A stretch of 38,451 nucleotides of DNA from IMG/VR virus record IMGVR_UViG_3300030419_002277, positions 1 to 38,451 of that record. One strand, given 5' to 3'. Below are positions 1 to 38,451 of this stretch, in pieces. Below the pieces are notes generated by a model, which searched no databases, had not been told where the DNA came from, and saw nothing but the letters and a program-made list of their open reading frames with translations. Source of the DNA: a virus. Each line of letters starts with the position of its first letter. Position 1 is the stretch's first letter. Made by a program: the position numbers and the translations under genes.

Positions 1-136
1 TAGAAAATGTATCACCTTGCACTAAACCTACGAAATCTAATCCGTTAACATGCTCCATGTTGGCATCAGTTAATCCACTTAATTTAGCAATACTTGATAG
101 TGCTATTCCATTTAATTTTTCTACTTCGTTACCCAT
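1..136 (-). CDS. N-terminal part of small virion-associated protein, runs off window start
   Basis: The reading frame opens at an ATG on the minus strand (base 136) directly after the stop of the 847-residue fibre-like gene and stays open for 45 codons to the window edge. It begins MGNEVEKLNG and repeats the pattern of short stretches ending in NG (KLNG, HVNG). I have seen this pattern in small proteins next to fibre genes of aquatic phages, but no function is known to me. If the window is circular, the frame would continue into the last bases of the window and stop after four more residues (49 aa). It is part of the leftward late unit. Confidence 0.6.
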   Translation of the reverse strand, partial: MGNEVEKLNGIALSSIAKLSGLTDANMEHVNGLDFVGLVQGDTFS

Positions 137-137
137 A

Positions 138-2681
138 TTAAGCGTGTTCTATCTCATCTATACTTGGCATTACAAATAACATATCTGCTGTTATTGCTAT
201 ACCAATTCTTTGAACTATATCTCCATCTGCTGCTGTGTCAGAAGCAGTAGTTGTTAATGCACCATCAGTTCCTGTCATAAATACTGCTGCTCCCGGTGTA
301 AAATCATAAGCACTTACATCCCTAAACATTCCAAGGACTAATACATTTACTGATGCACCAGAACTTGCACCAGACATCGCAATACCTATTGCAGGTTTAC
401 CTGTAACGCCACTAGCATCAACGTCTGGGTGCTGTGCTTTTCCATTGCTATCTACATAAACTGCAGAACCAAGTGTTAAATTTTCTCCAGCCTCCATAGT
501 TAATGAAATACCAGTACCTGTATGGTCATTTGCAAAGTCGTGTGCTTCTGCTGTACCACCAATTTTAATAACTTTTTGAACAGCAAGGTTTACATCATCA
601 TTAGTAGTGAAACCACCTGTAAATGTAGATGCTACTGGGAATGTTACTCCACCACCATCTGCTATTGTCATAGCGTTATCACCATCAGTAAAATCAACTG
701 TAGCAGTTTGTACGCTATCTCCTGTTGTTATTGTTCCAGTAGTTGTAATAGTGTCTATATAAGCATCTTTAAAGTATTCAGATGAAGTACCCAAGTCAAT
801 GTCACTATCTGCTACTGGTGCCAACACTCCGTCTACCAAGTCAATTTGATTTGCATCACCTGCTCTAAATGTAATGTTGTCATCAGTAGTAAAATCAATT
901 AAATTGTGTGCATCTCTACCTACTTTAGTGCTTGAATTTAATATAGTAGTTATACCTGTTTGAGCACCTGCTAGTAATACAGCACTGCCTTCAACAGTTA
1001 TTGCACCTGAACTTGCTCTTGCTATTGTTGTATCTGATGCGTGACCTAGTTCAATAGTATCTGTTTGAGTCTTACCTGCAACAGTTACACCTGCTGCAGC
1101 ATCTAATATTCTAAAGCCTTCTGCATCTCCGTTATCTGTAAATATAAGGTCTTTGCCATCTGTGGCTAACTTAACAGTAACATCACCAGAACCACTTTCA
1201 GTAAGTCTTAATATTTCAGCACCAAAAGCACCGTCAAGAAATTTAAATACTCCAGTGTGTGCATCAAATGACATATTACCGTCAATATCAAATGAAAAAT
1301 GTGCTGCTGCATCATCGTCATCGACTGTAGTTAATGTAGTTGCACCATGAGTTGTTACTTCAAGCGAAGCATAGTCACCTGTATCACTACTATCTGTAAT
1401 TTTTAAGGTACTTGCGTTTAAATTAGCATAATCTACTTGCAATGCCGTTAATGTCCCTAAAGATGTAACGTTTGGTTGGGCTGCAACACTAAGTTGTCCT
1501 GCTGATGTTAATGCTGCAGTGCTACCTGTAGTAAGCCCTCCTGCAATAACTGTATCACCTGAAGAATCAATACTAAATTTAGTTGCTCCACCTACTGCTG
1601 CACCAGTATCAATTTTAAATATATCACTATCGTTATCATCTACACCGATAGTCCATTCATCTGTGCCATTAATATCAAATGTAATTCTTGGGTCACCAGA
1701 TGAACCTGCACTAATTTCAAGGTCTCCTGCTCCATCATAAGTAAGAGTAGACTCTGCATCTAGTTCTGTTATTGTAGAACCAATAGTAACAATTTCATTA
1801 GCAGTTGCGTTGTTTACTGCTGTTACTGCTGCAGTTGGTACTGATGCCCATTTAACACCACCTGTTTGACTACTATCTGCAGTAAGAACGTGGTCATTAG
1901 TTCCAACTGCCTTTACATCCATACTACCTGTACCAGTTCCTACAACCAGTCCACCTTTGGCTATTCCTGATATATCTGCCTCAATACCACCTACTTCGTG
2001 TTTAAGAGTGCCATCGTTAGCAGTCATCATTTGAACTACAACAGGAGCACCAGAGCCGTCTGCTACAACCATTTTACCGTCTGTAGCACCAACAAGCCCT
2101 GTACCACCATAGGCTAACGCTATTGCAGTACCGTTCCAAACACCTGTGGCTATTGTTCCAAGACTTGTAAGTGATGAGGATGTAACACCACTACCTAAAG
2201 TGTTGTTAGAAAGAACTGTAGTGCCGTTTACTTTAAATGTTTTACCACTGGCTATATCTACGTTTTCTGAAAAATCAAAATCTCCAGTTGAATTTGTAAA
2301 TGTAATTGTCTTATCAGAGGTACCTTTAATAGTAAGTCCACCACCATTAGCATTTGAATCACTAGGGGAACCGACATTATTCAATGTCATGTTGGTATCT
2401 TCAACCTGATAAGTGGCTACGTTTGCTGTCACAGTGTCACCTGAAACAGTCAGGTCTCCTGCTATAGTTACGTCTGCAGCCCACTTTAATCCTGTTGCTT
2501 CTGAGGAATCTGCAATTAATACATAGTTGTTAGTTCCTACTGCAAGTTTATTCCATGTAGAACCGTTATAAACTAAAATATCACCTTTAGCCTCAGTTAA
2601 ACCTGCTATATCAGTGTGACTCGCACCATCTAATGTGTGCGAACCCATCTTGCCAAGACTGGCAGCCTTTACTCCTAACAT
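138..2681 (-). CDS. Large fibre-like virion protein (847 aa)
   Basis: A long protein dominated by Gly, Ser, Thr, Asp, Asn and short beta-prone repeats of the type found in trimeric phage fibres. The middle repeats patterns such as DGAGDLEISAG and SFDIDGNMSFD. The last 120 or so residues (SGASVNVLVLGMF, GDIVQRIGIA) look like the beta-sandwich seen in DUF2190-like virion or decoration proteins, so the C-terminus may be a separate domain. No catalytic motif is visible. It follows the capsid genes and precedes a small protein, consistent with a structural role at the virion surface, possibly host recognition. The exact position in the particle is inferred from composition and gene order. Confidence 0.75.
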   Translation of the reverse strand: MLGVKAASLGKMGSHTLDGASHTDIAGLTEAKGDILVYNGSTWNKLAVGTNNYVLIADSSEATGLKWAADVTIAGDLTVSGDTVTANVATYQVEDTNMTLNNVGSPSDSNANGGGLTIKGTSDKTITFTNSTGDFDFSENVDIASGKTFKVNGTTVLSNNTLGSGVTSSSLTSLGTIATGVWNGTAIALAYGGTGLVGATDGKMVVADGSGAPVVVQMMTANDGTLKHEVGGIEADISGIAKGGLVVGTGTGSMDVKAVGTNDHVLTADSSQTGGVKWASVPTAAVTAVNNATANEIVTIGSTITELDAESTLTYDGAGDLEISAGSSGDPRITFDINGTDEWTIGVDDNDSDIFKIDTGAAVGGATKFSIDSSGDTVIAGGLTTGSTAALTSAGQLSVAAQPNVTSLGTLTALQVDYANLNASTLKITDSSDTGDYASLEVTTHGATTLTTVDDDDAAAHFSFDIDGNMSFDAHTGVFKFLDGAFGAEILRLTESGSGDVTVKLATDGKDLIFTDNGDAEGFRILDAAAGVTVAGKTQTDTIELGHASDTTIARASSGAITVEGSAVLLAGAQTGITTILNSSTKVGRDAHNLIDFTTDDNITFRAGDANQIDLVDGVLAPVADSDIDLGTSSEYFKDAYIDTITTTGTITTGDSVQTATVDFTDGDNAMTIADGGGVTFPVASTFTGGFTTNDDVNLAVQKVIKIGGTAEAHDFANDHTGTGISLTMEAGENLTLGSAVYVDSNGKAQHPDVDASGVTGKPAIGIAMSGASSGASVNVLVLGMFRDVSAYDFTPGAAVFMTGTDGALTTTASDTAADGDIVQRIGIAITADMLFVMPSIDEIEHA

Positions 2682-3065
2682 CTAATCCACCCCTGTATTT
2701 ACATATAAATATGTTGAACTGCCATCCGGTGTAGAACCATAAGTTAATCTTATGATGTAATACGGGAATGGGTCGCTACAACACTCATATCCTCCAGTTG
2801 TTGCTGCAGTAGTAAATGAACCTATGCTTACTGTTCCTGCACTTCCTACTGCACCATCAGAAGTTTGACTTCCGTATAATGTCGTAGTTAAAGTTTGGTT
2901 TGCTCCATTATAAACATGAATTGTCTGTACTGACTTTCCATTACCACTAAATATATAATCGTGGTTATCTGTGTCGTCAGCAGTCAATGTTGCAGATAAA
3001 TAAATTGGAATAGATGCTGAGTGTATATTTAAATCGCCACCTACTTGGTCTAATGCTGTTGCCAT
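2682..3065 (-). CDS. Small structural protein of unknown function (127 aa)
   Basis: A 127-residue protein, MATALDQVGG onward, rich in Thr, Ser, Gly and Tyr with alternating polar and hydrophobic residues that suggest a beta-sandwich. It sits directly upstream of the fibre-like gene with no gap. Length and composition fit a decoration, stopper or fibre-attachment protein, but I recognise no family. There are two adjacent cysteines (YECCSDPF) in the second half. Functional assignment is inference from position in the head-to-tail gene run. Confidence 0.65.
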   Translation of the reverse strand: MATALDQVGGDLNIHSASIPIYLSATLTADDTDNHDYIFSGNGKSVQTIHVYNGANQTLTTTLYGSQTSDGAVGSAGTVSIGSFTTAATTGGYECCSDPFPYYIIRLTYGSTPDGSSTYLYVNTGVD

Positions 3066-3074
3066 ATTTATTCC

Positions 3075-3434
3075 TTAAAAATATAATTTACCAGTTGAAG
3101 ATTCATCTCTCTTCTTCCAATATTGTTTCATTTCTCTAATTATTTTACCAATTTCTTTTCTTTCTTCTACTGAAGGTTTACGCTTATGGTCTTTTTCTCT
3201 TTGCTCTAAAAGCCATTTTTCATAAGCATTACCTGCTAAGTCTTCTATCTCTGCTTTAGAATGGGTATCATCACCTAATACTCTAAGTTCAAATAACTTT
3301 CCTGTTAGTGGGTCTTTAACTTTAAAATGATAAGCCTTTGCACCTGTGTCTCCACCTAAGTCTACGACACGAGTTACAACTGAACCTTCTGGGGTCCATA
3401 GCCCATCTATATTTCCGTTGTATTCCGTTACCAT
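3075..3434 (-). CDS. Small charged protein of unknown function (119 aa)
   Basis: A 119-residue protein. The first half looks beta-rich (VVTRVVDLGGDTGAK, GKLFELRVLG); the second half is a highly charged helix (KWLLEQREKDHKRKPSVEERKEIGKIIREMKQYWKKRDESS). It is separated from the upstream decoration-like gene by a strong 12-bp hairpin at 3444-3482, so its expression may be set apart from that of the capsid genes. No family recognised. The helix could be a protein- or nucleic-acid-binding arm. Confidence 0.65.
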   Translation of the reverse strand: MVTEYNGNIDGLWTPEGSVVTRVVDLGGDTGAKAYHFKVKDPLTGKLFELRVLGDDTHSKAEIEDLAGNAYEKWLLEQREKDHKRKPSVEERKEIGKIIREMKQYWKKRDESSTGKLYF

Positions 3435-3443
3435 AATTTAGCG

Positions 3444-3482
3444 TGATAAGGATGCCCAAAGAAAGGAAAAGCATCCTTATCA
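3444..3482 (-). terminator. Strong 12-bp hairpin downstream of the decoration-like gene
   Basis: TGATAAGGATGC (3444-3455) and GCATCCTTATCA (3471-3482) are perfect inverted repeats with a 15-base loop. On the minus strand the hairpin lies just after the 250-residue gene and before the 119-residue gene. No U-run follows, so it is more likely a partial terminator, an mRNA processing site or a 3' stabiliser for the abundant capsid mRNA than a classical intrinsic terminator. Confidence 0.6.
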
Positions 3483-3498
3483 TTAAGTTAGAATGTTA

Positions 3499-4251
3499 TT
3501 AATCTAAGTTTTGTAGGAATACAGTGTGGTATTCGTTGTCCACACCAGCCTTACCATGCAATCTTCCTAGTGCTGGAGTTGTATCTGCTCCAACTGCAAC
3601 AAATTGTCCGGCGTGTGTTCCACTAGCACCAACTAAAGTACCAACTGCTGGAGTTCCATCAATTGCTACAGCAGCAATACCTGCTGTCTGAATCCATCCA
3701 TAGTAGTCTGCAGTGAAACTTCTTGTTGTAACTCCAACGAATCTTCCTGCAATTGCAGCAGGTGCAACTACGATGTCCTTGTAAGGACTCTTAATTAAAC
3801 CTGCAGTTTCAGTTCCTGCTGTAATAGCAGTTCTAAAACCATCTTCTTCGTCAATGGTAATTACACCAGTGCCTGAAGAATCTATCGCTGGATGCGATTT
3901 AATTTTGTAAAACTCTTTTGGGTTTGCTGATGTTGCTAAAATTGGTAAGTTAAAAAACAAGTACCCTTCAGCGTAAAGGTTTTTTGCTGCTTCTGTTCCA
4001 CCAAGAGTTATACTTATTGTAGTGTCACCAGCAGATGGTGAACTTGCTACTACCAAGTCTTCGTCATGGTTTCCAGCAGGTGCTTCTGAGGCTGTTATTA
4101 AACCTTCAGTTATTGCAGAACCTCCATTGTGTGCGTATTTGAATCTTCTTCCGTCTTTAAACGTCATAGTTGTACCTAGAGGATGTCTCTGGTCGGAAGT
4201 TTCTTCTTTTTCCCAGCCGTATTTACCGGCTATTGTATTTGGAAAAGACAT
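3499..4251 (-). CDS. Putative head decoration protein (250 aa), DUF2190-like C-terminus
   Basis: A 250-residue protein encoded two genes downstream of the major capsid protein, a usual place for decoration proteins. It starts MSFPNTIAGKYGWEK and is rich in Ala, Gly and Thr. The C-terminal third (IAGRFVGVTTRSFTADYYGWIQTAG, GQFVAVGADTTPALG) has the spaced Gly pattern of DUF2190-type beta-sandwich proteins. The middle has a segment shared in style with capsid-binding proteins (AEGYLFFNLPIL). It overlaps the upstream gene by one base (start at base 4251), implying coupled translation. Decoration is an inference from position and fold pattern. Confidence 0.65.
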   Translation of the reverse strand: MSFPNTIAGKYGWEKEETSDQRHPLGTTMTFKDGRRFKYAHNGGSAITEGLITASEAPAGNHDEDLVVASSPSAGDTTISITLGGTEAAKNLYAEGYLFFNLPILATSANPKEFYKIKSHPAIDSSGTGVITIDEEDGFRTAITAGTETAGLIKSPYKDIVVAPAAIAGRFVGVTTRSFTADYYGWIQTAGIAAVAIDGTPAVGTLVGASGTHAGQFVAVGADTTPALGRLHGKAGVDNEYHTVFLQNLD

Positions 4252-4652
4252 TAAACTATCTCCTTATTATTTACGGGTTTCTTATACACCCCGTCACCAA
4301 CCGATGTTTGTTTTTTTGAAGAAGAGGCAGGAACTCGGTCAATGTTTACATCCACTGCCTCTTCTTTTTTTATTGTAGTCTTAGTCTTTGCATTTAAGCA
4401 ATGCCTGCATTCGCAGTCATCTTTAGGTGGATAAGAGTACGCCCCTTTTAAAGCCATCTTTGTTAGATAATCAGGGTTACCCGGTACATTTTTAATCATT
4501 GTGCCTTTTTTAAAACCTATTTCACCTGATGCACTTAGTTTATCTATGTGCCAATAAAGGTCGGTTTTTGCTTGCCAATTATCAATCATGTCCCAAGCGT
4601 AGCCTGCTTCAACTAACTCAGTTCTTTTCTTTTGACGTTCTACTGTATCCAT
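4251..4652 (-). CDS. Unknown 133-residue protein between capsid and decoration genes
   Basis: The protein begins MDTVERQKKRTELVEAG with a helical N-terminus, then has GFKKGTMIKNVPGNPDYL, a Cys pair region (DDCECRHCLNAK) that could bind zinc, and a Lys/Thr-rich tail. It has a good ribosome site (AGGAG) upstream. The Cys cluster C-x-C-x2-C with no second pair is unusual. I do not recognise the family. Position suggests a head-associated or assembly role. Confidence 0.6.
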   Translation of the reverse strand: MDTVERQKKRTELVEAGYAWDMIDNWQAKTDLYWHIDKLSASGEIGFKKGTMIKNVPGNPDYLTKMALKGAYSYPPKDDCECRHCLNAKTKTTIKKEEAVDVNIDRVPASSSKKQTSVGDGVYKKPVNNKEIV

Positions 4653-4670
4653 TTATCTCCTAATTATTGA

Positions 4671-5540
4671 TTATGCGTTGCTTGCTGGTGTTGCTGCATC
4701 AAATGTCAAAGGTGCTCCTTTAGAGTCATCAATCTCAAACACACCATAGTCTGCTGTGATTACGATTTCAGTTGCTCTCATTGAGGCATCTCTTTGTCTT
4801 TCAGTTCTAGTGTCTACTGATTTAAGTACACCTAGGGCTGATTTGTCTGCAATTACACCAATTGCATCATCACCTGCACTTAGTGAAAGGTTACCATCTT
4901 CAAAGATTGGAACTCCGTTAAGAGGTCTTAGTCCACTGAAGAAGTTTCCTAATAAGTCTTTAGACCAGCCATCTGGGACTGGGTATGTTGATGATGCTGT
5001 TACTGCTGTGTTAGCAATATCGAACACTGCGTGTGGGTGCTGCAAAATGTAAATTTGGTTTCCAAATTTTGCACCTTTTGCTGCTGCAATGGCACCTGCT
5101 ACGTTTGCAAGGCTCATAGATTTAGTGGTAGCACCAAATGTAGTACCACCGTTTAATCCTGAGTATAATGCGTGAACGTCAGTGTCCTTTTTTCTTGCCA
5201 TTGCATCACCAAGTTGTCTACCAACAATAGAAAAAATATTGTTTGCAGATTGCCTGATTAATTTGTCAGTAAGGATTACCTTTGCTCCTACTTCTGAAGC
5301 AGTAAGGTCAACTGTAGTCATTCCAATTTCTTCTTCATCTACGATGTCGAATCCATCAGTTAAGTCTGACACAGTCATTTGACCTACTTTAGGCACAGTT
5401 ACCTGCTTTGCTCCTTTTGGCAAATTCATTTGCTCAATCAAAGCCATTGCAGGAGCATTGTGCTCTTCAGTGTACCTAGCAGCAGTAATTATTATGTTCT
5501 GGGCATTTTCTAAATTCCCAGTAGTTGCTGTCTGTGGCAT
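4671..5540 (-). CDS. Major capsid protein (289 aa), HK97-fold type
   Basis: This 289-residue protein has the size and texture of an HK97-fold major capsid protein: a helical N-terminal arm (residues 1-40), a beta-rich E-loop-like stretch with VTVPKVGQMTVSDL, a helix with GRQLGDAMARKKDTD (the spine helix region), and an A-domain ending in EIVITADYGVFEIDDSKGAPL. It follows the scaffold-like gene, the common order scaffold then capsid. No protease gene is apparent nearby. The identity rests on overall pattern and gene order; a profile search would be decisive. Confidence 0.85.
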   Translation of the reverse strand: MPQTATTGNLENAQNIIITAARYTEEHNAPAMALIEQMNLPKGAKQVTVPKVGQMTVSDLTDGFDIVDEEEIGMTTVDLTASEVGAKVILTDKLIRQSANNIFSIVGRQLGDAMARKKDTDVHALYSGLNGGTTFGATTKSMSLANVAGAIAAAKGAKFGNQIYILQHPHAVFDIANTAVTASSTYPVPDGWSKDLLGNFFSGLRPLNGVPIFEDGNLSLSAGDDAIGVIADKSALGVLKSVDTRTERQRDASMRATEIVITADYGVFEIDDSKGAPLTFDAATPASNA

Positions 5541-5553
5541 TTAAAGTTATCTC

Positions 5554-6447
5554 CTATATGTCACCGGAAGCCACTTTTTGGGCATACTCTACGACCTTCG
5601 GGTCATTGTCACCTGCCAAGTAGCGTTCCATTAAAGTTTTTTCATTTAATGGTGCCGACTGCGATGATTGTCCTGACTCTAGTTCTTGCGAAGGACCCGT
5701 ACTTGGAACCTTGCTTTGCTGTGCATCTAATACACGTTGTTGCTGGACTGTTAAGTCAGCAATACTATCAGCCATTGATACCATTGCATCTGGGTCAGTA
5801 GTAGCCATCAAAACGTCATAAGCCGATTTTTTACCTACTTGCTGATTAGGGTTAATACCCTTTTCCAAAAGCAATTGCCTCGCAGTTGCTACCTTTGCAG
5901 TATGTTCTGCGTTAGTTTGATACTGCTGCTGTTCAGTTTCTAATCTTTGTTTTTCCTGCTGCAATTGAAGCATTTGCCTCTCTTGGTTTGCTGCTTGGAT
6001 AGACAACGATTGTGCCTGCTCAGGAGCATATCCTTGCATTTCATACTGCTGTTGAACTTCCCGTCTTTTAGCCTCTATAGTTGCTTCAGATTGACTCATT
6101 TGCAATTGTTGTTGCAGTTGATTCTGTTGGTTCTGTAACTGGGCTATTTGTTTATCATAAGATGATTGGGCTTTACGCCATTCATCTTCTGAGTAAGAAC
6201 GAGAGTTTTCAACACTCGTTGTTGGCTCAACACTTTGAGGTGGTCCTGCACCGACTGAGTCTGATTCTGAAGTTCCTGATTGTTGTGCTTCTTCTGCTCC
6301 ATCTTGTATTAATCCTTGTTGCTGTAATTGTTCGTTAACAGCAGGGTCAGTATTATCTACAACGCCTGAAGTAGTTTCAGCAGGTTCAGAAATTTCTGAT
6401 TCTTGCTCAGGAGATGTTGAAATCTCAGGTTGTTTATCTGTTACCAT
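5554..6447 (-). CDS. Putative scaffold protein (297 aa), Gln/Glu-rich coiled coil
   Basis: An acidic, low-complexity protein: the first 85 residues are Ser/Thr/Glu/Pro-rich and probably disordered, then residues about 88-185 form a very Gln-rich coiled coil (QIAQLQNQQNQLQQQ, RQMLQLQQEKQRL). The C-terminus (ERYLAGDNDPKVVEYAQKVASGDI) is short and helical, as in scaffold proteins that bind capsid subunits through a C-terminal helix. It lies immediately upstream of the major capsid gene, the typical position for scaffold genes of tailed phages. Confidence 0.75.
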   Translation of the reverse strand: MVTDKQPEISTSPEQESEISEPAETTSGVVDNTDPAVNEQLQQQGLIQDGAEEAQQSGTSESDSVGAGPPQSVEPTTSVENSRSYSEDEWRKAQSSYDKQIAQLQNQQNQLQQQLQMSQSEATIEAKRREVQQQYEMQGYAPEQAQSLSIQAANQERQMLQLQQEKQRLETEQQQYQTNAEHTAKVATARQLLLEKGINPNQQVGKKSAYDVLMATTDPDAMVSMADSIADLTVQQQRVLDAQQSKVPSTGPSQELESGQSSQSAPLNEKTLMERYLAGDNDPKVVEYAQKVASGDI

Positions 6448-6484
6448 TACAACTCCTAATATATTTAATTTGTATTATTGTATA

Positions 6485-9400
6485 CTATTTTTTATTTTTT
6501 TCTATAATGCTACCTATTGAAAAGTCTAATTCCTCTTTCCAATTAATAGGTGATTCTTTTTCAATAAGTTCCATATAGTAATCTCTTGCTTCCCAAGAAG
6601 TTATTATTTTTTCTGCTAAATTACGGTCATGTTTTTTTATAGCAAGAAGTAAATCTTCGGGCATGTGGAAGTCCATTATATTAGAATTTGCAGCAACATA
6701 TCTTGCCTGCTCTTCTGTCCAGTTGTAACTATCTTTGATTTCATCGTATTTATCCCAATCGACAATAGTGCTTTTCCCACCATCTGCACTAGGTAAATAT
6801 ATATCTTGGTCAAACGTAGACCAATGTTGACTAAGTGCTTGCAGTTCTGCTGGAGTGCCACCATAGTAATCCATGCCGTCATCGTTGTCGCTGTCATCCC
6901 AGCCATATTCTATTTTTCCTCTATCTCTTCTTATTACTCCAAAATCTTTTCTTCCTTGTTTGTATTGGTATACAGCATCTTTTGGTGAAAGATTACCGTT
7001 TCTCATATTTACTGTTATATCGTTTAAGAGTTTAAAATAATCTAAATCTGCTGAAGTTGTATTTGGTACATCTCTATTAACATTGTCGTCAGCATAATAG
7101 GCTGCTGTAACAATTTTTTGTTGGAATGGGAGTAATTCGGTATATCTTTTGCCAAACAATTCTTTTGCTACACTTTGCTTGTCTTCATAGGAACTATTAC
7201 CTACACCTATAAATTCTGCACCAAATCCTATTGCAGGTGCTATTGGGTTATCATAAAGTTCTATTGATTCCATCAAGCCTGAATAAATAAGTGGGGTAAG
7301 GTAATCCCTTGCTGTCTTGCCAAACTTTGAGGTTTCAACTGGGTTATATATTTCATAATCTAATTCGTTACCAAGAAAATCTGTTCCTTGTATTCCACCA
7401 TATATCATTCCAGCAGTAGGGTGCAAAGCACCTCTTATTCCACCCATAAGTAATTTTGTAAACTGAACATCGTATGGCTTACCTGTTCCAATGCCTCTAG
7501 GTTTTAAAGTTTTTTCGTCTAAAAACATACCAAGACTATTAAGAACAATACCACTATATTTATTGTTGCCTGCTGCTATATCGTAGGTTGTTTTTGCAAT
7601 TCTTAATTTACCTTTTATCCAGTCATAAGTAGCAGTTTTGTCACCTGTTGCTTTTTCATAAAGAAACGGAATCAAAAAACCAAGTGTTGTTACCATTCCG
7701 TAAAATCTAACGTGGTCTGCAATTACTTGCTTTCTTGCTGACCAAACCATTTGTGGGTATTCAACAAAAGGTGCTATAGGAAGATATGCTCTTGCTGTCT
7801 GCATTCTGTAAGAAAAGAAAAGTTGATTCAAGATGGCAACAACTTCATCGTCAACAACTTTTGGTCCCCTGCCAGTTGCTGCGTTAATTATTCTATTTAA
7901 ACTTTCCAGTGTTTTTAATGCTCTATCACCTTCTTGTGGAGATATTTTTTGTGCTTCTCTTACAAAAGTTTCTGCAGTTCCGTCTGGCGATATATTTTTC
8001 ATCATGCTTTTAAAAACATTGAATCTTAGGTTATTTAAAAATCCTGAGTGAAATGCTGCAGATGCTCTAATTATTGGACCAATTACTGAATAATCTGGCA
8101 ATTTGTCTAAAAATGTAGGAATAAATTGTTCTTCTCTGTCTACAAGAGAGGGGCTTAAACTATCTGTAATTTCAAGACCGGTTTGCCTTGCGTATTCAAA
8201 GTCTGGGTCTTCAGCATATCTTTCCAATTCCATTCGTTGAACATAAGGGTCAAATTTATTTATAAGCATTGCTCGCTTTGCTTCTTTTAAAGCAGGTGGG
8301 ATTGACTTAGCCCAAGACAATGGTCTTGCAAACATATAATAACCACCCTGCCTAGCCAATGCAGACACTTCTGCAGTTGCCATCATTGTTCTAGGTACAT
8401 TCCAAATTTGAGAAAAAGCATCTAATGCCTTTTCCTTTTTACTTCTAAGTTTTGATAATGCCTTATAAACATCTTTACCTAACGCTTTTTCAAGCAGTGC
8501 TCTTTCTCGTGCATTAGGAAGTTTGCCTTGCATTCCAAATTTAACATTTTGGGGTTTTGTGCTAATTTTATATTGTGTGCCACCAAGTAATTTTACCAAG
8601 GCTACGAATGCAGTGTTTTGGTCTACTTGGTTTGGTATTCTTGTTGTTATTAATGTATTAAGTTCATTTACATCATTATTATCAAAAATTGCTTGATATA
8701 AAGTTTTTCCATAATCACCTCTTTGTGAGGTTATCTCATCGGCAGTTAATGTTACAAAGCCATTTGTACCAGTAATCTTTCCTCTATATATAGGGCTAAC
8801 TCCAGCCCGGTTAGCATTGAATATAATAGAATTTTTAAGGGCTTTAATATTATCATCTATTGCAAAACCTTGGTATCTCGGACCAGTTCGTTTTGCTTCT
8901 TTATTTAATTTTCTTGTTGCTTCATCAAAAGATTCTCTTACAGTTTTGTTTGCGTTGTAATTTGCATCAAAAGGATTTTGTCCTTCTTCTAAATTTTTAC
9001 TTCTTGTTTCGGTAAAACCTCTTGTTTTTGCATCTTTTACCCTTACCTCGTTTATATTTAATGTTATGTTGTTTTGTTTATCAGATGTATCTAAAACCTT
9101 TACTAATTTTTCTAGTATTGATTTTTGCTTATCTGAAAAAGGAATATTTTGACCGTATCTCATTCTTCTTAAAATTACCGGCATCTTACCAAAAACTTCA
9201 TAAAGTGCATCTTTTAACTGTGGGTTTTTCGCAAGTTCACTTTGTAAGGCAGGGTCAAATTTCTTTCCTGCTTGTTTCGTAATTAAAAAATCAACAAGGT
9301 ATCTCTGTTGTTTTGGAGTTAGAAAATCTTTACCGTTTGCAAAGCCGTTTGCAACAGTGTATTTTCTGTTTTTATCTGAGGCTGGAAAAATCATACCTTT

Positions 9401-10693
9401 TCTAGTTTTTCCTGTCTGTGGGTCTACGCTACCAAAAACAACATCAATTATGAATTTTTTCTGTGACCTAGTTAAAAACTTTAGTTTTGCTGCAACTTCT
9501 GGGTCATTAAACATATTAGGAAACATATCTCCTAAATCATTAGATTTAATTAATTTATTACTGTTGTTTTGTAAAAATTCTACAAGGTCATCGTCAGTAA
9601 ATTTACCAGAACCACCTGTTATTGCTATTGGATTTCCATTTTCGTCATAACGAACTTCAAATGCTTTTCTTTTTATTTCCAACGGTTCAACATCAGTCGT
9701 TCCAAAAGTTTTCTTATATCTTCTGTCAGCAAGACCTTTCTTAACAGCATCTTTTAAAAAACTATAATCAAGTTCAGGTGTAACAACTGATTTCTTAGGA
9801 TTATCGATAATTTCCCAATTAACTTTTTTTCCTGCATCTACAGGTGTCATTACTCTACCTATACCAGCAAGACCAGCACCTGTACCTACAACTCCTGCTG
9901 CTAACGCTGTTAGTGTGTTTTCCCATGGATAAGCAGTGCCTTCTTGTTTTCTTTTATCTGTGCCTGCTATTAATGATGCCGTAGGTGCTTGTATTGCAGT
10001 TTCTGCTGCTATTCTAGTAGGTAACCCACCAGTAGCAATTGGTGTTGTTAAAAGTTCACCAACTCTACCAACTCCTCTTGTTGCTGCAGCCTTTGCACCG
10101 GGCAAACCTCTTGCACCTATTTGCATACCTCTAAATCCTGCACTTACTGCTGGACCTAGCCCTGCAGTTCCTAATGTGATTCCTATGTCTGCAGGAGTTG
10201 ACATATAAGCAGCACCTCCAAGCCCTGCTTCTAAAGGTGTCATACCACCTATAAAAGGTACAGCCTCTGGTATTTCTGGTCCAAATTGTGCACCGTATTG
10301 CATTGCTAATTGAGGGTCAATTGTTTGTTCCATTATTGCTTCTGGTCTTCCTTCTACTCCACCTAATTCAATTTCGGTGTCAGAATACGGACTGAGTGTT
10401 TCACCAATACCACCAAATGTAGCAAGAGCCTGCTCTCTTAATCTATCTGGATTAACTACGCCACCCTCTCCAAAAAAAGGAATATCGCTTTCAGGTGTAG
10501 GAATAGATGGGGGTGACAACAATCCACCACCACTTATATATTTAGGTGGTTTTATATTTTTAAATACATCATAACTTTTTTCTAAAAAAGATTTAAACGT
10601 AGTAGGGTCTTTTACTTTTACGTTAGGACCTATTGCTTGTTTTGCTACTCGGTCTAGTATTTCTTGTTCTCTTTGAAAATCTTGAAATACCAT
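6485..10693 (-). CDS. Very large internal/ejection-type virion protein (1402 aa)
   Basis: This is the largest protein in the window. The N-terminal 150 residues are Pro/Gly-rich; residues about 150-285 contain Gly/Ala-rich hydrophobic stretches (GITLGTAGLGPAVSAGF, LTALAAGVVGTGAGLAG) resembling membrane-active segments. The centre is helical and basic, and the C-terminal half has a membrane-like stretch near FYGMVTTLGFLIPFLYE. Gene position (between portal accessory proteins and scaffold) and size fit internal core or DNA-ejection proteins of podoviruses, which are packaged in the head and form a channel through the cell envelope. No lytic transglycosylase or RNA-polymerase motif was found by eye. 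Function is inferred. Confidence 0.7.
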   Translation of the reverse strand: MVFQDFQREQEILDRVAKQAIGPNVKVKDPTTFKSFLEKSYDVFKNIKPPKYISGGGLLSPPSIPTPESDIPFFGEGGVVNPDRLREQALATFGGIGETLSPYSDTEIELGGVEGRPEAIMEQTIDPQLAMQYGAQFGPEIPEAVPFIGGMTPLEAGLGGAAYMSTPADIGITLGTAGLGPAVSAGFRGMQIGARGLPGAKAAATRGVGRVGELLTTPIATGGLPTRIAAETAIQAPTASLIAGTDKRKQEGTAYPWENTLTALAAGVVGTGAGLAGIGRVMTPVDAGKKVNWEIIDNPKKSVVTPELDYSFLKDAVKKGLADRRYKKTFGTTDVEPLEIKRKAFEVRYDENGNPIAITGGSGKFTDDDLVEFLQNNSNKLIKSNDLGDMFPNMFNDPEVAAKLKFLTRSQKKFIIDVVFGSVDPQTGKTRKGMIFPASDKNRKYTVANGFANGKDFLTPKQQRYLVDFLITKQAGKKFDPALQSELAKNPQLKDALYEVFGKMPVILRRMRYGQNIPFSDKQKSILEKLVKVLDTSDKQNNITLNINEVRVKDAKTRGFTETRSKNLEEGQNPFDANYNANKTVRESFDEATRKLNKEAKRTGPRYQGFAIDDNIKALKNSIIFNANRAGVSPIYRGKITGTNGFVTLTADEITSQRGDYGKTLYQAIFDNNDVNELNTLITTRIPNQVDQNTAFVALVKLLGGTQYKISTKPQNVKFGMQGKLPNARERALLEKALGKDVYKALSKLRSKKEKALDAFSQIWNVPRTMMATAEVSALARQGGYYMFARPLSWAKSIPPALKEAKRAMLINKFDPYVQRMELERYAEDPDFEYARQTGLEITDSLSPSLVDREEQFIPTFLDKLPDYSVIGPIIRASAAFHSGFLNNLRFNVFKSMMKNISPDGTAETFVREAQKISPQEGDRALKTLESLNRIINAATGRGPKVVDDEVVAILNQLFFSYRMQTARAYLPIAPFVEYPQMVWSARKQVIADHVRFYGMVTTLGFLIPFLYEKATGDKTATYDWIKGKLRIAKTTYDIAAGNNKYSGIVLNSLGMFLDEKTLKPRGIGTGKPYDVQFTKLLMGGIRGALHPTAGMIYGGIQGTDFLGNELDYEIYNPVETSKFGKTARDYLTPLIYSGLMESIELYDNPIAPAIGFGAEFIGVGNSSYEDKQSVAKELFGKRYTELLPFQQKIVTAAYYADDNVNRDVPNTTSADLDYFKLLNDITVNMRNGNLSPKDAVYQYKQGRKDFGVIRRDRGKIEYGWDDSDNDDGMDYYGGTPAELQALSQHWSTFDQDIYLPSADGGKSTIVDWDKYDEIKDSYNWTEEQARYVAANSNIMDFHMPEDLLLAIKKHDRNLAEKIITSWEARDYYMELIEKESPINWKEELDFSIGSIIEKNKK

Positions 10694-10695
10694 AA

Positions 10696-11049
10696 TTAAA
10701 ACCCATATAAAAATCTGCCTGTTGATGTAATTGGTCTAGTATTTAGTCCTGTAGCATATTGTGGTGCACTTCTCATTCTATCAGCAAAATCGAAATCTCT
10801 AAGATAATCAATAAAGGTTTCGGCGTTTTGACCACCTAAAACCCTGTTTACATTAGAACCAAGGAACTCTGAAAAAATTGGTTGATATTGGTTTTGAAAA
10901 AATTGCCTTTGACCAAATGTTAGATTACTTGGTAACGCAGCCTGAAATAAACCCTGTGTAGTAAAGCCTTGGGCTAAGTCCTGTTGAAAAGGATTAATGT
11001 CAGGCACACCACCAAAATTACTTTGGTTAGAAAAATCACGTTGCATCAT
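10696..11049 (-). CDS. Small head-associated protein (117 aa)
   Basis: A 117-residue protein rich in Gln, Phe, Asn and Arg (DFSNQSNFGGVPDINPFQQDL, FGQRQFFQNQYQPIFSEFLG). It lies between the portal-linked 256-residue gene and the 1402-residue gene, with only a few bases of spacing on each side. It may be a minor head or core protein. No family recognised. Confidence 0.65.
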   Translation of the reverse strand: MMQRDFSNQSNFGGVPDINPFQQDLAQGFTTQGLFQAALPSNLTFGQRQFFQNQYQPIFSEFLGSNVNRVLGGQNAETFIDYLRDFDFADRMRSAPQYATGLNTRPITSTGRFLYGF

Positions 11050-11052
11050 GGC

Positions 11053-11823
11053 TTAATTAAGTCCTAATTGGCGTTGCAAGAAATCAAAAAAACCTGCTTC
11101 TCTTTGTTCTTGTGGTGCTGATGCAAACCTTCCCAAAATAGTACTTTGTCTAGGAATTAAATCGCTTCCTAAAAATCTTCCATATTTATCCAGTGCTGCT
11201 CCCATACCTAAATTATATAAATTTTCCATTCTTCTTGTTCCTTCAGGGTCAGCACCACTTGCTTGGAAAAATGGATTTAAAGCATCCATAACTTGTGGAG
11301 ATGTTGGGGCACCTTGCCTTGCTAAATTTTGTAGGTCAGAAAAAGTTGACCTTGCTCTACCTAATATACCTTGGGGTCCCGTACCAATAGATGCTCCTAA
11401 ATTTCTTGCTAAATCTCCAAGTCTTATTTGGTTTAACTGACCTGTTTCTTGGTCTACATTTTCAAATGTTTGAGGATTCATTAAAGAGCCAAATCTAAGT
11501 ATATTTTGACCTATGGGTGCAAAGTCTCTAAAAAATCTTGATGTTGCACCTTGTACAGGGGCATCTGGGTCAATTCCTAAGCCTTCTAAAAATCCTCTTT
11601 GAAATATACCCCCAAGTGCTCTTTCTTCTTCTATTTGCTCCCTACCTAGTGCTCCTTCAGCACCTTCAGTTTCAGTAAAAAGAGATGTCTCTAAAGTATC
11701 AACACTTGCATTAGGGAACTGCCCAGCAAATTTATCTCGTGCTTCTTCTTCGGAGTTAGCAGTAATATTTATAGTTTGCTTATTACCCTCTGAGTCTTTA
11801 TAAGTTATCCTAAACGTCTTCAT
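11053..11823 (-). CDS. Portal-adjacent minor structural protein (256 aa)
   Basis: The first 45 residues (MKTFRITYKDSEGNKQTI, then a TANSEEEARDKF helix) form a small beta-alpha unit of the type found in many short phage proteins. The rest is Gly/Phe/Arg/Gln-rich and probably flexible (GRARSTFSDLQNLARQGA). The start codon overlaps the portal stop region (4 bases), so translation is coupled to portal. A connector or internal head role is likely from position; no family recognised. Confidence 0.65.
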   Translation of the reverse strand: MKTFRITYKDSEGNKQTINITANSEEEARDKFAGQFPNASVDTLETSLFTETEGAEGALGREQIEEERALGGIFQRGFLEGLGIDPDAPVQGATSRFFRDFAPIGQNILRFGSLMNPQTFENVDQETGQLNQIRLGDLARNLGASIGTGPQGILGRARSTFSDLQNLARQGAPTSPQVMDALNPFFQASGADPEGTRRMENLYNLGMGAALDKYGRFLGSDLIPRQSTILGRFASAPQEQREAGFFDFLQRQLGLN

Positions 11824-13745
11824 TCTTCTTCTAGTCCTATACTATTAAGTAATTGAGTTCTTTCACTTTGGGCTCCGGGTCTGGGTGCTGCCGTGTTCAT
11901 GCCTTGGTTAGGTGATGGAGTATTCGGTATGCCTCCCATGGCTGCATTAGGCATGACCTCTGGTCTTACTCCATTTGATGTAGGGGCTCCCTGTTGGGGT
12001 GCCATTGGTTGCTGCATCTGAGAATATTGTTGCATAAATGCCATACGTTGTGCAAGTTCCTGCATTTGTTTTTGTTCCTCAGCAATCCTTATTTCTTGTA
12101 AATAGTGTTGTGCCATCTGTTCATCTCCTGATTTTAATGCAGCAGTATACATTTGAACTAACTGCATAATTGGAGTAGATGTTCTTGCTATCTGTTCAAA
12201 AATTCTTTGTCTTTCTAAATCAGCATCTTGCATCTTGAGAATCCTGTCTCTAGCAAAATCCATAGACACTAATGATTCACCAGTTGGCGTTGGTTGAGTT
12301 GCCATCTGTGCAATCGAATACCTTTGCATATCATCTTCTGGTAATGCAGGTTGCATAGTAAAGGTAAGTTCTCCGTGATTTTTAATATCATCAGGGGTAA
12401 TCGGACCGTCAAAAGGCATTCTTGCATAAGTTTTCCCAGACACATTCATTGGTTTATATGATTTTGTTTCATACATTCCAATTAAATGTTCAAACGACAT
12501 TTCTAGTAAATTTTGAACTGCGATAAGTCTTGGGATAACTTTTTGTTCAATGTTAGTTCCAAGTTGTCGCATTGCATATCCTGATATAGGAGCCTGCAAA
12601 ATACCGAATGCTTGTGGTGGCAATCCACCATCAGTTTCATCATCATTAATAGCACCAAGCAATACATCTGCATCTCTTGGTGATTCTGATAAAGGCATAG
12701 GCACTACATCTTCTTGGTTCTGAGTTGAAACATTTACCTGTGACCCCTTTTTAGACGGGTTTTCTTCTAAACCTTTAGTCCCATCAAGTGAAGAAACTTT
12801 ATACGCTTGGTCTACTGCTCTAGCAGCAAGTGCCATTCTGTAAGAAAATACTCTGTTTTTTGCTTTTATAATATCTCTATTAGGGGCAAATATAGATTCA
12901 CTAAAGTCTTTTATTGGGTCTTCTATGTCAGCAATGCTATCTATTTGCCTCATACCAGTATCACTTTCGGCTAACATAGGAACACTTCCTATCGGAACAG
13001 TGCAAACTGGAAACATAAGTGCAAATGTGTCTGCTGGTTTTTTGGCATACTTGTCATCGATAATGACGTAATTCATATATTTAATTTTGCCACCGACTAT
13101 TTGTTTTTCATAACAATCAAAAACAAATTCAACTTCAGTTCCATCGTTTAATTTATTGTCATTAAATTGAAAATTTTTATATTCATCTCTGATTTGTGCT
13201 CTAGTCTTAGTTGTTCTATATGCAGTAAATACTGGCTCTTCTTCGCCATATTCAACAACTAAATGTCTTGGGTCTAGTGGTAATATTTCTGCAAACGTAT
13301 CACCGTTTGGTCTTTTTCTAAGCAGTGACCTAGCAGCCAATCTACCACCTCTTACAGTTGAGTACCATGCAAGTTGTGCTATTAATAGTGGGTCTCCTTT
13401 TCTTTGGAGTCTTTTATTAATTTGTCTGTGCATACCGATAACAAGTCTTTCTAAGTTATCGTTTGCTGCTCTTTTCTGTTCGTCTGCTGCATCATTATTA
13501 ACTCTTATTACAACCTCAGAACCAGAAATAAAACTTTCGACTTTATCTGCTAATGTTCTAAGTGAGTTGGTTGTATAAGCATCTTCTGGGTCGACACCTT
13601 CTTCTTCGTCTGGCACAAATTGCGTTAATCTCCAAGAAGAATAGTCTAAGTCCATTCTGTCGTGCAAAGGTTGGTCTTCATTAAACATTCTGTCTATTTT
13701 ATCTAAGACTCCTGCTACGACCTCTGCTTGGGTTTTTCTTGCCAT
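11820..13745 (-). CDS. Portal protein (641 aa), podovirus-type
   Basis: The dodecameric ring at the capsid vertex through which DNA is packaged. The N-terminus has a helical segment (DKIDRMFNEDQPLHDRMDLDYSSW), then a core with FISGSEVVIRVNND and DPRHLVVEYGEEEPVFTAYR typical of podovirus portals, and a Met/Gln-rich helical C-terminal barrel (QMQELAQRMAFMQQYSQMQQ) like the crown region. I chose the ATG at 13745 because an AAGGTG ribosome site lies eight bases ahead and the start overlaps the upstream stop as TAATG; the ATG eight codons earlier lacks such a site. It follows terminase in the usual order. Confidence 0.85.
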   Translation of the reverse strand: MARKTQAEVVAGVLDKIDRMFNEDQPLHDRMDLDYSSWRLTQFVPDEEEGVDPEDAYTTNSLRTLADKVESFISGSEVVIRVNNDAADEQKRAANDNLERLVIGMHRQINKRLQRKGDPLLIAQLAWYSTVRGGRLAARSLLRKRPNGDTFAEILPLDPRHLVVEYGEEEPVFTAYRTTKTRAQIRDEYKNFQFNDNKLNDGTEVEFVFDCYEKQIVGGKIKYMNYVIIDDKYAKKPADTFALMFPVCTVPIGSVPMLAESDTGMRQIDSIADIEDPIKDFSESIFAPNRDIIKAKNRVFSYRMALAARAVDQAYKVSSLDGTKGLEENPSKKGSQVNVSTQNQEDVVPMPLSESPRDADVLLGAINDDETDGGLPPQAFGILQAPISGYAMRQLGTNIEQKVIPRLIAVQNLLEMSFEHLIGMYETKSYKPMNVSGKTYARMPFDGPITPDDIKNHGELTFTMQPALPEDDMQRYSIAQMATQPTPTGESLVSMDFARDRILKMQDADLERQRIFEQIARTSTPIMQLVQMYTAALKSGDEQMAQHYLQEIRIAEEQKQMQELAQRMAFMQQYSQMQQPMAPQQGAPTSNGVRPEVMPNAAMGGIPNTPSPNQGMNTAAPRPGAQSERTQLLNSIGLEEE

Positions 13746-14014
13746 TACCATTTCACCTTGTTTGCCCAATATGCTGCACTTGTTTTACCTTTAGCAATAT
13801 TTTTTGCGTGTCTGGCTTTAAACGATTTTCGTCTAGCATTAGACTTTGCATCTGTTTTTTTACCAGCAGTCGTAACACCTTGTTGCCCAAATCTAATTAA
13901 TCTGTCTTTGCCATTGTCTTTAATAAGAACAGCATGAGATTTTTTTGCATTAGGTGTTCTTTTAGGTTTATTATACCCAGAAAAAGTTTCACCTCTGTAA
14001 GTAATTCTTGCCAT
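13745..14014 (-). CDS. Small basic protein between terminase and portal (89 aa)
   Basis: A very basic protein (many Lys and Arg) starting MARITYRGETFSGYNKPKR and ending in SAAYWANKVKW. I recognise the pattern RKSFKARHAKNIAKGK as a recurring family of small proteins encoded near terminase and portal genes of aquatic phages, with no role known to me. Its basic character suggests DNA or RNA binding, perhaps during packaging. The stop overlaps the portal start by one base. Confidence 0.75.
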   Translation of the reverse strand: MARITYRGETFSGYNKPKRTPNAKKSHAVLIKDNGKDRLIRFGQQGVTTAGKKTDAKSNARRKSFKARHAKNIAKGKTSAAYWANKVKW

Positions 14015-14019
14015 AAAAA

Positions 14020-14244
14020 CTATCCTCTATATCGATTTTTTGTTCTTTTTGCTGCCTTTACTGCTTTCTGTCCTGCTTTCTGTCCTGCTTTGGTGTACCA
14101 TATTCCATGTTTAGGTATTGCTGCATTTACTGCTTTTTCGGCACCTCTTACAATAGCATCAAAAGTATTTCTTGCTCCTGATGTTCTTCTTCTTGTAGTT
14201 TTAGTTTTAGTTGTAGTTGTAGTTTTTCTTATTGGTCCAGCCAT
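14020..14244 (-). CDS. Small basic Thr/Lys-rich protein (74 aa)
   Basis: The N-terminus is a Thr/Lys/Arg tract (residues 5-22, alternating Thr with Lys or Arg), followed by an amphipathic helix and a C-terminal basic repeat (KAGQKAGQKAVKAAKRTKNRYRG). The underlying DNA has short tandem repeats (TGTCCTGCTTTC twice on the plus strand). It is probably a DNA-binding or condensing peptide or a head-completion protein. No family recognised. Confidence 0.65.
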   Translation of the reverse strand: MAGPIRKTTTTTKTKTTRRRTSGARNTFDAIVRGAEKAVNAAIPKHGIWYTKAGQKAGQKAVKAAKRTKNRYRG

Positions 14245-14254
14245 ATTGTCTCCT

Positions 14255-15664
14255 CTATCTAAACCTCGTTACTGGGATAACTTCCCTCTGATAGTTTTCA
14301 TTACCAGCATAACCAAATTGATTAACCATCAAGTAAGTCAATGCCTTTATAGCATGATTATACTTGTCTCTTGGAACATTTCCAACTACCCCACCTTCAC
14401 GGTTCATTTGCCAACTATAAACTCTGACCTGTCCGTCAAACGGATTTGGGGCTCCTCCGAACTCGGAAATCAGCCCTTTACACTTGGGGTCTATTACAAT
14501 ATTTGGCTCTTTAGTGAGTGGGTCGGCTTTGAGCATGGAGTTCATTCTCTCTATTCCGTCTATAATTTTAACGGGCTGAGAAAGCATATTTAATTTTCCT
14601 ACTTTAAACCAAATTTCTGTATTAGAGGGCATTGCTCCTGCATGAGCAGTACCAGCAATATCGATTACACCCAATTTCTCTGTATTTTTCCACCAATATC
14701 TATTTTTACATATCTCAACTATGTCGGATGCAACCAATTCTCTTTCATAAATTTCGTCAAACACCTGCACCTGACCGTCAATAATATGACACACCTCAAC
14801 TGCATAGGCAGATTCAGTAATCCTTGAATATCCGGGGTCTACTGCAAGGTAAACAATTTCATCAGGGTCAAACTTAACCTCCCTCACATGAATATTTACA
14901 TTAAATACTGGGTGAACCAAACCACTAGGTGGACTAGGCACTCCTGCGACACGTTCATTAAACCATTCTTCCGAATGTTCGTTCTTCATTTTCTCTATTT
15001 CGGGGTCTAGTTCTCCTAAAGGAAATATATGTGTATTAGTCCAAGTAGGTAGAGAGAAACTTTTAGCACTCTCTAAATTTTGAATACCCGGTGACTGCCA
15101 AGAGGTAAACTGTTGGGGGTACCAACCAAGCGAACCCTCGAATGTTCCCTCCAAAAATACCCAACCACGCTTTTCTGCCACTCTCTCCATTAATCGCCAG
15201 TAACTTTCTTGGTCTAACTGCGAAGCCTCACAGGCAACGATGCCCATAGGAGCCTCCATTGCAAGTTTTCTGTAGTCAGTTGCCGATTTAGTCTTGATAA
15301 CAAGGGGTTTCAGGTTCTTGGACCCCACTGATATCTCTATGTAACCGGGGTCAACCTGACGTGTGGCACGTTTAATTATGCCTAGTCTAGTAAACGCATC
15401 ACCGAGATAGTCAAATTCACCCCTAGTTCTCTCGTAATCTGCTGCAACTAGCCAATACACGGAACCTGCTGCTTTATCTGGGTCCTCAACAATGTGACTC
15501 ATTATTTTCTCGAACATATACATTGCTCCCAGATTAGATTTACCTGCTCTTACACCACCGGCGACTAACTTGAATCTAGCATCGTCATTGAGGATTGCTA
15601 GTTGTGCCTCGGTAGGCTTATACTTTATGGCACCGAATAGGGCATCACGTTGTTCTTGTTGCAT
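14255..15664 (-). CDS. terL: Terminase large subunit (469 aa)
   Basis: The packaging motor: an N-terminal ATPase and a C-terminal RNase-H-like nuclease. Walker A is visible at residues 36-43 (GGVRAGKS), with a Walker-B-like strand at GIVACEAS. The nuclease domain shows YLAVDPGYS, with the first catalytic Asp, and VIDIAGTAH further on. I place the start at the ATG of MQQEQRDALF (15664); an ATG three codons upstream (15673) is also possible. The frame stays open further upstream only because the C-rich tract lacks stops. The gene is visibly more GC-rich than its neighbours, which may reflect exchange. It follows terS after a 310-base gap. Confidence 0.9.
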   Translation of the reverse strand: MQQEQRDALFGAIKYKPTEAQLAILNDDARFKLVAGGVRAGKSNLGAMYMFEKIMSHIVEDPDKAAGSVYWLVAADYERTRGEFDYLGDAFTRLGIIKRATRQVDPGYIEISVGSKNLKPLVIKTKSATDYRKLAMEAPMGIVACEASQLDQESYWRLMERVAEKRGWVFLEGTFEGSLGWYPQQFTSWQSPGIQNLESAKSFSLPTWTNTHIFPLGELDPEIEKMKNEHSEEWFNERVAGVPSPPSGLVHPVFNVNIHVREVKFDPDEIVYLAVDPGYSRITESAYAVEVCHIIDGQVQVFDEIYERELVASDIVEICKNRYWWKNTEKLGVIDIAGTAHAGAMPSNTEIWFKVGKLNMLSQPVKIIDGIERMNSMLKADPLTKEPNIVIDPKCKGLISEFGGAPNPFDGQVRVYSWQMNREGGVVGNVPRDKYNHAIKALTYLMVNQFGYAGNENYQREVIPVTRFR

Positions 15665-15887
15665 GAGACACATTTTAGCATAAAATTTTATATGGGGTAG
15701 TACCAATACATGAAGAAAGCATGAACCACTAAGAACTACCCCCCCCACCTCCTGTCGCAGGTAACTGCGACCAGCACCACCACCACCACCTACACCCCCA
15801 CACACCCCCAGCCACCTGTCGCTTACAGCGACCACAACCCACACCTCCACCCCCACACCACCGGCACCCCCTCCCCGGGAATCTGTG

Positions 15888-15908
15888 GCAACTTGTCCCA
15901 CAAGTTGC
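15888..15908. promoter_or_regulatory. Perfect inverted repeat GCAACTTGT-CCC-ACAAGTTGC
   Basis: Nine-base arms separated by CCC, in the gap between terS and terL. No U-run follows on either strand, so it is not a classical terminator. It could be a protein-binding site (terminase recognition or an operator) or an mRNA hairpin. Confidence 0.55.
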
Positions 15909-15933
15909 TCTATGAATCAGGCGAATTTTTTTT

Positions 15934-15949
15934 TAGAACATTTGTTCTA
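15934..15949. promoter_or_regulatory. Palindrome TAGAACA-TT-TGTTCTA, operator-like
   Basis: A perfect palindrome with seven-base arms, next to a run of nine T (15926-15934). Its core GAAC-N4-GTTC is the pattern of LexA (SOS) boxes known from Bacillus and actinobacteria; other dimeric repressors could also bind such a site. It lies just after the terS stop. Binding is inferred from symmetry only. Confidence 0.4.
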
Positions 15950-15977
15950 ATTTGGGAACTTATGGGAATTATTGGGG

Positions 15978-16493
15978 TTATTCAGAGTCTTTTAAAGCCT
16001 CTTTATTTGGGTTTTCAGGTAGGTTTATATTGATTAGGGCTTGTATTAAACTCTTGGCTTGTTCGTCTATTGTGGCTTGATTTTTCTGTTCTCCGTATCG
16101 TTCAGGATATTTCTTAGACAACAGCCACTGACTATTCCTACTCTTTACCTGCTCATTCTGTGCAGTCGTTAACTCCGTTAATTGCAATGCTTCAAATTCA
16201 GTTACAGCCTCAGTTACTGTATCATGTAACTTTAGAGTTAATTGCTTGTATCTGTCACTAGGGTTTAGGTTCTTAGTATCTGTAACAGTATCTAGTAACT
16301 TACTTGGTTCTGTTTCTGTTTCTGTATCTAGTATCTGACGGCACTTCTCACCGAAACGGAGCCAACCACTAGCCACAGACTCAGACACCCCACAATGTCG
16401 AATTATAGCAACTGTAGGAGGCAGTCCTAAGCGTTCTATATCCCTCTTGATTAAGTCTATTTTCTTATTATCTATCTGAAGTTTTCTAGTCAT
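15978..16493 (-). CDS. terS: Terminase small subunit (171 aa)
   Basis: The DNA-recognition subunit of the packaging terminase. The N-terminus (residues about 10-50, LGLPPTVAIIRHCGVSESVASGWLRFGEK) is a helix-turn-helix, the middle is a Thr/Glu/Asp-rich linker with repeated TVT/TET patterns, and the C-terminal part has WLLSKKYPERYGE, a signature often seen in small terminases. It is the first gene of the leftward late unit, read from a divergent promoter at 16554-16583. The distance to terL (about 310 bases) is unusually long for this genome. Confidence 0.8.
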   Translation of the reverse strand: MTRKLQIDNKKIDLIKRDIERLGLPPTVAIIRHCGVSESVASGWLRFGEKCRQILDTETETEPSKLLDTVTDTKNLNPSDRYKQLTLKLHDTVTEAVTEFEALQLTELTTAQNEQVKSRNSQWLLSKKYPERYGEQKNQATIDEQAKSLIQALININLPENPNKEALKDSE

Positions 16494-16553
16494 GTATTTT
16501 CTTATTTTAACATTTATATTTTAAGGGGTCACTTTAGTTTTATTAAATGTTAA

Positions 16554-16583
16554 ATAATACCTAATTATGTTAATACTTGACAA
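16554..16583 (-). promoter_or_regulatory. Likely sigma70-type promoter for the leftward late unit
   Basis: On the minus strand TTGTCA (16583-16578) and TATTAT (16559-16554) are 18 bases apart; each matches the consensus in five of six positions. Transcription would begin near 16547, about 50 bases before the terS start. It overlaps the -35 of the rightward promoter, so the two polymerases would compete. Confidence 0.5.
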
Positions 16584-16605
16584 ATGGTCTAAGGTGTGAT
16601 ATAAT
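16577..16605 (+). promoter_or_regulatory. Perfect consensus sigma70 promoter with extended -10
   Basis: TTGACA (16577-16582), 17-base spacer, TATAAT (16600-16605), with TG one base before the -10 (extended -10). An AT-rich stretch lies upstream. The predicted start is 16611-16613, exactly where the structured RNA begins with GGAGGC. A full consensus match implies very strong transcription by host polymerase. Confidence 0.85.
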
Positions 16606-16610
16606 GGAAT

Positions 16611-17440
16611 GGAGGCTTGAATAATGTCAAGAATTAAATGAGGCATTAAGTTCAGTTGAGGGAACGGTTAGTAAGTGCTGTGAGGCACATGTTAAGTTTG
16701 AGTCGAGGGCTAGGGCTGACGGGGGTCACAGTGGTACATCACTGAGGACTGACTCCCTAGGAAGCAGATGCAGTAGGAAACTCTGTTGTGAAGGTAGAGG
16801 AAGCGAACTAGTTATTAGATAGAATGATGAACGCAAGTTCTGACTGAGGAAGAGCCTAAGGTAAATGGGGACATGTACAAGAGTCCGAGTTGATGGCGAG
16901 GTAAAAGTAAATAGTTTGTAGCGAAAATGTCCCTCTGTAGTGCCATAGAGTTTAATCCTAGATTAGACTTGCTGAACCTATCAGAGACAATTCATGAATG
17001 GTAAAAGCATAATCAAGAAAACCTAATTATGTAAATATCTCCCAAGTGTTGAGGAAGGTTAGAACCATTAACTGAGCAACCTATTTTATAAATCCTGCAT
17101 ACTACTGAAGAACTGTAAATGCCTTTGGAGTAGGCTAGTCATAGCCTGCAGTACATAGAGGAATATAAGAAATTATGAACTTTATGTGCTTAATCTTTTC
17201 CGTCATGGTCGGAGATTTTCCTCTACAGAAACCCTAGCCGATTGGGGAGGGTTGATAGGGCGATTGTCAAGAACACGCCAAGGATAAAGTCAGGAATGCA
17301 CGGCGAAAAAATATTACTCATGATAAGTAATATCCTGCTATTGAAGGTGCCGATTGCAGAGAAACACAGGTGTAAAAATGTTTCCGAAAACAAAAAATAG
17401 CAATCAAGGGTTAGAGCCTCCTCTTTAACCCTTGTTATAG
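16611..17440 (+). ncRNA. Large structured noncoding RNA (about 830 nt), GOLLD/ROOL-like size class
   Basis: No open frame of useful length exists on either strand, yet the plus strand is full of compatible helices. Examples: CTTGA/TCAAG (16616/16627), CTAGGG/CCCTAG (16710/16755) around CAGTG/CACTG, GAAC-GCAA-GTTC with a GNRA loop (16829-16840), GGGACAT/ATGTCCC (16868/16927), a 9-bp hairpin at 16949-16969, an 8-bp hairpin at 17130-17149, TAGAGGAA/TTCCTCTA (17156/17218), AACCCT/AGGGTT (17230/17248), ATATTACT/AGTAATAT (17311/17326), GATTGC/GCAATC (17352/17400) and GAAACA/TGTTTC (17361/17379). The 5' end GGAGGC (16611-16616) matches GCCTCC (17416-17421) in the loop of the last hairpin, joining both ends. 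A perfect promoter precedes it. The family (GOLLD, ROOL or new) is not proven. Confidence 0.75.
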
Positions 17441-17446
17441 TAAAAA
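17405..17446 (+). terminator. 3' hairpin of the structured RNA plus degenerate box copy
   Basis: CAAGGGTTA (17405-17413) pairs with TAACCCTTG (17426-17434), followed by a weak U-containing tail and TATAGTAAAAA (17436-17446), a degenerate form of the box found after the other hairpins. The loop holds GCCTCC, complementary to the predicted 5' end of the RNA. Readthrough into the next gene is likely because the U-run is poor. Confidence 0.55.
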
Positions 17447-17463
17447 TTCATAAAGGGGGAATA

Positions 17464-17550
17464 ATGATTTGTGCATTTTGTAAACTTTTAAGGTCAATTA
17501 AACCTGAAATTATAGATGCTGATTGTGTGCTTTGTAACACAGCAGATTAA
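17464..17550 (+). CDS. 28-residue protein with two CxxC motifs
   Basis: The frame begins MICAFCKLLRSIKPEIIDAD and has Cys pairs at residues 3/6 and 21/24, the spacing of a minimal zinc ribbon. A purine-rich GGGGGA lies seven bases before the ATG, and a leader like that of the following cassettes (AATTCATAAAGG) precedes it. It sits directly after the structured RNA and before the first full cassette hairpin. Too short to assign; the Cys pairs and ribosome site argue it is translated. Confidence 0.6.
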   Translation: MICAFCKLLRSIKPEIIDADCVLCNTAD

Positions 17551-17553
17551 ATT

Positions 17554-17596
17554 GATTGAGGGGGCTGAAAAGCCCCCCAATCGTACTAGTAATAAA
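17554..17596 (+). repeat. Cassette element 1: hairpin plus TAGTAATAA box
   Basis: Hairpin 17554-17582 (twelve pairs, one bulged A, GAAA loop) after the 28-residue gene, then TACTAGTAATAAA (17584-17596) and the leader AATTCATAATAAGGAGG ahead of the next ATG. Confidence 0.75.
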
Positions 17597-17624
17597 AATT
17601 AATTCATAATAAGGAGGAATAATT

Positions 17625-18107
17625 ATGGGTTACACAATACAAAACAATAACAGTAAAATTGAAATTGTTGACGGCATTCACTATACAAAGAATGTAATCA
17701 AGGATTGGATTTTAGAACAAGTTAATGATGACTTTTATTCTGACTTTAACACTGATAGTTTATTAGGTGAAAAAGAAATAAAAGATAACTTTTTAGAAAA
17801 AATCAACACTTGGACTAATCAAAATTCTTGGGGTTCTGGAATGGTTTACTACAGTAACATTCTTAAATTTTATGATGAAAATCATGAATTTATTGATGAT
17901 TATGTTGATGAACAAGCAAGAGAACAAGGTTTAAACTACACGCAGTTAATTGATAGTTTTAATCAAAGGTGGAACGAGTCAAAACAACAATATGAAAAAG
18001 GCGATATTATTGTTGATATTGACGACATCAAAATTCAATGCACTGTTTACGCTATTGAGTCTAATGCCTTCATGTTACATGAAGAAATTTACTCAGCAAA
18101 AATATAA
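17625..18107 (+). CDS. Acidic early protein (160 aa), first of the cassette array
   Basis: A 160-residue acidic protein (MGYTIQNNNSKIEIVDG onward) with Asn/Asp/Glu-rich helices and a beta-rich C-terminal third (DIIVDIDDIKIQCTVYAIES). A strong AAGGAGGA ribosome site lies nine bases ahead. The central NSWGSGMVYYSNILKFYDENHEFIDDYV pattern resembles a group of phage hypothetical proteins with a conserved W...YY/D...F segment, but I give no family name. The acidity and early position suggest a host-interaction or DNA-mimic role; that is speculation. Confidence 0.75.
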   Translation: MGYTIQNNNSKIEIVDGIHYTKNVIKDWILEQVNDDFYSDFNTDSLLGEKEIKDNFLEKINTWTNQNSWGSGMVYYSNILKFYDENHEFIDDYVDEQAREQGLNYTQLIDSFNQRWNESKQQYEKGDIIVDIDDIKIQCTVYAIESNAFMLHEEIYSAKI

Positions 18108-18114
18108 TATATGA

Positions 18115-18153
18115 GGGGGGCATTCAAGCCCCCCTAATACTTCTAGTAAAATA
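18115..18153 (+). repeat. Cassette element 2: GGGGGGC hairpin plus box
   Basis: GGGGGGC-ATTCAA-GCCCCCC (18115-18134) follows the stop by seven bases; the box variant ACTTCTAGTAAAATA is at 18139-18153, then AATCATAATAGGAGG. Confidence 0.75.
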
Positions 18154-18177
18154 AACTAATCATAATAGGAGGATATT

Positions 18178-18405
18178 ATGACTGAGAAACAATTAATAGC
18201 AATCACTGAACTTCTAAAGAAGATAAGGAAAGATTATCAATATTCAGTTTTTCTAAACGATGAGCATGTTGCAAATAGAACAGTAGACATTATCGCACAT
18301 GGATTAACTGAGATTATTTTTCCTGATGCCTTTGGATATGATAATTCAAATAAGCAAAAATCAATAATTGCATCAAGAAAATTTGTAGATGCAACAAAAA
18401 TATAA
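18178..18405 (+). CDS. Small early protein of unknown function (75 aa)
   Basis: A 75-residue protein (MTEKQLIAITELLKKIRKDY onward), mostly helical by pattern, with a C-terminal Lys/Ser-rich stretch. It has a strong AGGAGGA ribosome site and is bounded by two hairpin-box elements, so it is its own translation unit. No family recognised. Confidence 0.7.
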   Translation: MTEKQLIAITELLKKIRKDYQYSVFLNDEHVANRTVDIIAHGLTEIIFPDAFGYDNSNKQKSIIASRKFVDATKI

Positions 18406-18411
18406 TTATCA

Positions 18412-18453
18412 GGGGGGGCATTCAAGCCCCCCCCTTAATAGTCTTAGTAAAAA
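18412..18453 (+). repeat. Cassette element 3: GGGGGGGC hairpin plus box
   Basis: GGGGGGGC-ATTCAA-GCCCCCCC (18412-18433), same loop as element 2, then TAGTCTTAGTAAAAA (18439-18453) and TTTCATATAGGAGG. Confidence 0.75.
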
Positions 18454-18478
18454 CAAATATTTCATATAGGAGGAAATT

Positions 18479-18850
18479 ATGAAATTAACAGAAAAAATCA
18501 GAAACCAAAGACTTGGCGAGGCTGTAGCATCAGGTTTAGAAGGAAATTACATACAAGATATGTATTTCATATTTGATGATGACGGATTTGTCAGTGACTC
18601 GGACGTTTATGCTTGGGGCAAGGATGAAGAGCAAGGAACTTGGCTTAATGAACAGGGCGAAACCATGCAAGAGGCTTGGGGCAGTAATGGTATTCAGTTG
18701 CTTATAAATGGCAAGAGAATTTATTATAAATTCAAAGGGGATATCAAAATTTATGGCTCAGAGTGCATTATAAGGGCAGGCGTTGGGTTGCTTGATACTG
18801 TAGAAGCAATTGAGTATGAAAAAGTTGTTGTGACTGTAACAAGTGAATAA
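18479..18850 (+). CDS. Early protein of unknown function (123 aa)
   Basis: The 123-residue protein starts MKLTEKIRNQRLGEAVASG and has an acidic middle (DDDGFVSDSDVYAWGKDEEQG), then alternating hydrophobic residues suggesting a beta domain (IQLLINGKRIYYKFKGDIKIYG) and a Val/Thr-rich end. The ribosome site is AGGAGGA at normal spacing. No family recognised; position in the cassette array is the only functional hint. Confidence 0.7.
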   Translation: MKLTEKIRNQRLGEAVASGLEGNYIQDMYFIFDDDGFVSDSDVYAWGKDEEQGTWLNEQGETMQEAWGSNGIQLLINGKRIYYKFKGDIKIYGSECIIRAGVGLLDTVEAIEYEKVVVTVTSE

Positions 18851-18855
18851 TATCA

Positions 18856-18891
18856 GGGGGGCATTTTGCCCCCCAATAGTTTTAGTAATAA
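18856..18891 (+). repeat. Cassette element 4: GGGGGGCA hairpin plus consensus box
   Basis: GGGGGGCA-TTT-TGCCCCCC (18856-18874), then the consensus box TAGTTTTAGTAATAA (18877-18891) and ATTCATAATAAGGAGG. Confidence 0.8.
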
Positions 18892-18920
18892 TTAAAATTC
18901 ATAATAAGGAGGATAAAATT

Positions 18921-19139
18921 ATGAAAACTTACCTAGTAAAAGAAACACAAATCGGTTACAAAAAGGTTACTGCTAAATCTAAAAAAGAGGCAATAGAAAA
19001 AGCAACGGATGTAGGTTTGGATGAAGGGTTTGGGGCGTTTGGAGATTGTCAATATACAGCAGTTGAGTCTAACGGAAAAGTTCATGTTGCTTTAACGGAT
19101 ATTACATATCAGGCTTACCTTTTAAAACAAGGAGAATAA
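18921..19139 (+). CDS. DpnD/PcfM-like small protein (72 aa)
   Basis: The start at 18921 is chosen because AAGGAGGA precedes it at proper spacing; the longer open frame from 18843 would run through the hairpin and box. The N-terminus (MKTYLVKETQIGYKKVTAKS, then KKEAIEKA) is a beta strand, beta strand, helix unit with the A-x-S-x-x-E-A pattern, like the small DpnD/PcfM-type domain of unknown role. A similar unit occurs in the 53-residue protein at 21861. Assignment is tentative. Confidence 0.7.
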   Translation: MKTYLVKETQIGYKKVTAKSKKEAIEKATDVGLDEGFGAFGDCQYTAVESNGKVHVALTDITYQAYLLKQGE

Positions 19140-19148
19140 TATAAATGA

Positions 19149-19184
19149 GGGGGGCATTTTGCCCCCCAATAGTTTTAGTAATAC
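19149..19184 (+). repeat. Cassette element 5: GGGGGGCA hairpin plus box
   Basis: Hairpin 19149-19167 is identical in sequence to that of element 4, followed by TAGTTTTAGTAATAC (19170-19184). The leader to the next gene is more diverged (TAGTCAATGGAGG). Confidence 0.8.
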
Positions 19185-19207
19185 AAATATTAGTCAATGG
19201 AGGAATT

Positions 19208-19474
19208 ATGACTATAATAAAAAGAACAGATTGGAACAGATATCCACCTGAAAGATTCTATGAATGTTTTAAATGTGGGAAAGAAGATAGGCAAGAGTTT
19301 GGGCAAGAAAAACAAATTTTTAAATTCGGTTGGTTTGCATCTATTAAAGATAGATTAAATCAGATACATGGATTAAAAGTAAATCCTGAGAAAAAAGTTT
19401 GGGTTTGTGATGCTTGTATAGTTGAACACCAACACCAATGGTGTTTGTCATCCTATCTCTTGGATGATGAATAG
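19208..19474 (+). CDS. Zinc-ribbon-like early protein (88 aa)
   Basis: Two Cys pairs, FECxxxC-type CFKC near residue 20 and CDAC near residue 69, give a four-Cys zinc-binding arrangement; a His-rich stretch (EHQHQWC) follows. I start it at 19208 because TGGAGGA lies six bases ahead; an earlier in-frame start would read through the preceding hairpin and box. A nucleic-acid or protein-binding role is plausible; family not recognised. Confidence 0.7.
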   Translation: MTIIKRTDWNRYPPERFYECFKCGKEDRQEFGQEKQIFKFGWFASIKDRLNQIHGLKVNPEKKVWVCDACIVEHQHQWCLSSYLLDDE

Positions 19475-19509
19475 GGGGGCTAACACCCCCCCCATAGTTT
19501 TAGTAATAA
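19474..19509 (+). repeat. Cassette element 6: GGGGGG hairpin plus consensus box
   Basis: GGGGGG (19474-19479) pairs with C-run 19486-19493 around CTAACA; the hairpin starts at the last base of the stop codon. Box TAGTTTTAGTAATAA at 19495-19509, then ATTCATATAGGAGG. Confidence 0.75.
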
Positions 19510-19531
19510 TAATTCATATAGGAGGATTAAT

Positions 19532-19816
19532 ATGAGTGAAAAAAATGCAAACGTCATCATGCTTGACAGCCATAATGATACATTTGGGTCAACGGAGGAA
19601 GAGATTTTCCATCCTCATTCTGAAGACTGGAATGTAGTTGAGTTGAAAGTCGATAAACCTCGTAGACTTGAAATGACTCAAGGAAGGTACTATACAGAGA
19701 TAAAACTGTTTATCTCAGATAACATTGAGCAACTAGAAAAACTTGCTGAATGGAGTAAAGTTTTGCAAAAAGGTGTCAAGAAACACATTAAAAACTTAAA
19801 AAAGGTGGAGGATTAG
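19532..19816 (+). CDS. Early protein of unknown function (94 aa)
   Basis: A 94-residue protein starting MSEKNANVIMLDSHNDTFG. The middle shows a strand-like segment ending in a basic motif (VVELKVDKPRRLEM), and the C-terminal 40 residues look like a coiled coil or helix (IEQLEKLAEWSKVLQKGV). The stop TAG lies inside the loop of the following hairpin. No family recognised. Confidence 0.7.
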   Translation: MSEKNANVIMLDSHNDTFGSTEEEIFHPHSEDWNVVELKVDKPRRLEMTQGRYYTEIKLFISDNIEQLEKLAEWSKVLQKGVKKHIKNLKKVED

Positions 19817-19847
19817 TCCTCCACCTAGTCTATCGTTTTAGTAATAA
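19804..19847 (+). repeat. Cassette element 7: hairpin with stop codon in its loop, plus box
   Basis: GGTGGAGGA (19804-19812) pairs with TCCTCCACC (19817-19825); the loop TTAG contains the stop codon TAG (19814-19816). Box TCGTTTTAGTAATAA at 19833-19847, then AATCATAATAAGGAGG. Confidence 0.85.
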
Positions 19848-19874
19848 TTAAAATCATAATAAGGAGGAATAATT

Positions 19875-20258
19875 ATGATGCAAATAGATGTAATACACAA
19901 AGCATTTGAGGATAAAGACAATCCACGAACAGTGGCAACTGTCACTATACCTAAAAACCTTTGGAATAACATTGACCTTGCCTTAGAATATGCTTTTCAC
20001 AGGACTCAAAATATATTTGGCTCTTGGTCAAAAAAACATATAAAAGGAATTGATGAAAATCATGACTGGGATGATAATGTTGAGGTCAAGGTGCCACTTC
20101 ATGTTGATAGTGATGGTGATGAATGGGGACTACGGTCTACATCAGTAGGCGATGAGATGGTTGCAAAAATCAAAACCGTTTTTGATACGCATTCTAAATG
20201 GAGGGTGGCTCAAAAATATAGAGTTGCAGGTGTTGGTTTTGAAAAGGTGGAGGCTTAG
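19875..20258 (+). CDS. Conserved phage protein of unknown function (127 aa), RSTSVGD motif
   Basis: I recognise the pattern ALEYAFHRTQNIFGSWS, then LRSTSVGDEM and YRVAGVGFEKV, from a family of small hypothetical proteins widespread in lytic phages, without a known function. The protein is acidic in the middle (DENHDWDDN). The start follows AAGGAGGA. The stop codon TAG is inside the next hairpin loop. Confidence 0.8.
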   Translation: MMQIDVIHKAFEDKDNPRTVATVTIPKNLWNNIDLALEYAFHRTQNIFGSWSKKHIKGIDENHDWDDNVEVKVPLHVDSDGDEWGLRSTSVGDEMVAKIKTVFDTHSKWRVAQKYRVAGVGFEKVEA

Positions 20259-20290
20259 TCCTCCACCTGCTCTAATAGTTTTAGTAATAA
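20246..20290 (+). repeat. Cassette element 8: stop-in-loop hairpin plus consensus box
   Basis: GGTGGAGG (20246-20253) pairs with CCTCCACC (20260-20267); the loop CTTAGT includes stop TAG (20256-20258). Box TAGTTTTAGTAATAA at 20276-20290. Confidence 0.85.
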
Positions 20291-20316
20291 AAACAAATTT
20301 TCCAAAGGAGGAAACT

Positions 20317-20472
20317 ATGGGAAAAATGAAAGAACTCTACGAAGATGCTAAAGATAATCTTGCTGAGGAGCAAGACACTTTTAATCTTGTAATTCTATTG
20401 AGGCAAAGAGGTTCATTATGGATAACAAATAAACTTGATGAACTAGAGCAGAAAATGGAGGGGCAAGAATGA
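20317..20472 (+). CDS. 51-residue helical early protein
   Basis: Starts MGKMKELYEDAKDNLAEEQD and is helical throughout, ending KLDELEQKMEGQE. A strong AAAGGAGGA site precedes the ATG at 20317. Its last codons overlap the next ATG (ATGA), and the next two genes are joined in the same way, so three genes share one cassette. No family recognised. Confidence 0.65.
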   Translation: MGKMKELYEDAKDNLAEEQDTFNLVILLRQRGSLWITNKLDELEQKMEGQE

Positions 20473-20570
20473 GTGAATGTAAATATTGCAGTTGTGAATT
20501 TATAGCAATAGATGAATTAAATATTTGTCATTATTGTTATGTAAATGTTTATAGCAAGGGGCAAGAATGA
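20469..20570 (+). CDS. 33-residue Cys-rich protein, minimal zinc ribbon
   Basis: The frame reads MSECKYCSCEF onward, with C4/C7/C9 and C20/C23, ending SKGQE. The spacing fits a minimal zinc-binding knuckle. It overlaps the genes on both sides by four bases (ATGA) and has a GGGGCAAG-type ribosome site, indicating coupled translation. The GQE ending is shared with its two neighbours' endings, perhaps because ribosome-site DNA (GGGCAAGA) encodes it. Confidence 0.6.
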   Translation: MSECKYCSCEFIAIDELNICHYCYVNVYSKGQE

Positions 20571-20785
20571 AAGCAACATTTATTGTTGATGAGTGGAACC
20601 AAAGCAATTTAACTATCAATGGGATTGAGTATGATGTAAATGTTTATGCTGACAATGAGGAAAAAGTCAGAGTAATCATTACAGGGTGCGAGGCAAATGA
20701 TGAAGGTAATTGCCAATCCCAAGACAAATTCGTCTTTGATGAAGCATTTGATATTGGAGTAGAGATTAAACAAGAGCAGGGCTAA
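20567..20785 (+). CDS. Small early protein of unknown function (72 aa)
   Basis: An acidic beta-rich protein (MKATFIVDEWNQSNLTINGI onward, with EKVRVIITGCEAND). It overlaps the 33-residue gene by four bases. The stop TAA lies in the loop of the following hairpin. No family recognised. Confidence 0.65.
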   Translation: MKATFIVDEWNQSNLTINGIEYDVNVYADNEEKVRVIITGCEANDEGNCQSQDKFVFDEAFDIGVEIKQEQG

Positions 20786-20814
20786 CCCCCCTGCTCTAAT
20801 AGTTTTAGTAATAA
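20774..20814 (+). repeat. Cassette element 9: stop-in-loop hairpin plus consensus box
   Basis: GAGCAGGG (20774-20781) pairs with CCCTGCTC (20789-20796); stop TAA (20783-20785) lies in the loop. Box TAGTTTTAGTAATAA at 20800-20814. Confidence 0.85.
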
Positions 20815-20835
20815 ACAAATCATGAGGGAGGCGTA

Positions 20836-20970
20836 ATGTCACACGACATTAATACCCAAATTTATGAAAAGATTTGGGAAGAGGTTGACTCAGACCCTGA
20901 TAACAAAAATTTATCTTACAAAGAAAAGATGAAAATTGTTAATCAAAAATTTGAGGATATGCAGGGCTAA
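20836..20970 (+). CDS. 44-residue acidic early protein
   Basis: A short frame starting MSHDINTQIYEKIWEEVDSD and ending KFEDMQG, acidic and helical. GGGAGG lies six bases before the ATG. Its stop codon sits in the loop of the following hairpin, the same design as the neighbours, which supports it as a real gene despite its size. No family recognised. Confidence 0.65.
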   Translation: MSHDINTQIYEKIWEEVDSDPDNKNLSYKEKMKIVNQKFEDMQG

Positions 20971-20993
20971 CCCCCTGCATGTTTTAGTAATAA
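20959..20993 (+). repeat. Cassette element 10: stop-in-loop hairpin plus box
   Basis: ATGCAGGG (20959-20966) pairs with CCCTGCAT (20973-20980); stop TAA (20968-20970) is in the loop. Box TGTTTTAGTAATAA at 20980-20993, then ATTCATATAGGAGG. Confidence 0.85.
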
Positions 20994-21015
20994 TAATTCA
21001 TATAGGAGGTAAAGT

Positions 21016-21321
21016 ATGAATGAAAATTATACATACAACGTAGATGAAATATCTCAAGATACAAGAAATTTTGAGATTGACTCTAACAAAAAACTACCAC
21101 AAGATATTGTGGAAAGTGTTTACAGAGAAATATCTTTTAAAAGAAATAAAGTAAGTGATATTACAAAATATACCTTACATTTTTTAGAAGAAGAAGGCTT
21201 TGATGTAAACCATGAAGACTTTAAAGGTTTAAAAGTTACAGGAACATTTACAGGAACTTACTATGGAGATGACTCACAAATAGAGTCAGGTGGCGAGTTC
21301 TTTGTATTGGAAGAGGCATAA
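21016..21321 (+). CDS. Early protein of unknown function (101 aa)
   Basis: A 101-residue acidic protein (MNENYTYNVDEISQDTRNFE onward) with a helical centre (DITKYTLHFLEEEGFDV) and a C-terminal beta hairpin (LKVTGTFTGTYYGD). The strong AGGAGGT site is eight bases before the start. Stop TAA is in the next hairpin loop. No family recognised. Confidence 0.7.
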   Translation: MNENYTYNVDEISQDTRNFEIDSNKKLPQDIVESVYREISFKRNKVSDITKYTLHFLEEEGFDVNHEDFKGLKVTGTFTGTYYGDDSQIESGGEFFVLEEA

Positions 21322-21351
21322 GCCTCTTCCTGTATATAGTTTTAGTAATAA
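21309..21351 (+). repeat. Cassette element 11: stop-in-loop hairpin plus consensus box
   Basis: GGAAGAGGC (21309-21317) pairs with GCCTCTTCC (21322-21330); the four-base loop ATAA contains the stop TAA. Box TAGTTTTAGTAATAA at 21337-21351, then ATTCATATAAGGAGG. Confidence 0.9.
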
Positions 21352-21378
21352 ACAATTATTCATATAAGGAGGATTAAT

Positions 21379-21804
21379 ATGAATGAAGCAAAAATAATCA
21401 GTTATAGACCTGCAAAGGTTGAGTCAACTTATGGAACAAGTTTGCGTGGTAATATTGACATTACTTATGACAAAATTGTTTCAAAGTTAGGCAAAGAACA
21501 TTTTGGGGCATCAGGTGATGAGAAAATTTTGGTTGAGTGGTGTTTTGAGTTTTCAAATGGAATAGTTGCAACTTTATACAACTGGAAAGATGGAAAAAAT
21601 TACGACCCAATCAACGGCTTAGATAAAGAGGAAATCACAGACTGGCATATTGGGGGATATAACCAAGATGCAGTGCTTTTGATGAATACATTATTGATGA
21701 GTGATTTTGAAAATGAACCAACATCTACGGTTGGTGTATTCAATACTCATATAGTATACCCTGAAACAGGTTTATCAAGTTTTCAACTAAAGAGGGGCTA
21801 TTAA
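21379..21804 (+). CDS. Conserved phage protein of unknown function (141 aa), ATLYNWKDGKNY motif
   Basis: The segment VEWCFEFSNGIVATLYNWKD, followed by GKNY and EEITDWHIGG, matches a family of hypothetical proteins I have seen in many unrelated lytic phages; I know no function. The N-terminus (ISYRPAKVESTYG) and the C-terminal TGLSSFQLKRGY are less distinctive. It is the second largest cassette protein and its stop lies at the loop edge of the following hairpin. Confidence 0.8.
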   Translation: MNEAKIISYRPAKVESTYGTSLRGNIDITYDKIVSKLGKEHFGASGDEKILVEWCFEFSNGIVATLYNWKDGKNYDPINGLDKEEITDWHIGGYNQDAVLLMNTLLMSDFENEPTSTVGVFNTHIVYPETGLSSFQLKRGY

Positions 21805-21833
21805 GCCCCTCTCATCTATCGTTTTAGTAATAA
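21791..21833 (+). repeat. Cassette element 12: hairpin across stop codon plus box
   Basis: AGAGGGGCT (21791-21799) pairs with AGCCCCTCT (21804-21812); stop TAA (21802-21804) spans loop and right arm. Box TCGTTTTAGTAATAA at 21819-21833, then ATTCATATAAGGAGG. Confidence 0.85.
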
Positions 21834-21860
21834 ACAATTATTCATATAAGGAGGTAAAGT

Positions 21861-22022
21861 ATGAATGAAGAAAAAGAATATGAGGTAATTATTAAAGGTA
21901 ACATTGGAGTTATGGCTACCTCTAAAGAAGGAGCAATACGCTGGGTAAAAGATAATCTACATCTTATTTATTTAGAGTTTGATTTGCACGAAATAAAATT
22001 AGAAGTAAAAGGGCAGGAGTAA
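21861..22022 (+). CDS. 53-residue early protein, small beta-alpha unit
   Basis: Reads MNEEKEYEVIIKGNIGVMAT, then SKEGAIRWVKDNL, ending KLEVKGQE. The strand-strand-helix layout with an AxSxxEAI-type helix start resembles the 72-residue DpnD/PcfM-like protein at 18921. AAGGAGGT precedes the start. The stop codon is in the loop of the next hairpin. No function known. Confidence 0.7.
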   Translation: MNEEKEYEVIIKGNIGVMATSKEGAIRWVKDNLHLIYLEFDLHEIKLEVKGQE

Positions 22023-22051
22023 CCCTCCTGCTCTAATAGTTTTAGTAACAA
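22013..22051 (+). repeat. Cassette element 13: stop-in-loop hairpin plus box
   Basis: GCAGGAG (22013-22019) pairs with CTCCTGC (22025-22031); the loop TAACC begins with the stop TAA. Box TAGTTTTAGTAACAA at 22037-22051. Confidence 0.85.
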
Positions 22052-22080
22052 AAATTGAGGGGCATCAAAAGGAGGCATAG

Positions 22081-23151
22081 ATGCCAAAATTAGGATTAGA
22101 CTTACAAGACTTGGCAAAGAAAATTACAGACCAAGCAGAAAGAAAAGTTGACATGGTTGTTGACAGTAGAAGTATGCAATTACTTCCTACTGAAGAGAAT
22201 GATGCGACAACTTCTGCACCAGTCTTAATGAGTATTGCTGACTCTAAAAACTTAGAGATTACTCCTACTGCACACAGACAACTAGCAACAAGGTTAAAAA
22301 TTCCATTCAACTACTACGAAAGAGTAATGGAAAACAACCCAGTATTGTTAACAGAAAATGTTAACAACTGGCTAGGACAAACTGAAAACAAAAGAATGAT
22401 AAGAACTTATGGCTCAGACGGTTCAACTGTTTGGGATGTCATGAGGGCTGACTTGTCTAACAAGTATCTTGCTTTTGATAATGAGGATGTCGCTGAGGCT
22501 GTGTTGCCTGTAATGTTTGATGAAAACTTAGAAGTTATTTCTTCAAATGTTACTGAAAGAAAACTTTACATCAAGGCTGTAACCGACAGGCTAACAGGCG
22601 AGATTAAAAAAGGTGATGTAGTTAGAGGGGGAGTAATCGTAAGTAACTCAGAAGTTGGATTTGGTTCTGTAAATGTTCAAGCATACATTGAAAGATTAGT
22701 TTGCATGAACGGAATGATTGCAGAGAAATCTTTTTCTAGGAGACATATTGGAGTCGCCCAAGACATAACAGACTTACTCAGTAGAGATACACTTAACAAG
22801 ACTAGCGATGCTTTAGTTGGTCAGGTTCAAGATGTAGTTAAGAATGTATTGTCTAACGAGGGTTTCAATACTATCTTAGGAAAACTTCAAGAGACTACTG
22901 AAGTTGAAATAGCAAAACCTATTGATGCTGTTGAAATTATACAGAAACAGTTTAGTTTCACAGACAATGAAAAAGACTCTGTTCTTAACCACTTAATAAA
23001 AGGTGGGGACACAACTAAGTGGGGTCTTACAAATGCCGTGACTAGAACATCTCAAGACTTAGAGGACTACGATAGAGCCACTGAGTTTGAGGCGTTTGGT
23101 TGGGACATTGCAAACATGAACAACAAAGTGCTAGAGCCTGCTCTAGCCTAA
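22081..23151 (+). CDS. DUF932 / phage-plasmid-like protein (356 aa)
   Basis: The central region (AHRQLATRLKIPFNYYERVM, RMIRTYGSDG, WDVMRADLSNKYLAFDNEDV, then LYIKAV and GVIVSNSEVGFGSV) is the characteristic layout of the DUF932 family found in phages and plasmids, whose biochemical role is not settled. The length is normal for the family. It is the largest protein in the cassette array and has AAAGGAGG ahead of its ATG. Its codon use does not stand out from the neighbours. The gene ends a run of tiny proteins and is followed by two hairpins. Confidence 0.85.
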   Translation: MPKLGLDLQDLAKKITDQAERKVDMVVDSRSMQLLPTEENDATTSAPVLMSIADSKNLEITPTAHRQLATRLKIPFNYYERVMENNPVLLTENVNNWLGQTENKRMIRTYGSDGSTVWDVMRADLSNKYLAFDNEDVAEAVLPVMFDENLEVISSNVTERKLYIKAVTDRLTGEIKKGDVVRGGVIVSNSEVGFGSVNVQAYIERLVCMNGMIAEKSFSRRHIGVAQDITDLLSRDTLNKTSDALVGQVQDVVKNVLSNEGFNTILGKLQETTEVEIAKPIDAVEIIQKQFSFTDNEKDSVLNHLIKGGDTTKWGLTNAVTRTSQDLEDYDRATEFEAFGWDIANMNNKVLEPALA

Positions 23152-23160
23152 CACACTTGG

Positions 23161-23185
23161 CTCACAGACAAGCCCCTCCTGTGAG
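23161..23185 (+). terminator. 7-bp hairpin after the DUF932 gene
   Basis: CTCACAG (23161-23167) pairs with CTGTGAG (23179-23185); the loop includes CCCCTC. It lies ten bases after the stop and is followed by a U-poor stretch, so termination would be weak. Confidence 0.45.
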
Positions 23186-23200
23186 TCTTGTTTCAATGAA

Positions 23201-23244
23201 TAGAGAGGGGACTATTTATCCCCTCTCTAGTGTCATAGTAACAA
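23201..23244 (+). repeat. Cassette element 14: 11-bp hairpin plus variant box
   Basis: TAGAGAGGGGA (23201-23211) pairs with TCCCCTCTCTA (23219-23229). The box is diverged (TAGTGTCATAGTAACAA, 23228-23244) and is followed by AAAGGAGG. Confidence 0.75.
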
Positions 23245-23259
23245 TCAAAGGAGGTATCT

Positions 23260-23274
23260 ATGATTGGTATTTAA
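23260..23274 (+). other. Four-codon open frame behind a strong ribosome site (empty cassette or leader peptide)
   Basis: AAAGGAGGT is followed by ATG-ATT-GGT-ATT-TAA, a peptide of four residues (MIGI). The next box follows within 25 bases. All other cassettes carry a gene here, so this is either the scar of a deleted gene or a deliberate leader or ribosome-stalling site. Confidence 0.4.
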
Positions 23275-23295
23275 ATAAATGATACAGCAAATTTA

Positions 23296-23310
23296 TAGTC
23301 TTAGTAAAAT
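23296..23310 (+). repeat. Cassette element 15: box without hairpin
   Basis: TAGTCTTAGTAAAAT is followed by a leader ending AAAGGAGGT before the ATG at 23335. No GC-rich hairpin precedes it, consistent with loss of a gene end upstream. Confidence 0.65.
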
Positions 23311-23334
23311 TAATATCCGTAAAGGAGGTAAATT

Positions 23335-23619
23335 ATGGATGTAAGAAGGATTGATTTCTTCATGTTGGGATTTATCCTAACAAGGTTAGCAGTAACACTT
23401 GAATTACAAGCACACGCAGGTTGGCACGAAGTTGACCCTGAGTTTCGTAAAACTCTAAGCAAAGCAGTTGACATAGCATTAGACTGGCATCATGTTATGT
23501 TAGATAAACAAAATCGCCACGATTTTGCAATGTCAATAATTTCTGCACAACCATCTTCATTCTTTGAAGTACCATTAGGTAAAAATGGTGAACTAAATGT
23601 TCAAAGCAGGAACAAATAG
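23335..23619 (+). CDS. Early protein of unknown function (94 aa)
   Basis: A 94-residue protein starting MDVRRIDFFMLGFILTRLAV, with a hydrophobic N-terminal helix, a central helix (RKTLSKAVDIALDWHHVMLD) and a C-terminal segment that may be flexible. The early hydrophobic stretch could be a membrane contact or simply a core helix. The strong AAAGGAGGT site precedes it. No family recognised. Confidence 0.7.
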   Translation: MDVRRIDFFMLGFILTRLAVTLELQAHAGWHEVDPEFRKTLSKAVDIALDWHHVMLDKQNRHDFAMSIISAQPSSFFEVPLGKNGELNVQSRNK

Positions 23620-23653
23620 AGGGGGTAACTCCCCTCTATAGTTTTAGTAATAA
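23617..23653 (+). repeat. Cassette element 16: hairpin beginning at the stop codon plus consensus box
   Basis: TAGAGGGG (23617-23624, including the stop TAG) pairs with CCCCTCTA (23631-23638). Box TAGTTTTAGTAATAA at 23639-23653, overlapping the hairpin by no base. Confidence 0.85.
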
Positions 23654-23778
23654 AAACAACTTCCATATACATTCAACATAGTGTAATATGAAATGGATGG
23701 CTTTCTAGCCTTCCTCAACCGACCAAAATGGCGACCTCTTTTAGGGGTCGCCGTGTCTAAAAAGCAAAGGAGGAATAT
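23654..23778 (+). promoter_or_regulatory. Structured 125-base leader before the TTG-start gene
   Basis: Unlike the other cassettes, the stretch between box and gene is long. It holds an imperfect hairpin GGATGGCT-TTCT-AGCCTTCC (23695-23714, one mismatch) and a strong one with arms GGCGACCTC and GGGGTCGCC (core 23730-23752), then AAAGGAGGAATAT and a TTG start. Translation of the next gene may depend on this leader. No known riboswitch motif seen. Confidence 0.5.
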
Positions 23779-24003
23779 TTGCAACAAGTAGAGATATATA
23801 AAATGAATGACTCAGTAACATTGGTGTCACAAAATCCGGCAGCGAGAGAATTTATTGAGAAAAATGTAGAGCAAAAGCATTGGGCATTCATGGACCCCTC
23901 AGATAAATTAAGTTCTCCTATTTTAATTAATCCTGATTTCTATATACCAATAATAGGTTTATTAAAAACCAACAACTTTTCTGTTGCAGTTAACGGTAAG
24001 TAA
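23779..24003 (+). CDS. Early protein with TTG start (74 aa)
   Basis: The start is a TTG five bases after AAAGGAGG; the first ATG is ten codons in, with no ribosome site. The protein reads MQQVEIYKMNDSVTLVSQNP and continues with a helix and short strands (LINPDFYIPIIGLLKTNNFS). No family recognised. The rare start together with the structured leader suggests limited, regulated expression. Confidence 0.65.
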   Translation: MQQVEIYKMNDSVTLVSQNPAAREFIEKNVEQKHWAFMDPSDKLSSPILINPDFYIPIIGLLKTNNFSVAVNGK

Positions 24004-24017
24004 TGGTATGGTTAGGT

Positions 24018-24032
24018 AAGTCTTAGTAATAA
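24018..24032 (+). repeat. Cassette element 17: box without clear hairpin
   Basis: AAGTCTTAGTAATAA, followed by AAAAGGAGG and a second TTG start at 24057. No strong hairpin lies between the preceding stop and the box. Confidence 0.7.
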
Positions 24033-24056
24033 CTAATAAATAAAAGGAGGTCTTAA

Positions 24057-24602
24057 TTGACAACTGAAACACCTGAAAAAGGTAATCCATACATTCATAA
24101 TGACGATACACCTGAAATTCTTGTGTTAGATAATATGCAAGGTGAAAAAGCATATTACCAAACACTTACGGCTAAGGTCGGACCAAAGAGTCAATACGGT
24201 GATGCTTGGGCATTAGAGGGTATTTATGGTTTTTGGAACTCAAAGACACCACTTAATAGTGGTCAAGTAATTGAGGTTCAATTATCAAGAAAGCCTAAAG
24301 TTCAAGGGTCAGGATGGTACCAAGATATGGTATCTGTAAAAATACTTGAGGGTCATGTTGCAGAGGAGTCATCTGATAATTCTGCAAAAGTTCCTGTGCC
24401 TGTTTCTAATACAGGATACGATGCCAGAAATAAATCCATTGAAAAACAAGTGGCTGTAAAAGGCTTTGTTGAAATGACACCTCATGTAGAGGCTTTAGTT
24501 TCTGCAGGGTTTATGAGTAAGGAGACTGCTGTTGACATCATCAGGTTTGCTTACGAGGGCTGTAAAGACCTGTACGGAGGAGAGGTTCCTTGGGATGAGT
24601 AA
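24057..24602 (+). CDS. Putative OB-fold / single-strand DNA-binding-like protein (181 aa)
   Basis: Start is TTG, seven bases after AAAAGGAGG. Residues about 25-110 alternate strands with conserved aromatic residues (AYYQTLTAKVGPKSQYGDAW, then QVIEVQLSRKPKVQGSGWYQ and MVSVKILEG), the texture of an OB-fold. A flexible linker and a small helical domain follow, and the protein ends in GGEVPWDE, an acidic tip with Pro-Trp-Asp like the C-terminal tail of SSB proteins that recruits partners. The next gene overlaps its stop. A role in coating single-stranded DNA near the replication genes fits position, but the family is not certain. Confidence 0.6.
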   Translation: MTTETPEKGNPYIHNDDTPEILVLDNMQGEKAYYQTLTAKVGPKSQYGDAWALEGIYGFWNSKTPLNSGQVIEVQLSRKPKVQGSGWYQDMVSVKILEGHVAEESSDNSAKVPVPVSNTGYDARNKSIEKQVAVKGFVEMTPHVEALVSAGFMSKETAVDIIRFAYEGCKDLYGGEVPWDE

Positions 24603-24798
24603 ACTTTTATTCAATGTAAAGGAAACTGCTGAAATAATTGGTATAGGCAGGAATAGACTTTACGGTCTTATCAAAGACGGAAAGATTAAATGTGTCAGAA
24701 TGGGACCACACTTCAAAATCACTCAAGACTCTATTAATGAGTTCATGGGCAGATTAAGTGAGAGTGGTTCTGTAGATGACTTACCAACAGTAAATTAG
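24595..24798 (+). CDS. Excisionase-type helix-turn-helix protein (67 aa)
   Basis: The start ATG at 24595 overlaps the upstream stop by eight bases, with GGAGGAGAGG ahead of it; a longer frame starting with TTG at 24532 lacks a site. Residues 6-45 (FNVKETAEIIGIGRNRLYGL, IKDGKIKCVRMGPHFKI) are the winged helix-turn-helix of the MerR/Xis-like HTH_17 type. Such proteins act as excisionases or DNA-binding adaptors. With no integrase in sight, a role in replication or gene control is more likely than excision. Confidence 0.8.
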   Translation: MSKLLFNVKETAEIIGIGRNRLYGLIKDGKIKCVRMGPHFKITQDSINEFMGRLSESGSVDDLPTVN

Positions 24799-24800
24799 TT

Positions 24801-24866
24801 GGTTGGGGTATAGGTTCCTCCAAGAAAGATGAGTTTTAATCATCGACTCATCACCTATACCCAACC
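24801..24866 (+). ncRNA. Structured element A: 14-bp stem with CCUCC-containing bulge
   Basis: GGTTGGG (24801-24807) and TATAGGT (24809-24815) pair with ACCTATA (24853-24859) and CCCAACC (24860-24866), one G bulged. Inside, GATGAGT (24828-24834) pairs with ACTCATC (24846-24852). The one-sided bulge of 12 bases contains TCCTCC, complementary to a Shine-Dalgarno sequence. It starts two bases after the HTH gene. It may be an mRNA regulatory element or a small RNA. Confidence 0.55.
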
Positions 24867-24874
24867 CTATTTAA

Positions 24875-24956
24875 TGTGAGGTTGAGGATTTTTAAAACAA
24901 TACGGCAATTAAAGGATTGCCAACTGGTTGTTTAATTTTTAGACCTTAACCTCACA
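24875..24956 (+). ncRNA. Structured element B: nested three-helix stem-loop
   Basis: TGTGAGGTTGAGG (24875-24887) pairs with CCTTAACCTCACA (24944-24956) over 13 pairs (one G-U). Within it AAACAA (24895-24900) pairs with TTGTTT (24928-24933) and GGCAAT (24904-24909) with ATTGCC (24916-24921). It stands next to element A and just before the last box. No coding capacity. Confidence 0.55.
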
Positions 24957-24962
24957 ACTTAA

Positions 24963-24977
24963 ATGTCTTAGTAATAA
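24963..24977 (+). repeat. Cassette element 18: last box copy
   Basis: ATGTCTTAGTAATAA, followed by AAAGGAG and AAGGAGG before the ATG at 25010. No further copy is visible downstream in the replication module. Confidence 0.7.
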
Positions 24978-25009
24978 AAAAAATCCAAAGGAGATATAAG
25001 GAGGAACAA

Positions 25010-25195
25010 ATGAGTAAGCGAAATACATATCCTGTCCTTAAAGGCAAACGTCATGTAGGAGGTATAACTGAAGCAGGCAGAAATTACTTGCGTAGTTTAA
25101 GTCTGATAGATTTAAGATTATTGCTAAACATAAAAACAGGAACAGAAAAAAGACAGGTAGTAAAGGAGTTGAAAAGACGTGTCAAGCGACAATAA
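25010..25195 (+). CDS. Small basic protein ahead of the initiator gene (61 aa)
   Basis: A 61-residue, strongly basic protein (MSKRNTYPVLKGKRHVGG onward, C-terminus KELKRRVKRQ), probably helical and nucleic-acid binding. It has AAGGAGG at optimal spacing and overlaps the following GTG start by 17 bases. It opens the replication operon. No family recognised. Confidence 0.7.
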   Translation: MSKRNTYPVLKGKRHVGGITEAGRNYLRSLSLIDLRLLLNIKTGTEKRQVVKELKRRVKRQ

Positions 25196-25781
25196 AACAA
25201 TGATTGAGAAAAAAATCATTACATTGTTAAAAGACAACTCTGAGATATCTATTGCAGGTATCTCAGGGCAAGTCGGAGTGTCAAAGAGGTCAGTCCAAAG
25301 AAAACTCAAAGTTTTAATGACAGATGGATTAATTGATAGAATAAGTAATAAGACAGGAAGAGGTAATATATCTGTGTATGAAATAAAGGGTGACATAAAG
25401 GGTGACAAAAGGGTGACACAAGAAAAAAAGGAATGGGTAACTAGAGTATCTAGTTTCTGTAGTAACTATAAAGTACCTATAGATACTGAGTATCTTTCTA
25501 GTAAACAAGTTTCTTTGTTAGAGGAAGAGTTTAAAGATTTAAATATTGAGGCTGTAGTAGAAGAGTTCTGCTCTTATTGGTCTCAACAAAAACAACCTAA
25601 GACTTTTGTACCTTATCTACGGTTGAGGACATGGTTTAGAAAGAGTAAAGAATATGCAAAAAATGACATACGAAGAGTTGGCAAAACAACTCAAGGAAGA
25701 AGACTCAGCGATAGTAAGGGGAACAAATTTAAAGATTCCAACCTTGCTGAACTCGCAAGAAGAAGCCAAAATATTCGCTGA
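25179..25781 (+). CDS. Replication-initiator-like winged-helix protein (200 aa)
   Basis: The start is a GTG (25179) ten bases after AAAGGAG; an ATG seven codons later is an alternative. Residues 9-70 (EKKIITLLKDNSEISIAGIS, VSKRSVQRKLKVLMTDG) form a winged helix-turn-helix. The C-terminal half (EYLSSKQVSLLEEEFKDLNI, TFVPYLRLRTWFRKSKEYAK) resembles the DnaD/DnaT-like helical region of phage replication proteins that sit next to a loader gene. It probably recognises the origin and hands DNA to the DnaC-like protein encoded next. The origin itself is not recognisable. Confidence 0.7.
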   Translation: MSSDNKTMIEKKIITLLKDNSEISIAGISGQVGVSKRSVQRKLKVLMTDGLIDRISNKTGRGNISVYEIKGDIKGDKRVTQEKKEWVTRVSSFCSNYKVPIDTEYLSSKQVSLLEEEFKDLNIEAVVEEFCSYWSQQKQPKTFVPYLRLRTWFRKSKEYAKNDIRRVGKTTQGRRLSDSKGNKFKDSNLAELARRSQNIR

Positions 25782-26673
25782 GGAATTAATAAAGACTTGT
25801 ATACCTGATGGTCTTACACCAAATGATGCTGTTGAGGTAGGTAAGCCTGCAATTCCATGGACTAGGCTGCCGGGACAAGTAAGAGATATTGTCCATGCAG
25901 AGGTTCAAAAAAGAGAACGGCAGAAATTATTAGATTTAGCAGAAAAGGCTAAAAATAATAAAGGGAAAGAGTTTAAAATCCCAAGCAAATGTATATGTGG
26001 AGGAACAGGTTGGGTAAGTGGATTATTTCCTGTAGGAGATAAGAATTTTGGCAAGGCGTTTCCTTGTCATTGCAGATTAAACCAAGATAGATATGACGAA
26101 TACCTTTGGAGTGTTGCAGGTATATCTGAGTCAACATTTCAAAGATTTAAAAACTATGAAATAAGAAATGAAGAGTGTCAGATTGCTAAAGATTCTGCAT
26201 TTATTTGGGCAAGTGGGGACAAAAGTCCTTGGTTGATGATGTTGGGAAATCCGGGGGTAGGAAAGACTCACCTTGCAAAGTCAGCAGTATCTTGGATTAT
26301 TGGCAGAAAAGAAATGGTGGCTTACACTACATCTGCTGAGTTAGCATCTAAGGTTAAAGCACTTATGAATACTAACGAGAATGATGACTACATTAATCAT
26401 TTAAAGAATGTGCCACACTTAATCATTGATGACTTAGGTAGAGAATATACAACCGATTATGTAAGAGCCTTATTTTATGAGATATTGGATTACAGATACT
26501 CTAGGAGAATGAGGACCATGATTACATCTAACTTTACGCTTGATGAACTGCAAGAAGTATTTGACCATGCAGTTGTTGATAGGTTTAAAGATGTAATGGT
26601 TAGCACTCTTGTAGTTCTTGGGGAAACTGAGAGCATGAGGCAAGAGAAGAGGGAGGAACTGCCATGGGATTAA
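25654..26673 (+). CDS. DnaC-like helicase loader ATPase (339 aa)
   Basis: An AAA+ ATPase of the DnaC/IstB type, which loads the host replicative helicase. Walker A is GNPGVGKT (198-205), Walker B LIIDDLG (256-262), sensor 1 TSN (291-293) and an arginine follows in DRF (310). The N-terminal part has a CxC...CxC zinc-like site (C113, C115, C138, C140), known in some loader relatives. The protein ends EELPWD, similar to the acidic PWD tip of the OB-fold protein. The frame overlaps the initiator gene by 128 bases, unusually long here; a start at the ATG three codons in is possible. Confidence 0.85.
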   Translation: MQKMTYEELAKQLKEEDSAIVRGTNLKIPTLLNSQEEAKIFAEELIKTCIPDGLTPNDAVEVGKPAIPWTRLPGQVRDIVHAEVQKRERQKLLDLAEKAKNNKGKEFKIPSKCICGGTGWVSGLFPVGDKNFGKAFPCHCRLNQDRYDEYLWSVAGISESTFQRFKNYEIRNEECQIAKDSAFIWASGDKSPWLMMLGNPGVGKTHLAKSAVSWIIGRKEMVAYTTSAELASKVKALMNTNENDDYINHLKNVPHLIIDDLGREYTTDYVRALFYEILDYRYSRRMRTMITSNFTLDELQEVFDHAVVDRFKDVMVSTLVVLGETESMRQEKREELPWD

Positions 26674-27293
26674 TCAATGATGACTGTATGAATATACTAC
26701 CCAAGTACGAAGATAATTACTTTGATTTGGCTATTGTAGACCCACCTTATGGGATTAAAAGATTTGGGGATAGGGTAGAAACCACAAATAGGCTTGAGCC
26801 AATTAAAACTAAAATTAATGAATGGGATATCAAACCAAGCCCTGAATATTTTAAGGAACTGTTCAGAGTTAGTAAAAATCAAATAATATGGGGAGCAAAC
26901 AATTTTACTTTGCCTAATACGGAATATTTTATTGTATGGGATAAGCAACAAACAGTAGATAATTTTGCATCTGCTGAATATGCGTGGACTAATATTAAAA
27001 AACCTGCAAAAGTATTTAGACATTCAATACATAAAGTAATGGTTAGCAGAAAACAAGAAAAAGGAAAGATACACCCAACGCAAAAACCTGTTGCGTTATA
27101 CAGGTGGCTATTAGAAAACTACGCTGAACCAACCGACATGATATTAGATACACACTTGGGTAGTGGTAGCAGTGCGATTGCTTGTCATTACTTTGGCACA
27201 CAAGTATTTGTAGGTATTGAAATAGACAAAGAATACTTTGACATGGCGAGTGAAAGAATTGCAAAAGAAACTAGACAGATAAAATTATTATGA
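26664..27293 (+). CDS. DNA methyltransferase, beta-class N6-adenine or N4-cytosine (209 aa)
   Basis: Catalytic motif IV DPPYG is at residues 26-30, followed by HPTQKP (137-142) and the SAM-binding motif I LDTHLGSGSS (161-170). Motif IV before motif I is the order of beta-class enzymes. The protein is short and has a small recognition region, as in phage orphan methyltransferases. It has GGAGGA ahead of the start and overlaps the loader gene. No partner restriction enzyme gene is visible, so it likely protects phage DNA from host restriction or marks it for control. The target sequence cannot be read from the protein. Confidence 0.9.
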   Translation: MGLINDDCMNILPKYEDNYFDLAIVDPPYGIKRFGDRVETTNRLEPIKTKINEWDIKPSPEYFKELFRVSKNQIIWGANNFTLPNTEYFIVWDKQQTVDNFASAEYAWTNIKKPAKVFRHSIHKVMVSRKQEKGKIHPTQKPVALYRWLLENYAEPTDMILDTHLGSGSSAIACHYFGTQVFVGIEIDKEYFDMASERIAKETRQIKLL

Positions 27294-27472
27294 TTGAACT
27301 TAAATTTAAAATAAATGAAAAAACATTTGAGAGATTTAAAAAAAATAAATGTTTAGTACCACAAGATTATCAATTAAGGGAACAAGAATGGAACTCATTA
27401 ATTCAAACACATTGTGAAAAGATATTTATTGAATCAATAAAAAAACACGAACAGGAGGAATTGTGTCAGTAG
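27290..27472 (+). CDS. Small helical protein (60 aa)
   Basis: Begins MIELKFKINEKTFERFKKNK and ends KKHEQEELCQ; mixed beta and helix with many Lys and Glu. It overlaps the methyltransferase stop (ATGA) and the next GTG start. Coupled translation implies a real gene. No family recognised. Confidence 0.65.
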   Translation: MIELKFKINEKTFERFKKNKCLVPQDYQLREQEWNSLIQTHCEKIFIESIKKHEQEELCQ

Positions 27473-27747
27473 ACTTTACAGACAAAATTAAATCTATTAA
27501 TCAACTCAGGGGTGGTCTTTCGTGGGCTACCCAAGAGTTCAAAGAAATCTATTTTGACAATGGAATTTTAGATGATGATAAGCGTTGGGATAATTTCTGG
27601 GAAAGAATTGAAATGCTTATACACATGGAGGAGTGGTTGAGGAGAATACATGGATTTCAAGGATGTGTTTGGGGTAAAAATGGGAATTGTAAATATGAAC
27701 AACCAATGACCTGTGACCAGTGTGTAAAAGATGCTCAGAAAGTGTAG
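27463..27747 (+). CDS. Cys-containing small protein (94 aa), possible zinc binder
   Basis: Starts at GTG (27463) five bases after an AGGAGG site. The N-terminal 65 residues are helical with many Trp and Glu (DDKRWDNFWERIEMLIHMEE). Cysteines at 68, 76, 84 and 87 (GCVWGKNGNC, TCDQC) can form a zinc site. It overlaps the next gene by 17 bases. No family recognised. Confidence 0.65.
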   Translation: MSVDFTDKIKSINQLRGGLSWATQEFKEIYFDNGILDDDKRWDNFWERIEMLIHMEEWLRRIHGFQGCVWGKNGNCKYEQPMTCDQCVKDAQKV

Positions 27748-28312
27748 TAAATGTAATAGGTACAAACGTGCCTCGCATAATCAAGAGTTAAGTGACTTTC
27801 ATTTTAAGAAAAACATTTACGAAAAAGAGTTGTTTTATTCTTATTGCAAAGATTGCAGGGCTAACTATGACTTTGACAGGACAGGGAAGACCAACAAGGA
27901 TAAAAGAAACATGATGTTAGAAATCAAGAACCTAATAAAATGTGAGGCTATTCATGTGGTTGGGAAAATTTCCCACTATTGTAATATTCATAGGTTTGGA
28001 ATGGGTTTTTCTTTTGAATTTGACCATAAGAATCCAAAAGAAAAGACTACAAAAATTTCTGATATGTTAGGTAAAACTAAATATTCAGTGCATGATGTTT
28101 ACAATGAACTTAGGAAATGTAATGTGTTCTGTTGTATGCACCATAACTATAGAACCTTAGTTCAAAGGGTTAATAAAAGTAAAAACCCTAATCTTTGGTC
28201 GGCACAAGTATTAGATGATTTGGAACTAAGAGGAGTGTCGCTTGTAATAAACAAAAGTATTAGTAACTATAATAAAAACCGAATAAAGGAGGTTTATGAA
28301 AGGTACGATTAG
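27731..28312 (+). CDS. HNH endonuclease-like protein with N-terminal zinc ribbon (193 aa)
   Basis: An N-terminal zinc ribbon (C5/C8 and C39/C42) precedes a core with FDHKNPKEKT (D98-H99), then CNVFCCMHHNYRT near residues 130-142, the H...N...H pattern of HNH endonucleases with structural cysteines. Such proteins nick or cut DNA; in phages they may process host DNA, assist packaging or act as homing enzymes. It is embedded in the replication-recombination operon and overlaps both neighbours, so it is not an obvious recent homing insertion. Confidence 0.75.
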   Translation: MLRKCSKCNRYKRASHNQELSDFHFKKNIYEKELFYSYCKDCRANYDFDRTGKTNKDKRNMMLEIKNLIKCEAIHVVGKISHYCNIHRFGMGFSFEFDHKNPKEKTTKISDMLGKTKYSVHDVYNELRKCNVFCCMHHNYRTLVQRVNKSKNPNLWSAQVLDDLELRGVSLVINKSISNYNKNRIKEVYERYD

Positions 28313-29048
28313 AAGTTATTTATCTATTTCACAAATACGAAAATACATGAATTGTGGTATGCAATACTACTACAGATATGTAGAAGGTATGAATGAAAAG
28401 ATGAGTAGTTCTGTCCTTAGAGGAAGTAGCGTTGACAATGCTGCCAACGAACATTTCCTACTAAAGGCAAAGAAAAATCAAGGTCTCACAAAGAGCCAAT
28501 TTGTTGATTTTGCTGTTGATTCACATAACAAAGAGCAAGATGATGAAATTTATGATTGGGGAAAGGATGACTTTGATAAAAATCAAAGCAAGGATAGAGT
28601 ATCTAAACTTGCAGAAACTTATCATAAAGACTTTGGTGATAAATTTAACCCTGACAAGGTTCAGATTGAACTTGTGTCAGTAGATGCTGAAGGTGAAGAA
28701 TTTAAGGGTTTTGCAGACTTAATTACTGTTGATGGCATTGTCGTTGACAACAAAGTTAAAAAGCGAAATGTGACACCTGACTTAACTAGAGACATACAAC
28801 TTGTTAAATATGCTGATATGGCAAATGTAGACAAGGTAGGTATGGCTGTAGTTCAGGATATAGAAAACCCTAAGACTCATTATCACAGTGCTGACATTTC
28901 TCAAGATGACAAAGACAGGGTAAATAAAAGAATTGCACACGTTAAGTCTGCAATTAATAACAGAGTCTTCATGCCTGCACCGGAAGGTAGTTGGGTATGT
29001 AGTCAAAAGTGGTGTTCTTTCTGGGATGTATGTGAGTTTGGAAAGTAA
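28296..29048 (+). CDS. RecB/Cas4-family PD-(D/E)XK nuclease with Fe-S cysteines (250 aa)
   Basis: The protein starts with an SQI-type helix and YMNCGMQYYYRY (C20), contains the nuclease motif GFADL (D141) then VVDNK (D151, K153), the QxxxY helix (Q168, Y172), and ends with C235, C240 and C246. This is the four-Cys layout of an iron-sulfur cluster that staples RecB/AddB/Cas4-like exonucleases. It would degrade or resect DNA ends for recombination. GGAGG precedes the start, and it overlaps the HNH gene by 17 bases. Confidence 0.85.
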   Translation: MKGTIRSYLSISQIRKYMNCGMQYYYRYVEGMNEKMSSSVLRGSSVDNAANEHFLLKAKKNQGLTKSQFVDFAVDSHNKEQDDEIYDWGKDDFDKNQSKDRVSKLAETYHKDFGDKFNPDKVQIELVSVDAEGEEFKGFADLITVDGIVVDNKVKKRNVTPDLTRDIQLVKYADMANVDKVGMAVVQDIENPKTHYHSADISQDDKDRVNKRIAHVKSAINNRVFMPAPEGSWVCSQKWCSFWDVCEFGK

Positions 29049-29460
29049 CCACCAACAAAACAATGACTTTAGGCATGACTTGGAGTTTGGTCAGGAGTCG
29101 GAACATTGGTTTGCTCAACTTTACGGGCGTTTAGTTGAGATAAAGACTGAACGAGAAATATGGTCATATAGCAAGAAAATTGCTGTAGAACTATATGATG
29201 AACGCAGAGGTAAGAAAACAGGACTAAATGTTACTGAATCAGACTACCAAGTCCATGTCTTTTCAGACAAGAATGGTATTAAATATGGGGGCTTTATAAT
29301 ACCCACAGATTTGCTCAAAGAATTAATAAAGGATAAAGATGTGATACCCATGGGAGATGCAGATAGTGACGGTAAAAGAAGTTATGGTGTATTATTAGAG
29401 GTGCGAGATATATTTCTAGCAATGGTAAAAAAGTGCAGGAGCAACAATAATAATGGGTAA
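29026..29460 (+). CDS. PD-(D/E)XK-like nuclease family protein (144 aa)
   Basis: I start it at the ATG at 29026 (MYVSLESNHQ); the upstream extension is inside the RecB-like gene. DLEFGQESEHW, then VEIKTE (E38-x-K40) and WSYSKKIAVELYDERRGKKT with GLNVTESDYQV match a phage family with a restriction-endonuclease-like core, in which the acidic residue and the ExK pair bind metal. It could cut branched or host DNA. The exact start is uncertain (GTG and TTG codons follow within 15 bases). Confidence 0.65.
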   Translation: MYVSLESNHQQNNDFRHDLEFGQESEHWFAQLYGRLVEIKTEREIWSYSKKIAVELYDERRGKKTGLNVTESDYQVHVFSDKNGIKYGGFIIPTDLLKELIKDKDVIPMGDADSDGKRSYGVLLEVRDIFLAMVKKCRSNNNNG

Positions 29461-29602
29461 ATTAAGACCACAAATTTTTTTAGCAATAATAGTTTTAGGT
29501 GTATTAAGTGGAGTTGGGGTCTGGCAAGGCATGAATGAAATTGCTACAGGATGTACAGGAGGAATTATAGCCTTGGGTATGAAAGTCCTAGAATCAGAGT
29601 AA
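29453..29602 (+). CDS. 49-residue membrane protein
   Basis: Starts MGKLRPQIFLAIIVLGVLSG and continues VGVWQGMNEIATGCTGGIIA, ending LESE. One hydrophobic helix near residues 8-24 and a shorter hydrophobic stretch near 33-45 suggest a small membrane protein. The start overlaps the previous gene and the stop overlaps the next ATG (TAATG), so it is translated with its neighbours. I have seen similar small proteins in aquatic phages; role unknown. Confidence 0.65.
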   Translation: MGKLRPQIFLAIIVLGVLSGVGVWQGMNEIATGCTGGIIALGMKVLESE

Positions 29603-30012
29603 TGTACCAGTATAAAGTCACAGTAACTAGAGTTGTAGACGGAGATACTGTAGATGTGGATATTGACTTAGGGTTTAGCGTTGTATTAAAGAAACAGCGT
29701 GTAAGGCTTTACGAAATAGACACACCTGAAAGCAGAACAAGAGATTTAGAAGAAAAGAAATTCGGTCTAGCATCTAAAGAGTATTTAAAGAATACTTTGC
29801 TTGCTGCTAAAAATATTTATTTAATTTCTCACGATAAAGGTAAGTTTGGAAGAATACTAGGAGAATTGTTTACAGATGACAATGATAAAAGTGTGAATAT
29901 GCAAATGATTGATGCACATCATGCAGTTAAATACTACGGACAGAATAAAGATGAAGTTGAGCAAGAGCATTTAGCAAATAGAGAATGGTTAATCAAGAAC
30001 GACATGATATAA
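29602..30012 (+). CDS. Staphylococcal-nuclease-like protein (136 aa)
   Basis: A thermonuclease (SNase) fold: VVDGDTVDVDIDLGF at residues 11-25, RVRLYEIDTPES with catalytic-type R35, D40 and E43, and KFGRILGEL with R84. These are the positions of the calcium-dependent nuclease active site of the family. I choose ATG 29602 (overlapping the upstream stop) because it gives the normal N-terminus; an earlier frame start at 29551 lies inside the membrane-protein gene. It has no visible signal peptide, so it would act in the cytoplasm. Confidence 0.85.
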   Translation: MYQYKVTVTRVVDGDTVDVDIDLGFSVVLKKQRVRLYEIDTPESRTRDLEEKKFGLASKEYLKNTLLAAKNIYLISHDKGKFGRILGELFTDDNDKSVNMQMIDAHHAVKYYGQNKDEVEQEHLANREWLIKNDMI

Positions 30013-30015
30013 ATT

Positions 30016-30312
30016 ATGGATAGACCTTTAACATTAAACCAGAAATTATTAAGAGAAAGCCCACATATAGAAATATTACTTGCTGATGGGTTTGAAGATG
30101 CTTTTATTGGTGTTGGTTATCAATTTAACAAAACAATTGCAGTATATGACAAAGCAAAGTGCCACACTATTCTCATGCAAAGAGATGGAATGACACTGGA
30201 AGAAGCAGTCGAGTTCCTAGAATACAACTGCGTTGGTGCCTACCAAGGTCCACAAACACCTGTATTTATGGATTATTCTGTTTTTAATTCTAAACCCCAT
30301 AGACATTCTTAA
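30016..30312 (+). CDS. Conserved phage protein of unknown function (98 aa)
   Basis: The pattern DGFEDAFIGVGYQFNKTIAV, DGMTLEEAVEFLEYNCVGAY, and TPVFMD is familiar from many lytic phages, next to nuclease genes, with no role known to me. It starts three bases after the nuclease stop. The protein is mixed alpha-beta and acidic. Confidence 0.8.
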   Translation: MDRPLTLNQKLLRESPHIEILLADGFEDAFIGVGYQFNKTIAVYDKAKCHTILMQRDGMTLEEAVEFLEYNCVGAYQGPQTPVFMDYSVFNSKPHRHS

Positions 30313-30355
30313 TTCATCAATATAAGATTGTCCCCATGCTTAAACTAGACATTCT

Positions 30356-30378
30356 TATAATTTGGACAAAGTGTCCAA
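30356..30378 (+). promoter_or_regulatory. Possible promoter -10 with overlapping palindromic operator
   Basis: TATAAT lies at 30356-30361, with no good -35 at 17 bases. The perfect palindrome TTGGACA-AAG-TGTCCAA (30362-30378) covers the expected transcription start and abuts the AAGGAGG ribosome site of the next gene. It could be a repressor operator or an RNA hairpin limiting translation. Confidence 0.5.
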
Positions 30379-30387
30379 GGAGGTGAA

Positions 30388-30777
30388 ATGAATAGAAGCG
30401 TATGGAAAAAATGGGAAAGATGGTGGGCAGAAACCATAGGAGGAGCCTCAGTAGGTGCAAAAAGAAACCCTGTAACAGGGAGGTCTGGTACTGACGGTCA
30501 TGTTCCTGATGTAGAATCACATAAGTTTGCACTTGAAGTTAAGGCAGGAAAAGTCGTATCAAGCAGAACACTTAAAGCCGTAGAGCAAGCAAGAAATGCA
30601 GGTAACGCTACCAGAAAGATACCTATAGTTGCCCAGACACACAAATTAAACAACAATACAGCCGTTCATTTAGTTACAATGGACCTAGATACCTTTTTAG
30701 ACTTAACTAAGCATATAAGGGAACAAGAAAAGCGTATACAGAAAAGTTTAGACTCTAGTAAAGAATTGACTATTTAG
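30388..30777 (+). CDS. Holliday-junction-resolvase-like PD-(D/E)XK protein (129 aa)
   Basis: The N-terminus (KKWERWWAETIGGA, E10) followed by RNPVTGRSGTDGHVPDVE (P40-D41) and FALEVKAGK (E50-x-K52) is the canonical PD...ExK catalytic layout of Hjc/RecU-like nucleases. Length fits a small resolvase. It would cut branched replication intermediates before packaging. It has its own palindrome-flanked leader and a strong AAGGAGG site, is the last rightward gene, and converges with the leftward 51-residue gene with an eight-base overlap. Confidence 0.75.
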   Translation: MNRSVWKKWERWWAETIGGASVGAKRNPVTGRSGTDGHVPDVESHKFALEVKAGKVVSSRTLKAVEQARNAGNATRKIPIVAQTHKLNNNTAVHLVTMDLDTFLDLTKHIREQEKRIQKSLDSSKELTI

Positions 30778-30925
30778 ATTTAGTTCTAGTCCAAACGCTG
30801 CTTGATGAGTGATAGTTGCGATGCAATTGGTTTTTACCACATTTGGTGCATTTGGTGGTGTATTCAGGACCTATAGATTTATCAGGCGTAGGTAGTATAT
30901 ATATATGTTCGCAAGTTGTTTTCAT
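30770..30925 (-). CDS. 51-residue protein with a CxxC zinc-like motif
   Basis: On the minus strand the frame reads MKTTCEHIYILPTPDKSIGP, then TTKCTKCGKNQLHRNYHSS. C5, H7, C26 and C29 could bind zinc. It overlaps the upstream 51-residue gene by four bases (ATGA) and the end of the converging resolvase-like gene by eight. It is the last gene of the leftward unit. No family recognised. Confidence 0.6.
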   Translation of the reverse strand: MKTTCEHIYILPTPDKSIGPEYTTKCTKCGKNQLHRNYHSSSSVWTRTKSK

Positions 30926-31077
30926 ATAGTAAAATGGTATTGGTAGAATTTCTTTCTTTCTTTGCTACCTTCTTTGCAACTAGGGCATCTTTCAGTTGTG
31001 TCTTTAAATGAAGTTATTACTTCAAAGGTATTAGTTTCGCATTCATCGTTATTGCAAATATATTCGTATAGAGGCAT
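30922..31077 (-). CDS. FmdB-type zinc-ribbon protein (51 aa)
   Basis: The opening MPLYEYICNNDECETNTF, then CPSC at residues 31-34 is the signature of FmdB-like zinc ribbons (MPxYEYxC...C...CPxC), small proteins of unclear role, possibly in regulation. The ATG overlaps the upstream stop as TAATG, and the gene overlaps the next one by ATGA. Zinc residues are C8, C13, C31 and C34. Confidence 0.75.
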   Translation of the reverse strand: MPLYEYICNNDECETNTFEVITSFKDTTERCPSCKEGSKERKKFYQYHFTI

Positions 31078-32177
31078 TAGTCAGGCTGTCTTTCTACTTC
31101 ACCCATAAGAACTTCAATGTTGCCTACCACATCCCAATTCGCACTTTTCACTGTTGAACTTACAGAGAACGCTTTGGTTGTAAGTGAATTATCTCCACCT
31201 ATTCTATTAAATTGAATTATTAATTCACCTATATCTAGTTTCTTTAAATCACAAGTACCACCACTAGATACAATATTATCTAGTATTATCTCATTTACTC
31301 TAGTTTTAGATGATGTCTGACTATCTAATGGTGAAATCCACAATCGGTCATAAGTACCACCTTTAGTTTCAAGCAAGTCTGCCATATAGTTTCCACCACT
31401 TACACGCAAGTTTGGTTGTGTGCTTGTAGCACTTTGATATATAGATAGTCCGTCAGCCTGATTATCTTTGATTGTCACTTTATTGGCATTAATATCAGTA
31501 AGAGATAATGTTTTACAACTGTTTCTACTAAATGTAAGTTTACCTACTTCTATTCTAGTCGCATTGCCATCTATAAGTATTGCTTCAGTTGTACCAGTAG
31601 GTAATGCAGATGGTTGTCCATTACTTGCATAAGATGTTCCTAGGTTGACTGATGATATATTTAACTTTTCTACAGGAGTTTCGTTTAAGATTACCCTAAG
31701 CGTGTTGTCACTAGGATTATCTTTACGCCATGCTAGTTGTTCTTCAAGTTCTTCGCTTGGGATATTTTGGGGAGCAAGATATATACCAGCATCTCCATTA
31801 GCGAAACTTCTTTCAACTACTAATTCATTAACTGTTACTGCAGTAGTTGTAGTACCTGCTGCAATCAGTAAACCTGCTGCCATTCTAGGATTAAACCCTA
31901 AAGAAATAAGCAGAGAATATGGACTCTTAACAAGCCAAAAAAACTTTTTCCATTTGTCTGATTCACTTTGTAAATAATCTACTTTTTCTATAAACCAATC
32001 TCTAACTTTAACAAGTTTTTTATAGGTTAATATAGATAGAACTATAGGAGATTTAAGTATAAGAATGAGCATTCTTTTAAATGCCATGGCTATCTCATAA
32101 ATAAAGTTATAAACACCCTTGATTATGGTAAAAGGTATATTTAATATTGACTTAATAATTTTTTTTACTATCCACAT
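31077..32177 (-). CDS. Membrane-anchored protein with beta-helix-like C-terminus (366 aa)
   Basis: The first 60 residues are hydrophobic and basic (IVKKIIKSILNIPFTIIKGV, MLILILKSPIVLSILTY), and another hydrophobic stretch lies near MAAGLLIAAGTTTTAVTV. The second half has repeats with Ile/Val/Leu and Asn/Gly turns (NATRIEVGKLTFSRNS, LSLTDINANKVTIKDN), the look of a right-handed beta-helix. It could be a virion protein that enters the membrane, a superinfection-exclusion protein or an envelope-disrupting protein. GAGGATGT precedes its start. No family recognised. Confidence 0.6.
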   Translation of the reverse strand: MWIVKKIIKSILNIPFTIIKGVYNFIYEIAMAFKRMLILILKSPIVLSILTYKKLVKVRDWFIEKVDYLQSESDKWKKFFWLVKSPYSLLISLGFNPRMAAGLLIAAGTTTTAVTVNELVVERSFANGDAGIYLAPQNIPSEELEEQLAWRKDNPSDNTLRVILNETPVEKLNISSVNLGTSYASNGQPSALPTGTTEAILIDGNATRIEVGKLTFSRNSCKTLSLTDINANKVTIKDNQADGLSIYQSATSTQPNLRVSGGNYMADLLETKGGTYDRLWISPLDSQTSSKTRVNEIILDNIVSSGGTCDLKKLDIGELIIQFNRIGGDNSLTTKAFSVSSTVKSANWDVVGNIEVLMGEVERQPD

Positions 32178-32209
32178 ACATCCTCTGCATCTATTATAAA
32201 TAAATTCTA

Positions 32210-32290
32210 TTACACAAATAGTTGTCCGACAACTATCATTAAAATTATGCAGATAATGTAGGCAATAATCCAGAAATCAAACCTGAACAT
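32210..32290 (-). CDS. Possible 26-residue membrane peptide
   Basis: Directly after the 93-residue gene (TAA then ATG) a frame encodes MFRFDFWIIAYIICIILMIV plus six residues, nearly all hydrophobic, with AAGG ahead. It could be a holin-like or other single-helix membrane peptide. However, the same stretch holds a perfect palindrome (32218-32236), so it may instead be regulatory DNA. Confidence 0.45.
   Translation of the reverse strand: MFRFDFWIIAYIICIILMIVVGQLFV
32218..32236. promoter_or_regulatory. Perfect 19-base palindrome ATAGTTGTC-C-GACAACTAT
   Basis: Nine-base arms around a single C, 41 bases before the start of the 366-residue gene on the minus strand. It could be an operator or an mRNA hairpin; the following sequence is only weakly U-rich. 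Confidence 0.45.
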
Positions 32291-32572
32291 TTACCTTATC
32301 GCTGAATCAAGTGCATCTAGTGATTTCTCTATATACTGTAACTTTGTGCTAGTTACTTCTAGTGCTCCTCTCAATTCAAGTATAGATGTGGCTCCTGAGT
32401 TTTCTTTTACTTCTTTTACTTCATCTTGTAACGCAGCGATGTCTTGCTGCATTGTGGCTATATTAGTTTGCAAAGTAATATAAGTTCCGATGATTGCTGC
32501 TAATATCGATAACACGAATATTACAGAACCGAATGTAACATTGTATTTAGTTTTTCCTACTTGTACTTCCAT
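32291..32572 (-). CDS. Single-helix membrane protein with coiled coil (93 aa), paralogue A
   Basis: The start MEVQVGKTKYNVTFG is followed by a membrane helix (SVIFVLSILAAIIGTYITL) and a coiled coil (ATMQQDIAALQDEVKEVKEN). The next gene upstream encodes a related protein with the same layout, so they arose by tandem duplication. The topology fits a spanin-like, holin-partner or virion membrane protein. Its start overlaps the stop of the paralogue (TAATG). Confidence 0.7.
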   Translation of the reverse strand: MEVQVGKTKYNVTFGSVIFVLSILAAIIGTYITLQTNIATMQQDIAALQDEVKEVKENSGATSILELRGALEVTSTKLQYIEKSLDALDSAIR

Positions 32573-32811
32573 TATTGATTATTAAATCTTCTTTTTAATT
32601 CGTAGTAGTCATCTACTACATCTAAACACGCTTGGACTTTATCCTCTTGGTTAATTATTATAACATTTAATCTGTCTATTTCAGATTTCATCGTTGCCAT
32701 ATTTACTTGAAGCATACTAAACCAACTTATAGTAGAGACAAGAACTGCTCCGATAGTTATTACTATAGGTAAAGTAATTTTGTATTTATTTTTACCTACC
32801 TGAACATCCAT
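32572..32811 (-). CDS. Single-helix membrane protein with coiled coil (79 aa), paralogue B
   Basis: MDVQVGKNKYKITL matches the start of paralogue A in most positions, then comes a membrane helix (IVITIGAVLVSTISWFSML) and a coiled coil (MATMKSEIDRLNVIIINQED) with a shorter tail. The two proteins could form a hetero-oligomer. Start overlaps the upstream stop (TAATG). Confidence 0.7.
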   Translation of the reverse strand: MDVQVGKNKYKITLPIVITIGAVLVSTISWFSMLQVNMATMKSEIDRLNVIIINQEDKVQACLDVVDDYYELKRRFNNQ

Positions 32812-32966
32812 TACTGCAACGGTATATCTTCTTTTTCAATCTGTCTTGATTGCAATTTATTAAAAACTGCACTTTCTACTTTATCTTTGTTTGCAAGGAG
32901 TAAGATTGCACCAGTGGCTGCTGCTGCTATTGGGAGTTTCTGGATAGTCTTTAGAATTTGTGCCAC
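32811..32966 (-). CDS. Small hydrophobic-segment protein (51 aa), GTG or TTG start
   Basis: From the GTG at 32966 the frame reads MAQILKTIQKLPIAAAATGA, then ILLLANKDKV and a charged tail ending EKEDIPLQ. A TTG one codon upstream is also possible. The Ala/Leu segment could enter a membrane. It sits between two other small genes with no spare DNA. No family recognised. Confidence 0.5.
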   Translation of the reverse strand: MAQILKTIQKLPIAAAATGAILLLANKDKVESAVFNKLQSRQIEKEDIPLQ

Positions 32967-32970
32967 CAAC

Positions 32971-33120
32971 TTACGACACCTTTAATACTGCCCAAAACTT
33001 AGTCATTAATGCTGACTTTTCATCTTGGCTAATCTTCCCATCTTTCTTGGCTTTAATTACTTCGCTAACTAAAGCATATACCGGAATTATATATTTTATG
33101 GCTATAATTAAGTTTTTCAT
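32971..33120 (-). CDS. 49-residue amphipathic protein
   Basis: Reads MKNLIIAIKYIIPVYALVSE, then VIKAKKDGKISQDEKSALMT and FWAVLKVS. The N-terminal half is a hydrophobic helix that could be membrane-bound; the DGKISQDE segment resembles an EF-hand-like turn without proof of calcium binding. It overlaps the upstream 20-residue gene by ATGA. No family recognised. Confidence 0.55.
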   Translation of the reverse strand: MKNLIIAIKYIIPVYALVSEVIKAKKDGKISQDEKSALMTKFWAVLKVS

Positions 33121-33179
33121 TTCTTTTTCTTTGGTGGTCTTCCTCTTTTTTTTCCGTAAGTTCCTTTACCTTTTGGCAT
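33117..33179 (-). CDS. 20-residue very basic peptide with AT-hook-like core
   Basis: The peptide starts MPKGKGTYGKK and ends RGRPPKKKK, containing the GRP core of AT-hook DNA-binding motifs. Upstream GGAGA lies seven bases before the ATG; the gene overlaps both neighbours. I have seen short peptides of this pattern (GKGTYG...GRPPKK) in the structural regions of other phages. It may bind DNA in the head or tail; too short for a firm claim. Confidence 0.55.
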   Translation of the reverse strand: MPKGKGTYGKKRGRPPKKKK

Positions 33180-33369
33180 CTTTTTTCTCCTCTCCGAATA
33201 CAGGTTTTTCTTTTTCATCCACATCATTCTTTCCACAGTTACACGCAGACTCTAATTCGTTAATCCTTCTTAATAGTGCTTGCTCTTTCAAAGCCCAATC
33301 TATAGCAGGATTAGAATTTACTGCTGCCTGAACATCCTCTGCTTTTATAGTTATGTCAGATGCTTCCAT
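33166..33369 (-). CDS. Small helical protein (67 aa)
   Basis: Starts MEASDITIKAEDVQAAVNSN and has a helix with ALKEQALLRRINELESACNC, then a charged tail (EKEKPVFGEEKKDAKR). The central helix could form a coiled coil. Ribosome site AGGAG is present. No family recognised; it lies between tail-region genes and the micro-protein cluster. Confidence 0.65.
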   Translation of the reverse strand: MEASDITIKAEDVQAAVNSNPAIDWALKEQALLRRINELESACNCGKNDVDEKEKPVFGEEKKDAKR

Positions 33370-33377
33370 TTATCTCC

Positions 33378-33566
33378 TTATGATAATCCTAAATCAGAAA
33401 CTGATTGAGTTGCTACTGCTTCCTCAAACTTTCTAACTCTGTTATTTAATTCATTCTTTAACCACAATGTTACACCATTATTGTCTGGTGCACTACCATT
33501 GACTGTTAAAGCATCCTTAATTCTTGTTAACTGTGAGTCAGTTACAGTTATTGTTAAATCTGCCAC
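33378..33566 (-). CDS. Small protein downstream of the fibre-like gene (62 aa)
   Basis: MADLTITVTDSQLTRIKDAL begins a beta strand plus helix unit, followed by TLWLKNELNNRVRKFEEAVA, a helix. Similar short proteins follow tail genes in other aquatic phages. Its start overlaps the fibre-like gene stop by one base. Function unknown. Confidence 0.7.
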   Translation of the reverse strand: MADLTITVTDSQLTRIKDALTVNGSAPDNNGVTLWLKNELNNRVRKFEEAVATQSVSDLGLS

Positions 33567-34714
33567 TATTCTGCTCCTTTAAGTGCTAGTTGTTCCTCTA
33601 GTTTATTTACTTTATCACCTAATTGTCTAATTGCTCCTACCATAAGAGAGTTAAGTCCTTTTAGAGAATAATGAAATAAACCATTATCACTAACAGAAAT
33701 TATATTATGTTTTTCTAAAGTTTCTTTATGTTCATTAACCCAATCTTTAAATTCAGTCTGGTATTTAGGTTCTGAGGCTACAACACCGTTCCATGCAGTA
33801 AGCAAGGCTACGTCATCATAATCATCATAAGTAGTAGTGTTTGAGCCATCCATAAATATATCTCCGTCACCTTTAAATATGTGAGTAGTAGTATCAGTTC
33901 CTGCACCTTTTTTAAACACTATAACATTTTCATCTGCACCTAAAGCACTGGTTAAACTATTGCTACCATCATGCTCTATGCCTTCTATTACAACTGGAGC
34001 CCCTGCAGTGTTATCTGAAGCAGTATCAGCGTTACTTTTTTGATAACCTCTAATCCTAACTGCTGCATCCAAACTATTTGTTTCTTCTGTGTCATTAACA
34101 CCTTGTATAGCAATACCACCGTTTGTATCTGCAAGGCTTATCCATCCATAAGTATCAGTTTCTGCGTATGTAGTAAGCCCGTGAGCAACACTACTTCCTT
34201 TTAAAGATATATTTGCAGTTTGATTTCCTGCTGAATTTATAGTTAAACCAATTGTTTGATTAGCATTTGATGTTTCATTAATAAATAATTCTTGTATTTG
34301 AGTTTGAGTTTGGTCTCCAACATTGCCACTGCCATCTGTAATAAGAACAGTACCAGTTTCGTTTGGAATAGTTACTGTTGCATCTGCTGTTAATGTTTCG
34401 GGAACTAGAGTTGCAACATATTGATTTGATGAGCCAGACCTTAATACAAAGTCTTTAACATCAACTCTTTTCAACATGATTTCATCATCGTACTTATATC
34501 TAGTTACGTTGCTTTCATCTGTAATTTCAACATCCATTTGGTAAACACTGCTAACAGTGACATCTGAATTACTAAAACTCCATGCACCACTACTTGTTGA
34601 AGTTGTAGCCCTAGGATTAGCAGTAGTATTCCTATCATAAAGTTTAACTGTCCTGCCATTGTCTATTGCTGTCCCATCTGAATTGTATGCAAATCCCGAT
34701 AATTCTATTCCCAT
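33566..34714 (-). CDS. Tail-fibre-like protein (382 aa) with C-terminal coiled coil
   Basis: The first 90 residues (GFAYNSDGTAIDNGRTVKLY, VYQMDVEITDESNVTRYKYD) look like an immunoglobulin-type beta domain. The middle is a Ser/Thr/Gly/Asp-rich fibre shaft (ADATVTIPNETGTVLITDGS). The C-terminus ends in a coiled coil (LMVGAIRQLGDKVNKLEEQL), as in fibres that trimerise through a terminal coil, resembling the S74-chaperone region without the full catalytic domain. Host binding is plausible. Confidence 0.7.
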   Translation of the reverse strand: MGIELSGFAYNSDGTAIDNGRTVKLYDRNTTANPRATTSTSSGAWSFSNSDVTVSSVYQMDVEITDESNVTRYKYDDEIMLKRVDVKDFVLRSGSSNQYVATLVPETLTADATVTIPNETGTVLITDGSGNVGDQTQTQIQELFINETSNANQTIGLTINSAGNQTANISLKGSSVAHGLTTYAETDTYGWISLADTNGGIAIQGVNDTEETNSLDAAVRIRGYQKSNADTASDNTAGAPVVIEGIEHDGSNSLTSALGADENVIVFKKGAGTDTTTHIFKGDGDIFMDGSNTTTYDDYDDVALLTAWNGVVASEPKYQTEFKDWVNEHKETLEKHNIISVSDNGLFHYSLKGLNSLMVGAIRQLGDKVNKLEEQLALKGAE

Positions 34715-35137
34715 TTAGTCTCCTATCGGCGTACTTGTGTAACCACTTAACGCCCTTCTAACATAATAGTCAGCGTTTTCAAACGCTTCGTCTTCGTCAA
34801 TATAAGCAATTTTGATGCCATTAGCCTCGTATTGCTCTCTTTGTAGTCTATCATGTGCTCGTTGATTAGTCGTTCTTGCGTGATAATATTTGCTTTGAAC
34901 ATTAATTCCCATAGGTGGATTTACAATTAAAAAGTCTGCAACAGCACCACCTCTTTCTAGTCTACCACCAAATTGTTTTGACTGATAAGTAAAATCAACA
35001 TTTAATTTTCTACCTGTTCTAAGCAGTGCTTTGTATACATAATATTCTGGTTGACTTCCTCCTTCTAATGTCCACCACTGAGGTACAGGCTCTAGGACCC
35101 TACCACTGCTTGTTCTCCTCTGCCTCTGGGTTACCAC
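34715..35137 (-). CDS. PD-(D/E)XK-like nuclease-fold protein inside the tail gene block (140 aa)
   Basis: QPEYYVYKALLRTGRKLNVD (E31), then GGAVADFLIV (D68) and INVQSKYYH (Q81, K83) follow the E...D...(E/Q)xK order of the restriction-endonuclease fold, similar to Vsr or Hjc-like proteins. Its place between tail genes is odd for a nuclease; it may be a structural version, or be carried in the virion to act on host DNA. The glutamine in place of the usual Glu may mean weak or lost activity. Confidence 0.6.
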   Translation of the reverse strand: MVTQRQRRTSSGRVLEPVPQWWTLEGGSQPEYYVYKALLRTGRKLNVDFTYQSKQFGGRLERGGAVADFLIVNPPMGINVQSKYYHARTTNQRAHDRLQREQYEANGIKIAYIDEDEAFENADYYVRRALSGYTSTPIGD

Positions 35138-37023
35138 TACACAGCCTCACTTAACGTTAATCTAAAACGTGCCCTCTCATTTAGCCCAGTTTCCTCCAGA
35201 GCCTGTGCACTCAGCACGGTGACATAGTAATTTCTAGTACCACCAGAGTCATCACGGTAAGTTAATTCCATAAGGGTATTAGTTGAAATCGCCGTTTCTA
35301 CGGCTGATTGCAAATCTCTTATAGTTTTGCCTTTGTGACTATTAGTTAAGTCTAGGACCACATCAAAACCGTACTGAACAGGTAATGTCTTTTTAAATAG
35401 TAAAGCCAACTTAACTAAATCAGGTGTATTTGTAGCCGTTCCACCTCTTGCTAACGCTGCTTTTAACTTAATACTTCTAAACTCTACACCTGTCGGAGTA
35501 GTTGAGTTTGGCAATTTAAATTCTGTTTCTCCACTGCTTGTGATTGCTGTAAGGTCAGTAAATGAATCACTGTAATTAACAGCATAAGATATAGTTACTG
35601 TTTCATTAGATGTAGGATTTTTAGTTTCTGCTCTAATTGCTAGTGCTACTTTGTCTTGTCCTATAACACCTGCATCAAAGTATGGTGTTTCAAGTGTTGC
35701 TGCACTTGCATAATCTTGGTCAGCAATTTGGCTAGGATTAATTACATCAGTAGATAAACTAATATAATAAGCCTCGCTATCATAATTGACCCATAATCTA
35801 TAATTACCTTGGTCTGTGCCTACAAAAGCACCTGTGATACCTGCAGAACTACTACCTGTAATATGTTTTATTTCATAACCTCTGTCATCAAATGCTGCAA
35901 TATAAGAATAACCTACGAGTCCACCACCTATAGAAGTATTCATTCTTGACCTACTACCTGTAGTAGCATGAGTTTTAGTAGTCAAAGGCGTGGTGTCTTG
36001 CTCTTGTGCATTAACTACCACCAACAATTCATTATGTGTAGGTACGAGTTTTAATATTTTACCTCTGTATGTTTGTGGAACACCATCATCTAAATCAAGA
36101 CCTACTGTTGTTACAATCGTTGCATCAGAGCCCACGTTAATTTTATATATACCCATACTAGATGGATAATAAATACTACCTCTCCAAGTTGTAGTACCTT
36201 TACCATTATTATTACTCCTTGGTATTTTAAAATCTGTCTGAACAAATCTTGTATTAGTATCATCGTGAACGTATAAACCTTGTTTAGTCACAGCGTATAA
36301 GACTCTATCTTGACTGGCATTTCTTGCAACTATTAAACCTACAACATCATCGTCATCTAATTTTAACTTTGCATCTAAAGTCCAACTACCAGATAAATCT
36401 GATGAACGATACAACTGACCATCACTACTTATTGCATATAACTGGTCTTTCCAAAAGGCAATATATGGAGTGCTTTGAGTAGAATTTGAAGCCCAAGTTT
36501 CACCGTTAGTGCTGTAAAAAATACCTTTATTGTTAGCAAAAACTGCTGTTGGGACACTATTTACCATCCCAACTTCAGCATCTGAAGCATATTGCATTGA
36601 TTCGGTTGCTGATACTTCAATAGTAGTCCAAGTGTTATCTGGATTGTATCTATGCAGAAACCCTCCTCCTGCTGCATACAACACACCTTTAAATGTTAAA
36701 AACTCTGTCAGGGTAGTGCTAGGGTCAGAACCACTAGCAGTTGCTAGTTTTGGTAACACGAAATGGTCTTTATGCCTTAATTGCCCTGTGGACCACCATA
36801 CTCTATCTAAATCCTTAGAGGCATCCATACGTTCTATACCAATGCCCCCTCTGTGGTCGCTTGATACAAATGTTGATGTAATAGGGTTTGACTCTAAGTT
36901 ATAATCGCCAAGTGTAATCTTGCCGGGAAATTGGCTAGTAATAAATCTTCTTACAGGGTTTGATACTCTATAGTAAACCCCATTTAGGATTATTTCATTT
37001 TCTTCTACTACTTTTGCTGCCAT
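35137..37023 (-). CDS. Large tail protein with beta-propeller-like repeats (628 aa)
   Basis: A 628-residue protein rich in Tyr, Trp, Gly and Asp. Repeats such as GIFYSTNGETWASNSTQS, GQLYRSSDLSGSWTLD and GLYVHDDTNTRFV resemble BNR/sialidase-type propeller blades. The N-terminus (VYYRVSNPVRRFITSQFPGK) and a C-terminal domain (LPVQYGFDVVLDLTN) are typical of tail-hub or nozzle-type podovirus proteins. Start overlaps the upstream gene stop. It is probably part of the short tail; receptor or adaptor role unproven. Confidence 0.7.
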   Translation of the reverse strand: MAAKVVEENEIILNGVYYRVSNPVRRFITSQFPGKITLGDYNLESNPITSTFVSSDHRGGIGIERMDASKDLDRVWWSTGQLRHKDHFVLPKLATASGSDPSTTLTEFLTFKGVLYAAGGGFLHRYNPDNTWTTIEVSATESMQYASDAEVGMVNSVPTAVFANNKGIFYSTNGETWASNSTQSTPYIAFWKDQLYAISSDGQLYRSSDLSGSWTLDAKLKLDDDDVVGLIVARNASQDRVLYAVTKQGLYVHDDTNTRFVQTDFKIPRSNNNGKGTTTWRGSIYYPSSMGIYKINVGSDATIVTTVGLDLDDGVPQTYRGKILKLVPTHNELLVVVNAQEQDTTPLTTKTHATTGSRSRMNTSIGGGLVGYSYIAAFDDRGYEIKHITGSSSAGITGAFVGTDQGNYRLWVNYDSEAYYISLSTDVINPSQIADQDYASAATLETPYFDAGVIGQDKVALAIRAETKNPTSNETVTISYAVNYSDSFTDLTAITSSGETEFKLPNSTTPTGVEFRSIKLKAALARGGTATNTPDLVKLALLFKKTLPVQYGFDVVLDLTNSHKGKTIRDLQSAVETAISTNTLMELTYRDDSGGTRNYYVTVLSAQALEETGLNERARFRLTLSEAV

Positions 37024-38297
37024 TAATCAATCCAAACGCACCTTTGAGGAGTTTGGCTTTTTGCTAATGTCTGTTCTGCTAATAGATTCATTCTTTCACT
37101 ATCTAGTTGAGCAGCCTCTCTTCTTTCAGAAGACCTGTCAGACCTAGCAAGTAAAGCCATTGCTGTTGCTTTTTGTATTATATACTCTGGCTCAACATCA
37201 CATGAAGTAGAATCAGCAGTCAATAGTGTTGGCTTTTTAACTCCTGTTAATTTAATAAGCGAATTATTGATAAATGCTCTAGCATTTTCATCAAACACTA
37301 ATCTTCTGTTTGCTCTGTCTATTGTGTAAAAATTCCTGTGTATTTCTTCGTATGATGCACCATAATCCCTTGATACTTTTATATCATCTATAGATACTGT
37401 TGCTGCTCCAATGTCTGCTACTTGTATAAGACCGACTGATATAATTGCTGTCAGGTTTTCTGCACTACTAAAGGCTACTCTATGGTGTGTCCAAGTATCT
37501 ACAGATGTTGCAGGTACAGATACGTCTTCATAAACACCACTTGTTGCATTGTTTGCAACTGCAGATACTCTTACTGCAAATTGTCCTGCTGTTAGTGCTA
37601 CATTAGTTTTAATCCAAAACTCTATATGTGTGTAGCCGGATATATCTGTTGAACTAATTGAGTCTGATATAAGAATTGCGTTTGTGCTAGTGCCTGACGG
37701 TATAACCATTTTATTTGCACCAACACCCTCTCTGTGGTCTTCTTCGTCAACTACTACACTTGTAACACCTGTCACATTTTCATCGAATGCAGAATCACAA
37801 GTAAGTAATGATTTCCCAAAATACTTATTTCTATATTCAACTTTTTGAAGCCCAATTAAATCACTTGGTAGGGCATAACTATATACTTCTCTTGATGAAT
37901 GGAGAGTAAAATCTGTCATGGCTGGGGCACCTTTTCTAGTAATGCTAGATATAGACCTATTTATAAAATCATGTATTCTTGCAGGTGGTAAATCGTTGTC
38001 ATATATTTCGTAACTATCTCCAGAGGCAACATTAAAACTAAGTGCAGGTGATATTGTGATTAAATTGGTGCTAGCAGTATAGTCAGTTATTCTTCTTATA
38101 TTTACAGTATTGTCTGTAGCATCTGTAACTACAATCCATGAACCATTATATTCATCGTCACCACCAAAAAGATTTATTGTGTCTTTTAAAGTAATTGTGT
38201 CTGTATTTGCACTAGCAGTTCCTACAGTACAAGCACCTAAAGAATAGCCTATTGACTGCCTTAATTCTGCTCTAGTTTTTGCTTGTATTACTGCCAT
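37023..38297 (-). CDS. Tail/adaptor protein (424 aa) with inserted beta domain
   Basis: The opening AVIQAKTRAELRQSIGYSLG and following beta strands, then DLPPARIHDFINRSISSITR, resemble head-tail adaptor proteins of aquatic phages. The middle (residues about 200-310) is an inserted beta-sandwich resembling a carbohydrate-binding module (GYTHIEFWIKTNVALTAGQF, VDTWTHHRVAFSSAEN). The C-terminus is a helix (SERREAAQLDSERMNLLAEQ). AAGGAT lies five bases before the ATG. Function inferred from layout. Confidence 0.65.
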   Translation of the reverse strand: MAVIQAKTRAELRQSIGYSLGACTVGTASANTDTITLKDTINLFGGDDEYNGSWIVVTDATDNTVNIRRITDYTASTNLITISPALSFNVASGDSYEIYDNDLPPARIHDFINRSISSITRKGAPAMTDFTLHSSREVYSYALPSDLIGLQKVEYRNKYFGKSLLTCDSAFDENVTGVTSVVVDEEDHREGVGANKMVIPSGTSTNAILISDSISSTDISGYTHIEFWIKTNVALTAGQFAVRVSAVANNATSGVYEDVSVPATSVDTWTHHRVAFSSAENLTAIISVGLIQVADIGAATVSIDDIKVSRDYGASYEEIHRNFYTIDRANRRLVFDENARAFINNSLIKLTGVKKPTLLTADSTSCDVEPEYIIQKATAMALLARSDRSSERREAAQLDSERMNLLAEQTLAKSQTPQRCVWID

Positions 38298-38451
38298 TTA
38301 TATCCTTATGACCATTTTTTAGTTGATTTTGTTTAGCACTTCCTATTGCTGCATCTTCTCTATCAACTAATAATTTTTTATAATCGCTATCTATTGTAGC
38401 CAATGGACCCAATACATTCAAAATTTCACCTTGACTACTACCTTGCGATAT
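38272..38451 (-). CDS. C-terminal part of an unknown protein, runs in from the window end
   Basis: The frame is open from the window end and ends 26 bases inside the next gene. It reads ISQGSSQGEILNVLGPLATI, then DSDYKKLLVDREDAAIGSAK and a short tail. If the window ends join, it would begin near a TTG behind AAGG (about base 38421) or a GTG at the far side of the junction. Helical, no family recognised. Confidence 0.5.
   Translation of the reverse strand: MSQGSSQGEILNVLGPLATIDSDYKKLLVDREDAAIGSAKQNQLKNGHKDINGSNTSKN

Follow-up and report, generated by a model that had tools for sequence, protein, structure and literature searches.

The 38,451-base stretch of DNA analysed here (hereafter, the window) is a single virus record and carries a large structured non-coding RNA of approximately 825 nucleotides (nt) at positions 16612–17435 of the plus strand. 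Our analysis suggests that it is probably a stand-alone RNA that forms a family of its own and works like GOLLD and ROOL. The original prediction of a large structured non-coding RNA in a phage is borne out by a promoter at the 5′ end, by conserved synteny and by strand-specific covariation in relatives, and a covariance model matches the locus in the window.

The RNA lies between two divergent gene blocks. Leftward run the late genes, from terL and a terS-like gene (15978–16493, minus strand) that is divergent from the RNA and served as an anchor in our homologue search; rightward run the early genes, from position 17464. No open reading frame (ORF) of at least 60 amino acids was found between the end of terS (16493) and 17625, the longest ORFs inside the RNA comprise 56 (minus strand) and 52 (plus strand) amino acids, and no ORF common to all homologues was found, in agreement with the lack of coding capacity proposed previously. 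The coordinates given then are also correct for GGAGGC (16611), CAGGA (17291), TCCTG (17333), TGCACGGC (17297) and GCCGATTGCA (17349), and GCCTCC does lie in the loop of the 17405–17434 hairpin. The first early ORF, outside the RNA (17464–17550, plus strand), encodes 28 amino acids with two CxxC pairs (MICAFCKLLRSIKPEIIDADCVLCNTAD) and may be a tiny zinc-binding peptide; a small cysteine-containing ORF directly follows the RNA in relatives too. At the border of terL and terS (15780–15900), the window has a C/A-rich low-complexity stretch (CCACCACC..., CCCCCACACC...), also present in L016 and L219, which the automatic ORF call reads as a Gly/Val-rich N-terminal extension of TerL and which may be a packaging or origin site.

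Upstream of the RNA is a sigma70-type promoter, TTGACA-17-TATAAT with an extended −10 TG (16577–16605, plus strand). This 12/12 match is the sole one in 14.0–31.5 kb, and each of the 11 homologues has a TTGAC-type promoter at the equivalent place. Its expected start site, at about 16611–16613, agrees with the previously predicted 5′ end, placing the start at approximately 16612. A proposed pairing of the 5′ GGAGGC with GCCUCC, thought to fix both ends of the transcript, did not hold up: the complementarity is present in the window but absent in most relatives, which retain the CCUCC loop without a 5′ GGAGG, so that this pairing is not what defines the ends. Further into the RNA is a small hairpin, UGAC-GGGG-GUCA, with a G-rich loop (16717–16728, plus strand), and each lineage of relatives has a G-rich motif (AGGGG, GGGGG or AGGAGG) near the equivalent place. 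These G-rich motifs, in the window and in its relatives alike, may conceivably serve as alternative partners of the CCUCC loop.

Searches of viral contigs with TerL and TerS yielded approximately 30 loci with a TerL at least 77% identical. Wherever the contig extends far enough, terS and the early genes are separated by a non-coding block of 700–800 nt that is preceded by a promoter and closes with a CCUCC-loop hairpin. Besides the window, these loci provide 11 distinct complete sequences, several of them more than 90% identical, in two lineages: A (L021, L032, L035, L040, L041, L042, L044 and L016) and B (L029, L036 and L038). With the window RNA as query, blastn matches are confined to the promoter region in the nearest relatives and to a repeated intergenic signal. 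Because MAFFT misaligns the 3′ part of the window RNA against the others, the window was excluded from all covariation counts.

By shuffle statistics that ignore phylogeny and cover few homologues (11 distinct), the eight lineage-A RNAs have a consensus energy of −107.3 kcal/mol, compared with −63.1 ± 5.3 for 191 column-shuffled alignments (z = −8.3). Their compensatory pairs number 47, compared with 17.5 ± 4.0 (maximum 28) in the same shuffles; the reverse strand reaches only −64.5 and 30 compensatory pairs. In the 3′ half, the 11 RNAs of both lineages together give a z of −7.0 and 25 compensatory pairs versus 6.4 ± 3.1, with 11 on the reverse strand. Within the 3′ domain, 97.3% of cells are paired and 13 pairs have double changes, a level reached in none of 500 shuffles and in no slid version. 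Taken alone, the two 5′ modules give z-scores of −4.8 and −1.5, a weaker signal that reflects the few sequences sharing each module. Strand-specific compensatory pairing is thus present in the homologous intergenic regions, where covariation had been anticipated and, as judged from the aligned sequences, the folded shape of the RNA is kept across relatives through compensating mutations.

Folding of the window RNA by itself gives z = −2.43 on the plus strand and −2.16 on the minus strand (20 shuffles each). Because this signal is weak and lacks strand specificity, the mutually compatible helices previously drawn by eye in the window, although many, prove little. That the RNA is structured stands through covariation in relatives; it is the comparative evidence, not single-sequence folding, that exceeds chance.

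To what extent the window RNA belongs with these homologues can be assessed with a covariance model of the 3′ domain (R1), built without the window. Its best match in the 38-kb window is 17280–17443 on the plus strand (E = 0.014; next match, 0.18), exactly the syntenic place, which indicates that the window RNA is a diverged member of the homologue group. Support for its membership comes from synteny, shared motifs and a modest model score. R2, a sequence-only model of the middle region that gained no base pairs, misses the window. Among motif-pattern scans, an initial one gave an excess of chance matches, a stricter one recovered no contigs beyond those already known and a window-specific one had no matches. 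Among isolated phages we found no DNA relatives, and TerL relatives of at most approximately 26% identity among the matches listed; no TerL relative was found in bacterial genomes. In 58 loci from less closely related phages (TerL 48–54%), R1 has no match. More distant phages (L191, L189, L223, L215 and L218) have a different candidate RNA of approximately 350 nt in the gap between terS and the early genes. Its non-coding sequence is approximately 80% identical and includes a hairpin in which CUUUGUU/AACAAAG is replaced by CUCUGUC/AGCAGAG; its energy z is −3.2 (three sequences), and its compensatory-pair count is not above that of shuffles. L188 has a long non-coding block after terS (570–1260 from the terL start), with a perfect hairpin at its end and a sequence unlike the others.

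The window RNA and its 11 homologues share an ordered series of motifs, all on the plus strand: the loop motif GAAUGnnAAAA (16996–17006), GUUGAGG (17048–17054), the invariant 12-mer AAGUCAGGAAUG (17287–17298), CCGAAA (17384) and the CCUCC loop (17417). In relatives, the stem that flanks GAAUGnnAAAA covaries (CUG/CAG, GAG/CUC, GUG/CAC and GUGAC/GUCAC), and GUUGAGG is a hairpin loop on a stem that differs between lineages. CCGAAA together with an A-rich single strand (17383–17396) precedes the 12-bp terminal hairpin CAAGGGUUAGAG-CCUCCU-CUUUAACCCUUG (17405–17434), in which the CCUCC loop is kept in 12 of 12 RNAs on differing stems. In dinucleotide shuffles of the window RNA, the 12-mer arises in 8 of 20,000 and the ordered chain, with gap ranges chosen after the data were seen, in 0 of 20,000.

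The 3′ domain of the window contains a helix (17297–17358, plus strand) in which UGCACGGC (17297–17304) pairs with GCCG-AU-UGCA (17349–17358) and which encloses a hairpin, AUAUUACU/AGUAAUAU (17311–17333). Its UGCA/UGCA arm is compensated across lineages (UGAA/UUCA and UGCU/AGCA), as is another helix in relatives (UCCAAG/CUUGGA, UCUAAG/CUUAGA and CUCAAG/CUUGAG). One half of the pseudoknot proposed previously is therefore supported by the compensatory changes in this arm. The other, CAGGA/UCCUG, is a possible pairing that drew no such support: its 5′ side is invariant, and both L038 and L029 disrupt the pairing. The RNAs of lineages A and B have a predicted pairing between their 3′ CUUAGUAA and an internal segment of UUACUAAG type, a partner absent in the window. 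The idea of a group I intron, raised by GAGAUAGUCC in lineage A, found no support in Rfam.

Conservation is unevenly distributed along the RNA. Identity between L042 and L032 is 95% at the start, falls to 27–48% across the next approximately 180 columns and reaches 100% in the 3′ part; between L040 and L016 it is approximately 95% in early columns (60–180), 32–48% in the middle and 80–94% at the 3′ end. The 5′ and middle modules are 23–50% identical between some pairs, and the 3′ part, at up to 100%, is the best kept. Whole modules of the RNA appear to have been swapped between phages. Such swapping, with retention of the 3′ domain and terminal loop, resembles that of host-interaction proteins and suggests that the outer domains may face a varying host target or defence.

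The surroundings of the RNA indicate how it may be expressed. After most early genes (17.4–25 kb) comes a module of a G+C-rich hairpin, then TAGTAA, then a Shine–Dalgarno site. The commonest TAGTAA form, GTTTTAGTAA, is repeated without change at 11 sites on the early strand; the opposite strand has a single exact copy, located elsewhere. The first copy of this intercistronic module, UAUAGUAA (17436–17443, plus strand), ends the RNA, which thus effectively opens the early operon as its first cistron. Further module sites lie in early intergenic regions (window 17436–25000), for example at 18883, 19176, 19501, 19839, 20282, 20806, 21343 and 21825. The intercistronic hairpin GGGGGGCATTTTGCCCCCCAATAGTTTTAGTAATA occurs in two identical copies (18856–18883 and 19149–19176), which suggests a recent duplication of the module. 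No U-tract directly follows the module stem, so the module may signal RNA processing and not termination. Given a terminal hairpin without a U-tract, and with no second strong early promoter seen, the RNA probably doubles as the early-operon leader.

A cis-acting role in this leader would be the main alternative to a stand-alone RNA: as the 5′ part of the early mRNA, it would act on processing or on RNA polymerase, one example being an antitermination element like the HK022 put RNA that would let polymerase read through the hairpins after early genes. We regard this as a minority possibility. The RNA does lie directly between the only 12/12 promoter in 14.0–31.5 kb and the early operon, and read-through of the hairpin and TAGTAA after most early genes would be needed if the hairpins terminate; without adjacent U-tracts, however, they may not terminate at all, and the RNA has a hairpin and module of its own at its end, as a separate cistron would. 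To our knowledge, known antitermination RNAs are far smaller than approximately 825 nt, which also counts against a leader. The precedent is put itself (PMC9378689), a cis-acting antitermination element of early phage transcripts; it is likewise an early-transcript RNA of a phage, but far smaller.

Alternatively, the CCUCC loop could control translation by pairing with the complementary AGGAGG Shine–Dalgarno sites of early genes, making this a base-pairing regulatory RNA. Retention of the loop in all 12 terminal hairpins despite differing stems fits this idea, as do the AGGAGG or AAGGAG sites at most early genes. We nevertheless consider it improbable: exact matches of at least 11 nt to phage mRNAs are at chance (early, 2 versus 2.7 expected; late, 2 versus 4.7), the loop may instead pair with the G-rich motif of the RNA itself, and the other approximately 800 nt would be left unexplained.

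Like other large structured phage non-coding RNAs, the window RNA exceeds approximately 500 nt, is non-coding, is phage-encoded and has extensive covarying structure. GOLLD forms a 14-mer RNA cage and ROOL an octameric one, and the size and phage location that had prompted the comparison with them are confirmed. At gathering score, Rfam has no match to GOLLD, ROOL or any other family in the window, and permissive searches (E up to 5–10) of the window and three homologues gave only chance-level matches and neither GOLLD nor ROOL. The caiA RNA (24.6 bits; gathering score, 55.5) and the FuFi-1 RNA (17.8 bits; gathering score, 59.6) were rejected. Recognisable membership in GOLLD or ROOL is thereby ruled out, and a new class, which the original prediction had offered as its other option, is the best fit to the evidence; no description of the family was found in the open literature searched.

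GOLLD is phage-encoded, often longer than 800 nt and better conserved in its 3′ region than in its 5′ region, with a function that is not known (PMC12286853). The window RNA has the same size, variable 5′ part and conserved 3′ part, by itself no proof of membership, but differs in lacking an Rfam match and in heading an early operon beside terS. ROOL, also large, structured and phage-encoded, is proposed to act as RNA alone (PMC12286853); the window RNA shares the first three properties and has no match to the Rfam ROOL model. A very diverged GOLLD or ROOL RNA, already disfavoured, is highly unlikely despite the similar size, phage setting and GOLLD-like conservation: Rfam is negative even at permissive E-values, and the window has no tRNA genes (ARAGORN), near which GOLLD is often, though not obligatorily, found. 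Another RNA of similar length, approximately 800 nt, is the most abundant transcript of Vibrio phage ICP1 and occupies the gp139/gp140 gap (PMC7567579). This gap is likewise ORF-less, with tRNAs absent nearby, but sits at the lysis cluster, and R1 has no match in the ICP1 region holding that RNA.

It is very improbable that the stretch is instead an element acting as DNA (a replication origin or a packaging site) or a sequence remnant with no function as RNA: it adjoins terS in a gap between divergent gene blocks, a usual place for pac or ori, but strand-specific compensatory pairing and a dedicated strong promoter argue against this.

For a stand-alone RNA, we propose that host sigma70 RNA polymerase would start at approximately 16612, from the strong promoter, early in infection, and that the transcript would fold into many helices. 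Its 3′ end would be set by the CCUCC-loop hairpin, probably through RNA processing or weak termination, because a proper U-tract after the hairpin is absent. Released from the early transcript, it would be a free, stable RNA acting in trans, either alone or as an assembly held by loop–loop contacts, as GOLLD and ROOL are thought to be. More tentatively, as a possibility short of an expectation, it may represent a new giant phage RNA class of exchangeable domains, the outer ones facing a varying host target or defence, and possibly a multimeric RNA particle.

Known phage RNAs that combine this length with a conserved structure are few, and neither GOLLD nor ROOL has yet been assigned a function. 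The RNA described here would add a family without an Rfam match that has a fixed place heading the early operon and appears to evolve by module exchange. Its fixed synteny, invariant loops and swappable domains may offer comparative handles on what such RNAs do.
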